Assembly (NCBI RefSeq): GCF_009749405.1 | Contig: NZ_WBIQ01000006.1 | Coordinates: forward strand, 310,001 to 374,000 | DNA length: 64,000 bases | Direction: 5' to 3' | From: Agromyces lapidis | GTDB lineage: Bacteria > Actinomycetota > Actinomycetes > Actinomycetales > Microbacteriaceae | Shown here: positions 1 through 64,000 of the stretch, piece after piece | How positions within the stretch are numbered: the stretch's first letter is position 1 | How the letters are laid out: each line of letters opens with the position of its first letter | Notes under the pieces: generated by a model | What the model was told of the DNA's origin: nothing | Databases searched by the model: none | Seen by the model: the letters and a program-made list of their open reading frames with translations, nothing else | Translations under genes and position numbers: made by a program

Positions 1-127
1 GCAGTCGCTCATCGTCTGGGCGATCGCCGAGGGCCGTGCTGCGGCCGCCGCCGTCGACCGATACCTTGAAGGCGAGACCTCGCTGCCGAGCCCGATCCCG
101 GCGAACGCGCGCGCGTTCGCCGTCTGA
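1..127 (+). CDS. gltD: glutamate synthase small subunit, C-terminal end (partial)
   Basis: This is the last 41 codons of a gene that begins before the window; the reading frame starts at base 2 and stops with TGA at 125-127. The tail contains QSLIVWAIAEGRAAAAAVDRY, the helix that follows the NADPH/FAD-binding core of GltD, where the WAIAEGR motif is characteristic. GltD is the small subunit of NADPH-dependent glutamate synthase and passes electrons from NADPH to the large subunit for ammonia assimilation. The call rests on this short tail only. A weak 6-bp hairpin (134-148) follows the stop. Confidence 0.8.
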   Translation, partial: QSLIVWAIAEGRAAAAAVDRYLEGETSLPSPIPANARAFAV

Positions 128-199
128 ACCCGGCGCGCCGTCGGCGCGTCTCCGTACCAACACCAGCGCTTCGGCGCGGAACACCGGGAGCACAATCAC

Positions 200-1615
200 A
201 TGAGACGAGCGAAGATCGTCGCCACCCTCGGGCCGGCGACGTCGAGCTACGAGCAGATCCGGGCGATCATCGATGCCGGCGTCGACGTCGCACGCATGAA
301 CCTCAGCCACGGCACCTACGACGTCCACGAGGGCGTCTACCAGAATGTGCGCAAGGCTGCGAGCGACTCGGGTCGCGCGGTCGCCGTGCTCGTCGACCTG
401 CAGGGGCCGAAGATCCGCCTCGGCAAGTTCGCCGACGGCCCGCACGAGCTCGCCGAGGGCGACATCTTCAAGATCACCACCGAGGACATCCTCGGCACGA
501 AGGAGATCGTCGGCACGACGTTCAAGGGCCTGCCGCAGGATGTTAAGGCGGGCGACTTCCTCCTGATCGACGACGGCAAGGTGCGCGTCGAGGTCGTCGA
601 GACCGACGGCACGGTCGTCACGACGCGCGTCGTCGTCGCGGGCCCGGTGTCGAACAACAAGGGCATCAACCTGCCCGGCGTCGCGGTCAACGTGCCTGCG
701 CTCTCCGAGAAGGACGAGGCCGACCTCCGCTGGGGCCTCGAGCTCGGGGCCGACCTCATCGCACTGTCGTTCGTGCGCAACGCCGCCGACATCACGCGCG
801 TGCACGAGATCATGGACGAGGTCGGCCGCCGCGTGCCGGTCGTCGCCAAGGTCGAGAAGCCGCAGGCCGTCGATGCGCTCGAGGAGATCACCGAGGCGTT
901 CGACGCCGTCATGGTCGCCCGTGGCGACCTCGGCGTCGAACTGCCGCTGGAGGCCGTGCCGATCGTGCAGAAGCGCGCGGTCGAGATCGCGCGCCGGCTC
1001 GCGAAGCCCGTCATCGTCGCCACGCAGATGCTCGAGTCGATGATCCACAGCCCGGTGCCGACGCGCGCCGAGACCTCCGATGTCGCGAACGCCGTGCTCG
1101 ACGGCGCCGACGCCGTCATGCTCTCGGGCGAGACGAGCGTGGGCGAGTACCCGGTCATCACGGTGCAGACCATGGCGCGCATCGTCGAGTCGACCGAGCG
1201 GCACGGCCTCGACCGCATCGCCCCGCTCGGCACGAAGCCGCGCACCCAGTCGGGCGCGATCACCGCGGCCGCCGTCGAGGTCGCCGACTTCGTCGAGGCG
1301 AAGTACCTCTGCGTCTTCACCGAGTCGGGCGAGACGGTGCGTCGCATGACGCGCCTCCGCTCGAAGATCCCCATCCTCGCCTTCACGCCCGACCCCGCGA
1401 TCCGTCGCCGCATGGCGCTCAACTGGGGCGTCGAGTCGTTCGTCGTCTCGCGCGTCACGCACACCGACCAGATGGTCGGCCAGGTCGACGAGGCGCTCGC
1501 GAAGACCGGCAAGGCCGTCAATGGCGAGAAGGTCGTCATCATCTCGGGTTCCCCTCCCGGAATCCCCGGCACCACGAACGACGTGCGCGTGCACGTCGTC
1601 GGCGAGGTGCTCTAG
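200..1615 (+). CDS. pyk: pyruvate kinase
   Basis: The 471-residue cytoplasmic protein converts phosphoenolpyruvate and ADP to pyruvate and ATP, the last step of glycolysis. The N-terminal strand (RRAKIVATLGPAT) is followed by MNLSHG near residue 33. The active-site segment KVEKPQAV lies near 217, RGDLGVELPLEAVP near 243, and the signature ATQMLESM near 273 with the MLSGET region near 307. Length is normal for bacterial Pyk. The ATG at 200 is preceded by GGGAG at a good distance. It sits 72 nt after gltD with only a weak hairpin between, so partial read-through is possible, and it is followed by a strong terminator. Confidence 0.97.
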   Translation: MRRAKIVATLGPATSSYEQIRAIIDAGVDVARMNLSHGTYDVHEGVYQNVRKAASDSGRAVAVLVDLQGPKIRLGKFADGPHELAEGDIFKITTEDILGTKEIVGTTFKGLPQDVKAGDFLLIDDGKVRVEVVETDGTVVTTRVVVAGPVSNNKGINLPGVAVNVPALSEKDEADLRWGLELGADLIALSFVRNAADITRVHEIMDEVGRRVPVVAKVEKPQAVDALEEITEAFDAVMVARGDLGVELPLEAVPIVQKRAVEIARRLAKPVIVATQMLESMIHSPVPTRAETSDVANAVLDGADAVMLSGETSVGEYPVITVQTMARIVESTERHGLDRIAPLGTKPRTQSGAITAAAVEVADFVEAKYLCVFTESGETVRRMTRLRSKIPILAFTPDPAIRRRMALNWGVESFVVSRVTHTDQMVGQVDEALAKTGKAVNGEKVVIISGSPPGIPGTTNDVRVHVVGEVL

Positions 1616-1625
1616 CCGCATCCGC

Positions 1626-1657
1626 GAAGGAGCCGGTCCGCGAGGGCCGGCTCCTTC
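1626..1657 (+). terminator. intrinsic terminator after pyk
   Basis: An 11-bp perfect GC-rich stem (GAAGGAGCCGG paired with CCGGCTCCTTC) with a 10-nt loop begins 11 nt after the pyk stop. The T-tract is poor, as is usual for high-GC actinobacterial terminators. Confidence 0.75.
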
Positions 1658-1716
1658 GTCGTCTCCGGGGCGTGATCCGGTCGCGGCCCGCGGATGCCCC
1701 CGTGCCCGGGCGGTGG

Positions 1717-1722
1717 CAGAAT
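1717..1722 (+). promoter_or_regulatory. -10 element (CAGAAT) of a predicted leaderless gene
   Basis: CAGAAT ends exactly 6 nt before the GTG at 1729, the same geometry as the other leaderless candidates in this window. It is used here to choose the start of the SRPBCC-like gene. Confidence 0.45.
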
Positions 1723-1728
1723 GCGACG

Positions 1729-2181
1729 GTGGTCGTGAGATTCGAGTGCCGTACGCTCCTCGACACCGATGCGCCCGCCGCGTTCGACCGTTCGCTCGAC
1801 ATCGACGAGCATCTGGCTTCGATGGCGCACTCGCACGAGCGGGCCGTCGCCGGCGTGACCGCTGGAGTCATCGGGCTCGGTGACGAGGTCACGTGGCGCG
1901 CCCGGCACTTCGGCGTGACTTGGCGCATGACCAGCCGGATCACCGCCCTCGACCGCTCCAAGGCCTTCGTCGACGAGCAGGTGCGCGGCCCGTTCCGCTC
2001 GTTCCGCCACGAGCACCGCTTCGAGGCGGTGGGGGCCGGTCGCACCCTGATGATCGACGAGGTCGTGTTCGAGGCGCCGTTCGGGCCCATCGGGCGCCTC
2101 GCCGAACTCGTGCTCGGCCCGTACCTGCGGCGGCTCATCGAACGCCGCAACGCGTACCTCGCCGCCAGAGTCGACGAGTGA
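1729..2181 (+). CDS. SRPBCC-like (START/polyketide cyclase fold) protein
   Basis: The 150-residue cytoplasmic protein has no catalytic motif. Its pattern, starting VVVRFECRTLLDTDAPAAFDRSLD with alternating beta strands, a central EVTWRARHFG(V)TWRMTSRIT stretch and a C-terminal amphipathic helix (LVLGPYLRRLIERRNAYLA), is typical of the hydrophobic-ligand-binding SRPBCC fold. Many actinobacterial homologues are annotated only as SRPBCC or cell-division-inhibitor-like. The GTG at 1729 was chosen because a CAGAAT -10 ends 6 nt before it; GTG 1735 is the alternative, and an upstream ATG at 1672 would place the promoter inside the gene. Ligand and role cannot be read from sequence. It converges on the tRNA-Leu gene. 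Confidence 0.75.
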   Translation: MVVRFECRTLLDTDAPAAFDRSLDIDEHLASMAHSHERAVAGVTAGVIGLGDEVTWRARHFGVTWRMTSRITALDRSKAFVDEQVRGPFRSFRHEHRFEAVGAGRTLMIDEVVFEAPFGPIGRLAELVLGPYLRRLIERRNAYLAARVDE

Positions 2182-2203
2182 CGTGCGGTCGTCGTCGTTC
2201 AGG

Positions 2204-2286
2204 TGCCGGTGGAGGGGGTCGAACCCTCACGCCCTTTCGGGCAAAGCATTTTGAGTGCTCCGCGTCTGCCATTCCGCCACACCGGC
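2204..2286 (-). tRNA. tRNA-Leu (anticodon CAA)
   Basis: Read on the minus strand, the 83-nt gene starts GCCGGTG and ends CACCGGC plus discriminator A, a 7-bp acceptor stem. The anticodon arm is GAGCA-CTCAAAA-TGCTT, giving anticodon CAA for UUG codons. A long variable arm (TGCCCGAAAGGGC region) and the T-arm GGTTCGACC are visible, as expected for a class II tRNA. The 3' CCA is not encoded. Confidence 0.95.
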
Positions 2287-2309
2287 CAGAGGCCTCGCCC
2301 AGAATACCG

Positions 2310-2315
2310 TAGGCT
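2310..2315 (+). promoter_or_regulatory. -10 element (TAGGCT) of pdtaR
   Basis: TAGGCT ends 7 nt before the GTG start at 2323, predicting a leaderless or nearly leaderless transcript. The site lies in the 36-bp gap between the divergent tRNA-Leu gene and pdtaR. Confidence 0.65.
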
Positions 2316-2322
2316 TTCCTCC

Positions 2323-2931
2323 GTGACAGACACCGAATCAACTCAGCCGGCAGCTCCGCGCCGCGTGGTCGTGGCGGAGGATGAGTCGCTCATCCGCCTC
2401 GACATCGTCGAGATCCTGCGCGACAACGGCTTCGAGGTCGTCGGCGAGGCGGGTGACGGCGAGACCGCCGTCGCGCTCGCGACCGAGCTCCGACCCGATC
2501 TCGTCATCATGGACGTCAAGATGCCCCAACTCGACGGCATCTCCGCCGCCGAGCGGCTCTCGAAGGGCCACATCGCACCGGTCGTGCTCCTCACGGCGTT
2601 CAGCCAGAAGGAGCTCGTCGAGCGAGCCAGCGAGGCGGGGGCGCTCGCCTACGTCGTGAAGCCGTTCACGCCGAACGACCTCCTGCCCGCGATCGAGATC
2701 GCCCTGGCCCGCCACGCGCAGATCATCGCGCTCGAGGCCGAGGTCGGCGACCTCGTCGAGCGCTTCGAGACCCGCAAGCTCGTCGACCGGGCGAAGGGCC
2801 TCCTCAACGAGAAGATGGGCCTTTCCGAGCCCGAGGCGTTCCGGTGGATCCAGAAGGCGTCGATGGATCGACGCCTCACCATGAAAGACGTCTCCCAGGC
2901 GATCATCGAACAGCTCGCCGCCAAGAAGTAG
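2323..2931 (+). CDS. pdtaR: ANTAR-domain response regulator (PdtaR type)
   Basis: The 202-residue cytoplasmic regulator has an N-terminal receiver domain (about residues 14-130) with acidic pair E19-D20, phospho-acceptor D64 in IMDVKMPQLDG, and the conserved Lys in YVVKPF. A C-terminal ANTAR RNA-binding domain (about 140-195) contains RKLVDRAKGLLNEKMGLSEPEAFRWIQKASMD. ANTAR proteins bind paired hairpins in nascent RNA and prevent termination; the orthologue Rv1626 is PdtaR. Its sensor kinase is not in the window. The GTG at 2323 is chosen because tRNA-Leu lies directly upstream and a TAGGCT -10 sits 7 nt before it; longer forms starting at 2203 would run through the tRNA. polA follows in the same direction after a strong palindrome. 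Confidence 0.93.
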   Translation: MTDTESTQPAAPRRVVVAEDESLIRLDIVEILRDNGFEVVGEAGDGETAVALATELRPDLVIMDVKMPQLDGISAAERLSKGHIAPVVLLTAFSQKELVERASEAGALAYVVKPFTPNDLLPAIEIALARHAQIIALEAEVGDLVERFETRKLVDRAKGLLNEKMGLSEPEAFRWIQKASMDRRLTMKDVSQAIIEQLAAKK

Positions 2932-2943
2932 GGCGTTCAGCCC

Positions 2944-2993
2944 CGAACGACGGATGCCTCGACGACACGTGTCGTCGAGGCATCCGTCGTTCG
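2944..2993. terminator. 50-bp perfect palindrome, probable terminator between pdtaR and polA
   Basis: The two 25-nt arms are perfectly complementary and meet at 2968/2969 (ACAC|GTGT). Each arm carries the heptamer GGATGCC/GGCATCC. It starts 12 nt after the pdtaR stop and ends 29 nt before the polA damage-promoter element, so termination of pdtaR is the simplest role. No T-tract follows. Confidence 0.7.
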
Positions 2994-3022
2994 CATTCGC
3001 GCGCGTCGCACGCGTCGGGGAG

Positions 3023-3044
3023 TGTCGGCGGCCGCTTGTAGTCT
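3023..3044 (+). promoter_or_regulatory. PafBC/RecA-independent-type damage promoter of polA
   Basis: TGTCGGCG (3023-3030), an 8-nt spacer and TAGTCT (3039-3044) match the mycobacterial RecA-NDp consensus tTGTCRGTG-N8-TANNNT with one mismatch in the upstream block (GCG for GTG). The -10 ends 6 nt before the polA GTG, so the transcript should be leaderless. Confidence 0.65.
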
Positions 3045-3050
3045 TGTCTG

Positions 3051-5744
3051 GTGTCGGACGCAGATAAGCCCACCCTCCTCGTCGTCGATGGCCACTCGCT
3101 GGCCTTCCGAGCCTTCTACGCCCTCCCGGTCGACAGTTTCACCACGCGTGACGGACAGCACACGAACGCCATCCACGGCTTCCTGTCGATGCTGCTCCTG
3201 CTGCTGCAGAACGAGAAGCCGACCCACCTCGCGGTGGCGTTCGACATCTCGCGGCACTCGTTCCGCACCCGCGAGTACCCCGAGTACAAGGGCACCCGCG
3301 GCGAGACCCCGGTCGAGTTCAAGGGCCAGGTGCCGCTCCTGCAAGACGCGCTGAAGGCGATGGGCGTGCGCACCCTCGAGAAAGAGGACTTCGAGGCTGA
3401 CGACATCCTCGCGACGCTCGCCGCACGCGGCCGCGCCGAGGGCTACCGGGTGCTCCTCGTCTCGGGTGACCGCGACACGATCCAGCTCGTGAACGACGAC
3501 GTCACGCTGCTGTACCCGAACACGCAGGGCGTCTCCCAGCTGAAGCGCTATGACACCGAGGCCGTGCTCGAGCGCTACGGCGTGCGCCCCGAGCAGTACC
3601 CCGACATCGCGGCGCTGGTGGGCGAGACGAGCGACAACCTCATCGGCATCTCGAAGGTCGGCGAGAAGACCGCGGTCAAGTGGCTCGGCCTCTACGGCGA
3701 CCTCGACGGCATCCTCGAGCACGCAGACGAGATCAAGGGGGTCGTCGGGCAGAACCTGCGCGACCAGAAGGAGAACGCGATCCGCAACCGCCGGCTCAAC
3801 CGGCTGGTCCCCGACGTCGAGCTCGAGGTCGCGATCGACGAACTCGAGGCGAAGCCGATCGACATCGAGGCGGTGCGCCCCGTGTTCGAGCGGCTCGAGT
3901 TCCGCACCCTGTTCGAGCGGCTCCGCAAGCTCGCCGCGGGCGAGACGAACGGCAACGGCAACGGCGGTGCGAACGCTGCGGCGGCCGCACCCGTGGCGGA
4001 GCAGGCGGCGCCGCCGATCCCGACGCCGAGGCTCCTGCTCGACGAAGAGCTCGAGGCGTGGCTCGCCAAGGCGGTCGTGGCCGAACCCGCCGGCTTGGGC
4101 CTGAGCCTCGAGGTGGTCGACGGCCACGTGATCGGCGCGGGCATCGCCACCGCCGCCGAGACGGTGCGCCTGCCGTGGCAGGCCGGCCGCTCCGACTACG
4201 CGCCCTTCGAGGCCTGGCTCGCGAGCGACGCGCCGAAGATCATGACCGATGCGAAGCCGCAGCTCGAAGCACTCGAGCGATCGGGTCTCGCCGTCGACGG
4301 CATCGTGCTCGACACGCTCGTCGCCGGCTGGCTCGCGCGCCCGATCCTCGCCGAGAAGACGCTCGCCGACCTCGTCGAGCGCTACCTCGGTGAGACCGTG
4401 CCCCAGGCGGATCCTTCGCAGCTCGTGCCCGAGGAGGGCACCGACGCAGGCGCGCCCGAGTACGCCTGGTTCACGCTGCGGGTCGCCCCGGTGGTGCTCC
4501 GCGCGCTGCCCGAGCCCACCCGCACGCTCCTCGCCGAGGTCGAGATGCCGCTCGTGCCGGTGCTCGCCGCGATGCAGCTGCGTGGCGTCGCGGTCGATCA
4601 CGCCGAACTCGCCGCGCTCTCGAGCGAGCTCGGCGATCGTGCGGCCGGGCTCGCGCAGCTCGCCTTCGCCGAGATCGGCCGCGAGGTGAACCTCGGCTCG
4701 CCGAAGCAGCTCCAAGAGGTGCTCTTCGACCAGCTCGCGATGCCGAAGACGCGGGCCACGAAGACCGGGTACACGACCGACGCGAACGCGCTCGCCGATC
4801 TGCAGGAGTCGAACCCGCACCCGTTCCTCGGCTACCTGCTCGAGCATCGCGATGCGACCAAGCTGCGTCAGATCGTCGAGTCGCTCGACAAGTCGATTGC
4901 CGCAGACGGCCGGATCCACACGACGTACGGCCAGATCGGGGCCGCCACCGGCCGCATGTCGTCGAACGACCCGAACCTGCAGAACATCCCGATCCGCACC
5001 GAAGACGGCCGTCGCATCCGCAAGGCGTTCCGCCACGGGGCCGAGTTCACCGAGCTGCTCACCGCCGACTACTCGCAGATCGAGATGCGCATCATGGCGC
5101 ACCTCTCGGGCGACCCGGGCCTCATCGAGGCGTTCAACGCCGGCGAAGACCTGCACCGGTTCGTCGGTGCGCGGGTGTTCTCGGTCGACCCCGCCGACGT
5201 CACTCCGCTCATGCGCACCAAGGTCAAGGCGATGTCGTACGGACTCGCGTACGGCCTCAGCGCCTTCGGCCTCTCGAAGCAGCTGCGCATCGACCGTTCC
5301 GAGGCGACCCAGTTGATGAAGGAGTACTTCGAGCGGTTCGGTGCCGTGCGCGACTACCTGCGCGGCGTCGTCGAGCAGGCGAAGATCGACGGCTACACCG
5401 AGACGATCTTCGGGCGCCGCCGTCCGTTCCCCGACCTCAACAGCCCCAACCGGGTGCACCGCGAGAACGCCGAGCGCGCAGCGCTCAACTCGCCGATCCA
5501 GGGCTCGGCCGCCGACATCATGAAGATCGCGATGGTGAGCGTCGAGCGTGCGATCGCCGAGCAGGGGCTCGCGAGCCGCATGCTCATGACCGTGCACGAC
5601 GAGCTCATCTTCGAGGTCGCCGGGGGTGAGAGCGACGCGCTCGAGGCGCTCGTGCGCGAGAAGATGGCCAACGCCGCCGAGCTCCTGGTGCCGCTCGAGG
5701 TGCAGGTCGGCCGTGGGGCGAACTGGGAGGACGCCGGGCACTGA
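3051..5744 (+). CDS. polA: DNA polymerase I
   Basis: The 897-residue enzyme fills gaps in excision repair and replaces RNA primers. The 5' nuclease domain spans about residues 1-290 (LLVVDGHSLAFRAFYAL at the start; DFEADDILATLA; GETSDNLIG). A linker rich in Gly/Asn/Ala near 300-320 precedes a proofreading-like domain. That domain lacks the DxE exonuclease pair (the position reads GLSLEV), so 3'-5' proofreading is probably absent. The polymerase domain has motif A ADYSQIEMRIMAHLSGD near 672, motif B RTKVKAMSYGLAYGLSAFG near 722, and motif C MTVHDEL near 846. The GTG at 3051 follows a damage-type promoter by 6 nt. It is probably monocistronic. Confidence 0.97.
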   Translation: MSDADKPTLLVVDGHSLAFRAFYALPVDSFTTRDGQHTNAIHGFLSMLLLLLQNEKPTHLAVAFDISRHSFRTREYPEYKGTRGETPVEFKGQVPLLQDALKAMGVRTLEKEDFEADDILATLAARGRAEGYRVLLVSGDRDTIQLVNDDVTLLYPNTQGVSQLKRYDTEAVLERYGVRPEQYPDIAALVGETSDNLIGISKVGEKTAVKWLGLYGDLDGILEHADEIKGVVGQNLRDQKENAIRNRRLNRLVPDVELEVAIDELEAKPIDIEAVRPVFERLEFRTLFERLRKLAAGETNGNGNGGANAAAAAPVAEQAAPPIPTPRLLLDEELEAWLAKAVVAEPAGLGLSLEVVDGHVIGAGIATAAETVRLPWQAGRSDYAPFEAWLASDAPKIMTDAKPQLEALERSGLAVDGIVLDTLVAGWLARPILAEKTLADLVERYLGETVPQADPSQLVPEEGTDAGAPEYAWFTLRVAPVVLRALPEPTRTLLAEVEMPLVPVLAAMQLRGVAVDHAELAALSSELGDRAAGLAQLAFAEIGREVNLGSPKQLQEVLFDQLAMPKTRATKTGYTTDANALADLQESNPHPFLGYLLEHRDATKLRQIVESLDKSIAADGRIHTTYGQIGAATGRMSSNDPNLQNIPIRTEDGRRIRKAFRHGAEFTELLTADYSQIEMRIMAHLSGDPGLIEAFNAGEDLHRFVGARVFSVDPADVTPLMRTKVKAMSYGLAYGLSAFGLSKQLRIDRSEATQLMKEYFERFGAVRDYLRGVVEQAKIDGYTETIFGRRRPFPDLNSPNRVHRENAERAALNSPIQGSAADIMKIAMVSVERAIAEQGLASRMLMTVHDELIFEVAGGESDALEALVREKMANAAELLVPLEVQVGRGANWEDAGH

Positions 5745-5785
5745 TCGAGGGATCCTCGATGTCGACAGCGGCGCGTCGGCTGTCC

Positions 5786-5791
5786 TAGGTT
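5786..5791 (+). promoter_or_regulatory. -10 element (TAGGTT) of the DUF885 gene
   Basis: TAGGTT ends 6 nt before the ATG at 5798. A TCGACA -35-like hexamer lies 18 nt upstream, and a GACAGC/GCTGTC inverted repeat covers the spacer. A leaderless mRNA is predicted. Confidence 0.65.
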
Positions 5792-5797
5792 CGAGGG

Positions 5798-7471
5798 ATG
5801 GCATCGAGTGAGCGCACCCCGACCGACGTCGACGACATCGCCGAAGGCTGGGTCGACACCCTCGTCGATCTCGACCCGAGCATCGGCACCTACATCGGCC
5901 GCACGAGTCACGACGACCGGCTCGCCGACTACTCACCGGCCGGGCACGAGCGGCGTGTCGTCGCGATCCGCGAGACCGCCGCGGCGCTGAGGTCCGCGAC
6001 GCCCGTCGATGACGTCGACCGGATCACGGTCGCCGATCTGGGCTCCGACCTCGAACTCGACCTCGAGCGGTACGCCGCGGGCCTGCACCTGCGCGACCTC
6101 AATGTCATCGCGAGCCCGGCGCAGGAGATCCGCGACGTGTTCGATCTCATGCCGACCGCCGACGTCGACGACTGGTCTCGTATCGCCCGCCGGCTCGGCG
6201 CCGTTCCGGGAGCGCTCGACGGGTACATCGAGACCCTCCGCGCCGGTGTCGCGGCCGGCACCGTTCCCGCCGCCAGGCAGGTTCGCGAGGTCGCCGCCCA
6301 GGCGCGGCGCATCGCGAAGGCCGATGGATTCTTCGCGACCTTCGCGGCCGGCGCGACGGCGGGGGAGTCCGAGCTCCCGGGCGCGCTCCGGCGCGACCTC
6401 GAGTCGGGTGCCGGTGAGGCGAGCGAGGCCTATGGTCGGCTCGCCGAGTTCCTCGAGTCCGAACTCGCTCCCGTCGCGGGCGAGGCCGATGCGGTCGGCC
6501 GCGAGATCTACGCGCTCGAGTCCCGCCGTTTCCTCGGTGCCGTGATCGACCTCGACGAGACCTACGAGTGGGGCATCGAGGAGCTCGCGCGCATGGTCGC
6601 GGAACAGGAGGCCATCGCCGACGAGATCAAGCGCGGGGCATCCGTGGCCGAGGCCATCGCGTTCCTCGACGGCGACGCCGGCCGGAAGCTGCACGGCACC
6701 GACGCGCTCCAGCGCTGGATGCAGGAGACGAGCGACCGCGCCGTCGCCGAGCTCGCGGGGACGCAGTTCGACATCCCCGACGAGATCCGCGCGCTCGAGT
6801 GCATGATCGCCCCGACTCAGGAGGGCGGCATCTACTACACCGGCCCGAGCGACGACTTCTCGCGCCCCGGACGCATGTGGTGGTCGGTGCCCGAGGGCGT
6901 GACCGAGTTCGACACCTGGCGCGAACTCACGACGGTCTACCACGAGGGTGTTCCCGGGCACCACCTGCAGATCGGGCAGGCGGTCGTGAACCGCGGCCGG
7001 CTCAACACATGGCGCAGGCAGCTCGCCGGAACCTCCGGCCACGCGGAGGGCTGGGCGCTCTACGCCGAGCGGCTGATGGAGGGCCTCGGCTATCTCGACG
7101 ACCCGGCCGACCGCCTCGGCATGCTCGACGGCCAGCGCATGCGCGCCGCGCGTGTCGTGCTCGACATCGGCGTGCACCTCGGCAAGCCGCGCCCCGACGG
7201 GCAGGGCACGTGGACGGGGGAGTTCGCCCACGAGTTCCTCTCGCAGAACGTGAACATGAACGAGGGGTTCGTGCGCTTCGAGGTGAACCGCTACCTCGGC
7301 TGGCCGGGTCAGGCGCCCTCGTACAAGGTCGGTCAGCGCATCTGGGAGCAGCTTCGCGACGAGGTCGCGCGTCGCGAGGGCGCGTCGTTCGACATCCGCG
7401 AGTTCCACCGGAACGCGCTCGGGCTCGGCGGCGTCGGGCTCGACACGCTGCGCTCGGCGCTCCTCGCCTGA
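5798..7471 (+). CDS. DUF885 family protein, putative zinc-dependent peptidase
   Basis: The 557-residue protein matches the all-helical DUF885 family. The diagnostic motif YHEGVPGHHLQIGQ near residues 381-394 resembles an HExxxGHH zinc site. A second conserved block, GTSGHAEGWALYAERLMEGLGYL near 410, supplies another possible Glu ligand. The C-terminal half shows FxxNxxMNEGFVRFEVNRYLGWPGQAPSYKVGQ, typical of the family. No signal peptide or membrane segment is seen, so it is probably cytoplasmic. Substrates are not known for most members; peptidase activity is an inference from the motif. It stands alone between polA and rpsA with its own leaderless promoter. Confidence 0.85.
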   Translation: MASSERTPTDVDDIAEGWVDTLVDLDPSIGTYIGRTSHDDRLADYSPAGHERRVVAIRETAAALRSATPVDDVDRITVADLGSDLELDLERYAAGLHLRDLNVIASPAQEIRDVFDLMPTADVDDWSRIARRLGAVPGALDGYIETLRAGVAAGTVPAARQVREVAAQARRIAKADGFFATFAAGATAGESELPGALRRDLESGAGEASEAYGRLAEFLESELAPVAGEADAVGREIYALESRRFLGAVIDLDETYEWGIEELARMVAEQEAIADEIKRGASVAEAIAFLDGDAGRKLHGTDALQRWMQETSDRAVAELAGTQFDIPDEIRALECMIAPTQEGGIYYTGPSDDFSRPGRMWWSVPEGVTEFDTWRELTTVYHEGVPGHHLQIGQAVVNRGRLNTWRRQLAGTSGHAEGWALYAERLMEGLGYLDDPADRLGMLDGQRMRAARVVLDIGVHLGKPRPDGQGTWTGEFAHEFLSQNVNMNEGFVRFEVNRYLGWPGQAPSYKVGQRIWEQLRDEVARREGASFDIREFHRNALGLGGVGLDTLRSALLA

Positions 7472-7500
7472 GCGACGGCCTCGGGCTGCGCACCGCCCGG

Positions 7501-7530
7501 TTGCCGCGGGCCATCCGAATCCGTTAGGAT
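7501..7530 (+). promoter_or_regulatory. rpsA promoter
   Basis: TTGCCG (7501-7506), an 18-nt spacer and TAGGAT (7525-7530) form a good vegetative promoter. Transcription would start near 7537, giving a leader of about 100 nt before rpsA. Confidence 0.65.
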
Positions 7531-7563
7531 CGAACGTCACTCTTGTGACATCCCTGTCCGCAT

Positions 7564-7605
7564 GCCCATCGCGGAAACAACATCACGCTCTCCCGCGCGA
7601 TGGGC
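7564..7605 (+). promoter_or_regulatory. hairpin in the rpsA leader
   Basis: GCCCATCGCG (7564-7573) is perfectly complementary to CGCGATGGGC (7596-7605) with a 22-nt loop. It lies 31 nt before the rpsA start and before its GGAG ribosome-binding site, where an autoregulatory element would be expected. Confidence 0.5.
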
Positions 7606-7636
7606 TCGATATTGTCCTTTACGGAGCATTCACTAC

Positions 7637-9088
7637 ATGACAACCGCAACGACCAAGGCACCCAAGCAGGTCGCCATCAACGACATCGGATCTGCTGAAG
7701 ACTTCCTTGCCGCGGTCGAAAAGACTCTGAAGTTCTTCAACGACGGCGACCTCATCGAGGGCACCGTCGTGAAGATCGACCGCGACGAGGTCCTCCTCGA
7801 CGTCGGCTACAAGACCGAGGGCGTCATCCCCTCGCGCGAGCTTTCGATCAAGCACGACGTCGACCCCAGCGAGGTCGTCGGCGTCGGCGACACCGTCGAG
7901 GCCCTCGTTCTCCAGAAGGAGGACAAGGAAGGCCGTCTCATCCTGTCGAAGAAGCGTGCTCAGTACGAGCGCGCATGGGGCGACGTGGAGAAGATCAAGG
8001 AAGCCGATGGCGTCGTGACCGGTTCGGTCATCGAGGTCGTCAAGGGCGGCCTGATCGTCGACATCGGCCTCCGTGGCTTCCTCCCGGCGTCGCTCATCGA
8101 GCTCCGCCGCGTGCGCGACCTCACGCCGTACCTCGGCCAGGAGATCGAGGCGAAGATCCTCGAGCTCGACAAGAACCGCAACAACGTCGTGCTCTCGCGC
8201 CGTGCGCTCCTCGAGCAGACGCAGTCCGAGTCGCGTTCGACGTTCCTCGCGAACCTCCACCCGGGCCAGATCCGCAAGGGCGTCATCTCGTCGATCGTCA
8301 ACTTCGGTGCGTTCGTCGACCTCGGCGGCGTCGACGGTCTCGTCCACGTCTCCGAGCTCTCGTGGAAGCACATCGAGCACGCCAGCGAGGTCGTCGAGGT
8401 CGGCCAGGAGGTCACCGTCGAGGTGCTCTCCGTCGAGCTCGACCGCGAGCGCGTCTCGCTGTCGCTCAAGGCGACGCAGGAGGACCCGTGGCAGGTCTTC
8501 GCCCGTACCCACGCGATCGGTCAGGTCGCCCCGGGTAAGGTCACGAAGCTCGTTCCGTTCGGTGCGTTCGTTCGCGTCGCCGACGGCATCGAGGGACTCG
8601 TCCACATCTCGGAGCTGTCGGGCAAGCACGTCGAGCTCGCCGAGCAGGTCGTGTCGGTCGGCGAAGAGGTCTTCGTCAAGGTCATCGACATCGACCTCGA
8701 GCGTCGCCGCATCTCGCTCTCGCTGAAGCAGGCGAACGAGGGCGTCGACCCCGAGGGCACCGAGTTCGACCCGGCGCTCTACGGCATGCTCACGGAGTAC
8801 GACGAGCAGGGCAACTACAAGTACCCTGAGGGCTTCGACCCCGAGACCAACGAGTGGCGCGAGGGCTTCGAGGCCCAGCGCGAGAAGTGGGAGCAGGACT
8901 ACGCTGCCGCTCAGGCTCGCTGGGAGGCGCACAAGAAGCAGGTTGCTGCTTCGCTCGCCGCCCAGGCTGCCGACGACTCGTTCTCGGCCGGCGGTGCCTC
9001 GTACTCGAGCGAGTCCGGCGCGGCCGGCACTCTCGCCGACGACGCGTCGCTCGCGGCGCTGCGCGAGAAGCTCTCGAGCAACAACTGA
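7637..9088 (+). CDS. rpsA: 30S ribosomal protein S1
   Basis: The 483-residue protein has four S1 RNA-binding repeats, at roughly residues 33-105, 120-190, 206-275 and 291-361 (for example GDLIEGTVVKIDRDEVLLDVGYKTEGVIP and IRKGVISSIVNFGAFVDLGGVDGLVHVSELS). A non-conserved acidic and Ala/Ser-rich tail follows (about 370-483). Four repeats is the actinobacterial form, against six in E. coli. It binds mRNA on the small subunit. The ATG at 7637 begins MTTATTKAPKQV and is preceded by GGAG 10 nt upstream; an upstream in-frame ATG at 7562 lies inside the leader hairpin region and is rejected. A terminator follows and is shared with the convergent DUF4126 gene. Confidence 0.96.
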   Translation: MTTATTKAPKQVAINDIGSAEDFLAAVEKTLKFFNDGDLIEGTVVKIDRDEVLLDVGYKTEGVIPSRELSIKHDVDPSEVVGVGDTVEALVLQKEDKEGRLILSKKRAQYERAWGDVEKIKEADGVVTGSVIEVVKGGLIVDIGLRGFLPASLIELRRVRDLTPYLGQEIEAKILELDKNRNNVVLSRRALLEQTQSESRSTFLANLHPGQIRKGVISSIVNFGAFVDLGGVDGLVHVSELSWKHIEHASEVVEVGQEVTVEVLSVELDRERVSLSLKATQEDPWQVFARTHAIGQVAPGKVTKLVPFGAFVRVADGIEGLVHISELSGKHVELAEQVVSVGEEVFVKVIDIDLERRRISLSLKQANEGVDPEGTEFDPALYGMLTEYDEQGNYKYPEGFDPETNEWREGFEAQREKWEQDYAAAQARWEAHKKQVAASLAAQAADDSFSAGGASYSSESGAAGTLADDASLAALREKLSSNN

Positions 9089-9103
9089 TCGCGTTTCGCG
9101 AGA

Positions 9104-9137
9104 CGGAAGGCCGGTCCCCTCGGGGGCCGGCCTTCCG
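9104..9137. terminator. terminator between rpsA and the DUF4126 gene
   Basis: A 16-bp stem (CGGAAGGCCGGTCCCC against GGGGGCCGGCCTTCCG, one G-T pair) begins 16 nt after the rpsA stop. It can serve both convergent genes. Confidence 0.75.
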
Positions 9138-9184
9138 GCGTTGGTGGGCCGCGCCTCATCGCACGGTGGTGAGTGCGCCGCCGT

Positions 9185-9799
9185 TCAGGGGGCGGGCAGC
9201 GGATGCTCCGCGCTCCGCGCCCGACGTGTGCGGCGACGGCGGCGGACGACGAGGATCAGGGCGATCGCGAGGAGCACGATTCCGAGGATCACGAGCACCG
9301 GTGCGAGGATCGCGGCGAACGCGAGGGTGAAGCTCCCGGCGTCTTCGACCGCGCTCGCGATGGGGGCGCCGACGCCGGCCGTCGCGGTGTTGATGACCGG
9401 TCTGGCCGCAGCCTTCGCGAGGTGCACGAGGAGCGCGAGGCCGACGCCGACGGCGATCGGCACCCACTGCGACGACGCGAAGAAGGTCTCGGGGTCGGTG
9501 ACGGCGACCGTCTCGGAGCCGATGCCCGAGCTGAACGCGAGACCGCCCGCCGTCGGGCGCACGACGGTCTGCACGAGGTCGTTGACGGAGTCGAGGCCCG
9601 GGATCTTGTCGGCGACGAACTCGACGACGAGCAGCACCACGAGGATGAGCAGCACCCATTCGTTCGCGAGCCATGCCCAGGCTGCCGGCAACTCGACGAG
9701 CCCGGTGAACCGGTCGAGCGCCCCGAGGATCACCAGGGGGATCCACGCGTTGAGACCGGCGGCGAGGGCGAGCCCCGTCCCGGTGAGCAGTTCGAGCAT
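9185..9799 (-). CDS. DUF4126 family membrane protein
   Basis: The 204-residue hydrophobic protein has about four or five membrane helices: LLTGTGLALAAGLNAWIPLVILG near 4-26, EWVLLILVVLLVVEFVA near 47-63, VPIAVGVGLALLVHLA near 113-128, and a C-terminal LAPVLVILGIVLLAIALILVV before an Arg-rich tail. The GLNAWIP segment and the DKIPGLDSVNDLVQTVVRPTAGGLAFSS block are typical of DUF4126, a family of unknown function. GAGGAGG lies just before the ATG, so it is translated from a leadered mRNA. It diverges from coaE across a 49-bp gap. Confidence 0.8.
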   Translation of the reverse strand: MLELLTGTGLALAAGLNAWIPLVILGALDRFTGLVELPAAWAWLANEWVLLILVVLLVVEFVADKIPGLDSVNDLVQTVVRPTAGGLAFSSGIGSETVAVTDPETFFASSQWVPIAVGVGLALLVHLAKAAARPVINTATAGVGAPIASAVEDAGSFTLAFAAILAPVLVILGIVLLAIALILVVRRRRRTRRARSAEHPLPAP

Positions 9800-9836
9800 G
9801 CCGCCTCCTCATCGAACGAGTCGAGTGTCGCACGAT

Positions 9837-9842
9837 TAGAGT
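9837..9842 (+). promoter_or_regulatory. -10 element (TAGAGT) of coaE
   Basis: TAGAGT ends 6 nt before the GTG at 9849, predicting a leaderless transcript. Confidence 0.6.
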
Positions 9843-9848
9843 GGTCTC

Positions 9849-10463
9849 GTGTATCTGATCGGCCTCACAGGCGGCATCGCCTCAGGAAAGTCCACCGTCG
9901 CGCGGCGCCTCTACGAGCACGGCGCCGTGCACCTCGATGCGGATGAGCTCGCGCGTCGCGTCGTCGAGCCCGGCACCCCCGGGTTGGCCGCGATCATCGC
10001 CGAGTTCGGCGAGGGCGTGCTGCGCGCCGACGGCTCGCTCGACCGGGCGAAGCTCGGAGAGCTCGTCTTCGACGACGACGAGGCCCGCGCCCGGCTGAAC
10101 GCCATCGTGCACCCGGCCGTGCGCGAGCTGTCGGGTCGACTCATCGCGAAGGCCGAGGCCGAGAACCCCGATGCGGTGGTCGTGTACGACGTCCCGCTCC
10201 TCGTCGAGGCATCCGTCGACCACCCCTTCGACCTCGTGGTCGTGACCAACGCGCCTCGCAAGACGCAGGTGAAGCGCCTCGTCGAGGAACGCGGCCTCGA
10301 TCTCAACCAGGCCGTGGCCCGCGTCGATGCGCAGGTCGACAACACCCGTCGCCTCGCGATCGCCGACGTCGTGATCGACACCGACGGCACCCTCGCGCAC
10401 ACGATGAGCCAGACCGACGCACTGTGGGCCGACATCGCTGCGCGGCGCGCGGCTCGCGCCTAG
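9849..10463 (+). CDS. coaE: dephospho-CoA kinase
   Basis: The 204-residue cytoplasmic kinase phosphorylates dephospho-CoA at the ribose 3'-OH, the last step of coenzyme A synthesis. The P-loop GLTGGIASGKSTVARRL occupies residues 4-20. The family block HLDADELARRVVEPGTPGL follows near 27-45, and VVYDVPLLVEASVDHPFDLVVVT lies near 112-134. Length is normal for the single-domain form; the extra C-terminal domain of some mycobacterial homologues is absent. The start GTG at 9849 is set by the TAGAGT element 6 nt upstream and gives a start just before the P-loop. It lies 78 nt before uvrB, which has its own promoter. Confidence 0.94.
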   Translation: MYLIGLTGGIASGKSTVARRLYEHGAVHLDADELARRVVEPGTPGLAAIIAEFGEGVLRADGSLDRAKLGELVFDDDEARARLNAIVHPAVRELSGRLIAKAEAENPDAVVVYDVPLLVEASVDHPFDLVVVTNAPRKTQVKRLVEERGLDLNQAVARVDAQVDNTRRLAIADVVIDTDGTLAHTMSQTDALWADIAARRAARA

Positions 10464-10513
10464 CCGCCGCGCCGCGGAATCCGCCGAGCACGGGGGAGCG
10501 CTGCCGGCCACGA

Positions 10514-10535
10514 TGTCGGTGGTCGAACCTAGACT
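10514..10535 (+). promoter_or_regulatory. PafBC/RecA-independent-type damage promoter of uvrB
   Basis: TGTCGGTG (10514-10521), N8 and TAGACT (10530-10535) match the RecA-NDp consensus fully in the core. The -10 ends 6 nt before the uvrB ATG, so the mRNA should be leaderless. Confidence 0.75.
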
Positions 10536-10541
10536 TGAAGG

Positions 10542-12608
<2,067 letters not shown>

Positions 12609-12658
12609 GCCTCGACGACGGGTGGCGACGCGCCTTCGGCAGCGGCCGTCCGCCACGA

Positions 12659-12674
12659 TCGAACATATGTTCGC
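12659..12674 (+). promoter_or_regulatory. LexA (SOS) box upstream of uvrA
   Basis: TCGAACATATGTTCGC contains the perfect 14-bp palindrome CGAACATATGTTCG (12660-12673). It matches the actinobacterial LexA box TCGAAC-N4-GTTCGA in 11 of 12 fixed positions. It lies 56 bp before the predicted leaderless uvrA start. Confidence 0.8.
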
Positions 12675-12701
12675 TCAGAGCGCGTGCACCCCGGCGGTGC
12701 G

Positions 12702-12723
12702 TGTCGGTGGTCCTCTTTAGACT
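12702..12723 (+). promoter_or_regulatory. PafBC/RecA-independent-type damage promoter of uvrA
   Basis: TGTCGGTG (12702-12709), N8 and TAGACT (12718-12723) have the same spacing as the uvrB element. The 11-mer TGTCGGTGGTC is identical at both genes. The -10 ends 6 nt before the uvrA GTG. Confidence 0.75.
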
Positions 12724-12729
12724 CGAAGG

Positions 12730-15621
12730 GTGCCAGTTTCACGTCTCGATGCCCATTCGCGCCTGAGTGTCCGCGGAGCCCGCGTACACAACCTGCACAA
12801 CGTCGACGTCGAGATCCCGCGCGACGCGATGGTGGTGTTCACCGGGCTCTCCGGGTCGGGCAAGTCGTCGCTCGCCTTCGACACGATCTTCGCCGAGGGG
12901 CAGCGTCGCTACGTCGAGTCGCTTTCGGCGTATGCGCGGCAGTTCCTCGGGCAGGTCGATCGTCCCGACGTCGACTTCATCGAAGGGCTGAGCCCAGCCG
13001 TCTCGATCGACCAGAAGTCGACGAACCGCAACCCGCGCTCGACCGTCGGCACGATCACCGAGATCTACGACTACATGCGACTGCTCTGGGCCCGCATCGG
13101 CGTGCCGCACTGTCCGGTCTGCGGCGAGAAGATCCAGCGGCAGACGGTGCAGCAGATCGCCGACCAGCTCATGGAGCTCGAAGCCGGTACCCGGTTCCAG
13201 GTGCTGAGCCCCGTGGTCTCGAAGAAGAAGGGCGAGTTCGTCGACCTCTTCCGCGAACTCGCGGCGCAAGGCTACTCGAGGGCCGTGGTCGACGGCGAGA
13301 TCGTGCGGCTCGACGAGCCGCCGAAGCTGAAGAAGCAGGTCAAGCACGACATCTCGGTCGTCGTCGACCGGCTCGTCGCCGGGCCCGACGTGCTCGGGCG
13401 GCTCACCGACTCGCTCGAAACGGCCCTGCGGCTGACCGATGGGCTCGTGCAGGTCAATTACGTCGACGACGAGGGGCCGGCCGCATGGGCCACCTTCTCC
13501 GAGAAGCTCTCGTGCCCGAACCAGCACCCCATTCAGCTCACCGAGATCGAGCCCCGCACCTTCTCATTCAACGCCCCGTTCGGCGCGTGCCCCGAGTGCT
13601 CAGGCCTCGGCACCCGCATGTCGGTCGACGAGGCGCTGCTGCTCGGCGACCCGGAGCTGAGCATCGCCGACGGCGTCATCCTCCCGTGGACCTCGCAGGG
13701 CAAGAGCCTCTACAACTACTACGAGAAGCTGCTCGACGGGCTCGCCCGAGACCTCGGCTTCTCGCTCGACACGCCGTGGGAGCAGCTCGACGAGGAGGCC
13801 CGCAACGCGGTGCTCCGAGGCGACAACTTCGAGGTCAAGGTTCGCTGGCGCAACCGCTACGGCCGCGAGATGAGCTACAGCTCGGGCTTCGAGGGCGTCG
13901 TGCCGTACATCGAGCGGCAGTACCTGCAGGCCGAGACCGACGTGCAGCGTGCGCGCTGGTCCGAATACCTGCGCGAGGTGCCGTGCCCGGTGTGCGACGG
14001 CAAGCGGCTGAAGCCCGAGGTGCTCTCGGTGCTCATCCACGACCACAGCATCGCCGACGTCGGGCTGCTCAGCCTCACCGATGCGCGCGCCTTCATGGAC
14101 CGCCTCGACCTCACCGAGCGCGAGCAGAAGATCGGTGCGCAGGTGCTGCGCGAGATCAAGCTCCGGCTCGACTTCCTCATCAGGGTCGGCCTCAGCTACC
14201 TCGACCTCGCCCGCGCGGCGGGCACGCTCTCGGGCGGCGAGGCGCAGCGCATCCGGCTCGCGACCCAGATCGGCTCTGGCCTCACCGGCGTGCTCTACGT
14301 GCTCGACGAACCGAGCATCGGCCTGCACCAGCGCGACAACCGGCGGTTGATCGACACGCTGATCGCGCTCCGCGACCTCGGCAACACCCTCATCGTCGTC
14401 GAGCACGACGAAGACACCATCCGCACGGCCGACTGGATCGTCGACATCGGCCCCGGCGCCGGCGTGAACGGCGGCACCGTGGTGCACTCGGGCAGCTACG
14501 ACGACCTGCTGAACAACACACGGTCGCTCACCGGCGACTACCTCTCCGGTCGTCGAGAGATCGCCATCCCGGCGCATCGCCGGGCGATCGATCGCGAGCG
14601 CGTGATCTCGGTGCAGGGCGCTGAGGCCAACAACCTGCGCGGCGTCGACGTCGAGTTCCCGCTCGGGGTGCTGACGGCCGTCACCGGAGTCAGCGGTTCG
14701 GGCAAGTCCTCGCTCGTGAACGACATCCTGTACCGGGTGCTCGCGAACCGACTGAACGGCGCTCGAAAGGTGCCGGGCAAGCACCGGCGCGTGACGGGTC
14801 TCGAGCAGCTCGACAAGGTCGTCCACGTCGACCAGGCGCCGATCGGGCGCACGCCGAGATCGAATCCGGCGACCTACACGGGCGTGTTCGACCGCATCCG
14901 CACCCTCTTCTCCGAGACGAACGAGGCGAAGGCGCGGGGATACCTGCCCGGCCGCTTCAGCTTCAACGTCAAGGGTGGCCGATGCGAGGCGTGCTCGGGC
15001 GACGGCACCATCAAGATCGAGATGAACTTCCTGCCCGACGTCTACGTCGCCTGCGAGGTCTGCGGGGGCCAGCGTTACAACCGCGAGACCCTGCAGGTGC
15101 ACTACAAGGGCAAGAACATCGCCGAGGTGCTCGAGATGCCGATCAGCGAGGCCGCCGAGTTCTTCGAGCCGATCTCGGCGATCCACCGCTATCTCAAGAC
15201 CCTCGTCGACGTCGGTCTCGGCTACGTGCAGCTCGGCCAGAGCGCCACCACCCTCTCGGGCGGCGAGGCGCAGCGCGTGAAGCTCGCGACCGAGCTGCAG
15301 CGCCGTTCCAACGGCCGCAGCGTCTACGTGCTCGACGAACCGACGACGGGACTGCACTTCGAAGACGTGCAGAAGCTCCTGAAGGTGCTCGGCAAGCTCG
15401 TCGACAAGGGCAACTCGGTGATCGTGATCGAGCACTCGCTCGACGTCATCAAGTCGGCCGACTGGATCATCGACCTCGGGCCCGAGGGTGGCTCCGGGGG
15501 CGGCCAGGTCGTCGCGACCGGCACTCCCGAGCAGGTCGCCTCCGTCTCCGAGAGCCACACCGGGTACTTCCTCCGCGAGATCTTCGACGCCGCGGCCGAC
15601 CGCGCCGACGTCGCCAGCTGA
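12730..15621 (+). CDS. uvrA: excinuclease ABC subunit A
   Basis: The 963-residue UvrA is the damage-recognising ABC-type ATPase of nucleotide excision repair. It has two P-loops: [16 protein letters not shown] near 38-53 and [15 protein letters not shown] near 655-669. ABC signatures ([16 protein letters not shown] and [16 protein letters not shown]) are visible. Zinc modules are seen at CPVCGEK near 130, [17 protein letters not shown] near 418, and [19 protein letters not shown] with CEVCGG near 755-780. Length is normal. GTG at 12730 follows a damage-type TAGACT -10 by 6 nt, and a LexA box lies further upstream. The stop is 4 nt before uvrC, so uvrA-uvrC probably form an operon. Confidence 0.98.
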
Positions 15622-15625
15622 GGCG

Positions 15626-17596
15626 ATGAGCAGCGCAGCGTCGTACGACCAGAGCGTCCCGTACCGGCCGAAGGCGGGCGAGATCCCCACCGAGCCCGGC
15701 GTCTACCGGTTCCGCGATGCCGAGCGGCGCGTGCTCTACGTCGGCAAGGCGAAGAACCTGCGGGCGCGCCTCTCGAACTACTTCGCACCCCTCCGCAGCC
15801 TGCACGAGCGGACGCGCCGCATGGTGACGAGCGCCGCTTCGGTCGAGTGGACGGTCGTCGGCAGCGAGGTCGAGGCGCTGCAGCTCGAGATCACCTGGAT
15901 CAACGAGTTCCATCCGCCGTTCAACGTGCGGTTCAAGGACGACAAGTCCTATCCGTACCTCGCCGTCACGCTGGCCGATGAGGCACCCCGCGCCTTCGTC
16001 ACCCGCAACCGCAAGCTGCGCGGTGCACGGTATTTCGGCCCGTACCCGAAGGTGTGGGCGATCAACGAGACGCTCGAGATCCTGCTCAGGCTGTTCCCGA
16101 TCCGCACCTGCAAAGACAGCGACTACAAGCGGGCGATGGCGAGCGGCAAGCCGTGCTTCGCCGGGCAGATCGGCCGCTGCTTCGGGCCGTGCTCCGGCCG
16201 GGTCACGATCGCCGAGCACCGTGAGAACGTCGAGCGCTTCGTCGCGTTCATGCAGAATCAGGACCGCCGCATCCTCGGGGAGCTCGAGCAGCGGATGCGG
16301 GCGGCTGCCGCGGCCCAGGAGTACGAGTCGGCCGCCCGGTATCGCGACCGTCTCGTGGCGGCGAACGCATTCTTCGAGAAGAGCGCGATGGTGCTGGGCG
16401 ACACCGTCGACCTCGACGTCTTCGGCATCGACCACGACGAGCTCTCTGCGGCCGTCCAGCTCTTCATCGTGCGCGGCGGCCGTGTGCGCGGCATCCATTC
16501 CTGGACGGTCGACAAGGAGCTCGACGTCCCGCTCGGCGAACTCGTCGACTCGGTCGTGCAGAACGCGTACGGCGACGAGCTCCGCCCACCCGGCGAGGTC
16601 GTCGTGCCCGAGCTTCCCGACGACGCCGCGGCGCTCGAGACCTGGCTGGGCGATCGGGCCGGTCGCAAGGTACGTCTCCGCGTCGCGCAGCGAGGCGACA
16701 AGGCCTCCCTCCTGCAGACCGCGACGCAGAACGCGAAGCAGACCCTCATGCTCTACAAGACCCGGCGCAGCGCCGACTTCACGACGCGGTCGCGTGCTCT
16801 CGAAGACATTCAGGAGGCACTCGGCATGGCCGATGCCCCGCTCCGCATCGAGTGCTACGACGTCTCGCACCTCAGCGGCACGAACATCGTCGCGTCGATG
16901 GTCGTCTTCGAAGACGGCCTGCCGCGCAAAGACGAGTACCGCAGATTCACGATCCCGAACTCGACCGACGACACCGACTCCATCCACCAGGTGCTGACCC
17001 GGCGACTCGCGTATCTCGCGGGGGCCGGTGACGCGCTGGAGGATCAGGCAGCCTCGGACGCGGCAGAGACGGCCGGCACCGGCACGGACGACGCCGCCGA
17101 TACGGCCGACGCGCCCGAGATGTCCGAGCGTCGCAAGAAGTTCGCCTACCGCCCGAATCTCCTCGTCGTCGACGGCGGGCAGCCGCAGGTGGCGGCGGCT
17201 GCACGGGCGCTCCGCGAGTCGGGCGTCGAGGGCGTCTACCTGTGCGGTATTGCGAAGCGCCTCGAAGAGATCTGGACCCCCGAAGCCGACTTCCCCGTGA
17301 TCCTGCCGCGCAACAGCGACGCGCTCTTCCTGTTCCAGCGGGTGCGCGACGAGGCGCACCGCTTCGCGATCACGCATCAGCGGCAGCGGCGCAAGCGCGA
17401 CATCGGCTCGGTGCTCTCCGAGATCCCGGGGCTCGGCCCGTCCCGCGTGAAGGAGTTGCTGCGGCATTTCGGCTCCGTCGCCCGTCTGCGGGCCGCTGAT
17501 GAGACCGCGATCGCCGAGGTGAAGGGTGTCGGTCCGACGCTCGCCGCGACGGTGCACGCCCGACTCCACGCCGATGAGGCGCCCGTGCCCCGATAG
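15626..17596 (+). CDS. uvrC: excinuclease ABC subunit C
   Basis: The 656-residue UvrC makes both incisions around the lesion. The GIY-YIG nuclease domain is near residues 12-95 ([30 protein letters not shown]). A UVR helix pair is near 205-240, the RNase H-like second nuclease near 380-570 ([32 protein letters not shown]), and helix-hairpin-helix motifs are at the C-terminus ([18 protein letters not shown]). An Ala/Asp/Thr-rich acidic insertion of about 40 residues (near 468-505) interrupts the second nuclease domain and is probably disordered. ATG 15626 lies 4 nt after the uvrA stop; the same frame is open upstream but would overlap uvrA. The stop TAG is part of a TAGGCT promoter for rapZ. 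Confidence 0.97.
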
Positions 17597-17599
17597 GCT
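17594..17599 (+). promoter_or_regulatory. candidate -10 element (TAGGCT) for rapZ
   Basis: TAGGCT begins at the uvrC stop codon. Unlike the leaderless cases it lies 29 nt before the rapZ ATG, leaving a short leader with a GAAGGGGG ribosome-binding site. Confidence 0.45.
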
Positions 17600-17628
17600 G
17601 GGATGTCGGTACGCAGAAGGGGGCCGGG

Positions 17629-18507
17629 ATGACGGCGGGGGAGCCCGAAGAGCAGGAGATGCTCATTGTCACGGGGATGAGCGGTGCCGGTCGATCGACC
17701 GTGGGCAACGCGCTCGAGGACCTGGGCTGGTACGTCGTCGACAACCTGCCGCCGCAGATGCTGCGGCCGCTCGTCGAGTTGGTCGAGCGCGCCGGCACCT
17801 CGCTTCCGCGCATCGCCGCGGTCGTCGACATCCGGGGCCGCGACTTCTTCTCCGAGCTCCAGGAGATCATCCAGGCGCTCCGCGCGGGCGTGAACGTCCG
17901 CGTGGTGTTCCTCGATGCGAATGATGCGGTGCTCGTGCGCCGGTTCGAATCCGTCCGGCGTCCGCACCCCCTGCAGGGCAACGGCACGCTCCTCGACGGC
18001 ATCGGGGCCGAGCGTGCCCGGCTCGCCACGCTCCGCGAAGCGAGCGACTTCGTCGTCGACACGTCCGATCTCAACATCCACCAACTCGCGAACCTGGTGA
18101 CCGAGACCTTCGCCGGCGCCGACCACGCCGGACTCCGGGTGACGATGCAGAGCTTCGGCTTCAAGTACGGCGCGCCGACCGACGCCGACCTCATCGCCGA
18201 CGCCCGGTTCCTGCCGAACCCGTTCTGGAACCCCGAGCTCCGACACCTCACCGGCGAAGACGCCGTCGTGAGCGAGTTCGTGCTCAGCCAGCCCGGTGCG
18301 ATGGAGTTCCTCGACGCCTATGCGCGAGCGCTCGAACCCGTGCTGGCCGGCTACCAGCGAGAGAACAAGCGACACGCGACGATCGCGATCGGCTGCACGG
18401 GCGGCAAGCACCGCTCCGTTGCGATGGTCCGCGAGCTCGCCGAGCGTGTCGCGAAGATGCCCGGCGTCGTCGTGAGCGTCAAGCATCGCGACCTCGGTCG
18501 CGAATGA
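17629..18507 (+). CDS. rapZ: RNase adapter protein RapZ family (P-loop nucleotide-binding)
   Basis: The 292-residue protein has an N-terminal P-loop, [20 protein letters not shown] (residues 14-33), with Arg where most P-loops have Lys. This is followed by [10 protein letters not shown] and, near 115, [23 protein letters not shown]. The C-terminal domain has [11 protein letters not shown] near 178 and [16 protein letters not shown] near 260, both family signatures. In E. coli RapZ binds GlcN6P and delivers GlmZ to RNase E; in actinobacteria the role is less clear. The gene sits between uvrC and whiA as in other actinobacteria, but the yvcK gene usually found between rapZ and whiA is missing. 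Confidence 0.93.
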
Positions 18508-18541
18508 CGTCGGGTCCCCGCAACACAGATTGGATGACGAG

Positions 18542-19522
18542 GTGGCATTGACCGCTGATGTGAAAGAAGAGCTCGCCCGGGTCGAGGTCTCGAAGACGAG
18601 CGTGCGCATCGCCGAGCTCGCCTCGGTGCTGCGGTTCGCAGGTGGACTCCACATCATCTCGAATCGCATCGCGATCGAGGCCGAGCTCGACTCCAAGAAC
18701 GTCGCACGGCGCGTGACGCGCGACCTCGGCGAGATCTACGGGGTTCGCCCCGACGTCTCGGTGGTGTCGCCGACGGGGGTGCGACGCACCAACAACTATC
18801 TCGTGCGAATTCTCGAGGGCGGCGAGACCCTCGCACGGCAGACCGGGCTGCTCGACGCCCGGCGCCGCCCGGTGCGGGGTCTCCCGAACAAGCTGACCAC
18901 CGGGTCGCGCGACGAGGTCGCGGCGATCTGGCGCGGCGCGTTCCTCGCGCAGGGGAGCCTCACCGACCCCGGTCGCTCGGCGGCGCTCGAGGTGACCTGC
19001 CCGGGCAACGAGACCGCGATGGCCCTCGTCGGGGCCGCAGGCCGTCTGGGCATCGCGGCGAAGGCCCGCGAGGTGCGCGGAGTCCACCGGGTGGTCATCC
19101 GCGACGGCGAGGCGATCAGCGCCATGCTCGCGGCGATGGGCGCGAGCACGACCGTGCGCAACTGGGAGGAACTGCGTCAGCGCCGCGAGGTGCGCGCGAC
19201 CGCGAACCGTCTCGTGAACTTCGACGACGCGAACCTGCGCCGCTCCGCGCAGGCCGCCGTCGCGGCCTGCGCCCGCGTCGAGCGTGCGATGGAACTCCTC
19301 GGCGACGACATCCCCGACCACCTGAAGTACGCGGGCGAACTGCGCCTCGCGCATCGTGAGGCGAGCCTCGACGAGCTCGGCCACCACGCGGACCCGCCGA
19401 TGACGAAGGACGCGGTCGCCGGACGGATCCGGCGCCTGCTCGCGATGGCCGACAAGCGCGCCGCCGATCTCGGGGTGCCGGGCACCGAGGCGAGCCTGCC
19501 CACCGACTTCGACGAGGTCTGA
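18542..19522 (+). CDS. whiA: DNA-binding protein WhiA
   Basis: The 326-residue protein has an N-terminal LAGLIDADG-like fold (about 20-190; [45 protein letters not shown]) and a C-terminal helix-turn-helix (about 225-320; [20 protein letters not shown]). WhiA is a developmental regulator in Streptomyces and affects cell division in Bacillus. The GTG at 18542 gives the canonical start [14 protein letters not shown]; a TTG at 18530 is in frame but is not expected. It follows rapZ by 34 nt and is likely co-transcribed with it. Confidence 0.95.
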
Positions 19523-19725
19523 CCGGCGCTCGGTCGCCCGACGGCCTCGACCCCGGCGAGGGAGGATCCCCCCGCCCCGGGGTATTCGGCGAGCCTCGTC
19601 ACACGGCGACGCGATCCCAGGGCCGCCCCGGCACGGTCCGCCTGCACGGGCATAGACTCGGGAATGCCGCCGCGGAGATCCGGGGAGACGCCCGGGTGCC
19701 CCGGCGCACCTGACAAGGAGAAGCA
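19523..19725 (+). promoter_or_regulatory. whiA-sodA intergenic region with sodA promoter
   Basis: No gene is supported in these 203 bases. A TAGACT -10 at 19653-19658 should start transcription near 19664, leaving a leader of about 62 nt ending in the strong AAGGAGAAG site before sodA. No clear -35 or metal-regulator operator was recognised. Confidence 0.5.
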
Positions 19726-21452
<1,727 letters not shown>

Positions 21453-21463
21453 AAGAGCACTGA

Positions 21464-22678
21464 ATGACCCTGCGAACGATCGAATCCCTCGGTCCGCTCG
21501 CCGGCAAGCGCGTCGTCGTCCGTTGCGACCTCAATGTCCCCCTGCGGGACGGGGTCATCACGGACGACGGCCGCGTGCGGGCGTCGGTCCCCACCATCCA
21601 GGCACTGCTCGGGCAGGGCGCCCGCGTGATCGTGGTCTCCCACCTCGGCCGCCCCGAGGGCGCTCCCGACGAGCGCTACAGCCTCGCGCCGGTCGCGGCG
21701 CGGCTCGGCGAGCTGCTCGACTCACCGGTCGCCTTCGCAAGCGACACCGTCGGTGAGGATGCCACGGCCAAGGCCGCCTCACTCGCCGACGGCGAGGTGC
21801 TCGTGCTCGAGAACCTGCGGTTCAACCCGGGCGAGACCTCGAAGAACGAGGCCGAGCGCACCGCATTCGCGGGTGAGCTCGCGGCCTTCGCCGACGCGGT
21901 CGTCTCCGACGGCTTCGGCGTCGTGCACCGCAAGCAGGCGAGCGTCTACGAGCTCGCCGAGCTGCGCCCGAGCGCTGCAGGTCTCCTCATCGCGGCCGAG
22001 CTCGACGTGCTCGACCGTCTCACCGAGAACCCCGAGCGACCGTACACGGTCGTGCTCGGCGGGTCGAAGGTCTCCGACAAGCTCGGTGTGATCGCGCACC
22101 TGCTGCCGCGCGTCGACCGCCTGCTCATCGGCGGCGGCATGCTCTTCACCTTCCTCGCAGCCCAGGGGCACAAGGTCGCCTCGAGCCTGCTCGAGGCCGA
22201 CCAGATCGACACGGTGAAGGGCTACCTCGCGGAGGCCGCCGAGCGCGGCGTCGAGCTGGTGCTGCCGAGCGACGTCGTCGTCGCGGCGGCCTTCTCGGCG
22301 GACGCCGAGCACGTGGTCGCCCCGGCCGATGCGATCGAGGACACGCCGTTCGGGGCATCCGGCCTCGGGCTCGACATCGGGCCCGACACGGCCGCGGCGT
22401 TCGCCTCGCTCGTGCGCGACTCGAAGACCGTGTTCTGGAACGGTCCGATGGGCGTCTTCGAACTCGCCCCCTACGCCGAAGGCACCCGCGCGGTCGCTTC
22501 GGCGCTCACCGAGGTCGACGGCCTCAGCGTCGTCGGCGGCGGCGACTCGGCCGCGGCCGTGCGCCAGCTCGGCTTCGACGATGATCGATTCGGACACATC
22601 TCGACGGGCGGGGGCGCGAGCCTCGAGTTCCTCGAGGGTAAGAAACTTCCCGGACTGGAGGTCCTCGGATGGCAGTGA
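21464..22678 (+). CDS. pgk: phosphoglycerate kinase
   Basis: The 404-residue enzyme makes ATP from 1,3-bisphosphoglycerate and ADP. The N-terminal signature KRVVVRCDLNVPLRDG is at residues 13-28, VSHLGRPEG near 58, and VLENLRFNPGE near 110. GGSKVSDKLGV lies near 197, and the C-terminal nucleotide-binding block GGGDSAAAVRQLG near 363, followed by HISTGGGASLEFLEG. Length is typical. It starts 11 nt after gap, and its last 10 nt overlap the tpiA start, so the two are translationally linked. Confidence 0.97.
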   Translation: MTLRTIESLGPLAGKRVVVRCDLNVPLRDGVITDDGRVRASVPTIQALLGQGARVIVVSHLGRPEGAPDERYSLAPVAARLGELLDSPVAFASDTVGEDATAKAASLADGEVLVLENLRFNPGETSKNEAERTAFAGELAAFADAVVSDGFGVVHRKQASVYELAELRPSAAGLLIAAELDVLDRLTENPERPYTVVLGGSKVSDKLGVIAHLLPRVDRLLIGGGMLFTFLAAQGHKVASSLLEADQIDTVKGYLAEAAERGVELVLPSDVVVAAAFSADAEHVVAPADAIEDTPFGASGLGLDIGPDTAAAFASLVRDSKTVFWNGPMGVFELAPYAEGTRAVASALTEVDGLSVVGGGDSAAAVRQLGFDDDRFGHISTGGGASLEFLEGKKLPGLEVLGWQ

Positions 22679-23457
22679 AGCGCACCCCGTTCATCGCGGG
22701 TAACTGGAAGATGAACCTCGACCACCTGCAGTCGATCGCGTTCGTGCAGAAGCTCGCCTGGGCGCTGTCCGACGCGAAGCACGACTTCGCCGATGCGGAG
22801 GTCGCGGTGTTCCCGCCGTTCACCGACCTCCGCAGTGTGCAGACGCTCGTGGCCGCCGACGCGCTGCCGATCGGCTATGGGGCCCAGGACCTCTCGAAGC
22901 ACGACTCGGGTGCCTACACGGGCGAGATCTCGGGTGCGTTCCTGAAGCAGCTCGACTGCGGCTACGTGATCATCGGCCACTCCGAGCGCCGCACGCTGCA
23001 CGCCGAGACCGACGCCGACGTCAACGCGAAGGTCGTCGCCGCACATCGTCACGGCCTGGTTCCGGTGCTCTGCGTCGGTGAGACCGCCGAAGACCTCGAG
23101 CAGCACGGCGCGAGCGCCGTGCCCGTCGCACAGCTGCGCGCCGCACTCGACGGCGTCGACGTCTCGAAGGGACTCGTCGTCGCCTACGAGCCCGTCTGGG
23201 CGATCGGTTCCGGCCAGGCGGCGACGCCCGCCCAGGCCGAGCAGGTCGCCGCGGCTTTGCGCGCCGTCCTCGCGGAGATCGCGGGGGAGGAGCTCGCCTC
23301 GGCCACGCGCGTCCTCTACGGCGGCTCGGTGAAGGCGGCGAACATCGCCTCCTTCCTGCGCGAGCCCAACGTCGACGGTGCGCTCGTCGGCGGTGCGAGT
23401 CTCGACATCGACGAGTTCTCGAGCATCGTCCGCTTCAAGAAGCACGTCGGCGCGTGA
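22669..23457 (+). CDS. tpiA: triosephosphate isomerase
   Basis: The 262-residue TIM-barrel enzyme interconverts dihydroxyacetone phosphate and glyceraldehyde 3-phosphate. It shows the catalytic Lys segment FIAGNWKMNLD near 10-20, catalytic His in VIIGHSERR near 103-111, and the catalytic Glu in VVAYEPVWAIGSG near 169-181, with the phosphate loop LYGGSVKAANI near 222. The ATG at 22669 lies inside the end of pgk in another frame and is preceded by GGAGG within pgk. A strong terminator follows and ends the gap-pgk-tpiA unit. Confidence 0.97.
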   Translation: MAVKRTPFIAGNWKMNLDHLQSIAFVQKLAWALSDAKHDFADAEVAVFPPFTDLRSVQTLVAADALPIGYGAQDLSKHDSGAYTGEISGAFLKQLDCGYVIIGHSERRTLHAETDADVNAKVVAAHRHGLVPVLCVGETAEDLEQHGASAVPVAQLRAALDGVDVSKGLVVAYEPVWAIGSGQAATPAQAEQVAAALRAVLAEIAGEELASATRVLYGGSVKAANIASFLREPNVDGALVGGASLDIDEFSSIVRFKKHVGA

Positions 23458-23461
23458 CTCG

Positions 23462-23492
23462 CTCGGGGCGGGGCGAGCCGCCCCGCCCCGAG
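23462..23492 (+). terminator. intrinsic terminator after tpiA
   Basis: A 13-bp perfect stem (CTCGGGGCGGGGC against GCCCCGCCCCGAG) with a 5-nt loop begins 5 nt after the stop. Confidence 0.8.
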
Positions 23493-23523
23493 GAATCCGC
23501 CCGGCTACACTCGGCTGTGCTGA

Positions 23524-23529
23524 TAGTCT
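23524..23529 (+). promoter_or_regulatory. candidate -10 element (TAGTCT) for secG
   Basis: TAGTCT lies about 45 nt before the secG start, after the tpiA terminator. TACACT at 23506-23511 is an alternative. No clear -35 was recognised. Confidence 0.4.
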
Positions 23530-23574
23530 GATTGGCGGCATCGACCCCCTGCGTCGTGCCCGGAAAGGTTCACC

Positions 23575-23826
23575 GTGGAGATTCTCCAGGTCGTCCTGCA
23601 GGTGCTGCTCGGTCTCACGAGCCTCCTGCTGACGCTGCTCATCCTGCTGCACAAGGGCCGCGGTGGCGGTCTGTCCGACATGTTCGGCGGCGGCGTCACC
23701 TCGAGCCTCGGCGCCTCCGGCGTTGCCGAGCGCAACCTGAACCGCATCACGGTGATCCTCGGACTCATCTGGGTCACCTGCATCGTGGTGCTCGGGCTGA
23801 TCACCAAGTTCGACGCCGGAATCTGA
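23575..23826 (+). CDS. secG: preprotein translocase subunit SecG
   Basis: The 83-residue membrane protein has two hydrophobic helices (ILQVVLQVLLGLTSLLLTLLILLH near 3-26 and ITVILGLIWVTCIVVLGLI near 58-76). They are joined by a Gly-rich loop, KGRGGGLSDMFGGG, the SecG hallmark. It assists SecYE-mediated protein export. The GTG at 23575 follows a GGAAAGG site. It lies downstream of tpiA as in many actinobacteria, and rbpA starts 12 nt after its stop, so the two are likely one operon. Confidence 0.95.
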   Translation: MEILQVVLQVLLGLTSLLLTLLILLHKGRGGGLSDMFGGGVTSSLGASGVAERNLNRITVILGLIWVTCIVVLGLITKFDAGI

Positions 23827-23838
23827 CGAGGAGACGAC

Positions 23839-24204
23839 ATGGCATCAGGTAACAGCGCCATTCGCGGCTCACGCGTCGGGGCCGGCCCCATGGGCGAGCA
23901 GGATCGCGGCTTCCACGCCGATCGCGTGGCGGTCAGCTACTGGGACGCCCAGGGCAACGAGACCGTGCGCTACTTCGCGGCGAGCCTCCCCGACGAGGAG
24001 ATCCCCGAGGTCATCGATAGCCCGTCGACCGGGCTCCCGGCCGGCCGCGACCGCGAGAACCCGCCGTCGGTCTCGAAGCTCGAGCCGTACAAGACGCACC
24101 TCGCCTACGTGAAGGAGCGCCGCACCGAAGACGAGGCGGCGGCACTGCTCGACGACGCGCTCACGCAGCTCCGCGCCCGCCGCGGGCAGGCGCCGAAAGA
24201 CTGA
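23839..24204 (+). CDS. rbpA: RNA polymerase-binding protein RbpA
   Basis: The 121-residue actinobacteria-specific transcription factor binds RNA polymerase and principal sigma factor and stabilises the open complex. The N-terminal segment (SGNSAIRGSRVGAGPMGEQDRG) matches the RbpA tail and core. The C-terminal sigma-interacting domain contains LEPYKTHLAYVKERRTEDEAAALLDDALTQLRARR near 80-115. The ATG at 23839 is preceded by GAGGAG. It ends the secG-rbpA unit at a strong bidirectional terminator. Confidence 0.93.
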   Translation: MASGNSAIRGSRVGAGPMGEQDRGFHADRVAVSYWDAQGNETVRYFAASLPDEEIPEVIDSPSTGLPAGRDRENPPSVSKLEPYKTHLAYVKERRTEDEAAALLDDALTQLRARRGQAPKD

Positions 24205-24221
24205 TCACCGGTCGCGAGACC

Positions 24222-24269
24222 GACGACGAGAGCGGGGCGGGCCGAATGGCCCGCCCCGCTCTCGTCGTC
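24222..24269. terminator. bidirectional terminator between rbpA and pgl
   Basis: Two perfectly complementary 22-nt arms (24222-24243 and 24248-24269) flank a GAAT tetraloop. It serves rbpA on the plus strand and the end of the pentose phosphate operon on the minus strand. Confidence 0.85.
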
Positions 24270-24287
24270 CCGCTGCACGGGCAGCGG

Positions 24288-25058
24288 TCAGTAATCGCGG
24301 GCGATGAGCGCCTCGGGCACCTCGGCCGCGGCATCGCGATCGACGAAGAACACGGTGCGGCGACGCCCCTTGATGCCGGCGACAGGCACCTCGTCACGGC
24401 TGGCGCCAGCGAGCGCGAGACCCAGCGCCGAGGCCTTGTCAGCACCGGCGAGCACCATCCACACCCGCTGCGAGCTGTTGATCACCGGTCGGGTGAGGCT
24501 GAGACGCTCGGGCGGCGGCTTCGGCGACTCGCGCACCGCGATGACGGTCTGGTCGGTGACCGAGATGCCCGATCGATGCGGGAACAACGAGGCGATGTGC
24601 CCGTCGGGCCCGACTCCGAGGAAGGTGATGTCGAACACGGGGTGCGCGAGTCCGTCGGCGGCGTGCTCGGCGAGCTCGGCCGCGTACGCCGCGGCGCCTT
24701 CATCGAGGCTCAGCCCCGAGTCGGAGGCCGGGAACGGGTGCAGGTTCGAAGCGGGAAGCTCGAGGTCGTCGAGCAGGGCGTCGTGCGACTGCCGGTCGTT
24801 GCGGTCGGCGTGCCCTGCGGGCACCCAGCGCTCGTCGCCCCACCAGAAGTGCACGCGCGACCAGTCGATCGACATGCGTGCGGGGGAGGAAGCGACCGCC
24901 TCGAGCACCGCAGAGCCCATCGACCCCCCGGTGAGCACGATGTGCACGACCGGTTGCGCGTCGAGCAGGTCGAGCGTCTTCGTGATGAAGCGGGCGGCGA
25001 CCGCCCCGGCGAGCGTGGACTTGTCGGGGTGCACGAGTACCCGTCGTTCGTTCGTCAC
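24288..25058 (-). CDS. pgl: 6-phosphogluconolactonase
   Basis: The 256-residue cytoplasmic enzyme hydrolyses 6-phosphogluconolactone in the oxidative pentose phosphate pathway. It has the DevB/SOL-type motifs VHIVLTGGSMGSAVLEAV near 38, VHFWWGDERWVPAGHADRND near 68, and FLGVGPDGHIASLFPH near 150. The start codon GTG overlaps the opcA stop (GTGA), indicating coupled translation. It is the last gene of tkt-tal-pgi-zwf-opcA-pgl. Confidence 0.95.
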   Translation of the reverse strand: MTNERRVLVHPDKSTLAGAVAARFITKTLDLLDAQPVVHIVLTGGSMGSAVLEAVASSPARMSIDWSRVHFWWGDERWVPAGHADRNDRQSHDALLDDLELPASNLHPFPASDSGLSLDEGAAAYAAELAEHAADGLAHPVFDITFLGVGPDGHIASLFPHRSGISVTDQTVIAVRESPKPPPERLSLTRPVINSSQRVWMVLAGADKASALGLALAGASRDEVPVAGIKGRRRTVFFVDRDAAAEVPEALIARDY

Positions 25059-26011
25059 GCAGTGACCTCCTGGGCTCCGTCGAGGAGCGCCAGCCCCTTC
25101 GCGATCACTTCACCGTACAGCTCGTCGGGGTCGAGGCGGCGCAGTTCATCGGCGAGGCAGTCGCGCAGGCTCCGACGAGGCAGGGCCACGTCGTGCAGCG
25201 GCTGGTTCGGCTGGCGGAGGGTCGCGATGCCGGGAACGTCGCGGACGAGCTCGACCAGCCCGCTCGCGCGTTCGAGCTGCACGCCGTGGATGCCGTGCGA
25301 GCCGTCTTCGACGGCGGTGAGCTCGACACCGGTCGCGCAGCGCAGTTGCAGTCGCAGCCACGCGCCGAGCAGCGTCGTCGACGGCGAATCGATCGCGCCG
25401 CTCACGTGCACGTTCGTGATCGGCTCGTAGGGCGGCTGATCGAGCACGGCGGCCAGCTGGGCGCGCCAGAGCGTGAGCCTCGTCCATGCGAAGTCGGCGT
25501 CGCCCGGGGTGTAGCTGTCGGCGAGCGCGTGCAGGGCGGCCTGGGGGTCGGGCTGAGCCGAGGCATCCGTGATGCGTCGTTGCGCGATGCGACCGAGCGG
25601 TGAACGACCGGGCACCGCCGGAGCCGCCCCGGGCCACCAGGTGACGACCGGGGCATCGGGAAGGAGCAGGCCCATCACGAGGCTCTCCTCGTCGCGGGCG
25701 GCGTCGCCGCTCGCGCGGAGGACGATGACCTCGCTCGCACCGGCGTCGCCGCCGACACGGATCTCCGCGTCGAGGCGGGGTGCGACGGCCGCGGTCTCGG
25801 TGCCGGGTTCGGTCGAGACGACGATGACGCGCATCGGATGCTCGCGAGATGCGTCGTTCGCGGCCTCGATCGCCTCCTCCTCCTGGCCGGGCGAGGTGGC
25901 GATGACGAGGGTGAGCACGCGGCCGAGGGCGACGACGCCGCCGTCCTCGCGGATCTTCACGAGGGTCTTCGAGACCTGGCTCGTGGTGGTGTCGGGAAGT
26001 TCGACGATCAT
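25055..26011 (-). CDS. opcA: glucose-6-phosphate dehydrogenase assembly protein OpcA
   Basis: The 318-residue protein starts MIVELPDTTTSQVSKTLVKIREDGGVVALGRVLTLV, the OpcA N-terminal signature. It contains LLLPDAPVVTWWPG near 110 and the C-terminal ELRRLDPDELYGEVI block. OpcA is needed for active Zwf in cyanobacteria and accompanies zwf in actinobacteria. Its start overlaps the zwf stop by 4 nt (ATGA) and its stop overlaps pgl in the same way. No enzymatic motif is seen. Confidence 0.95.
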   Translation of the reverse strand: MIVELPDTTTSQVSKTLVKIREDGGVVALGRVLTLVIATSPGQEEEAIEAANDASREHPMRVIVVSTEPGTETAAVAPRLDAEIRVGGDAGASEVIVLRASGDAARDEESLVMGLLLPDAPVVTWWPGAAPAVPGRSPLGRIAQRRITDASAQPDPQAALHALADSYTPGDADFAWTRLTLWRAQLAAVLDQPPYEPITNVHVSGAIDSPSTTLLGAWLRLQLRCATGVELTAVEDGSHGIHGVQLERASGLVELVRDVPGIATLRQPNQPLHDVALPRRSLRDCLADELRRLDPDELYGEVIAKGLALLDGAQEVTA

Positions 26012-27549
26012 GGGCGCCTCCAGCTCCGTCCGTCTCGTGCGAGCAGTTCATCGGCCGAGCTCGGGCCCCACGTGCCGGGGCGGTACTGCTCGGGCTGCCC
26101 CTGCGTCGCCCAGAACTCCTCGATCGGGTCGAGGATCTTCCAGCTGAGCTCGACCTCCTCCTGGCGGGGGAAGAGCGGCGGGTCGCCGAGCAGCACGTCG
26201 AGGATGAGGCGCTCGTACGCCTCGGGGCTCGCCTCGGTGAAGGCGTGGCCGTAGCCGAAGTCCATGGTCACGTCGCGCACCTGCATGCCGGCACCCGGCA
26301 CCTTCGATCCGAACCGGATGGTGACGCCCTCATCGGGCTGCACCCGGATCACGAGGGCGTTCTGGCCGAGCTCGGAGGTCTGGCTGTCGGCGAACACCTG
26401 TTGCGGCGCACGCTTGAAGACGACCGCGATCTCGGTGACCCGTCGGCCGAGCCGCTTGCCGGCGCGGAGGTAGAACGGCACGCCGGCCCATCGACGGGTG
26501 CCGATGAGCAGCTTCATGGCCGCGTAGGTCTCGGTCGTCGACTCGGGGTTCATGCCGTCCTCGTCGAGGAATCCGACGACCTTCTCGCCGCCCTGCCAGC
26601 CGCCCGCGTACTGCCCGCGCGCAGTGCCGGTCGCGAGGTCGTCGGGCAGTCGCACGGCCGCCAGGATCTTCTCCTTCTCGGCGCGCAGATCGGCTGCGTC
26701 GAACGAGATCGGCTCCTCCATCGCGGTGAGGGCGAGCAGCTGCAGCAGGTGGTTCTGGATGACGTCCCTGGCCGCGCCGATGCCGTCGTAGTAACCGGCG
26801 CGCCCGCCGACGCCGATGTCCTCGGCCATCGTGATCTGCACGTGGTCGACGTAGTTCGCGTTCCAGATGGGCTCGTACAGCTGGTTGGCGAAGCGCAGCG
26901 CGAGGATGTTCTGCACCGTCTCCTTGCCGAGGTAGTGGTCGATGCGGAAGACGGAGTCGGGCGGGAACACGCTCGCCACGACGTCGTTGAGCTCGCGGGC
27001 GGTCTGCAGGTCGGAGCCGAAGGGCTTCTCGATGACGACGCGGCGCCACTGGCCGTCGCGCTGCTCGGTGAGCCCCGAGCGCTTCAGCTGCTCGGTGACG
27101 AGCGGGAACGACTTCGGCGGGATCGACAGGTAGAAGGCGTGGTTGCCCATCGTGCCGCGCTGCGCGTCGAGGTCTTCGACGACGGCGCGCAGGCGATCGA
27201 AGGCATCGTCGTCGTCGAACGTGCCGGCGACGAATCGGATGCCGCGGGCGAGCTGTTGCCAGACGTCCTCGCGGAACTCGGTGCGGGCGTACTGCTTCAC
27301 CGAGTCGTGCACGACCTGCGCGAAGTCCTGATCGGCCCAATCACGGCGCGCGAAGCCCACGAGCGCGAACCCCGGGGGCAGAAGCCCCCGGTTCGCGAGA
27401 TCGTAGACCGCGGGCATCAGCTTCTTGCGCGACAGGTCACCCGTGACGCCGAAGATGATGAGGCTCGACGGCCCCGCGATGCGATTGAGGCGATAGTCCT
27501 TCGGTGACCGGAGCGGGTTGTGCTGCGCCGAGATCTCTGCCGAAGTCAA
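26008..27549 (-). CDS. zwf: glucose-6-phosphate 1-dehydrogenase
   Basis: The 513-residue enzyme oxidises glucose 6-phosphate with NADP, the entry to the pentose phosphate pathway. The dinucleotide motif IIFGVTGDLSRKKLMPAVYDL is near 31-51, the substrate motif RIDHYLGKETVQNILALRFAN near 202, and FYLRAGKRLGRRVTEIAVVFK near 350. The start is TTG at 27549 (M-T-S-A-E-I-S) with AAAGGA upstream; this gives the expected NPLRSPKDYRLNRIAGPS N-terminus. It follows pgi by 18 nt and overlaps opcA by 4 nt. Confidence 0.96.
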   Translation of the reverse strand: MTSAEISAQHNPLRSPKDYRLNRIAGPSSLIIFGVTGDLSRKKLMPAVYDLANRGLLPPGFALVGFARRDWADQDFAQVVHDSVKQYARTEFREDVWQQLARGIRFVAGTFDDDDAFDRLRAVVEDLDAQRGTMGNHAFYLSIPPKSFPLVTEQLKRSGLTEQRDGQWRRVVIEKPFGSDLQTARELNDVVASVFPPDSVFRIDHYLGKETVQNILALRFANQLYEPIWNANYVDHVQITMAEDIGVGGRAGYYDGIGAARDVIQNHLLQLLALTAMEEPISFDAADLRAEKEKILAAVRLPDDLATGTARGQYAGGWQGGEKVVGFLDEDGMNPESTTETYAAMKLLIGTRRWAGVPFYLRAGKRLGRRVTEIAVVFKRAPQQVFADSQTSELGQNALVIRVQPDEGVTIRFGSKVPGAGMQVRDVTMDFGYGHAFTEASPEAYERLILDVLLGDPPLFPRQEEVELSWKILDPIEEFWATQGQPEQYRPGTWGPSSADELLARDGRSWRRP

Positions 27550-27567
27550 TTCGGGTCCTTTCGTCGG

Positions 27568-29172
27568 TCAGCCGACGGCGTCGACGAGCGCCGGGATGTT
27601 CGCGGCCGGGTCGGTGAGCGTCAGCGTGAGCACGGGTCGCCCGTGCTCGGCGAGGACGCTCGCGTCGCCGGACGCCTGGGCGGCGATGAGCTCGCCGAAG
27701 CTGAACGGTCGCTCGGGGATGGCGAGGTCGGCGACGGGCGTCTGCGTGATCTGGAGGAACACGCCGACCGCGGGGCCGCCCTTGTGGAACTGGCCGGTCG
27801 AGTGGAGGAACCGGGGTCCCCAGCCGAAGGTGACCGGGCGCCCGGCGCGTGCCGCGAGCAGGTCGCGCAGCTGCGCGAGCTCGGGGTGCGCCACGCGGTC
27901 GACGTACGCCTGGATCGAGAGGTACCCGTTCGACGGCAGCTCTTCGAGGAGCACCTCGATCGCCGACGCCAGGTCGCTCGACGCGCCGATGACCTCGGGC
28001 GTGCCGCGGACCTCGATGCCGTCGGCCACGAACGCGGCGGGCTCGGGTGCGGGGCGCGCGTCGAGGAGGCCGCGCGCGGCGATCTTCGCGGACTCGACGT
28101 CGGGCTGGTCGAAGGGGTTGATGCCCAGCAGGCGACCGGCGACCGCGGTCGCGTACTCCCAGACGAGCAGCTGCGCGCCGAGGGTTCCCGAGACGAGGAT
28201 GTCGCTCGAGTCGTCGCGGCGGAAGAGCTCTTCGCCGGCGTCGTCGACGAGGCGCACGATCTGCAGGTCGGGCAGGCCGGCACCGAGTTCGGGGGCGGTC
28301 GTCTCGAGCACGACCGGGAGGATGCCGGTGCCGTCCTTGCCCGTGGACTCGGCGATGAGCTGCTCGGCCCAGTCGGCGAAGCCGACGATGTGGGTTCCGT
28401 CGGCGACGATGCCGAGCTTGTCGCGGAACGGCGAGGTGGCGGCGATCGCCGCGCCGAGCACGAGACCGGGGTTGTCCTCGGTGTCGATGGCGAGCGAGAG
28501 CTCGATCGTCTCGGCCTCGTCGAGGATCTCCGAGATGTCGACGCCGGCGAGGCCCGAGGGCACGAGGCCGAAGGCCGTGAGTGCGGAGTAGCGTCCGCCG
28601 ACGTTCGGGTCGGCGTTGAACACCCGGTAGCCGGCGGCGCGCGCCGACTCGTCGAGCGGCGAACCCGGATCGGTGACGATGACGATGCGCGAGGCGGGGT
28701 CGATGCCCGCATCGCGGAAGGCCTGCTCGTAGACGCGACGCTGGCTGTCGGTCTCGACCGTCGACCCCGACTTCGACGAGATGACGAGCGCGGTCGTGGT
28801 GAGTCGGTCGGCGAGGGCGGCGCGCACCTGGCCGGGCTCGGTCGAGTCGAGCACCGTCAGGTCGATCCGGGCGGTGCGGGTGATGACCTCGGGCGCGAGC
28901 GAGGAGCCGCCCATGCCGCCGAGCACGATGTGGTCGACGCCGGCCGCTTCGAGTTCGACGCGGAGGGCCTCGATCTCGGCGACGAGGGGGCGCGAGATCG
29001 CGACCGCCTCCGTCCAGCCCAGGCGCTTGGACGCCTCGTCCTCGGCTGCGGCGCCCCAGAGCGCCGGGTCCTGCGCGGTGATGCCGCTCGCGACGAGGTC
29101 GGCGGCCAGCGCGGGAACCGCGCGGCGCACGGCGTCGGCGGCGGCGCCGCCGACCGAGATGCGGAAGCTCAT
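27568..29172 (-). CDS. pgi: glucose-6-phosphate isomerase
   Basis: The 534-residue protein interconverts glucose 6-phosphate and fructose 6-phosphate. It has the sugar-isomerase core [13 protein letters not shown] near 80 and the phosphate-binding loop [23 protein letters not shown] near 125. [26 protein letters not shown] follows near 175-200. It is the divergent form also seen as the C-terminal half of fused transaldolase-isomerase proteins, and here it directly follows tal with a 4-nt ATGA overlap. The ATG at 29172 (MSFRISVGG) is therefore preferred; longer frames would run into tal. Confidence 0.92.
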
Positions 29173-30278
29173 CGTGCGGCCTCCAGCGCGGTGCGGACGC
29201 TGTCGAGCAGTTCGTTCCACGACACGATGAACTTGTCGACGCCCTCGTTCTCGAGGAGGAGGGTGACGTCGTCGTAGTCGACGCCCACCGATGCGAGCGC
29301 GTCGAGCACCTCGCCCGCCCCGGCGTAGGCGCCGGTCACGGTGTCGCCGGTGATGACACCGTGGTCGAAGGTCGCATCGAGGGTCTTCTCGGGCATCGTG
29401 TTCACGACGCCCTGCGCGACGAGCTCGGTCACGTAGAGGGTGTCGGGCAGGGCCGGGTCCTTCACGCCGGTCGACGCCCACAGCGGGCGCTGCTTGTTCG
29501 CGCCGTCGGCGAGCAGCGCCGCGGCGCGCTCGCCCGCGAACTGCTGCTCGAAGAGCTCGTAGGCCAGGCGCGCGTTCGCGACGCCGGCCTTGCTCTTCAG
29601 CGCGAGTGCCGCGTCGGTGCCGATCGCGGTCAGCCGCTTGTCGATCTCGGTGTCGACGCGCGACACGAAGAAGGAGGCGACCGAGTGGATCGTGGACAGG
29701 TCGTGGCCGGCGGCCTTCGCCTGCTCGAGGCCGGCGAGGTAGGCGTCGATGACCTGCCGGTAGCGGTCGAGGCTGAAGATCAGGGTGACGTTCACGCTGA
29801 TGCCGGCGCCGATCGCGGCGGTGATCGCTTCGAGGCCCTCGACGGTGGCGGGGATCTTGATCATCGCGTTCGGGCGGTCGACCTTGGCCCAGAGCGCCTT
29901 CGCCTCGGCGATGGTGCCGGCGGTGTCGCGGGCGAGGCCGGGCGCGACCTCGATCGAGACGCGGCCGTCGTAGCCGTTCGAGGCGTCGTAGACGGGGCGG
30001 AACACGTCGGCGGCGGCGCGCACGTCGTCGGTCGTGATCTCGAAGACCGCGGTGTCGACGTCGGCACCCGCCGCAGCGAGCTCATGCAGTTGCTCGGCGT
30101 AGCCGTCGCCCTTCGCGAGCGCGCCGGCGAAGATCGTCGGGTTCGTGGTGACGCCGACGACATCGCGCTCGGCGATGAGGCGGGCGAGGTCACCCGAGGC
30201 GATGCGGGCGCGCGAGAGGTCGTCGAGCCAGATGCTGACGCCGGCCTCGGAGAGGGCGGCGGTGGGGGAGGTGGTCAT
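29169..30278 (-). CDS. tal: transaldolase
   Basis: The 369-residue enzyme transfers dihydroxyacetone units in the non-oxidative pentose phosphate pathway. It shows [14 protein letters not shown] near 13, [16 protein letters not shown] near 43, and the Schiff-base Lys in [15 protein letters not shown] near 137-151. [23 protein letters not shown] follows near 160. It is the larger actinobacterial type. AAGGAGA precedes the ATG, which lies 26 nt after the tkt stop. Its stop overlaps the pgi start. Confidence 0.95.
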
Positions 30279-30304
30279 GAGGGGATGTCTCCTTCGTGCC
30301 CGCG

Positions 30305-32398
30305 TCAGGCCGACGCGAGCGATTCCTTCGCGGCGGCGACGACGGCCTCAGCCGTGATGCCGAACTCGCGGAACAGGGTCTTGTAGTCGGCGGAGGCGCC
30401 GAAGTGCTCGATCGAGACCGCACGGCCACGGGTGCCGAGGTAGCGCTGCCACGACAGCGCCAGCCCCGCCTCGACCGAGACGCGCGCGGTGACGGACGCG
30501 GGCAGCACCTGCTCGCGGTACTCGGCCGGCTGCGCCTCGAACCACTCGAGGCTCGGCGCCGACACGACGCGTGCGCCGATGCCCTCGGCGGCGAGGCTCT
30601 CGCGGGCGGCGAGAGCGAGCTGCACCTCGGAGCCGGTCGCGATGAGGATCACCTCGGGCGTGCCCGAGGCCGCCTCGGCGAGCACGTAGGCGCCCTTCGC
30701 GACGTGCGACGCGGCAGCGAGCGTGTCGCCGGATGCCTCGCCGTCGCCCCGCTCGAACACCGGGATGTTCTGACGGGTCAACGCGATGCCCGCGGGGGCA
30801 TCCTGCTGCTTCAGGATCTCGAGCCAGGCGTAGGCGACCTCGTTCGCGTCGGCGGGCCGCACGACCGTGAGGCCCGGGATCGCGCGGAGCGTCGCGAGCT
30901 GCTCGATCGGCTGGTGCGTCGGGCCGTCCTCGCCGAGCGCGACGGAGTCGTGCGTCCAGACGAAGATCGAGGGCACCTTCATGAGCGCCGCGAGGCGCAC
31001 CGCGGGGCGCATGTAGTCGCTGAAGATGAGGAAGGTGCCGCCGAACGCTCGGGTCGGACCGTGCAGCACGATGCCGTTGACGATCGCGCCCATCGCGTGC
31101 TCGCGGATGCCGAAGTGCAGCACCCGTCCGTACGGGTCGCCCGAGAACTCGTGCGTCGACCACTCGGACGGGATGAACGAGGCCGCCCCGTTGATCGTCG
31201 TCAGGTTCGACTCGGCGAGGTCGGCCGAGCCGCCCCAGAGCTCGGGGAGGACGCCGGCGAGGGCGTTGATGACCTTGCCGGACGCCGCACGGGTCGACAG
31301 CTCGGTGCCGCCCTCGAAGACCGGCAGCGCCTGCTCGACGTCGGCCGGCAGTTCGCCGGCCTCGAGGCGGTCGAGGAGCGCCTTGCGCTCGGGGTTCGCC
31401 GCAGCCCAGGCGTCGAACGCGAGCTGCCACTCGGCGTGCGCCGCCGCGCCGCGCTCACCCGCGGCACGGGTGTGGGCGATCACATCGTCGGCGACGACGA
31501 AGTTCTGCTCGGGGTCGAACCCGAGCACCTCCTTCGTCGCGGCGAGCTCGGCCGCGCCGAGCGCGGAGCCGTGGATCTTGCCCGTGTTCTGCTTGCCCGG
31601 GCTCGGCCAGCCGATGATCGTCTTCAGGATGATGATCGAGGGCTTGGACTGCTCGCCCTTCGCCGCTTCGATGGCCCGGTGCAGCTCGGCGACGTCCTCG
31701 ACGTACTCGCCGGTCTTCTTCCAGTCGACGGTCTGCACGTGCCAGCCGTACGACTCGTAGCGCGCCGCCACGTCCTCGGTGAACGCGATGTTCGTGTCGT
31801 CCTCGATGGAGATCTGGTTCGAGTCGTAGATCACGACGAGGTTGCCCAGCTGCTGGTGCCCGGCGAGCGAGGACGCCTCGCTGGTGACACCCTCCTGCAG
31901 GTCGCCGTCGCCTGCGACGACGTACACGAAGTGGTCGAACGGGCTCTCACCGGCCGGAGCCTCGGGGTCGAAGAGCCCACGCTCGAAGCGGGCCGCGTAC
32001 GCGAAGCCGACCGCGGAGGCGAGCCCCTGGCCGAGCGGGCCGGTGGTGATCTCGACGCCGTCGGTGTGGCCGTACTCGGGGTGGCCGGGAGTCTTCGAGC
32101 CCCAGGTGCGCAGCGCTTCGAGGTCGGTCAGCTCGAGGCCGTCGCCGGCGAGGTAGAGCTGGACGTACTGGGTGAGCGACGAATGGCCCGCCGAGAGGAT
32201 GAAGCGGTCGCGCCCGAGCCACGCGTGGTCGGCCGGGTCGCGGCGCATCACCTTCTGGAACAGGAGATAGGCGGCCGGGGCGAGGCTCATCGCCGTTCCG
32301 GGATGGCCGTTGCCGACCTTCTCGACGGCATCAGCCGCGAGCACCCGTGCGGTGTCGACCGCCCGATCGTCGATGGGATCCCAGTGCAGAGTTGCCAC
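30305..32398 (-). CDS. tkt: transketolase
   Basis: The 697-residue thiamine-diphosphate enzyme transfers two-carbon units between sugar phosphates. The N-terminal signature [24 protein letters not shown] is near 24-47. The ThDP/Mg motif [37 protein letters not shown] is near 160-195, and the pyrimidine-domain signature [28 protein letters not shown] is near 480-507. The start is GTG (M-A-T-L-H-W-D) with AAGGAA upstream. It is the first gene of the six-gene operon, with a TATACT -10 about 150 nt upstream. Confidence 0.96.
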
Positions 32399-32718
32399 GA
32401 GGTGCAGTTCCTTCCGTTCGTGACGGCGACGGGAACCGATCGGCCCCCGACCCGCCGAGGACGTTGCGGCGCGGTACCGCCGGGCGTGCGACCCTGAGGA
32501 TTGCCGTGTGGGGGAATCGTGGATCGCGCAGCCAAGCGCGCTTTCCTCAGTATATGGAGTTCGTGACCCGCGATGACGGGCTATGACTCACACTCGCACA
32601 TGCCCTTTGTGAGGCCTGGTATGCCCACGTCGGCGTACCGCGCCGGATGGCCTAGAATCGGACGGAAGGCGGCGCGGGGCCCGGCGATGGTTCGCGCGCG
32701 CGCTTCGGAAGAGGAACG
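32399..32718. promoter_or_regulatory. divergent promoter region between tkt and ctaB
   Basis: No gene is supported in these 320 bases. On the minus strand TATACT (32549-32554) gives a tkt leader of roughly 145 nt. On the plus strand TAGAAT (32653-32658) gives a ctaB leader of about 55 nt. A CCCG-TCATCG-CGGG hairpin lies just upstream of the tkt -10. -35 elements are unclear. Confidence 0.5.
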
Positions 32719-33639
32719 ATGCAGGCAGCCGTAGACACCCGTGACGCCCGACCGGCGATGACCGTTCGGCGCAAGCTCGCCGCCTACCTCGCGCTCACCA
32801 AGCCGCGGGTGATCGAGCTCCTGCTCGTGGTCACCGCCCCCACGATGATCCTCGCCCAGCAGGGCCTGCCCGACCTGTGGCTGCTCATCGCGACCCTCAT
32901 CGGCGGCGCCATGAGCGCCGGCTCGGCCGGGGCGTTCAACTGCTACATCGACCGCGACATCGACCGGGTGATGAAGCGCACGCAGGGGCGCCCGCTCGTG
33001 ACCGGTGAGCTCAGCGACCGCGAGGCCCTCGTCTTCGCCTACGGGCTCGGCGTGGCATCCATCGTCTGGCTCGGGGTGTTCACCAACTGGCTCGCCGCCG
33101 CCCTCTCGCTCGGCGCGATCCTGCTGTACGTCGTCTTCTACAGCCTGATCCTCAAGCGTCGCACCGCGCAGAACATCGTCTGGGGCGGCGTCGCCGGCTG
33201 CATGCCCGTGCTCATCGGCTGGGCCGCGGTCACCGGCGACCTCAGCTGGCCGCCGTTCATCCTGTTCCTCATCATCTTCCTCTGGACGCCGCCGCACTAC
33301 TGGCCGCTCTCGATGAAGTACAAAGACGACTACGCCGCAGCCGGCGTGCCGATGCTCGCCGTCGTGCGAGGCCGCGCACAGGTCGGGCTGCAGGTCATCC
33401 TCTACGCATGGGCGACCGTCGCGTGCTCGCTGCTGCTCATCCCGATCGCCGACATGGGACTCGTCTACTCGACGGTGGCGGTCGTCACCGGCGTGTGGTT
33501 CATCTACGAGACGCACCGCCTCTACAACCTCGCGATCCGGCACGAGCAGGTCTCGCCGATGCGGGTCTTCCACGGTTCGATCGCGTACCTCTCGCTGCTG
33601 TTCCTCGCGGTCGGCATCGACCCGTTGCTGCCGTTCTAG
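32719..33639 (+). CDS. ctaB: protohaem IX farnesyltransferase (haem O synthase)
   Basis: The 306-residue polytopic membrane protein of the UbiA superfamily converts haem B to haem O for haem-copper oxidases. It has the first prenyl-diphosphate motif [20 protein letters not shown] near 74-93 and [20 protein letters not shown] near 31. The second Asp-rich region [25 protein letters not shown] is near 191-215. About nine hydrophobic helices are visible. GAAGAGG precedes the ATG. ctaA, the next enzyme in the pathway, lies 0.7 kb away on the opposite strand. It diverges from tkt, as in other actinobacteria. Confidence 0.96.
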
Positions 33640-33706
33640 CGGCGCGGCGACAGCGCCGGTTCTGCGAAGCGACGCCGGTCGTGGCCGGGACGTGAACTGA
33701 CGCCGG

Positions 33707-34321
33707 TCAGGCGTCGGACGCCTCGGGGGCGTCGATCACCCGGTCGTCGACGTGCTCGGCGAAGAACGCCGACTGCCGAGTCATGATCTCGCGCATGCCG
33801 GCAGCCCTCGGGCTGCCGTAGACGGTGCCCACGAAATCGAGATCGCGCTGGATCGCCCAGATCTCGTCGTGCCGCTCGGGCGGAAGCACCATGGCGGGCG
33901 ACCCGACCGCGACCCACGAGATCGGCACGACCGCTCCCGGGTCGAGGACGGTGTTCACCTGCACCACGGCATTGATGCGCACCTCGGCGCCGCGACCGAT
34001 GCTCGCGCCGGGGAAGACGGACGAGCCGGTGGCGATGAACACCTCGTCGGCGATGGTCGCGCCGTTCACGTGGGAGTGCGGCCCGATCATCACATGATCG
34101 CCGATGACCACCTCGTGAGCTCGTCGTCCGCGAATGAGGGCGTGTTCCATGACGACGCATTCGATGCCGACGCGGATGGCACCGTCTTCGGCGCTGAGCA
34201 CCGCGCCGTGCAGGATGCGACTTCCGGCTCCGACGATGACATCGCCCGAGAGGACGGCGGTGGCGGCGACCGAGGCGTCGGGGTGAACGATGGGCCGGCG
34301 GCCCCGGTGTTCGATCAGCAT
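33707..34321 (-). CDS. hexapeptide-repeat (left-handed beta-helix) protein, gamma-carbonic-anhydrase-like
   Basis: The 204-residue protein is built from hexapeptide repeats (VHPDASVAATAVLSGDVIVGAGSRILHGAVL onwards to VPISWVAVGSPAMV near 160), as in the gamma-carbonic anhydrase/YrdA/PaaY group. Candidate metal-ligand His residues occur in VMEHALIRG, VIGDHVMIG and GPHSHVNG. A C-terminal helical tail (about 165-204) follows. Enzymatic activity is not assured; acyltransferase or carbonic anhydrase are both possible. AGGAGA precedes the ATG. It converges with ctaB and lies 30 nt downstream of ctaA on the same strand, so it may be expressed with ctaA. Confidence 0.82.
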   Translation of the reverse strand: MLIEHRGRRPIVHPDASVAATAVLSGDVIVGAGSRILHGAVLSAEDGAIRVGIECVVMEHALIRGRRAHEVVIGDHVMIGPHSHVNGATIADEVFIATGSSVFPGASIGRGAEVRINAVVQVNTVLDPGAVVPISWVAVGSPAMVLPPERHDEIWAIQRDLDFVGTVYGSPRAAGMREIMTRQSAFFAEHVDDRVIDAPEASDA

Positions 34322-34351
34322 TTCGGTCTCCTGTTCGCCCAGCGCGGGCGT

Positions 34352-35335
34352 TCAACCGGCTGGCGTGGTCCTCACGGCGCGATCGGGCTCGACGCCTGCC
34401 TCGGGCGCGGCATCCGCACTCTCCGGGCGCTTCAGGCGCAGGATGACGAGGGTCATGGCCGCCGCGGTGAGCGCGGCGAGCACCATGTGCATGCCGACCG
34501 CGAGCACGGGCAGGCCGTTGCGCGCCTGATAGAGGCCGACACCGACCTGCACGAGCTCGATCGCGAGCAGCGCCGCCGACCAGCGGAGGGTCGGCAGTCC
34601 GCCGCGCCAGGCGGCGACGACGAGCACGATCGTCAGGACGAGCAGCGCGTAGCCCGGCCAGGCGTGCACGTGCTCGAGGATCTCGGAGTCGAATCCGGTG
34701 CGCCCGGCCTCGACGTCGCCCGAGTGCGGCCCCGAGCCGGTCGTGAGCACGCCGAAGACGATCGAGATCGCGAGCACCGCGCTCGTCGCGTGCGTGAGCC
34801 CGGCGTACCAGGCGGGAACCGCGCGCTCGCGCGCCCCCGCGGGCTCGTCCATGCGGGCGAGGAACGCTGCGGTCACGCAGACGAGCACGAGCGAGGAGAG
34901 GTAGTGGAATCCGACGATGAAGGGGTTGAGCCCCGTCCAGACAGTGATGCCGCCGACGATCGCCTGGGCGACGATGCCGAGGCCGACGATGAACGAGAGC
35001 ACGAACAGGTCGCGGCGCTCGCGCCGGATGCGCCAGACCAGCAGGAGGACGATGAGCGCGATGATGCCCACGACGCCGGTCATGAGCCGATTGCCGAACT
35101 CGATGAGCGAGTGGTAGGTGAGCTCCTCGGTCGGCACGAGCGATTCGGGTGTGCAGGTGGGCCAGGTGGGGCATCCGAGGCCCGAACCGGTGAGGCGCAC
35201 CGCGCCGCCGGTCGCGATGATCGTCACCTGCGCGACGAAGGAGGCCCAGGCGAAGAAGCGGAGAGAGCGGGGCACGCGGGTCGTTCCTGATCCGGGTCGC
35301 TCTGGGACAGGGCTGGGAGTCCGGCCCGGAGTCAC
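34352..35335 (-). CDS. ctaA: haem A synthase (COX15/CtaA family)
   Basis: The 327-residue membrane protein oxidises haem O to haem A. It has about eight hydrophobic helices and the conserved haem-ligand His/Glu blocks: ATGGAVRLTGSGLGCPTWPTC near 41-61, ELTYHSLIEFGNRLMTG near 72-88, FIVGFHYLSSLVLVC near 138, and HVHAWPGYALLVL near 227. The GTG at 35335 is 6 nt after a TATAGG -10 on the minus strand, so the mRNA is probably leaderless. It diverges from sufB, and the following hexapeptide gene is 30 nt downstream. Confidence 0.93.
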   Translation of the reverse strand: MTPGRTPSPVPERPGSGTTRVPRSLRFFAWASFVAQVTIIATGGAVRLTGSGLGCPTWPTCTPESLVPTEELTYHSLIEFGNRLMTGVVGIIALIVLLLVWRIRRERRDLFVLSFIVGLGIVAQAIVGGITVWTGLNPFIVGFHYLSSLVLVCVTAAFLARMDEPAGARERAVPAWYAGLTHATSAVLAISIVFGVLTTGSGPHSGDVEAGRTGFDSEILEHVHAWPGYALLVLTIVLVVAAWRGGLPTLRWSAALLAIELVQVGVGLYQARNGLPVLAVGMHMVLAALTAAAMTLVILRLKRPESADAAPEAGVEPDRAVRTTPAG

Positions 35336-35341
35336 TGCGAC

Positions 35342-35347
35342 CCTATA
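35342..35347 (-). promoter_or_regulatory. -10 element (TATAGG) of ctaA
   Basis: On the minus strand TATAGG ends 6 nt before the ctaA GTG at 35335, predicting a leaderless transcript. Confidence 0.6.
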
Positions 35348-35411
35348 GACTTGAGTGGTTGGCGCACCTGCTGCGACGCGCGTTCGCGCGGCAAGCGGGC
35401 ACCAGCCATCT

Positions 35412-35417
35412 TAGGTT
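35412..35417 (+). promoter_or_regulatory. candidate -10 element (TAGGTT) of the suf operon
   Basis: TAGGTT lies about 105 nt before sufB in the divergent ctaA-sufB gap. A TATAGA/TAGACT match at 35344-35351 is an alternative. The leader ends in a strong GGAGGAGAAGAGG site. Confidence 0.45.
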
Positions 35418-35523
35418 CGCACTGGAGCCACCCGCACATCACACCCCCTCACCGAGATCCTCGACAGGCGCGGGGAATGAGCCGGACTGATAGCCGGTTG
35501 CACGGGAGGAGAAGAGGAAGAGT

Positions 35524-36942
35524 ATGACGGACGTACTGATCGACCGCCCTGAGCTCGAAGGACTCGGCAATTACGAGTTCGGTTGGGCCGATTCCGATGC
35601 CGCGGGGGCCTCGGCCCGACGTGGCCTGTCCGCCGAGGTCGTCGCCGACATCTCGGGGCTGAAGGACGAGCCCGAATGGATGCTCCAGCGCCGCCAGCGC
35701 GGCCTGCAGCTCTTCGAGCGCAAGCCCATGCCGACCTGGGGCGCGGATCTGTCGGAGATCGACTTCGACAACATCAAGTACTTCGTCCGCTCGACCGAGA
35801 AGCAGGCCCAGACCTGGGAGGACCTGCCCGACGACATCAAGAACACCTACGAGCGGCTCGGCATCCCCGAGGCCGAGCGCCAGCGTCTCGTCGCCGGCGT
35901 CGCGGCCCAGTACGAGTCCGAGGTGGTCTACCACCAGATCAACGAAGAGCTCGAGCGCCAGGGTGTCATCTTCATGGACACCGACACCGCGCTGAAGGAG
36001 CACCCCGAGTTCTTCGAGGAGTACTTCGGCACCGTGATCCCCGCCGGCGACAACAAGTTCGCCGCGCTCAACACCGCGGTCTGGTCGGGCGGCTCGTTCG
36101 TCTACGTCCCGAAGGGCGTGCACGTCGAGATCCCGCTGCAGGCGTACTTCCGCATCAACACCGAGAACATGGGCCAGTTCGAGCGCACGCTCATCATCGC
36201 CGACGAGGGCTCGTACGTGCACTACATCGAGGGCTGCACGGCGCCGATCTACAAGAGCGACTCGCTGCACTCGGCCGTCGTCGAGATCATCGTGAAGAAG
36301 AACGCCCGCGTTCGCTACACGACGATCCAGAACTGGTCGAACAACGTGTACAACCTCGTCACGAAGCGCGCCACGGCCGCCGAAGGCGCCACCATGGAGT
36401 GGGTCGACGGCAACATCGGCTCGAAGGTCACGATGAAGTACCCGTCGATCTTCCTCATGGGCGAGCACGCCAAGGGCGAGACCCTCTCGGTCGCGTTCGC
36501 CGGCCCCGGCCAGCACCAGGACGCGGGCGCGAAGATGATCCACATGGCGCCGTACACGCAGTCGTCGATCGTCTCGAAGTCGATCGCCCGCGGCGGCGGC
36601 CGCGCCGGTTACCGCGGTGAAGTCCGCATCGACGCGAACGCCCATCACTCGGCCAACAGCGTCGTCTGCGACGCGCTGCTCGTCGACACGATCTCCCGCT
36701 CCGACACCTACCCCGCGATCGACATCCGGGTCGACGACGTGAAGCTCGGTCACGAGGCGACGGTCTCGAAGGTCAGCGAGGAGCAGCTCTTCTACCTGAT
36801 GAGCCGCGGCATCGACGAGACCGAGGCCATGTCGATGATCGTGCGCGGCTTCATCGAGCCGATCGCGCGCGAACTCCCGATGGAATACGCGATGGAACTC
36901 AACAAGCTCATCGAAATGGGCATGGAAGGATCGGTGGGCTAG
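35524..36942 (+). CDS. sufB: Fe-S cluster assembly scaffold SufB
   Basis: The 472-residue SufB is the scaffold of the SUF machinery and forms SufBC2D. Family blocks include [27 protein letters not shown] near 139-165 and [45 protein letters not shown] near 196-240. [31 protein letters not shown] follows near 358-388, and [21 protein letters not shown] lies near 176. Length is typical. A strong ribosome-binding site precedes the ATG. It is first in sufB-sufD-Rieske-sufC; sufR, sufS and sufU are not adjacent. Confidence 0.97.
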
Positions 36943-36944
36943 TA

Positions 36945-38126
36945 GTGACCGCCCAGATGACCAGCACAGCCATGCCCACGGCCGAGCAGCACGGCCTCGT
37001 CGCGCACTCCGACGGCGCCTTCGTGCCCGTGCAGACGCGCTCCGAGCGGTTCCGCTCGACGAACGTCGACGACTTCGAGCCCGTGAACGGCCGCGAGCAC
37101 GAGTGGAAGCTCTCGCCCGTCGCCGCGTTCGCCGACCTCACGAGCGGAGAGCTCGACGGCTCGCGCCTCGCGATCGAGACGACGGATGCCCCGGGCGTCA
37201 CGTACTCGTACCTCGCACGCGACGACGCCCGCATCGGTTCGGCGGGCATTCCCGAGGAGCGCGCGAGCGCCAACGCCTGGTCGAGCTTCGGCGAGGCGCT
37301 CCTCGTCTCCGTCACGGGTGAAGACGAGAAGACCGCCGTGGTGACCCGTTCGGGCCTCGGCGACGCACCGCGCGCCGCGCACACCGTGATCGAAGCGGCG
37401 CCGAACAGCCGCGCGCTCGTCGTGCTCGAGGGTGCGGGTGCCGCTCGCCTCAGCGAGAACGTCGAGATCATCGTCGGCGACGGGGCATCCCTCACCGTCG
37501 TCTCGCTGCAGGAGTGGGACGACGAGGCGGTGCACCTCTCGAGCCAGTTCGCCCGCCTCGGCCGCGACTCGTTCCTGAAGCACATCGTCGTCTCCCTCGG
37601 CGGCAAGGTCGTGCGCGTGAACCCCTCGACGCACCTCGCCGAGCAGGGCGCCGACATCGAGGCCCTCGGCCTCTACTTCGCCGACGCCGGCCAGCACCTC
37701 GAGCAGCAGGTCTACGTGCACCACGATGCACCGCACACCAAGAGCCGCGTGACCTACAAGGGCGCACTGCAGGGCTCGGGTGCGCGCACCGTCTGGGTCG
37801 GCGACGTGCTCATCGGCCAGAAGGCCACGGGCACCGACAGCTACGAGCAGAACCGCAACCTCGTGCTCACCGACGGCACCCGCGCCGACTCGGTGCCGAA
37901 CCTCGAGATCGAGACGGGCGACATCGAGGGCGCCGGGCACGCGAGTGCGACCGGCCGCTTCGACGACGAGCAGCTCTTCTACCTCATGTCCCGCGGCATC
38001 CGCGAAGACGAGGCCCGCCGCCTCGTCGTGCGCGGCTTCCTCACCGAGATCGTGCAGAAGATCGGCTCGCCCGAGCTCGAAGCGCGTCTCACCGCGGCCG
38101 TCGAAGCCGAACTGCAGGGGAGCTGA
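36945..38126 (+). CDS. sufD: Fe-S cluster assembly protein SufD
   Basis: The 393-residue SufD partners SufB. The N-terminal third is variable. The beta-helical core contains NPSTHLAEQGADIEALGLYFADAGQHLEQQVYVHHDAPHTKSRVTYKGAL near 225-275, and the C-terminus [35 protein letters not shown] near 338-372 is shared with SufB. The GTG at 36945 is 2 nt after the sufB stop with GGAAGG about 15 nt upstream; an ATG at 36957 is a possible alternative start. The Rieske gene starts 1 nt after its stop. Confidence 0.95.
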   Translation: MTAQMTSTAMPTAEQHGLVAHSDGAFVPVQTRSERFRSTNVDDFEPVNGREHEWKLSPVAAFADLTSGELDGSRLAIETTDAPGVTYSYLARDDARIGSAGIPEERASANAWSSFGEALLVSVTGEDEKTAVVTRSGLGDAPRAAHTVIEAAPNSRALVVLEGAGAARLSENVEIIVGDGASLTVVSLQEWDDEAVHLSSQFARLGRDSFLKHIVVSLGGKVVRVNPSTHLAEQGADIEALGLYFADAGQHLEQQVYVHHDAPHTKSRVTYKGALQGSGARTVWVGDVLIGQKATGTDSYEQNRNLVLTDGTRADSVPNLEIETGDIEGAGHASATGRFDDEQLFYLMSRGIREDEARRLVVRGFLTEIVQKIGSPELEARLTAAVEAELQGS

Positions 38127-38127
38127 C

Positions 38128-38454
38128 GTGGCATCCGTTCGTGTCTGCGCACTCGACGACCTCGTCGAGAACCAGGCCTCGCGCTTCGTGCTCGAGGGCG
38201 TGCCCATCGCCGTCGTGAAGGACGCGGCCGGCGACGTCTTCGCGATCGGCGACACCTGCACCCACGGCGACATCTCGCTCTCCGAGGGGTTCGTCGAGGA
38301 CGACACGCTCGAGTGCTGGGCGCACGGCTCGCAGTTCTCGCTGAAGACCGGCAAGCCCCTCACCCTCCCGGCCTACGAGCCGGTCCCCGTCTACCAGGTC
38401 GAGATCCAGGGCGGCGACGTCCACATCGACCCCGCGGTCACGCTGACCGTCTGA
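38128..38454 (+). CDS. Rieske [2Fe-2S] ferredoxin-like protein in the suf operon
   Basis: The 108-residue protein has one Rieske cluster motif: C-T-H-G near 46-49 and C-W-A-H near 64-67, matching CxH-x(15-17)-CxxH. This makes it similar to the ferredoxin subunits of non-haem iron oxygenases. No membrane anchor is present, so it is soluble. The GTG at 38128 begins [10 protein letters not shown]. The gene lies between sufD and sufC, which suggests electron transfer during cluster assembly or a client role; this is inference from position. Homologues in this position are common in related actinobacteria. Confidence 0.9.
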
Positions 38455-38507
38455 CCCGCACGTCTCCGGCCCTGATCGGCCGGCAACCGAAAGAGATACC
38501 CCAGAAC

Positions 38508-39293
<786 letters not shown>

Positions 39294-39301
39294 GGCGCGG
39301 G

Positions 39302-39307
39302 TAGACT
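39302..39307 (+). promoter_or_regulatory. -10 element (TAGACT) of the sufT-like gene
   Basis: TAGACT ends 6 nt before the ATG at 39314, predicting an internal leaderless promoter at the end of the suf operon. Confidence 0.6.
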
Positions 39308-39313
39308 CCGATC

Positions 39314-39643
39314 ATGGTCTCCTCACTCGCACCCGAGCGCTACGAGCAGGTCGAAGAAGCGCTGAAAGACGTGATGGACCCCGAGCTCGGGGTCAACATC
39401 GTCGACCTCGGCCTCATCTACGACCTCGGCTGGGACGACGAGAACGACGCGCTCGTCATTCACATGACGCTCACGAGCGCCGGCTGCCCGCTGACCGACG
39501 TCATCGAGGAGCAGACCGCCGAGGCGCTCGACGGCACCGTCGAGGCGTTCCGCATCAACTGGGTGTGGATGCCGCCCTGGGGCCCCGAGCGCATCACCGA
39601 CGACGGCCGCGACATGATGCGGGCGCTCGGCTTCGCGATCTGA
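39314..39643 (+). CDS. sufT: SufT-like metal-sulfur cluster assembly factor (DUF59/MIP18 family)
   Basis: The 109-residue protein is a single DUF59 domain: VEEALKDVMDPELGVNIVDLGLIYDL near 12-37, the conserved MTLTSAGCPLTDVIEEQ near 55-71 with the family Cys, and WVWMPPWGPERITDDGRDMMRALGF near 83-107. SufT-type proteins help maturation of Fe-S enzymes. It is placed at the end of the suf cluster as in other actinobacteria but also has its own leaderless promoter. The symbol is by family and position, not by experiment. Confidence 0.88.
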   Translation: MVSSLAPERYEQVEEALKDVMDPELGVNIVDLGLIYDLGWDDENDALVIHMTLTSAGCPLTDVIEEQTAEALDGTVEAFRINWVWMPPWGPERITDDGRDMMRALGFAI

Positions 39644-39665
39644 TCGCGCGTCGAACCACGACGAA

Positions 39666-39702
39666 CGGATGCCCCGTGCAGCAGGTCTGCACGGGGCATC
39701 CG
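39666..39702. terminator. terminator between the sufT-like gene and the M3 peptidase gene
   Basis: A perfect 15-bp stem (CGGATGCCCCGTGCA and its complement), extendable by one pair, closes a 5-nt loop. Each arm carries GGATGCC/GGCATCC. It can stop both convergent genes. Confidence 0.8.
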
Positions 39703-39733
39703 CCGTCTGAGCCGCGGCCGGCGCGGCCTCGTC

Positions 39734-41890
39734 TCAGGCGAGCCCGCGACGCGCGAGCAGCGCGTCGATCGCGGGCTCCCGTCCGAGCAGTCGGCGGATC
39801 GACTCACGGGGATCGCGCGAGCCGCCCGGTGCCAGGATCTCGGCGCGGAACCGCTCGCCGGGCTCGCGTCGCGCACCGCCGTGCTGCTCGAACCAGGCCA
39901 TGATGTCGGCGCCGGGAACCTCGCTCCAGACGTACGAGTAGTAGCCCGCGTCGTAGCCGCCCGCGAAGACGTGCGCGAAGTAGCCGCTCGAGTAGCGCGG
40001 CGGTATCCGCGGATCGGCGAGACCGGCCTCCGCGAGCGCACGGCCTTCGAATTCGGCGACGGCGTCGACCCCGTCGAGAGCCGCGGCCGCGTCGATGTCG
40101 AGCCGGTGCCACGCCTGGTCGAGCGCCGCGGCCGCGAGGTACTCGGTCGTGGCGAACCCCTCGCCGAAGGTGCGCGAGGAGATCAACCGTTCGACGAACT
40201 CGGCGGGGATGGGCGCGCCGCTCTCGTGGTGGACGGCGTACCGGCCGAGGATCTCGGGGCGGAGCGCCCAGAGCTCGTTCACCTGGCTCGGCAGCTCGAC
40301 GAAGTCGCGGAACACATTGGTGCCTGCGGCGCTCGGGAACTCGACGCGTGCGAGCAGGCCGTGCAGGGCGTGTCCGAACTCGTGGAACAGCGTCTCGGTC
40401 TCGTCGAAGGTGAGCAGCGTCGGGTCGCCGGCGGGGGGCTTCTGCACGTTCAGGTGGTTCACGACGACGGGCAGTTCGCCGGCGAGGTCGGACTGCTCGA
40501 CGAGTGAGCTCATCCAGGCGCCGCCGCGTTTGGAGTCGCGCGCATAGAGGTCGAGCAGGTACAGCCCCACCGGGGAGCCGTCGGCTTCGGAGACCTCGAA
40601 GACGCGCGCGTCGGGATGATGCGCGACGAGGTCGCGTCGTTCGTCGAAGCGAAGCCCGTACAGCAGCGTTGCGGCGTGGAAGACTCCGTCGCGGAGGACC
40701 CGGCCCGCCTCGAGGTAGGGGCGCATCGCGCCGAGGTCGACGGCGTGGCGCTCTGCCCGCTCCCGTTCGGCCAGGTGCAGCCAATCGGATGCCTCGAGCC
40801 GGCCTCGTCCGTCGCGTTCGGCCAGTGCGGCGAGATCCGCCGCTTCGCGGTGCGCATTCGCGATCGCGCGGGGCGCGAGCTCGGCGATGAGTTCGGCGAC
40901 GGCGGCGGGGGAGCCGGCGGTCTCATCGGCGGTGACCGCGGTGGCGTGGTCGGCGAATCCGAGCAGTGCCGCCCGCGCGGCCCGCACGCGAACGAGTTCG
41001 AGCAGGATCTCGCGCGTGTCGTGCGGGCCGCCCGAGGTTCCGCGCCCGCGGGAGGCGGCGAGCAGGCGTTCGCGCACCTCGGGGTCGGTGAGTTCGGCCA
41101 GCGCGGGCTGCTGAGTCGGCAGGACGAGCGGGATCACCCAACCCCGCAGCCCGCGGGCCTCGGCCGCGGCAGCGGCGGTGGCGCGTCGCGCATCGTCGAG
41201 CCCTGCGAGCTCGCGCTCGTCGCCGAGGTGCAGCGCGCGGGAGTTGCCGTCGGCGAGCAGTTGCCGCTGGAACGCGGTCGTGAGCCCGGCGATCCGCTCG
41301 TTGAGCCGGGAGAGCTCGGTGCGGCCGTCAGCAGAGAGGCGGGCGCCAGCGAGCAGCGCGATGCGGTGGCGGCGTCGCAGGAGGTACGCACGCGCGGCGA
41401 GGCGATCTGAGGCGGCGGCGGAACCGGGAGCGCGCGCTGATTCGGACGCGGGTTCGTCAGTGTTGGCGTCGACGTCGGCGTCGACGTCGTCGTCGAGGTC
41501 GAGTTCGCCGGCGTCGAGTGCGGTGACGAGCGCCTCGAGTCGCGCGAAGAGGCGCTGCTCGAGGAGCACCGCATCCCGAAGCGCGGCGAGCTTCGGCGCG
41601 AACTCGGCCTCGAGGGCGTCGATCGCCGCGTCGGCGTCGGCCGCACTGCGGTTCTCGAACACCGGGAGCACGCGGCGCAGCAGTGCGCCGGAGCGTTCGA
41701 GGGCGACCACCGTGTTCGCGAAGCTCGGCGGCTCGGGATTGGAGGCGATCTCGGCGAGCTCGGCCTCCTGCTCGGCGATGCCGAGCGAGAGCGCCTCGCG
41801 GAAGTGCTCGGGGGCGATGAGCTCGAACAGCGGGAGCCGGAACGGCAACGGGCTCGGTTCGAGCAGGGGATTGTTCGTCGAAGCACTCAT
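39734..41890 (-). CDS. M3 family metallopeptidase (peptidyl-dipeptidase/oligopeptidase)
   Basis: The 718-residue zinc peptidase has the M3 motif LFHEFGHALHGL near 496-507, where HEFGH binds zinc. The downstream blocks FVELPSQVNELWAL near 525 and ISSRTFGEGFATTEYLAAAALDQAWH near 567-592 are typical. It resembles cytoplasmic Dcp/oligopeptidase A, which degrade short peptides. An acidic low-complexity insertion (DAGELDLDDDVDADVDANTDE, near 125-145) is encoded by a GTC/GAC-rich repeat. No signal peptide is seen. On the minus strand TAGGGT ends 6 nt before the ATG, so the mRNA is likely leaderless. It diverges from the methyltransferase gene. Confidence 0.93.
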   Translation of the reverse strand: MSASTNNPLLEPSPLPFRLPLFELIAPEHFREALSLGIAEQEAELAEIASNPEPPSFANTVVALERSGALLRRVLPVFENRSAADADAAIDALEAEFAPKLAALRDAVLLEQRLFARLEALVTALDAGELDLDDDVDADVDANTDEPASESARAPGSAAASDRLAARAYLLRRRHRIALLAGARLSADGRTELSRLNERIAGLTTAFQRQLLADGNSRALHLGDERELAGLDDARRATAAAAAEARGLRGWVIPLVLPTQQPALAELTDPEVRERLLAASRGRGTSGGPHDTREILLELVRVRAARAALLGFADHATAVTADETAGSPAAVAELIAELAPRAIANAHREAADLAALAERDGRGRLEASDWLHLAERERAERHAVDLGAMRPYLEAGRVLRDGVFHAATLLYGLRFDERRDLVAHHPDARVFEVSEADGSPVGLYLLDLYARDSKRGGAWMSSLVEQSDLAGELPVVVNHLNVQKPPAGDPTLLTFDETETLFHEFGHALHGLLARVEFPSAAGTNVFRDFVELPSQVNELWALRPEILGRYAVHHESGAPIPAEFVERLISSRTFGEGFATTEYLAAAALDQAWHRLDIDAAAALDGVDAVAEFEGRALAEAGLADPRIPPRYSSGYFAHVFAGGYDAGYYSYVWSEVPGADIMAWFEQHGGARREPGERFRAEILAPGGSRDPRESIRRLLGREPAIDALLARRGLA

Positions 41891-41896
41891 CCGATC

Positions 41897-41902
41897 ACCC
41901 TA
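41897..41902 (-). promoter_or_regulatory. -10 element (TAGGGT) of the M3 peptidase gene
   Basis: On the minus strand TAGGGT ends 6 nt before the ATG at 41890, predicting a leaderless transcript. Confidence 0.6.
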
Positions 41903-41907
41903 TGACG

Positions 41908-41936
41908 GGCGCCGCGCGCTATGAGGCGCCGCGCGC
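41908..41936. repeat. 12-bp direct repeat between divergent leaderless promoters
   Basis: GGCGCCGCGCGC occurs at 41908-41919 and 41925-41936. Both copies lie between the opposing -10 elements of the M3 peptidase and methyltransferase genes. Confidence 0.6.
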
Positions 41937-41937
41937 G

Positions 41938-41943
41938 TAGGCT
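41938..41943 (+). promoter_or_regulatory. -10 element (TAGGCT) of the methyltransferase gene
   Basis: TAGGCT ends 6 nt before the ATG at 41950, predicting a leaderless transcript. Confidence 0.65.
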
Positions 41944-41949
41944 CAGGAC

Positions 41950-42768
41950 ATGGCCAGCCGATCATCCCCCCGCGACGCGTACACGCACGGCCACCATGCG
42001 AGTGTCCTGCGCATCCATGCCTGGCGAACGGTCGAGAACTCCGCCGCGTACCTCGTGCCCCACCTCCGGGCCGGGGCCGACGTCCTCGACGTCGGCAGCG
42101 GCCCGGGCACCATCACGCTCGACCTCGCCCGGCGCGTGCGACCCGGGCGCGTGCGCGGCATCGACGCCTCGGCCGAGGTGGTCGCCCAGGCCACGGGGCT
42201 CGCCGAGAGCGAGGGGGTGCGCAACGTCGAGTTCGCGGTGGGCGACGCCTACGCCCTCGACGAACCCGACGACCGCTACGACGTCGTGCACGCGCACCAG
42301 GTGCTGCAGCATCTGGCGCGGCCGGTCGATGCGCTCCGCGAGTTCCGGCGGGTGCTGAAGCCGGGCGGCGTCCTCGCCGTACGCGACGTCGACTACGGCG
42401 GCGTGATCTGGAGTCCGGACTCGGCGGGCCTCACCCGGTGGCTCGAGCTCTACCACGACGTGCACGAGTGGAACGGCGGCGACCCGCACGCCGGACGCCA
42501 CCTCAAGCGCTGGGTGCACGAGGCCGGCTTCGGCGAGATCACCGCGAGCGGCACGACCTGGGTGTTCGCCTCGGCGCTCGAGCGCGAGTGGTGGGGCGGC
42601 TCATGGGCCGAACGGGCCACCGAGTCGCAGTTCGCGGCGCACGCGATCGAATCGGGTCATTCGAACCCCGACGAGCTGCGCGCGATCGCGCAGGCATGGC
42701 GCGACTGGGCCGCCGACGATGACGGATGGCTGTTGATGCCGCACGGCGAGATCATCGCCCGAGCATGA
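41950..42768 (+). CDS. class I SAM-dependent methyltransferase
   Basis: The 272-residue cytoplasmic protein has the Rossmann methyltransferase motifs: motif I ADVLDVGSGPGTITLDLARR near 40-59, the acidic residue after strand 2 in VRGIDASAEVVAQA near 67, and DVVHAHQVLQHLARPVDALREFRRVLKPGGVLAVRD near 111-146. It resembles the UbiE/Coq5 small-molecule group, but the substrate is unknown. Start ATG 41950 fits the leaderless promoter. It is monocistronic and converges with the 74-residue gene, with a hairpin between. Confidence 0.9.
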   Translation: MASRSSPRDAYTHGHHASVLRIHAWRTVENSAAYLVPHLRAGADVLDVGSGPGTITLDLARRVRPGRVRGIDASAEVVAQATGLAESEGVRNVEFAVGDAYALDEPDDRYDVVHAHQVLQHLARPVDALREFRRVLKPGGVLAVRDVDYGGVIWSPDSAGLTRWLELYHDVHEWNGGDPHAGRHLKRWVHEAGFGEITASGTTWVFASALEREWWGGSWAERATESQFAAHAIESGHSNPDELRAIAQAWRDWAADDDGWLLMPHGEIIARA

Positions 42769-42774
42769 CCACCG

Positions 42775-42803
42775 CGTCCGGTCGGCGGTCGTCCGACCGG
42801 ACG
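42775..42803. terminator. terminator between convergent methyltransferase and 74-residue genes
   Basis: An 11-bp perfect stem (CGTCCGGTCGG against CCGACCGGACG) with a 7-nt loop starts 6 nt after the methyltransferase stop. Confidence 0.65.
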
Positions 42804-42809
42804 TGCTCG

Positions 42810-43034
42810 TCACCAGTCCTCGTCGTCGTCCCGGACGTCGACGATGACCTCGCGCACCACAGTGCCGTCGTCGAGCTCGGCGATCGGTCGCCCCTCGAGC
42901 CAGGTCAGGGTCCAGTGGCGGCCGCTGCCGTCGCCCTCGAACGCGGCCTCGGCCGCCGCGATACGCGGGCGCAGCTCGTTCGGCACCGACACCGGCGGCT
43001 CGGTGCCGAACCCCCAGCGGGTGCCGAGGCGCAT
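42810..43034 (-). CDS. hypothetical protein, 74 residues, end of the valS operon
   Basis: The small soluble protein (MRLGTRWGFGTEPPVSVPNE at the start) has no recognisable domain, signal peptide or membrane helix. It contains HWTLTWLEGRPIAELDDGTVVREVIVD, suggesting a small beta-rich fold, and ends in an acidic DDDEDW tail. Its ATG overlaps the stop of the upstream GNAT gene by one base (TGATG), which argues for coupled translation and a real gene. Codon use resembles its neighbours. Function is unknown. Confidence 0.65.
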   Translation of the reverse strand: MRLGTRWGFGTEPPVSVPNELRPRIAAAEAAFEGDGSGRHWTLTWLEGRPIAELDDGTVVREVIVDVRDDDEDW

Positions 43035-43480
43035 CAGGCGTCCATCTCGTAGGTGACCCAGCTCGTGCGGGTCGCGAGCGTGTCGTAGAGCCTCTGGGCG
43101 GGCTCGTTGTCGGCCGCCGTGATCCAGCTGACCCCGCCGTGGCCGAGCTCGGCTGCACGCGCGTGCACGAACTCGATGAGCGCGCGGCCCGTGCCGGTGC
43201 CGCGCTGCGACTCGGCGACGTAGAGGTCGTCGAGGAAGAGCCCGTTCGTCGCCGTCAGGGTCGACGGCACCTGGCGGAAGTGAGCGAGGCCGACGGGCGT
43301 GCCCTCCTCGTCGACGGCGAGCGCCGCCTGCAGCGGGTTGTGCTCGTCGCGAAGCCAGTTCCAGACGATGAGCGCCTTGGCGTCATCGAGCTCGGTCTCG
43401 TAGAACGTGCAGTACGACTCGAACAGCGGCAACCAGCCGAAGAAGTCGTCGTCACCGGCGAGCCGGATCTCGTTGGTCAT
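43034..43480 (-). CDS. GNAT family N-acetyltransferase
   Basis: The 148-residue protein is a single GNAT domain. The acetyl-CoA-binding segment YVAESQRGTGTGRALIEFVHARAAE is near 90-114, with LDDLYV before it and SWITAADNEPAQRLYDTLATRTSWVTYEM at the C-terminus. The acceptor substrate is unknown. The ATG at 43480 (MTNEIRLAGDDDFFGW) is 8 nt after the valS stop and is followed by the 74-residue gene, so the three genes are likely one transcript. GGGGGAA precedes the start. Confidence 0.88.
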   Translation of the reverse strand: MTNEIRLAGDDDFFGWLPLFESYCTFYETELDDAKALIVWNWLRDEHNPLQAALAVDEEGTPVGLAHFRQVPSTLTATNGLFLDDLYVAESQRGTGTGRALIEFVHARAAELGHGGVSWITAADNEPAQRLYDTLATRTSWVTYEMDA

Positions 43481-43488
43481 GGTTCCCC

Positions 43489-46071
43489 CTATTCGGACGC
43501 CGCCTCGAAGACGACGTCGCTGACTGCGAACTCCTCCGCCGCGGCGAACACGAGTTCGGTGATGCGCCCCACCGCGCGCAGGTCGGATGCCACGGACTCG
43601 AGCAGGGCGATCGTCGCCGCGGGGGCGCTGATCGTCGCCTGCACGACCGGGGTCTTCTGCGAGGCCTTCGCATCGGTCTTCGCCCGACGGATGCCGGTGA
43701 GTGCGAGGCTCGCGAGCTCGAGCAGTTCGCCGGCGGCATCGCCGCGCGCGGCGAGCTCGTCGGTCGTGGGCCACGCGGCGCGGTGCACCGAGCCCTCGTG
43801 CGACCAGCGCCAGGCCTCTTCGGTCGCGAACGGGATGACCGGGGCGAAGAGCCGCAGCATCACGCCGAGCGCCGTCTTCAGCGCGGCGACGGCCGAGGCC
43901 TGCTCGGGGCTGGCCTCGCCGTAGGCGCGCTCCTTCACGAGCTCGAGGTAGTCGTCGCAGAACGTCCAGAAGAAGGTCTCGGAGAGCTCGAGCGCGCGGG
44001 CGTGGTCGTAGCCCTCGAGCGCACGGGTGGCCCGGTCGACGACCGTGGCGAGTTCGGCCAGCATGCTGCGGTCGACCGGCATCGTGACGGGGGCGTCGGC
44101 CGAGCCGTCGAAGCCGAGGATGAACTTCGCGGCGTTGAGGACCTTGATCGCGAGACGACGGCCGATCTTCACCTGCGTCGGGTTCTGCGGGTCGAAGGCC
44201 GCGTCGGTGCCGAGGCGGGACGAGGCGGCCCAGTAGCGCACGGCGTCGGAGCCGTGCTGCTCGAGCAGGCCCGACGGCGTCACGACGTTGCCCTTCGACT
44301 TCGACATCTTCTTGCGGTCGGGGTCGACGATGAAGCCCGAGATCGAGGCGTTCGACCACGGCGCGACGCCGTGCTCGAGCTCGGCGCGCAGCGTCGTCGA
44401 GAACAGCCAGGTGCGGATGATGTCCTGACCCTGGGGACGCAGCGAGTAGGGGAACACGAGGTTCCAGAGCTCGGGGTCGCGCTCCCAGCCGCCGGCGAGC
44501 TGCGGGGTCAGCGACGAGGTGGCCCAGGTGTCCATGACGTCGTGCTCGCCGATGAAGCCGCCGGCCTCGCCGCGCTGCGACTCGTCGAAGCCGGGCGCGG
44601 GCGCCGACGACGGGTCGACGGGCAGCAGGTCTTGCGTGGCCACGATGGGCTGGTCGAAGATCGGGTCGCCCTGCGCGTCGAGCGGGTACCAGACGGGGAT
44701 GGGCACGCCGAAGAACCGCTGGCGCGAGACCAGCCAGTCGCCGGAGAGGCCGCCGACCCAGTTCTCGTAGCGCACCCGCATGAAGTCGGGGTGCCAGTCC
44801 ATCTCGCGACCGTGGGCGAGCAGGCGCTCGCGCAGCGACTCGTCGCGGGCCCCGTTCGTGATGTACCACTGGCGGGTCGAGACGATCTCGAGGGGCTTGT
44901 CGCCCTTCTCGAAGAACTTCACGGGGTGCGTGATCGACTTCGGGTCGGCGAGCAGCTCGCCGGAGTCGCGGAGCAGCGCCACCACGGCCTGCTTGGCCGA
45001 GAAGGTCGTCTTGCCGGCGAGCTCGGCGTAGGCCGCGCGGCCCGCCTCCGAGGAGATGGCCTCGGGCGCCTCGGCGATGACGCGGCCGTCGAAGCCGATG
45101 ATGGCGCGGTTCGGCAGGTCGAGTTCGCGCCACCAGACGACGTCGGTCACGTCGCCGAAGGTGCAGATCATCGCGATGCCGGTGCCCTTGTCCTTCTGGG
45201 CGAGGTGGTGCGCGAGCACGGGCACCTCGACGCCGAAGACGGGCGTCGTCACCGTCGTGCCGAAGAGCGGCTGATAGCGCTCGTCGTCGGGATGGGCGAC
45301 GAGGGCGACGCACGCGGGCAGCAGCTCGGGGCGGCTCGTCTCGATCTCGACGGTGCCGCCGTCGGCCTTGTGGAACGCGACGCGGTGGTAGTGGCCCGGC
45401 TGATCGCGGTCTTCGAGTTCGGCCTGGGCGACCGCGGTGCGGAACGTCACGTCCCACAGGGTCGGTGCGAGGGCCTGGTAGGCCTCACCGCGCTCGACGT
45501 TGCGGATGAACGCGAGCTGCGAGGTGAAGAGCGCCTCGTCGGCGATGGTGCGGTAGCTCTGGGTCCAGTCGACCGAGAGGCCGAGCATGCGCCAGAGCGC
45601 CTCGAACTGCTGCTCGTCTTCGACCGTCAGGCGCTCGCAGAGCTCGATGAAGTTGCGGCGCGAGATCGGCACCTGGTCGGCGGCCTTCGTCGACTTGCCG
45701 TCGCCGCCCTCGAACGGCGGCACGAAGCCCTCGATGTACGGGAGCGTCGGGTCGCAGCGCACGCCGTAGTAGTTCTGCACCCGGCGCTCGGTGGGCAGGC
45801 CGTTGTCGTCCCAGCCCATCGGGTAGAAGACGTGCTTGCCGCGCATGCGCTGGAAGCGGGCGACGACGTCGGTGTGCGTGTACGAGAACACGTGGCCGAT
45901 GTGGAGCGAGCCCGAGGCCGTCGGCGGCGGGGTGTCGATCGAGTAGAGGCACTCGCGCGTGGCCGACTCGCGGTCGAACCGGTACGTGCCCTCCCGCTCC
46001 CACGCGCCTCCCCAGACCGATTCGAGGCCTTCGAGAGCGGGCTTGTCGGGGATGCGCGCGGTGTCGGTCAT
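43489..46071 (-). CDS. valS: valyl-tRNA synthetase
   Basis: The 860-residue class Ia synthetase charges tRNA-Val. The HIGH motif is SGSLHIGHVFSYTHTDVVARF near 52-72, preceded by DTPPPTA, and KMSKS is RKKMSKSKGNVVTPSGLLEQ near 576-595. The CP1 editing domain lies between, and VDWTQSYRTI and FYPMGWDDNGLPTERRVQNYYG are family blocks. The YPMGWDDNGLPTERR form with a short C-terminus marks the subtype found in many actinobacteria and archaea. The ATG at 46071 gives MTDTARIPDKPALEGLE. A TAGGCT -10 on the minus strand at 46134-46139 lies about 60 nt upstream. Confidence 0.96.
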   Translation of the reverse strand: MTDTARIPDKPALEGLESVWGGAWEREGTYRFDRESATRECLYSIDTPPPTASGSLHIGHVFSYTHTDVVARFQRMRGKHVFYPMGWDDNGLPTERRVQNYYGVRCDPTLPYIEGFVPPFEGGDGKSTKAADQVPISRRNFIELCERLTVEDEQQFEALWRMLGLSVDWTQSYRTIADEALFTSQLAFIRNVERGEAYQALAPTLWDVTFRTAVAQAELEDRDQPGHYHRVAFHKADGGTVEIETSRPELLPACVALVAHPDDERYQPLFGTTVTTPVFGVEVPVLAHHLAQKDKGTGIAMICTFGDVTDVVWWRELDLPNRAIIGFDGRVIAEAPEAISSEAGRAAYAELAGKTTFSAKQAVVALLRDSGELLADPKSITHPVKFFEKGDKPLEIVSTRQWYITNGARDESLRERLLAHGREMDWHPDFMRVRYENWVGGLSGDWLVSRQRFFGVPIPVWYPLDAQGDPIFDQPIVATQDLLPVDPSSAPAPGFDESQRGEAGGFIGEHDVMDTWATSSLTPQLAGGWERDPELWNLVFPYSLRPQGQDIIRTWLFSTTLRAELEHGVAPWSNASISGFIVDPDRKKMSKSKGNVVTPSGLLEQHGSDAVRYWAASSRLGTDAAFDPQNPTQVKIGRRLAIKVLNAAKFILGFDGSADAPVTMPVDRSMLAELATVVDRATRALEGYDHARALELSETFFWTFCDDYLELVKERAYGEASPEQASAVAALKTALGVMLRLFAPVIPFATEEAWRWSHEGSVHRAAWPTTDELAARGDAAGELLELASLALTGIRRAKTDAKASQKTPVVQATISAPAATIALLESVASDLRAVGRITELVFAAAEEFAVSDVVFEAASE

Positions 46072-46133
46072 GATGCTCCGGTTCGATATCTGCGGCACCG
46101 AGTCCGTGATGAGGTGCCTGAATGTGACGCTCA

Positions 46134-46139
46134 AGCCTA
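46134..46139 (-). promoter_or_regulatory. candidate -10 element (TAGGCT) of valS
   Basis: TAGGCT on the minus strand leaves a leader of about 55 nt before valS. I see no T-box motif here, in contrast to ileS. Confidence 0.5.
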
Positions 46140-46230
46140 GCGGAGCGCGGCAGGGAATGGCCCCCGCGCCCGGGTGCACGGCGCGGCGACGGCTCGCGTC
46201 GCCACGGCACAGTCGGCGTGACGGGACGCG

Positions 46231-47919
46231 TCAGTGCACGAGTCGGGGAGCGTCGGCGACCAGTCGCGCCGTGTACGGATGCCCGGGCGCGGCGAACACC
46301 CGTTCGGCCGGTCCGGACTCGACGATCCGGCCCGCCTGCATGACTGCGACCCGGTCGGCCATGTGCCGAACGACGCCGAGGTCGTGCGAGATGAACAGCA
46401 TGGCGAGCCCGCGCTCGCGCTGCAGCTCGTCGAGGAGGTCGAGGATCTGCGCCTGGATCGTGACGTCGAGCGCCGACACCGGTTCGTCGCAGACGAGGAG
46501 CTCGGGCGCTGCGGCGAGAGCGCGTGCGATCGCCACCCGCTGCCGCTGCCCGCCCGAGAGGGTGAGCGGCTCACGACCGGCGACCGCCCCGGCGAGTCCG
46601 ACCCGGTCGAGCAGCTCGGCGACCCGGCGCGCGGTGGCGGCGCGGCTCGGATGCCCCGTTCCGGCGCCTTTCCCCGGGGCACCGCCGGCCGCATCGGCCA
46701 GGATCCGCCCGACGCTCCAGAGTGGATCGAACGAACTCAGCGCGTCCTGGTAGATCGCGCCGATCCGCGGACGGCGCGGTCGTCGGGCGTGCTCGTCGAG
46801 CGCCGACCAGGGTTCGCCGTCGAGGGTGACGGCGCCTCGATCGGGCGCGGTCAGTGCGAGCGCGAGGCGGGCGAGCGTCGTCTTGCCCGACCCCGACTCG
46901 CCGACGAGACCGACGGTCTCGCCGCGGTGCACGTCGAGCGAGACGTCGTCGACCGCGGTGAAGCGACCGCCGCCGCGGACGGGAAAGGTCTTGACGACGC
47001 CGTCGAGCGCGAGGAGCGGGGTGGAACCCGGCGACCCCTCTCGCGATGCGGCTCGGTCGGCGGCGGTCGGCGTCTGCGCGGCGGTGGCGTTCGCGTCGGA
47101 GTCCGCCGGCCGGCTCAGCGGGGCGCCGCGCGGCACCTCGGCGGGCACCGCGGCGATGAGGGCCCGCGTGTACGGCTCGCGGGGCGCGCGGAGCACCTCG
47201 TCGACCGTGCCCTGCTCGATCACCCGCCCCTCGCGCATCACGAGCACGCGATCGGCGAGACGCGCGACGACGGCGAGGTCGTGGCTGATGAGCAGCACCG
47301 CGGTGCCGCGACCGCGCACCTCGGCGAGGAGTTCGAGCACGCGCGCCTGCACGGTCGCGTCGAGTGCGGTGGTCGGCTCGTCGGCGATGAGGAGGGGCGG
47401 GTCGAGCGCGAGCGCCGAGGCGATGAGCGCGCGCTGCCGGAGGCCTCCCGAGAGCTCGCCCGAGCGGCGGCGCACGGCGGTCGCCGGGTCGGGCATGCCG
47501 ACATCGGCGAGGACCTCGAGGGTGCGCGCGCGGCGCTCGGCACGCGGCATCCGATCGTGGATGCGCAGCGCGTCGCCGATCTCGCGGCCGATGGGGCGCA
47601 GCGGATCGAGCGCGACGAGCGCGTCCTGCAGCACGAGTCCGGCCTGCCCGCCGCGCACGCCGCGCCACTCGCGTTCGGTCGCTCCGCGGAGATCGCGACC
47701 GGCGAGCCGGAGCGTCTGGGCCTCCACACGGGCACCCTCTCCCGCCATGCCGAGCAGGCTGCGGGCGGTGACCGACTTGCCCGAACCCGACTCGCCGACG
47801 ATCGCCACGCACTCGCCCGGTGCGATCGCGAGCGAGACCCCGCGCACGACCTCCTCGCGGCCGAATGCGACCCGGAGCTGCTCGAGCTCGAGCACCGGAT
47901 CTGCGTCGTTCGCCGTCAT
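46231..47919 (-). CDS. ABC transporter ATP-binding protein, two fused ATPase domains (peptide type)
   Basis: The 562-residue protein joins two ABC ATPases, equivalent to DppD and DppF. Domain 1 has Walker A GESGSGKSVTARSLLG near 38 and signature GELSGGLRQRALIASAL near 150. Domain 2 has Walker A GESGSGKTTLARLAL near 335 and signature LSGGQRQRVAIARALA near 445, with oligopeptide-type C-termini in each half (PREPYTRALIAAVP and PGHPYTARLVADAP). It energises import by the two adjacent permeases. The ATG overlaps the permease stop by 4 nt. A Thr/Ala/Ser-rich linker (near 285-320) joins the halves. Confidence 0.93.
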   Translation of the reverse strand: MTANDADPVLELEQLRVAFGREEVVRGVSLAIAPGECVAIVGESGSGKSVTARSLLGMAGEGARVEAQTLRLAGRDLRGATEREWRGVRGGQAGLVLQDALVALDPLRPIGREIGDALRIHDRMPRAERRARTLEVLADVGMPDPATAVRRRSGELSGGLRQRALIASALALDPPLLIADEPTTALDATVQARVLELLAEVRGRGTAVLLISHDLAVVARLADRVLVMREGRVIEQGTVDEVLRAPREPYTRALIAAVPAEVPRGAPLSRPADSDANATAAQTPTAADRAASREGSPGSTPLLALDGVVKTFPVRGGGRFTAVDDVSLDVHRGETVGLVGESGSGKTTLARLALALTAPDRGAVTLDGEPWSALDEHARRPRRPRIGAIYQDALSSFDPLWSVGRILADAAGGAPGKGAGTGHPSRAATARRVAELLDRVGLAGAVAGREPLTLSGGQRQRVAIARALAAAPELLVCDEPVSALDVTIQAQILDLLDELQRERGLAMLFISHDLGVVRHMADRVAVMQAGRIVESGPAERVFAAPGHPYTARLVADAPRLVH

Positions 47920-48788
47920 CGGGCACCCCGTTCGCGTCGGGCGAGGGCGCGGCCGAGCACCGTCGTCGCGATGGTCGTGCCGACGATCGCGAGGCCGGGG
48001 AACACCGTCATCCACCATGCCGTCTGGAGATAGGTGCGACCGGCCGAGAGCATCGCGCCCCACTCGGCGGCGGGCGGCTGCGCGCCGAGCCCGAGGTAGC
48101 TGAGCGCCGCAGCCCAGACGATCGCCTGCCCGATGCCGAGCGTGGCGAGCACGACCAACGGCAGCAGCGCGTTCGGCAGCAGGTGGGCGGTGAGGATGCG
48201 ACGTGGCGGGCGCCCGAGCACGCGCGCCGCCTCGACGTACTGCGAGGAGCGGATCGAGACGAGCTGCCCGCGGATGATGCGCGCATAGCCCGGCGCCGTC
48301 GAGAGGCCGACGGCGATCGTCGCGGTGACCGGGCCCGGGCCCGCCACCACGATCACGAGCAGGGCGAGCAGGAGGCCGGGGAAGGCGAACAGCACCTCGA
48401 CGAGCCGGCCGACGCCGAAGTCGACGACGCGGCCGCCGAAGCTCGCGAGCACCCCGAGCAGGAGCCCGAGGGCGAGACCGATGGCGGTCGCGGTCACCCC
48501 GATGAGGAGCGAGGTGCCGGTGCCGGCGACGACGCGGCTGTAGACGTCGCGGCCGGATTCGTCGGTGCCGAACCAGTGCGCGGCCGAAGGCGGCTGGAAC
48601 GCTTCGGTCGCCGAGATCGCGTTCGGGTCCTGCGTGGCGACGAGGGCCGGGAACGCCGCGGCCGTCAGCAGGAGGATGACGAATGCGCCGGCGACGACCG
48701 TGCCGACCCGCGGCCCGCGCCGCGACGACTCCCGGTCGTGGGCCGCCTCGGCGTCGACCGTCGTCTGACGGAGTTCGAGTTCGCTCAT
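47916..48788 (-). CDS. ABC transporter permease, DppC-like
   Basis: The 290-residue permease has about six membrane helices and the binding-protein-dependent transport signature EAARVLGRPPRRILTAHLLPN near 185-205. The N-terminal VTQDP-type region and FGTDESGRDVYSRVVAGTGTSLLIG near 70-95 are typical of the DppC/OppC group. The ATG at 48788 overlaps the upstream permease stop by 4 nt, and its stop overlaps the ATPase gene by 4 nt. It forms the channel with the DppB-like partner. Confidence 0.93.
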   Translation of the reverse strand: MSELELRQTTVDAEAAHDRESSRRGPRVGTVVAGAFVILLLTAAAFPALVATQDPNAISATEAFQPPSAAHWFGTDESGRDVYSRVVAGTGTSLLIGVTATAIGLALGLLLGVLASFGGRVVDFGVGRLVEVLFAFPGLLLALLVIVVAGPGPVTATIAVGLSTAPGYARIIRGQLVSIRSSQYVEAARVLGRPPRRILTAHLLPNALLPLVVLATLGIGQAIVWAAALSYLGLGAQPPAAEWGAMLSAGRTYLQTAWWMTVFPGLAIVGTTIATTVLGRALARRERGAR

Positions 48789-49780
48789 CGGGCGCCCTCC
48801 TGAGCGAGGCGCGGATCGGCGATGCGGGCGACGAGGTCGGTGAGCACGGTCATGACGACGTAGACCAGGGCGACGAGCAGCACGACGCCGGTGACGACCG
48901 GGATGTCGCGGAGCGTGACCGCCTGCAGCAAAGTACGGCCGAGCCCGGGCATCGCGAAGATCGTCTCGACGACGACCGCGCCGGACAGGAGCCAGCCGAG
49001 GGCCCACCCCGAGAGGCTGATGCCGGGCAGCGCCGCGTGGCGGATCGTGTGGCGGAACCGGATGCCGAGGGCGCTCTCGCCGCGGGCCCGTGCCGAGACG
49101 ACGAAGGGTTGGCGCATCGCGTCGATGAGGCTCTCGCGCATGACCTGGGCCAGGAAGCCCGCGAGCGGGATCGCGAGCGTCGTCACGGGGAGCACGAACC
49201 CGGCGGGCGTGCCGGTCGCTACGGGCGGGAACCAGCCGAGCCCGGTGCTGAACACGGCGATGAGCACCGCGGCCAGCCAGAAGTGGGGGAGGGCGGCGGC
49301 CACGAGCTCGATGCCCTGCCCGAGCGCGGAGGCGATCCGGCCGCGGCCGGTCGACCAGAGCGAGAGGGCGAGGGCGAGCACCCACGCCGCTGCGAGCGAG
49401 CACACCGCCAGGAGCAGCGTGCCGCCGATCTGCGCTCCGAGGAGTTCGGCGACAGGCACCTTCAGGCTGTAGGAGGTGCCGAGATCGCCGGTGAGCAGCC
49501 GCCCGAGCATCGCGAAGTACTGCACCACGAGGGGCTGGTCGAGCCCGTAGTCGCTGCGCACCTGGTCGAGCGCCTCCTGGGAGGCCTGGGAACCAGGGCC
49601 GCCGAGGATCGCCTGCGCGGGATCGCCCGGGATCAGGCGGATCGCGAAGAAGGTGAGCGTCGCCACCGCCCAGAGCACGAAGACCGCGCCGCCGAGGAGC
49701 AACGCGAGGTGCCGGGCGGTGCGCGCCCGATGCGTGCGCCCGGGCGCCGGAACGCCCGTGCCGGCCGGTCGGCCGGTCAC
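48785..49780 (-). CDS. ABC transporter permease, DppB-like
   Basis: The 331-residue permease has an N-terminal helix (LALLLGGAVFVLWAVATLTFFAIRLIPGDPAQAILGG) typical of DppB/OppB. The transport signature SARARGESALGIRFRHTIRHA is near 220-240, and about six helices in total are visible. GTG at 49780 (M-T-G-R-P-A-G-T) lies 10 nt after the binding-protein stop and is preferred, since longer frames would overlap that gene. Confidence 0.92.
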   Translation of the reverse strand: MTGRPAGTGVPAPGRTHRARTARHLALLLGGAVFVLWAVATLTFFAIRLIPGDPAQAILGGPGSQASQEALDQVRSDYGLDQPLVVQYFAMLGRLLTGDLGTSYSLKVPVAELLGAQIGGTLLLAVCSLAAAWVLALALSLWSTGRGRIASALGQGIELVAAALPHFWLAAVLIAVFSTGLGWFPPVATGTPAGFVLPVTTLAIPLAGFLAQVMRESLIDAMRQPFVVSARARGESALGIRFRHTIRHAALPGISLSGWALGWLLSGAVVVETIFAMPGLGRTLLQAVTLRDIPVVTGVVLLVALVYVVMTVLTDLVARIADPRLAQEGAR

Positions 49781-49790
49781 GGGCGCGGCC

Positions 49791-51449
49791 TCACTCGGCG
49801 AGCCAAGCGTCCGAGAAGCTCGGCGTCGAGACGGTCGGCAGTGCACGCGCGCCGTGCACCTTCGGGCTCAGCAGGAAGCTGTTCTGCTGGTCGTAGAGCG
49901 GCAGCAGGTAGTGCCCGCCGAGGATGAGGCGCTGGGCCTCCTCGTACTGCGCCGCGCGCTCCGCGGGGTCGCTCGTGGAGGCGGCTTCGGCGAGCAGCGC
50001 GTCGATCTCGGGGTCGTTCACCTGGGCGAGGTTCGCGAAGTAGCCGCTCGGCGCCGGGGTGATGCTGTCGGAGTGGTAGAGGATGCGCAGCACGTCGGGG
50101 CCGACCTTCGTGTAGGGCGCGCTCACGATCTCGTACTCGTGCGCGAAGAGCGCGCCGTACCAGCTCGAGAGGTCGAGCAGCGAGATCTGCACGTCGAAGC
50201 CCGCCTCCTTGGCGGTGGCCTGCACCTGCTCGAACAGCGACTGCTCGGCCGGCACCGACTGGTTCGTGCTGACGGGGAACCGCAGGACGAGGCGGGTGCC
50301 GTCCTTCATGCGCGTGCCGTCGTCGTCGCGCTCGGTCCAGCCGGCCTCGTCGAGGAGGGCGTCGGCGCGATCGAGATCCGTCGCGAAGAGTTCGGGCTCG
50401 GAGTAGGCGAGCGCCTCGACCGAGGAGAGTGCCGAGTACGAGCGGCCGGCGGTGCCGAAGTAGAGCGCGTCGATGCCGTCGTCGACTTCGACCGCGGCGA
50501 GGAACGCCTCGCGCACTCGCTCGTCGTCGAACGGAGCCTGGCCCGAGTTCAGCTCGATGCGGTTCGAGGCGCCGGGGCGCGGTGCGTCGAGCCAGGCGAA
50601 TGCGCCGCTCTCGTCGGCGGCCGCGATCGTGTCGGGCTGCGGGTTGTCGATCACGTCGACCTGGCCGCCCTGCAGGGCGGCGTAGCGCGAGGCGGCGTCG
50701 GGCACGAAGCGCCAGTCGATCGCCTCGAGGTAGGCGGGGCCTTCGTGCTCGGCGTCGGCGGGCGGCGAGACGTAGTCGTCGTTGCGCACGAGCGAGACCC
50801 GCTCCTGCTTGACCCAGCCGTCGACGACGAAGGCGCCGGTGCCGATCGGCGCCTGGCAGTTCTCCTCCATGCCGCGGGCGAGCCCCGCGGGCGACTCGAT
50901 CGCGAGCCACGGCTGCGACAGTGACTCGAGCAGGGCGCTGTCGGGTGCGGTGAGCACGAAGCGCGCGACATCGGGTGCGACGACCTCGACGCGATCGACC
51001 TTGCCGAGGGCGAGGTAGCCGGTCGACGACTGCGTCGCCGGGTCCTGCAGGTGCTCCATGTTCACCTTGACCGCCTCGGCGTCGAACGGCGTGCCGTCGG
51101 TGAACTCGACGTCGTCTCGGAGCGTGAACTCCCAGCTGAGCCCGTCGGCGGAGGCCTCCCACGACTCGGCGAGCCACGGGATGATCTCGCCCGACTCGTC
51201 GCGTGAGACGAGCGATTCGAGGAACTGGCTCGCGAGCAGCGCCTGCGGGTAGTTGCCGCCGACGTGGGGGTCGAGGCAGCTCGGCTCGGCATCGCCGCTC
51301 GCGTAGCGCAGCGTGCCGCCCGCGACCGGCTCCTCCGAGACCGGGGCCTCGTCCGCCTGGCAGCCGGCGAGCAGGACGCCGCCCGCGACCGCGACGGCGA
51401 GGAGCCCGACGGTGCGTGATCGGCGGGCGGGGGGCGTGGCAGTGCGCAT
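49791..51449 (-). CDS. peptide/nickel-type ABC transporter substrate-binding lipoprotein
   Basis: The 552-residue family 5 binding protein starts with a lipoprotein signal, VGLLAVAVAGGVLLAGC, with lipobox LAGC near 27-30. The mature part begins near Cys30 and is membrane-anchored. Family blocks include PHVGGNYPQALLASQFLESL near 61 and WEFTLRDDVEFTDGTPFDAEAVKVNMEHLQDP near 106-137. FVVDGWVKQERVSLVRNDDY follows near 207. The ligand (peptide, nickel or other) cannot be told from sequence. It heads the operon and diverges from the GntR regulator. An AAGGA site precedes the ATG. Confidence 0.93.
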   Translation of the reverse strand: MRTATPPARRSRTVGLLAVAVAGGVLLAGCQADEAPVSEEPVAGGTLRYASGDAEPSCLDPHVGGNYPQALLASQFLESLVSRDESGEIIPWLAESWEASADGLSWEFTLRDDVEFTDGTPFDAEAVKVNMEHLQDPATQSSTGYLALGKVDRVEVVAPDVARFVLTAPDSALLESLSQPWLAIESPAGLARGMEENCQAPIGTGAFVVDGWVKQERVSLVRNDDYVSPPADAEHEGPAYLEAIDWRFVPDAASRYAALQGGQVDVIDNPQPDTIAAADESGAFAWLDAPRPGASNRIELNSGQAPFDDERVREAFLAAVEVDDGIDALYFGTAGRSYSALSSVEALAYSEPELFATDLDRADALLDEAGWTERDDDGTRMKDGTRLVLRFPVSTNQSVPAEQSLFEQVQATAKEAGFDVQISLLDLSSWYGALFAHEYEIVSAPYTKVGPDVLRILYHSDSITPAPSGYFANLAQVNDPEIDALLAEAASTSDPAERAAQYEEAQRLILGGHYLLPLYDQQNSFLLSPKVHGARALPTVSTPSFSDAWLAE

Positions 51450-51505
51450 GGGAATCCTTGCAGGAGAGCTCGGGGGAGTGGGCGGGACGACCTCGACCCG
51501 GATTC

Positions 51506-51534
51506 ATCCTGACACCGGCACGAGTCCGCGACAA
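51506..51534 (-). promoter_or_regulatory. promoter of the ABC transporter operon
   Basis: On the minus strand TTGTCG (51529-51534), a 17-nt spacer and CAGGAT (51506-51511) form a plausible promoter with a leader of about 50 nt. Confidence 0.55.
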
Positions 51535-51539
51535 GCGAC

Positions 51540-51562
51540 TTGTTCGCATATCACGAGAACAA
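51540..51562. promoter_or_regulatory. candidate GntR operator in the divergent region
   Basis: TTGTTC (51540-51545) and GAACAA (51557-51562) form a perfect 6-bp inverted repeat separated by 11 nt, ending just before the gntR -10. An overlapping imperfect repeat, GCGACAAG-CGA-CTTGTTCGC, extends to the left over the -35 of the transporter promoter. Confidence 0.5.
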
Positions 51563-51568
51563 TAGGGT
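51563..51568 (+). promoter_or_regulatory. -10 element (TAGGGT) of the gntR gene
   Basis: TAGGGT ends 6 nt before the ATG at 51575, predicting a leaderless transcript. Confidence 0.65.
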
Positions 51569-51574
51569 TTGATC

Positions 51575-51976
51575 ATGCTGATCCGGCTCGATCCGACTCT
51601 GCCGAGCCCGCTCGCCGAGCAGCTCGCGGGCGGGCTTCGCGCCTCGATCATCGACGGGCGGCTGTCGGGCGGCGAGCGCCTTCCCGCGGCCCGCGCGCTC
51701 GCCGACGACCTCGGGGTGAACGTCCACACCGTGCTCCGCGCCTACCACCGGCTGCGCGACGAGCAGCTCATCGAGCTGCATCGCGGCCGCGGCGCCGTCG
51801 TCGCGGTGCGGATCGGCGGCCACGCCGCACTCGCCGGCGCGATCCACGACCTCGTCGACGAGGCGAAGGGGCACGGCCTGCCCGAGGCGGCCCTGCTCGA
51901 GCTCATCCGCGAGGCGTACCGCTCCGCGCCGAGCCCCGCCGGCGTCGTCCGCCCGGCGCCGACACGGTATTCTTGA
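51575..51976 (+). CDS. GntR family transcriptional regulator, short (YtrA-like)
   Basis: The 133-residue regulator has a GntR winged helix-turn-helix: LAEQLAGGLRASIIDGRLSGGERLPAARALADDLGVNVHTVLRAYHRLRDEQLIELHRGRGAVV (about 14-77). A short helical tail (about 80-120) has no large effector domain, as in the YtrA subgroup. Members often regulate adjacent ABC transporters, and this gene diverges from one with an inverted repeat between them. The ATG at 51575 fits the leaderless promoter; a TTG 6 nt upstream is unlikely. Its stop codon overlaps the -10 of the ileS T-box promoter. Confidence 0.88.
   Translation: MLIRLDPTLPSPLAEQLAGGLRASIIDGRLSGGERLPAARALADDLGVNVHTVLRAYHRLRDEQLIELHRGRGAVVAVRIGGHAALAGAIHDLVDEAKGHGLPEAALLELIREAYRSAPSPAGVVRPAPTRYS
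51968..51973 (+). promoter_or_regulatory. -10 element (TATTCT) for the ileS T-box transcript
   Basis: TATTCT lies at the end of gntR, just before its stop. Transcription would start near 51980, just upstream of the T-box Stem I. Confidence 0.5.
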
Positions 51977-52195
51977 CGGCAACGACATCGATCCGGCCAT
52001 CACCGGGGAGTCTTCGGCAGAACGCGAACGGCGGCCACGTGGCATCCGATCGTCAGTAGAACCGAACGGGGCGGCCCGTCACAGCCGGCAATGAGGGGCC
52101 TCTCGATCAGAGGGGCAAGCGAGGTGGTACCGCGGCGGAGGCTCGATCGAGCGGCCGGCGTCCTCGTGAGAGCATCCGTCCCACAAGGAGCGAGC
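51977..52195 (+). promoter_or_regulatory. ileS T-box riboswitch (actinobacterial, translational type)
   Basis: The leader contains the T-box sequence AGGTGGTACCGCGG at 52122-52135, whose TGGT (52125-52128) can pair with the ACCA end of uncharged tRNA-Ile. Near the 5' end the hairpin CCGG-CCATCA-CCGG exposes an ATC isoleucine specifier, followed by GGGGAGTC, as in the ultrashort Stem I of actinobacterial ileS T-boxes. The AAGGAG ribosome-binding site at 52185-52190 is the expected regulated target, since no terminator stem with a T-run is seen. Uncharged tRNA-Ile would expose the site and raise IleS synthesis. Confidence 0.88.
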
Positions 52196-55100
52196 GTGTA
52201 CCCCCGTACCCCAGACGACCACGGTGTCGCCCCCTCACCCGACTTCCCCGCCGTCGAGCGCGAGGTCCTCGAGTTCTGGCTGAACGACGAGACCTTCCAG
52301 GCCTCGATCGATCAGCGCGAGGGCGCCCCCGAGTGGGTCTTCTACGACGGCCCGCCGTTCGCCAACGGCCTGCCGCACTACGGCCACCTCCTCACCGGCT
52401 ACGCGAAAGACCTCTTCCCGCGCTACCAGACCATGCGCGGCCACCAGGTGCACCGCCGCTTCGGCTGGGACACGCACGGCCTGCCCGCCGAGCTCGAGGC
52501 CGAGCGCCAGCTCGGCATCACCGACAAGAGCCAGATCGAGGAGATGGGCATCGCGGCCTTCAACCAGGCCGCGCGCGAGTCGGTGCTGCGCTACACGAAG
52601 GAGTGGGAGGAGTACGTCACGCGCCAGGCGCGATGGGTCGACTTCGCCGACGACTACAAGACGCTCGATGTCACCTTCATGGAGAGCGTGATCTGGGCGT
52701 TCAAGACGCTCTACGACAAGGGCCTCGCCTACGAGGGCTACCGGGTGCTGCCGTACTGCTGGCGCGACCAGACGCCGCTCTCGAACCACGAGCTGCGCAT
52801 GGACGACGACGTGTACAAGATGCGTCAGGACCAGACCGTGACGGTCACCTTCCCGCTCACCGGCGCGAAGGCCGAGTCGCTCGGGCTCACCGCGGTGCGC
52901 GCCCTCGCCTGGACGACCACGCCGTGGACCCTGCCGACGAACTTCGCGCTCGCCGTCGGTCCCGAGATCGAGTACGCGGTCGTGCCCGGCGGGCCGAACG
53001 GCACCCCCGACGCGACGGTGCTCCGCGAGGGCGCCGAGGGCGTCGCGGGCGACACCGAGGTGCTCGGCGCCGAGTACCTGCTCGCGATCGACCTCGTCGG
53101 CAACTACGCCAAGGAGCTCGGCTACGACTCCGCCGATGAGGCGCGCGCCGCGGTGTCGCGTACCGTTCGCGGCGCCGAGCTCGACGGCGTCACCTACGAC
53201 CGGCTCTTCGACTACTACGCCGACGTCGAGGCGTACGGGCTCGAGAACGCCTGGCGCATCCTCGTCGCCGACTACGTCACGACCGAGGACGGCACGGGCA
53301 TCGTGCACCAGGCGCCCGCCTACGGCGAGGAGGACCAGAAGATCGGCGAGGCCGCAGGCATCCCGGTCGTCATCTCGCTCGACGAGGGCGGCCGGTTCCT
53401 CCCGGCCGTCACGGATGTCGCGGGGATGCTCTGGAGCGACGCGAACAAGCCACTCACCCAGCTGCTGAAGGCCGAGGGCCGGCTGCTGCGCCAGGCGAGC
53501 TACGAGCACTCGTATCCGCACTGCTGGCGCTGCCGCAACCCACTGATCTACCGCGCCGTCTCGAGCTGGTTCATCAAGGTGCCCGAGTTCAAGGGCCGCA
53601 TGGGCGAACTGAACCAGGACATCAACTGGGTGCCCGACAACGTGAAGGACGGCCAGTTCGGCAAGTGGGTCGCGGGAGCCCGTGACTGGTCGATCAGCCG
53701 CAACCGCTACTGGGGTTCGCCGATCCCGGTGTGGAAGAGCGACGACCCCGAGCACCCGCGCATCGACGTGTACGGCTCGCTCGAAGAGCTGGAGCGCGAC
53801 TTCGGTCGCCTCCCGCTCGGCCCCTCGGGCGAACCCGACCTGCACCGCCCCTACATCGACGACCTCACGCGGCCGAACCCCGACGACCCCACGGGCCGTT
53901 CGACGATGCGGCGCATCCCCGACATCTTCGACGTCTGGTTCGACTCGGGCTCGATGCCCTTCGCCCAGGTGCACTACCCATTCGAGAACCGCGAGTGGTT
54001 CGACTCGCACAACCCGGCCGACTTCATCGTCGAGTACATCGGGCAGACGCGCGGCTGGTTCTACGTCATGCACGTGCTCTCGACGGCGCTCTTCGACCGA
54101 CGCGCCTTCTCGAACGTCGTGAGCCACGGCATCGTGCTCGGCAGCGACGGGCAGAAGATGTCGAAGTCGCTGCGCAACTACCCCGACGTCAGCGAGGTGT
54201 TCGACCGCGACGGCTCCGACGCGATGCGCTGGTTCCTCATGTCGAGCTCGGTGCTGCGCGGCGGCAACCTCGTCGTGACCGAGGAGGGCATCCGCGAGGG
54301 CGTGCGCCAGCTGATGCTGCCGCTCTGGAGCACCTGGTACTTCTTCTCGCTCTACGCCAACACCGCGAAGGACGGCGGCTACGAGGCATCCCGTTCGACG
54401 ACGTCGAACGATGTGCTCGACCGCTACCTGCTCGCGAAGCTGCGCGACCTCGTCGAGGCCGTCACCGTCGACCTCGACGACTTCGACTCGCCGCTCGCGG
54501 CCCAGAAGCTGCGCGACTTCGGCGACGTGCTGACGAACTGGTACGTGCGCCGCTCGCGCGACCGCTTCTGGGGCGGCGTCGCCGACGACGGCTCCGGCCG
54601 CGAGGCGTTCGACACGCTCTACACCGTGCTCGAGACGCTCACCCGCCTCGCCGCGCCCCTGCTGCCGCTCGTCAGCGAGAAGGTCTGGCGCGGGCTCACC
54701 GGCGGGCGCAGCGTGCACCTGACCGACTGGCCCGACGCGGCCGAGTTCCCGGCCGACCCGGCGCTCGTCGCCGCGATGGACGCCGTCCGCGAGATCAGCT
54801 CCTCGGCACTGTCGCTCCGCAAGCAGTCGGGCCGCCGGGTGCGCCTGCCGCTCGCGATGCTCACGATCGTGAGCGCGGATGCCTCTGCGCTCGCCCCGTT
54901 CGAGGCGATCCTCCGCGACGAGCTCAACGTCAAGCAGGTCGAACTCGTCGCGCTCGACGAGCACAGCGCCGAGCGCTACGGCGTCACCAAGCGCCTCACC
55001 GTCAACGCGCGGGTCGCCGGCCCGCGTCTCGGCAAGCAGGTGCAGCAGGCCATCCAGGCGGCGCGCAGCGGCGACTGGTCGGTCGCGGGCGACGCGGTCG

Positions 55101-55507
55101 TGGCGGGCGGCATCGCGCTCGAAGCCGGCGAGTACGAGCTCGTGCTCGAGGCCGGCGGATCGGGCGACGGCGAGAACGCGCTCGCCCTGCTCGCCGACGG
55201 CGGCTTCGTGCTGCTCGACACCGCGACGACTCCCGAGCTCGAGGCCGAGGGCCTCGCGCGCGACGTCGTGCGAGCCGTGCAGGAGGCGCGCAAGGCCGCC
55301 GGCCTCGAGGTCGGCGACCGCATCGCGCTCAGCCTCGCGCTCGACCCGGTCGGCGCGGCCGCGGCCGAGACCCACCGCGCACTCATCGCCGGCGAGACGC
55401 TCGCGACCTCGCTCGAGGTCGTCGCATCGGCGTCCGCCGTCGAGTCCGACGAGGCGAAGCCCGTCGGCGACGATTCACGACTCCTCATCGGATTGGAGCG
55501 CGCATGA
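52196..55507 (+). CDS. ileS: isoleucyl-tRNA synthetase (eukaryote-like type)
   Basis: The 1103-residue class Ia synthetase charges tRNA-Ile. The HIGH motif is the HYGH form in [21 protein letters not shown] near 49-69, and KMSKS is [20 protein letters not shown] near 648-667. The CP1 editing domain lies between ([18 protein letters not shown]), with [15 protein letters not shown]-type zinc-region residues near 443. The length and HYGH form mark the IleS type shared with eukaryotes and often insensitive to mupirocin; insensitivity is an inference. GTG 52196 (M-Y-P-R-T-P-D-D) has AAGGAG 5 nt upstream; the longer frame would begin inside the T-box. folC overlaps its stop by 4 nt. Confidence 0.97.
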
Positions 55508-56871
55508 GCGACGCCCACGACCACGACGCCGCCGACGCGGCCGACGCCGTCTACGCCGCACTCGTCGCCCGGGTGGGCGAGGGGGCGCCGCGGCCGCGTC
55601 TCGAGCCGACGCGGCGCGCCGTCGAACTCCTCGGCGACCCGCACCGCGCCGCCCCGGTGATCCACCTGACGGGCACGAACGGCAAGACCTCGACGAGCCG
55701 CATGATCGAGAGCCTGCTGCGCGCCTCGGGCCTGCGCACCGGGCTGCTCACGAGCCCGCACCTCGTGCGATTCACCGAGCGAATCCGCATCGACGGCGAA
55801 TCGGTCTCCGACGAGGCGGTCGCCCGCAACTGGGAGGAGATCCTCCCGTTCGTCGCGATCGTCGACGCCGAGCTCGAGCAGGCCGGCGAATCGCCGCTCA
55901 CCTTCTTCGAGGTGCTGACCGTGCTCGCGTTCGCCTGCTTCGCCGACGCCCCCGTCGATGTCGTCGTGCTCGAGGTGGGCATGGGCGGCGAGTGGGACTC
56001 GACGAACGTCGCCGACGGCCAGGTCGCCGTCTTCACGCCGATCGCGCTCGACCACCAGGCCCGGCTCGGCTCGACCGTCGAGGCGATCGCACGCACCAAG
56101 TCGGGCATCATCAAGCCGGCCGCGGCGGTCGTCACCGCCCGGCAGCCCGACGCCGCACTCGCGGTGCTCGAGGAGGCCGCCGAACTCACCGAGTCGACGC
56201 TCGCCGTCGAGGACGACGCCTTCGCCGTCGTCGGCCGCACCGTCGCCGTCGGCGGGCAGCTCGTGACGATCCGCGGGCTCGCGGGGGAGTACCGCGATCT
56301 CTTCCTTCCGCTCTTCGGGGCGCATCAGGCCGAGAACGCGGCCGTGGCGGTCGCGGCCGTCGAGGCCTTCATCGGCGGCGGCTCGGTGCGACTGGCCGAC
56401 GAGGTGGTCGAGCGGGGCCTCGCCGAGGCGTCGTCGCCAGGGCGGCTGCAGCTCATCGGCATCGAGCCGACGATCCTCGTCGACGCGGCCCACAATCCGC
56501 ACGGGGCCCGCGCGCTCGTCTCGGCGCTCGACGAGTTCTTCGACTTCGACGAGTTCGCGATCGTCGTCGGCGTCGTCGACGACAAGGATGCCGCGGGCAT
56601 CGTCGACGCCCTCGCCGAACTCGACGGTCCGATGCTCGTCACCGCCCCCGACACGGAGCGCGCGCTCCCGGCCGCCGCACTCGAGGCGATCGTCACCGAG
56701 CGCGTCGGCATGAAGCGCACCCTCGTCGTCGAGCGGCTCGACGACGCGCTGGAGGAGGCCCGCACCTGGGCCGCCGAGGCGCCGAAGCGCGCCGTGCTCG
56801 TGACGGGCTCGATCGTGCTCGTCGGCGAGGCGATGGCGATCGCCGACGACCGCGAGTGGGGCATGGCATGA
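55504..56871 (+). CDS. folC: dihydrofolate/folylpolyglutamate synthase
   Basis: The 455-residue Mur-ligase-like enzyme adds glutamate to dihydropteroate and folates. The P-loop [43 protein letters not shown] lies near 56-100. [16 protein letters not shown] lies near 157-172, [23 protein letters not shown] near 182-204, and [12 protein letters not shown] near 328. A short acidic His/Asp/Ala-rich N-terminus precedes the core. The ATG overlaps the ileS stop (ATGA), and its own stop overlaps the DUF4233 start in the same way. Confidence 0.95.
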
Positions 56872-57338
56872 GCGACGCTCGGCACGAGGGCGACGGCGAC
56901 CCGGTGAACGGGGCTGGTGATTCCTCCGTCGACGAGAGCTCCGCGCCTGCTGCGGCCGCTCCGCTGCGCTCGATCCGGCGGAGTCTGGCCTCGATCGTGC
57001 TCGCCTTCGAGACGATCGTCGTCTTCCTCGCCGCACTCGTGATCTGGGGTCTCGCGCAGGGCGGTGCCGACCAGGCGCTGCCGTCGTGGGTCGCCCTCGC
57101 CGCGGGCGGCGTGATCATCCTCGGCCTGATCGCGACGATGGGCCTGCTGCGCTTCGAGTGGGCCTACGTGCTCGGGTGGACGCTGCAGGTGCTCATCGTC
57201 GCGTCCGGCTTCCTCAACCCGGCGATGTTCGTCGTCGGGGCACTCTTCGGCGGCATGTGGTGGTACTGCATGGTCGTCGGCAGCCGAATCGACCGAGAAC
57301 GCGCGGCGGTCGTCGCGCCAGGAAAGGAACAGCAATGA
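56868..57338 (+). CDS. DUF4233 family membrane protein
   Basis: The 156-residue protein has a polar N-terminus (about 1-38) followed by about four membrane helices: LASIVLAFETIVVFLAALVIWGLA near 40-63, SWVALAAGGVIILGLIATMGLL near 73-94, YVLGWTLQVLIVASGFLNPAMFVVGALFGGMWWYCMVVG near 99-137. DUF4233 is an actinobacterial family of unknown function that usually sits between folC and ndk, as here. Start and stop overlap its neighbours by 4 nt, so ileS-folC-DUF4233-ndk are translated as one coupled set. Confidence 0.87.
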   Translation: MSDARHEGDGDPVNGAGDSSVDESSAPAAAAPLRSIRRSLASIVLAFETIVVFLAALVIWGLAQGGADQALPSWVALAAGGVIILGLIATMGLLRFEWAYVLGWTLQVLIVASGFLNPAMFVVGALFGGMWWYCMVVGSRIDRERAAVVAPGKEQQ

Positions 57339-57757
57339 CCACTGCGATCGAAGAGACCCTCGTGATCGTGAAGCCCGACGGGGTCGCCCGCAACCTCACC
57401 GGCGAGATCCTCCGCCGCATCGAGGCGAAGGGCTACTCGCTCGTCGACATCCGCCTCGTGCAGGCCGACCGCGAACTGCTCGCGAAGCACTACGCCGAGC
57501 ACGAGGGCAAGCCGTTCTACGAGCCGCTCGTCGAGTTCATGCAGTCGGGGCCGGTCGTCGCCATGCGCGTCGCCGGCAACCGCGTCATCGAGGGGTTCCG
57601 CGTGCTCGCCGGGACGACGGACCCGACGACCGCCGCGCCCGGCACCATCCGCGGCGACTTCGGTCGAGACTGGGGCCTCAAGGTGCAGCAGAACCTGGTG
57701 CACGGCTCCGACTCCGCCGAGTCGGCCGAGCGCGAACTCGCACTCTGGTTCGCCTGA
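57335..57757 (+). CDS. ndk: nucleoside diphosphate kinase
   Basis: The 140-residue enzyme balances NTP and dNTP pools by phosphate transfer. It starts with ETLVIVKPDGVARNLTGEILRRIEAKGYSLV near 7-37 and has YAEHEGKPFYEPLVEFMQSGPVVAM near 53-77. The catalytic His region NLVHGSDSAESAERELALWF is near 119-138. Length is typical. The ATG overlaps the DUF4233 stop and follows GGAAAGGAA. It ends the operon at a strong terminator. Confidence 0.97.
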   Translation: MTTAIEETLVIVKPDGVARNLTGEILRRIEAKGYSLVDIRLVQADRELLAKHYAEHEGKPFYEPLVEFMQSGPVVAMRVAGNRVIEGFRVLAGTTDPTTAAPGTIRGDFGRDWGLKVQQNLVHGSDSAESAERELALWFA

Positions 57758-57772
57758 GTCATCCCGCGTGCT

Positions 57773-57808
57773 GAACGCCCCGGCCCGAGTTCTCGGGCCG
57801 GGGCGTTC
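57773..57808. terminator. bidirectional terminator between ndk and the VKOR gene
   Basis: Two 17-nt arms are perfectly complementary (GAACGCCCCGGCCCGAG and its partner) with 2 bases between. It starts 16 nt after ndk and ends 16 nt before the VKOR gene stop. Confidence 0.85.
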
Positions 57809-57823
57809 GCGTGCGGTGGAGGC

Positions 57824-58450
57824 TCAGCCGAAGAGGCCCTGCAGGTCGACCATGACGCGCGGGATGGCGTTCATCTGCAGCTGCGCGAGCAGGATGACGA
57901 TCGCGTAGCAGACGATCGTGATGAGCGGGATCCAGGTGAACCAGCCTGCCGCCAGTCGGCGGACGCGTGCCGATGCCGGAATGTTGCCCGATCGGAGGTT
58001 GTGCAGCGTCACGACCCAGAAGGTCGGGATCGTGACCGCCCACGTGAGCATGCACCAGGGGCAGAGCACGTCGAGCACGTAGATGCTCTGGTAGATGAGC
58101 CATCCGACGAACACCAGCGCACCGGCCACACCGATGTTGAAGCCCACCCAGAACCAGCGCGAGAACGTCGCGCCGGCGAGGATCGCGACGCCGATCGTGA
58201 TGACGACGGGCCAGGCCATCAGGCCGATGAAGGGGTTCGGGAAGCCGAACACGGCGCCCTGCCATGATTCGAGGTTCGTGCTGCACCCGACGAGCACCCC
58301 CACATTGCAGTTCGGCACGTGGGCCGGGTCCATCAGCGTGAGGACCTTCTCGACCGAGAGTTCGAACGCGGCGAGGAGGCCGAGCGCCCCCGCGATGATG
58401 AGGAAGATCGCCGACGCGACAGGTCGGGATCCGCGAGGGGAGTCGGGCAT
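57824..58450 (-). CDS. vitamin K epoxide reductase (VKOR) family membrane protein
   Basis: The 208-residue membrane protein has about five helices. It carries the VKOR active-site CPWC in DVLCPWCMLTWAV near 129-141 and the loop Cys pair in VPNCNVGVLVGCSTNLESWQGAVFGFPNPFIGLMAW near 46-81. In actinobacteria VKOR homologues reoxidise DsbA-like partners for disulfide formation outside the membrane. No thioredoxin domain is fused here. On the minus strand CATAAT ends 6 nt before the ATG, so the transcript is likely leaderless. It diverges from rne across a short shared promoter region. Confidence 0.92.
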   Translation of the reverse strand: MPDSPRGSRPVASAIFLIIAGALGLLAAFELSVEKVLTLMDPAHVPNCNVGVLVGCSTNLESWQGAVFGFPNPFIGLMAWPVVITIGVAILAGATFSRWFWVGFNIGVAGALVFVGWLIYQSIYVLDVLCPWCMLTWAVTIPTFWVVTLHNLRSGNIPASARVRRLAAGWFTWIPLITIVCYAIVILLAQLQMNAIPRVMVDLQGLFG

Positions 58451-58456
58451 GCTCGG

Positions 58457-58462
58457 ATTATG
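58457..58462 (-). promoter_or_regulatory. -10 element (CATAAT) of the VKOR gene
   Basis: On the minus strand CATAAT ends 6 nt before the ATG at 58450, predicting a leaderless transcript. Confidence 0.65.
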
Positions 58463-58497
58463 GCATGCCGGTTCCCCACCGAGCTGTGAGACCATGC

Positions 58498-58503
58498 GAT
58501 AAT
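58498..58503 (+). promoter_or_regulatory. candidate -10 element (GATAAT) of rne
   Basis: GATAAT lies in the divergent VKOR-rne gap and would start transcription near 58510. No clear -35 was recognised. Confidence 0.5.
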
Positions 58504-58509
58504 CGAGGG

Positions 58510-58721
58510 AGTCGTCCGGGCCGCGCCCGGCACGGCGCCAACGAAGGCTTTGAGGATGCACCGCATCCGAGTGGGCGGGAGACACCCGCAAGACGTGGCG
58601 ATCCAGGCACCCGCCGATCGCAGGAGTGATGGTTCGGCGGTTCCGCACACGGTGGAACCGCTCCAGATGAGTAACGGGACGACGGCGCGGCCGTCGGGAC
58701 CGGCGTAGGAGTGCACCAGAG
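58510..58721 (+). promoter_or_regulatory. long structured leader of rne
   Basis: The roughly 210-nt leader holds no gene. Two stems are visible: GTGGGCGGG...CACCCGC near 58572-58590 and GGTTCC...GGAACC near 58639-58660. A position upstream of an RNase E-family gene makes feedback by its own cleavage possible, as known for E. coli rne; this is inference. Confidence 0.45.
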
Positions 58722-61301
58722 ATGGTGGAAGGCAACGAGAAGAACACGAACGAACCCGATTCGAGGGGTGGCGCGAAGCGACGCGGCGGCCTGTTCGGCT
58801 CCCGCAGGGGCCGAGGCAAAGCGGCCCAGCCCGCGGCCGACGCGGTGACGCCGGTCGTCGAGCCCGAGGCCCCGCACGGCGAGCCCGCTGCGGCGTCGGC
58901 CGAGGCTGCGGCACCGGTGGTCGAGCCGGCGGCGTCCGGCGACGAGACCGTCGCCGGGGCCGCAACCGAGACCACGGAGGACGTGGTCGAGGTCGTCGCG
59001 GAGGCCGAGGCGACGAGCGAGCCTGCGGTCTCGCCGATCCCCGCCGCGCTGACGACGACCTCGCTCATCTTCCACGCCCCGCCGGTGTTCGCCGCGCCCG
59101 AGCGCGACGACCGCCCCGAGCGCGACGAGCGACCCGCCGACGAGCCGTCGAGCGTGCGCCGTCGCACCCGCCGCCGTTCTGGCGAGGAGGGCCGCTCGTC
59201 GGGCGACGAGCCCGCCAACAATGTCGTGAAGGTGCGCAAGCCCCGCGAGGTCGAGCTCATCACCGAGCCGCAGAAGGTCAAGGGCTCGACGCGTCTCGAG
59301 GCGAAGAAGCAGCGCCGCCGCGACGGCCGCGACGCCGGTCGGCGCCGTGCGGTCATCACCGAGGCCGAGTTCCTCGCGCGCCGCGAGTCGGTCGACCGGT
59401 CGATGATCGTGCGCGAGAAGGGCGGCCGCATCCAGATCGGCGTGCTCGAGGACGGCGTGCTCGTCGAGCACTACGTCGCTCGCAACCAAGACGCGTCGCT
59501 CATCGGCAACGTGTACCTCGGTCGCGTGCAGAACGTGCTGCCCTCGATGGAGGCCGCGTTCGTCGACATCGGCCGCGGTCGCAACGCCGTGCTCTACTCG
59601 GGCGAGGTCGACTGGGACGCCGCCGCCGAGAACGGCGAGAAGAACCAGCCGCGCCGCATCGAGCTCGCGCTGAAGCCCGGCGACCGAGTGCTCGTGCAGG
59701 TCACGAAGGACCCGGTCGGCCACAAGGGCGCCCGCCTGACGAGCCAGATCTCGCTGCCCGGCCGCTACCTCGTGTACGTGCCGAACGGCTCGATGAACGG
59801 CATCAGCCGCAAGCTGCCCGACACCGAGCGCGCGCGCCTCAAGAAGATCCTCAAAGAGGTGCTGCCCGAGAACCAGGGCGTGATCGTGCGCACCGCCGCC
59901 GAGGGTGCGACCGAAGAGCAGCTGACGCTCGACGTCAACCGCCTCATCGCGCAGTGGGCCGACATCTCGAAGACCCTCGAGAAGGTGCAGGCCCCCGCGC
60001 TGCTGCACTCCGAGCCCGACCTGCTCATCAAGATCGTCCGCGACGTCTTCAACGAGGACTTCCAGAAGATGGTCATCGAGGGCGACGAGGCGCGCCAGAC
60101 CATCGAGCGCTACCTCCGCGCCGTCGCCCCCGACCTCCTCGAGCGCGTCGAGGCGTACGTGGGTGAGCGCGACTCCTTCGACGAGTTCCGCATCTCGGAG
60201 CAGATCGAGAAGGCGCTCGACCGCAAGGTGTGGCTGCCCTCCGGCGGCTCGCTCGTCATCGACCGCACCGAGGCGATGACGGTCGTCGACGTCAACACGG
60301 GCAAGTTCGTCGGCTCCGGCGGCAACCTCGAAGAGACGGTCACGAAGAACAACCTCGAGGCCGCCGAAGAGATCGTGCGCCAGCTTCGCCTGCGCGACAT
60401 CGGCGGCATCATCGTCGTCGACTTCATCGACATGGTGCTCGAGTCGAACCGCGACCTCGTGCTGCGCCGACTCGTCGAGTGCCTCTCGCGCGACCGCACC
60501 AAGCACCAGGTCGCCGAGGTCACCTCGCTCGGCCTCGTGCAGATGACCCGCAAGAAGCTCGGCCTCGGGCTCCTCGAGTCGTTCAGCGAGCCCTGCGAGG
60601 TGTGCGCCGGCCGCGGCATCATCGTGCACCACGAGCCCGTGATGAAGCACCGCGCCCCGCAGCAGCAGCAGCCCGAGCGTCGTCGCAACCGCGGCGGCAG
60701 CGGCAGCTCGAACGGCGGCGGACAGCAGCAGCAGGCCGCGCAGCCCGCGGCGGCGAGCGCCCCGCACACCGGCACCCACGCGATCACCGACGACGTGAAG
60801 CACGCCCTCGCGCAGATCGCGGCCTCGACGATCCCGCACGCCGAGCCCAAGGCCGACGAGGGCCGCCCCGCTGCGTCGGAGCCGGCCTCGACCGAGGTCG
60901 CACCCGCGGCCGACGCGCCGACCGGCGGCCGTCGCCGCGGTCGCCACCGTCGGGTCTCGCAGGAGCAGGGAACGCCCGAGGCGAGCACGGCGCCTGACGA
61001 GCAGGCCCCCTCGGGATCCGCCGTGACGGCGAAGCCCGAGACTGCGGCGGAGGCGGCCCCGGCCCCCGAGGCCGCACCGATCCTCGAGCTGCCCGTACCC
61101 GCCGTCGACCGCAAGCGGCCCGTGCGCGCCGCCGAGGCCGAGGTGCTCCTCGACTCGGTGCTCGACGCGCTGCCCGCGCCCAAGAAGTCCGGCGAGGGTC
61201 GTGCCCGCAGCCGTCGGGTCTCGACCGCGGCGCTCAGCACCGGCGGGGCCCCGCCCGTCATCACCCGCGCCGACGACGAGGCATCCGACCGCTCAGAGTG
61301 A
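58722..61301 (+). CDS. rne: ribonuclease E/G family protein
   Basis: The 859-residue endoribonuclease matures and degrades RNA. A disordered, charged N-terminal extension covers about residues 1-210. The S1 domain follows near 245-320 (LIGNVYLGRVQNVLPSMEAAFVDIGRGRNAVLYSGEV). The catalytic core has VIDRTEAMTVVDVNTGKFVGSGGNLEETV near 511-540 and DIGGIIVVDFIDMV near 560. The zinc-link C-E-V-C-A-G-R-G lies near 625. An Ala/Pro/Glu-rich, likely disordered tail (about 640-859) follows and may bind partners. AGGAG lies 20 nt before the ATG. Its stop overlaps the end of the convergent DUF4031 gene by 9 nt. Confidence 0.93.
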   Translation: MVEGNEKNTNEPDSRGGAKRRGGLFGSRRGRGKAAQPAADAVTPVVEPEAPHGEPAAASAEAAAPVVEPAASGDETVAGAATETTEDVVEVVAEAEATSEPAVSPIPAALTTTSLIFHAPPVFAAPERDDRPERDERPADEPSSVRRRTRRRSGEEGRSSGDEPANNVVKVRKPREVELITEPQKVKGSTRLEAKKQRRRDGRDAGRRRAVITEAEFLARRESVDRSMIVREKGGRIQIGVLEDGVLVEHYVARNQDASLIGNVYLGRVQNVLPSMEAAFVDIGRGRNAVLYSGEVDWDAAAENGEKNQPRRIELALKPGDRVLVQVTKDPVGHKGARLTSQISLPGRYLVYVPNGSMNGISRKLPDTERARLKKILKEVLPENQGVIVRTAAEGATEEQLTLDVNRLIAQWADISKTLEKVQAPALLHSEPDLLIKIVRDVFNEDFQKMVIEGDEARQTIERYLRAVAPDLLERVEAYVGERDSFDEFRISEQIEKALDRKVWLPSGGSLVIDRTEAMTVVDVNTGKFVGSGGNLEETVTKNNLEAAEEIVRQLRLRDIGGIIVVDFIDMVLESNRDLVLRRLVECLSRDRTKHQVAEVTSLGLVQMTRKKLGLGLLESFSEPCEVCAGRGIIVHHEPVMKHRAPQQQQPERRRNRGGSGSSNGGGQQQQAAQPAAASAPHTGTHAITDDVKHALAQIAASTIPHAEPKADEGRPAASEPASTEVAPAADAPTGGRRRGRHRRVSQEQGTPEASTAPDEQAPSGSAVTAKPETAAEAAPAPEAAPILELPVPAVDRKRPVRAAEAEVLLDSVLDALPAPKKSGEGRARSRRVSTAALSTGGAPPVITRADDEASDRSE

Positions 61302-61580
61302 GGCGTCGTGCCTGCGGGCGCGCCGCTCGCGCGGCGTGACCCGCAGGCCGCTCCTCGCGAGCCGTACGACCAGTTCGCGCGGCTCGACCGGGAGCGCGCC
61401 GGCGGCGACCAGGTCGTCGTAGCGCTCGACGGGCACGTCGTAATGGTCGAGATCGAACGAGCGCGGCGGAAGCTCGGCGCGGCGCGCGAAGGCGTGGAGC
61501 TCATCGATCGAGGCGTCGCTCACGAGGTGCGCCCACACCGTGCCGTGCTTCGGCCACAGCGGCGTATCGATGAGTATCAC
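61293..61580 (-). CDS. DUF4031 domain protein
   Basis: The 95-residue protein (MILIDTPLWPKHGTVWAHLVSD at the start) matches DUF4031: an MILID-type first strand, LHAFARRAELPPRSFDLDHYDVP near 29-51, and a basic C-terminus. Function is unknown. The GTG start and next seven codons lie in a 24-bp sequence that is repeated at 61992-62015, where it starts the upstream membrane-protein gene. The ribosome-binding site here is weak (GGCGGTG), while the upstream copy has GGAGG, as if the original signal stayed with the upstream gene. It ends inside the 3' end of convergent rne. Confidence 0.8.
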   Translation of the reverse strand: MILIDTPLWPKHGTVWAHLVSDASIDELHAFARRAELPPRSFDLDHYDVPVERYDDLVAAGALPVEPRELVVRLARSGLRVTPRERRARRHDASL

Positions 61581-61582
61581 GT
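61559..61582. repeat. 24-bp direct repeat, copy 1 (DUF4031 start)
   Basis: This copy matches 61992-62015 at 23 of 24 bases and contains the GTG start plus about seven codons of the DUF4031 gene on the minus strand. Confidence 0.85.
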
Positions 61583-61602
61583 GAGCACCGCCAGTCGCGT
61601 CG

Positions 61603-62013
61603 TCATTTGCTCGAGCTCCATCGGCTGGAGACGGCAGTTTCGCCCGCTGTAACGGCGAACTGTCGCGCAGAAGGTCCCCACAGGAGCAATGCCGCCAGAG
61701 TTACGAAGAGGAGCGCTGCGCCGATGTAGGTGGAACCGCTCGCGATGCTGACGAGTTCACCGGCGACCACGACGAGCACGTACCGTCGGGGCCAGTGAGC
61801 ACCCCGCCAGACGGCTCGTGCAGCGAACAGCAGCGAGGCGCCGAGTGCCGCCAGCACGAGCGGCGTGGCGAGCATGTCCGGCGCCAACTGGTGCATGACC
61901 CCGAATACCAGCAGAGCGGTGACTGGGATGAGGAACAAGCCACCGTTCATGATCAACAGGGCGGCAGCCCACTTCGTCGCCGCGGGGCGCGGCGGCGTGT
62001 CGATGAGTATCAC
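61603..62013 (-). CDS. small four-helix membrane protein that may have captured the DUF4031 start
   Basis: The 136-residue protein begins MILIDTP, identical to the DUF4031 protein, then continues RPAATKWAAALLIMNGG without DUF4031 similarity. Four membrane helices follow (about 18-40, 48-70, 78-95, 97-115), with a polar C-terminal tail. The first seven codons and GTG start lie in the 24-bp repeat. GGAGG is 5 nt upstream. By hand count the body is about 64% G+C, clearly below its neighbours (roughly 75%), and codon use is less biased, which suggests acquired DNA. The stop is 22 nt before the DUF4031 start. Function is unknown. Confidence 0.7.
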   Translation of the reverse strand: MILIDTPPRPAATKWAAALLIMNGGLFLIPVTALLVFGVMHQLAPDMLATPLVLAALGASLLFAARAVWRGAHWPRRYVLVVVAGELVSIASGSTYIGAALLFVTLAALLLWGPSARQFAVTAGETAVSSRWSSSK

Positions 62014-62015
62014 GT
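61992..62015. repeat. 24-bp direct repeat, copy 2 (membrane-protein start)
   Basis: This copy differs from 61559-61582 at one base. It carries the GTG start of the small membrane-protein gene. Confidence 0.85.
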
Positions 62016-62122
62016 TCGCCTCCGCTCCCGACTCGGCTCCTCCGCCGTCTCGGCGGCCGCCGAGCGCGGTCCTCACGGAATAGTACGCCGGGGGAGTGCG
62101 GCGCCGCGCCGGGCGCGCTCGT

Positions 62123-62151
62123 TTGACCGCCCTCCACTCATCCGGTAAACT
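62123..62151 (+). promoter_or_regulatory. promoter of rplU-rpmA
   Basis: TTGACC (62123-62128), a 17-nt spacer and TAAACT (62146-62151) form one of the best vegetative promoters in the window. Confidence 0.75.
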
Positions 62152-62157
62152 CGTTCG

Positions 62158-62314
62158 TTGGTGCCGCCGCTTATCACGGTGAGCGCCAACTTGCAGTTCA
62201 ACCTGCACAGTGTTTTCTGGCAGTCACCACCCTTCTTCCCGCTGGGGCGACCGCGCAGTGACAATCCCATCAGACAGTCGGAACCTCAGGGTTCCCCAGA
62301 GATAGGTACGAGTA
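62158..62314 (+). promoter_or_regulatory. rplU leader region
   Basis: About 157 nt of untranslated leader precede rplU. It is notably less GC-rich (for example GTGTTTTCTGG near 62209) and holds no supported gene. L21 operons in several bacteria carry structured leaders, but I do not recognise a known motif. Confidence 0.4.
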
Positions 62315-62623
62315 GTGGTTTACGCAGTAGTGCGCGCCGGCGGTCGGCAGGAGAAGGTCGAAGTCGGCACCATCGTGACGATGGACCGGATCCAGGCTGA
62401 CAAGGACGGCAACGTCCAGCTCATCCCGGTGCTCCTCGTCGACGGTGAGAAGATCACCTCCGACGCCAAGTCGCTCGCAAAGGTCACGGTCACGGCCGAG
62501 GTTCTCAACGACCTCCGCGGCCCCAAGATCGTGATCCAGAAGTTCAAGAACAAGACCGGCTACAAGAAGCGCCAGGGCCACCGTCAGGAGCTCACGCGCG
62601 TCAAGATCACCGGCATCAAGTAG
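62315..62623 (+). CDS. rplU: 50S ribosomal protein L21
   Basis: The 102-residue protein shows the L21 pattern: [25 protein letters not shown] at the start and the C-terminal signature [26 protein letters not shown] near 75-100. It binds 23S rRNA near L20. The start is GTG at 62315. rpmA follows after 28 nt, the usual L21-L27 pair. Confidence 0.97.
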
Positions 62624-62651
62624 CCCGCGGCGCCTCGAAGGAGAATCAGAC

Positions 62652-62909
62652 ATGGCACACAAAAAGGGAGCGAGCTCCACTCGCAACGGTCGTGACTCGA
62701 ACGCGCAGCGCCTCGGCGTGAAGCGCTTCGGCGGCCAGGTCGTCAGCGCCGGCGAGATCCTCGTCCGCCAGCGCGGCACCCACTTCCACCCGGGCGCGGG
62801 CGTCGGTCGCGGTGGCGACGACACCCTCTTCGCGCTCGAGGCCGGCGCGGTGCAGTTCGGCAACAAGGGCGGCCGCAAGGTCGTCAACATCGTGGCGGTC
62901 GGCGAATAG
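62652..62909 (+). CDS. rpmA: 50S ribosomal protein L27
   Basis: The 85-residue protein starts [22 protein letters not shown], the conserved N-terminus that reaches the peptidyl-transferase centre, and continues [31 protein letters not shown] precedes the ATG. There is no N-terminal extension of the kind cleaved in Firmicutes. A hairpin separates it from obgE. Confidence 0.97.
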
Positions 62910-62924
62910 TCGACCGACGGTCAT

Positions 62925-62954
62925 CGTGAGGGCGGGCTTCGGCTCGCCCTCACG
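62925..62954 (+). terminator. hairpin between rpmA and obgE
   Basis: A 10-bp perfect stem (CGTGAGGGCG against CGCCCTCACG) with a 10-nt loop is followed by TGTTTC. It probably attenuates read-through into obgE. Confidence 0.65.
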
Positions 62955-62981
62955 TGTTTCATCGCTTTGGAGGGGTACGGA

Positions 62982-64000
62982 ATGGTCAGCTTCGTCGACG
63001 AGGTGACGCTGTTCCTGCGCGCCGGGCACGGTGGCAACGGGTGCGTTTCGGTACGCCGTGAGAAGTTCAAGCCCCTCGCGGGCCCCGACGGCGGCAACGG
63101 CGGCCACGGCGGCGACATCGTGCTCGTCGCCGACCCGCAGGTCACCACCCTCCTCGCCTACCACGGCCGTCCCCACCGCTCTTCGGCGAACGGACAGCCC
63201 GGCCAGGGCGACAACCGTTCGGGCGCACTCGGCGAGTCGCTCGAGCTTCCGGTGCCCGTCGGCACCGTCGTGAAGGACGAGGACGGCAACGAGCTCGCCG
63301 ACCTCGCCGAGCCCGGACTCCGCTACGTCGCGGCGTCCGGCGGCCTCGGCGGCCTCGGCAACGCGGCCCTCGCGACGACCAAGCGCAAGGCGCCCGGATT
63401 CGCGCTGCTCGGCACCGACGGCGACGAGGTGCAGATCACCCTCGAGCTGAAGAGCATCGCCGACGTCGCCCTCGTCGGCTACCCGAGTGCGGGCAAGTCG
63501 AGCCTGATCGCCGCGCTCTCCGCGGCCCGGCCGAAGATCGCCGACTACCCGTTCACGACGCTCCACCCGAACCTCGGCGTCGTGCAGGCCGGCGACCACC
63601 GCTACACGGTCGCCGACGTGCCCGGCCTCATCGAAGGCGCGAGCGAGGGCAAGGGGCTCGGCCTCGAGTTCCTCCGCCACGTCGAGCGCTGCTCGGCCCT
63701 GCTGCACGTCCTCGACTGCGCCACCCTCGAGCCCGGTCGCGACCCGCTCAGCGATCTCGACGTCATCCTCGCCGAACTCGGCGCCTATCCGGTGCCCGAG
63801 GGGCAGGTTCCGCTGCTCGAACGCCCGCAGATCGTCGCCCTGAACAAGATCGACGTGCCCGAGGCGCGCGAACTCGCCGAGTTCGTGCGGCCCGACCTCG
63901 CAGCGCGGGGCTACCGCGTGTTCGAGATCTCGACCGTGAGCCACGAGGGGCTGCGCCAGCTCGGCTTCGCACTCGGCGAGCTCGTCGACGACGCTCGTCT
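62982..64000 (+). CDS. obgE: Obg family GTPase, N-terminal part (runs off the window)
   Basis: The first 339 residues are present. The Gly-rich Obg domain (about 1-158) starts [28 protein letters not shown] and includes [18 protein letters not shown]. The G domain has G1 [14 protein letters not shown] near 166, switch region [14 protein letters not shown] near 187, G3 [16 protein letters not shown] near 212 and G4 NKID near 288. Obg links ribosome assembly and the stringent response. TTGGAGGGG precedes the ATG. Order rne-rplU-rpmA-obgE is common in actinobacteria. Confidence 0.96.

Follow-up and report, generated by a model that had tools for sequence, protein, structure and literature searches.

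Does the leader of ileS in Agromyces lapidis allow this gene to respond to isoleucine supply? The question arises from a 64,000-nucleotide stretch of the 3.8 Mb genome (the whole stretch analysed, here called the window), in which a sequence-only reading had placed a T-box between a gntR-family gene and ileS. We conclude that positions 51984-52195 almost certainly form a T-box riboswitch acting on translation (class II, with an ultrashort Stem I), of the class known from actinobacterial ileS genes. The responses of the leader to isoleucine and to tRNA charging are predicted from its sequence. The elements of the proposed riboswitch are the following.

51984-52012, + strand: ultrashort Stem I, 29 nt, with basal GAC/GUC, a purine-rich asymmetric (kink-turn-like) bulge and CCGG/CCGG
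51999-52001, + strand: specifier codon ATC (isoleucine)
52013-52066, + strand: Stem II, with a UUCGG/CCGAA base and the S-turn GAA (52020-52022)/AGUA (52055-52058)
52067-52086, + strand: Stem IIA/B pseudoknot, supported by covariation in an alignment of 41 leaders
52097-52116, + strand: Stem III hairpin, assigned from the sequence and seen as a hairpin in the single-sequence fold
52119-52167, + strand: antisequestrator, with helix A1 GCGAGG (52119-52124)/CCUCGU (52162-52167)
52125-52131, + strand: antisequestrator bulge UGGUACC
52161-52189, + strand: sequestrator, UCCUCGUG (52161-52168) with CACAAGGA (52182-52189), one C-A mismatch
52185-52190, + strand: Shine-Dalgarno (SD) sequence AAGGAG

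Architecture and detection of the T-box

Stem I is capped directly by the specifier loop, and the apical part that binds the tRNA elbow is absent. The features on which the sequence-only reading was built were all recovered: the ATC specifier is flanked by CCGG/CCGG arms, AGGTGGTACCGCGG at 52122-52135 is present as a single + strand copy with none on the - strand of the window, and AAGGAG lies five bases 5' of the GTG start of ileS (52196). The antisequestrator's A2 bears an extra GCUC/GAGC hairpin. The layout of Stem II and its S-turn matches that given in section 4.1 of a review of T-box structure (PMC7583486).

Support for this fold comes from comparison of leaders. A motif filter passed 119 of 146 loci, among them that of the window itself (L112) and near-duplicates in which a single species had entered through two collections. 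Among the 27 rejected loci are ileS loci from distant bacteria and T-box leaders for which the regular expression was the one step not passed (e.g. L008, L130, L162 and L166). For the test of the sequestrator described below, a start codon was called in 114 of the 119, giving 85 distinct leaders, 52 of them outside the genus, and 41 of these 52 entered the structure alignment. In that alignment the hand-written structure was paired in 98.4% of 1066 cells, and 13 of its 26 pairs showed changes on both sides. On none of five measures did any of 500 shuffles score as high, and when the partners were displaced by one to three columns, pairing fell to 35.5-46.2%. The two basal pairs of Stem I that were counted and the four CCGG pairs were standard in all 41 outgroup leaders. 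Because the leaders had been chosen by motifs at the T-box, at ATCA and at GG-AGAA, the invariance of the specifier and of the other motif columns arises partly by construction. The pairs that vary lie outside the selection motifs: they belong to the base of Stem I, to the pseudoknot and to outer Stem II. In the pseudoknot, IIA was paired in 98.4% and IIB in 95.1% of cells, and all three IIB pairs change on both sides. Folded as a single sequence, the whole leader did no better than shuffled versions (z 0.56), of which 144 of 200 equalled or exceeded it in stability, and the minimum-energy fold so obtained differs from the T-box fold.

A covariance-model search had been proposed as a check on the sequence-only reading, and its outcome was split: a class-specific model matches the leader, whereas the Rfam T-box model stays under its gathering score. 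The class-specific model, R1, is our own and was built from the 41 leaders, all outside the genus. It matches 51985-52167 with 119.5 bits (E 2.6e-31), compared to E 0.32 for the runner-up in the 64 kb, and this score falls inside the range of the main matches in the genus (91.6-133.4 bits). R1 finds the element in 59 of 60 genus genomes. One genus genome that is rated 99% complete (G203) is without an ileS T-box and also without an ileS match at E 1e-10; either a gap in the assembly or a highly divergent synthetase would account for this. Among genomes sampled from the class, 137 of 197 contain an R1 match, a count of matches at any position relative to ileS.

At gathering scores, Rfam reported tRNA alone and no T-box across the whole window. 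At a permissive threshold, RF00230 matches 51979-52168 over model positions 1-219 with 33.8 bits (E 1.1e-5), against a gathering cut-off of 93. That cut-off was reached by none of 150 genomes of the family, and 82 of the 150 match at E 0.01 or better; this run used stricter filters, under which the window's own genome was missed, and the single-genome run found it. Given the prevalence of R1 matches in the class, the Rfam cut-off probably overlooks many such T-boxes. In contrast to RF00230, the element in the window lacks a long Stem I.

The ligand can be predicted from the same genome. It contains one tRNA-Ile(GAT) locus by our own pattern, in agreement with ARAGORN, and in this tRNA a 7-bp acceptor stem is followed by the discriminator A, with no encoded CCA. 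The mature ACCA end would therefore be complementary to the UGGU of the antisequestrator bulge. The leader is predicted to bind uncharged tRNA-Ile.

Promoter and operon context

The genes around the leader, and the putative promoter within the first of them, are as follows.

51575-51976, + strand: gntR-family regulator gene (133 aa; Pfam GntR E 3.6e-15)
51968-51973, + strand: -10-like hexamer TATTCT, spanning the two codons that precede the gntR stop
52196-55507, + strand: ileS, with a GTG start (TIGR00392 806.3 bits, cut-off 621.4; also a Pfam match)
55504-56871, + strand: folC (TIGR01499 353.5 bits, cut-off 162.65; Pfam Mur ligase domains)
56868-57338, + strand: gene for a DUF4233 protein (PF14017 E 7.1e-25; no NCBIfam match above cut-off)
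57335-57757, + strand: ndk (NF001908 183.1 bits, cut-off 155; also a Pfam match)

The promoter suggested by the sequence-only reading gains comparative support, but its position needs correction, since the hexamer occupies the final two sense codons of gntR and ends right before the TGA stop (51974-51976), without overlapping it. Among 116 distinct 70-base upstream sequences, 108 have TANNNT at -38 to -27 from the specifier, compared to 0-4 of 116 in five other intervals of 12 positions, and 98 of the occurrences fall at -30 or -31. A scan of 51500-52300 with a generic sigma-70 consensus gave no promoter, probably because the matches to the -35 consensus among the leaders are mostly 2-3 of 6. 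If transcription begins just past the -10, the leader is about 215 nt long.

The gntR gene lies immediately upstream in 23 of 30 loci of the genus (L112-L141, a count to which the window contributes one) and in Agromyces ramosus, and a tblastn search at 1e-5 of 29 other named loci (L003-L031) found it in three, each time more than 1 kb off. The overlap of promoter and gntR is therefore a local arrangement. Dependence of the promoter on gntR was ruled out, since leaders that lack a neighbouring gntR retain the TANNNT.

Eight leaders have no TANNNT in the interval, namely L027, L088 and six from the genus (L122, L124, L125, L127, L128 and L131). These six have GGTAGTCTTG farther upstream, with an inserted hairpin between GGTAGTCTTG and the T-box. 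The insertion, approximately 40-75 bases 5' of the specifier, resembles Stem I: it follows the pattern ACGAY...GANCCGG...RUCGU with a changed specifier loop, and each of the six copies folds alone as a hairpin (-15.4 to -25.3 kcal/mol). It resembles the product of a duplication of the promoter-proximal part, and candidate roles are those of a decoy, a spacer or a partial tandem T-box. The window's leader has no such extra copy.

A separate feature was observed in six of the 119 leaders (L123, L126, L132, L133, L141 and L168), in which palindromes resembling TGAGCNNGTCGAAG lie between Stem I and the T-box, twice in L123. We take these to be REP-like, a label of our own. Counted on both strands, the exact TGAGCNNGTCGAAG motif has 409 copies in one genome (G175) compared to 3 of the reversed control, and 6 compared to 2 in the window's genome; the window contains no palindrome of this type.

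Profile matches bear out the identities proposed for ileS, folC, the DUF4233 gene and ndk, and adjacent genes overlap by four bases, as the sequence-only reading had noted, each time with the letters ATGA. The nearest named record to the N-terminus of IleS is from A. ramosus (91% identity), followed by other Microbacteriaceae, in a search that may have excluded records very close to the window's genome. Of the 30 named loci L002-L031, 22 have the order ileS-folC-DUF4233-ndk, and some of the others are cut by contig ends. ATGA or GTGA, a putative overlap with the next start, is present at the stop in 11 of 29 loci for ileS, 20 of 25 for folC and 7 of 22 for DUF4233. In the window, ndk has an SD-like sequence of its own, AGGAAAGGAA. 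Given these patchy ends and the separate SD-like sequence of ndk, the suggestion that isoleucine starvation is coupled to folC, DUF4233 and ndk may hold here, as speculation, and is not clearly conserved.

Two further observations concern ileS itself. An ATG at 52091, part of the AAUGAG stretch of the T-box, opens a frame that runs through the T-box in phase into ileS (52091-52195). An N-terminally extended ileS starting from it was rejected, as no more than 8 of 57 genus leaders have such an ATG with an open reading frame into ileS, and it is probably fortuitous. Another genome (G202) has a second IleS match, 29% identical and approximately 3 kb from ileS (L186, G202:C15:334816-336303), which is perhaps another class I synthetase.

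The proposed switch and its alternatives

The 3' arm of A1, CCUCGU, is common to two structures, since it pairs either with GCGAGG or with the SD region. We propose that this exchange would constitute an RNA switch that opens the ribosome-binding site when isoleucine is short. When uncharged tRNA-Ile is sensed, GCGAGG and CCUCGU would be held together and the SD would remain free, so that ileS could be translated. With charged tRNA the second contact would be impossible, and the 3' arm would pair with the SD through UCCUCGUG/CACAAGGA, causing translation to drop.

If the sequestrator pairing is real, its two segments should fit each other better within a species than between species. Consistent with this, exchange of the SD segment among 50 of the 52 non-genus leaders gave a mean of -12.47 kcal/mol for native combinations compared to -9.88 kcal/mol for swapped ones, and none of 5000 permutations was as good. 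All 85 distinct leaders likewise gave 0 of 5000. The controls, with 52 leaders each, gave 4932 of 5000 for the first codons, 2328 of 5000 for the region before the promoter and 3652 of 5000 for Stem II. A paired change is also seen between species, with GUG/CAC in the sequestrator of the window compared to GCG/CGC in A. ramosus. The proposal of a translational, ultrashort-Stem I, isoleucine-specific T-box at ileS is upheld by a covariance model made without the genus, covariation of pairs, complementarity to the tRNA end and covariation of sequestrator and SD.

By predicted energy, the OFF state is the less stable of the two. As a duplex, the sequestrator segments of the window give -9.5 kcal/mol. 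Forced folds of 52117-52200 gave -31.2 kcal/mol with the antisequestrator (ON) and -27.8 kcal/mol with the sequestrator (OFF), compared to -32.2 kcal/mol unconstrained, and the ON fold still pairs three of the six SD bases. Predicted energies alone favour no OFF state, and the switch is unproven by them.

Position 52018, beside the Stem II S-turn, differs from nearly all relatives. It is A in 117 of the 119 filtered leaders and in three more from the genus that the filter had not caught, and C in the window's genome and in a 98%-identical sister. By the numbering G37-A38-A39 in the review (PMC7583486), 52018 is the equivalent of A35 and lies outside the string of five purines. A35 was used as a labelling site in a Nocardia study (PMC10651847), and the effect of a C here is for that reason uncertain. 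One reading of this substitution is that both this species and its sister have a differently tuned T-box: the C would loosen the hold of Stem II on the codon-anticodon duplex, the mismatched sequestrator would weaken the OFF state, and the two changes would compensate. We consider this improbable; if true, the result would be a leakier and less sensitive switch.

Still less probable is a T-box that acts on transcription by antitermination, as in Firmicutes, even though the same T-box core and an antiterminator-like helix are present. No terminator-like site with a T run was found in 51500-52300, and on this basis transcriptional attenuation was rejected, Rho-dependent effects apart. In addition, the A1 3' arm has the SD region as its other partner, and the two covary across species. 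That the T-box has decayed, being kept in this species by descent while ileS is expressed constitutively, is the least credible reading. The C beside the S-turn, the C-A mismatch and an OFF fold weaker than the ON fold could be taken as signs of decay, but the R1 score lies within the range of the genus and the sequestrator differs from that of A. ramosus by a paired change.

The translational T-box that we favour resembles systems already described. Leifsonia xyli belongs to the same family as Agromyces. The genome list in the Methods of a 2005 study (PMC1262725) includes L. xyli, and Agromyces is absent from that list. The study described T-boxes before ileS in several Actinobacteria, in which a hairpin that sequesters the SD replaces the terminator; the layout in the window is the same, and no mechanistic difference was found relative to its account of these ileS T-boxes. 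The review of T-box structure, in its treatment of this class, describes an ultrashort Stem I, an S-turn, a pseudoknot and two solved ileS complexes (PMC7583486). As in the ileS T-boxes of Nocardia farcinica and Mycobacterium tuberculosis (PDB 6UFM and 6UFG), described there, the window's element has a short Stem I with AUC, a Stem II S-turn, a IIA/B pseudoknot and a UGGN bulge. Unlike these two, it has a C at the equivalent of A35 and an extra A2 hairpin; according to the same review, translational T-boxes often carry hairpins of the latter kind. For translational T-boxes of Actinobacteria, TBDB employs a class II covariance model of their own, as its description states (PMC7778990), and R1 is our own model, distinct from the one described there. 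In an open-licence library we found no paper on a T-box riboswitch in Agromyces and none joining four of T-box, isoleucyl, operon, folC and ndk, and Microbacteriaceae were unmentioned in the T-box and ileS papers among the matches listed.

A T-box in the ileS leader is already known in kind, and each sequence feature of the class that was tested was found in A. lapidis. The element confirms a known actinobacterial design, not something new. It is a well-supported addition, its promoter and its SD sequestrator both backed by comparative evidence, to a class that the Rfam threshold leaves uncalled in this family.
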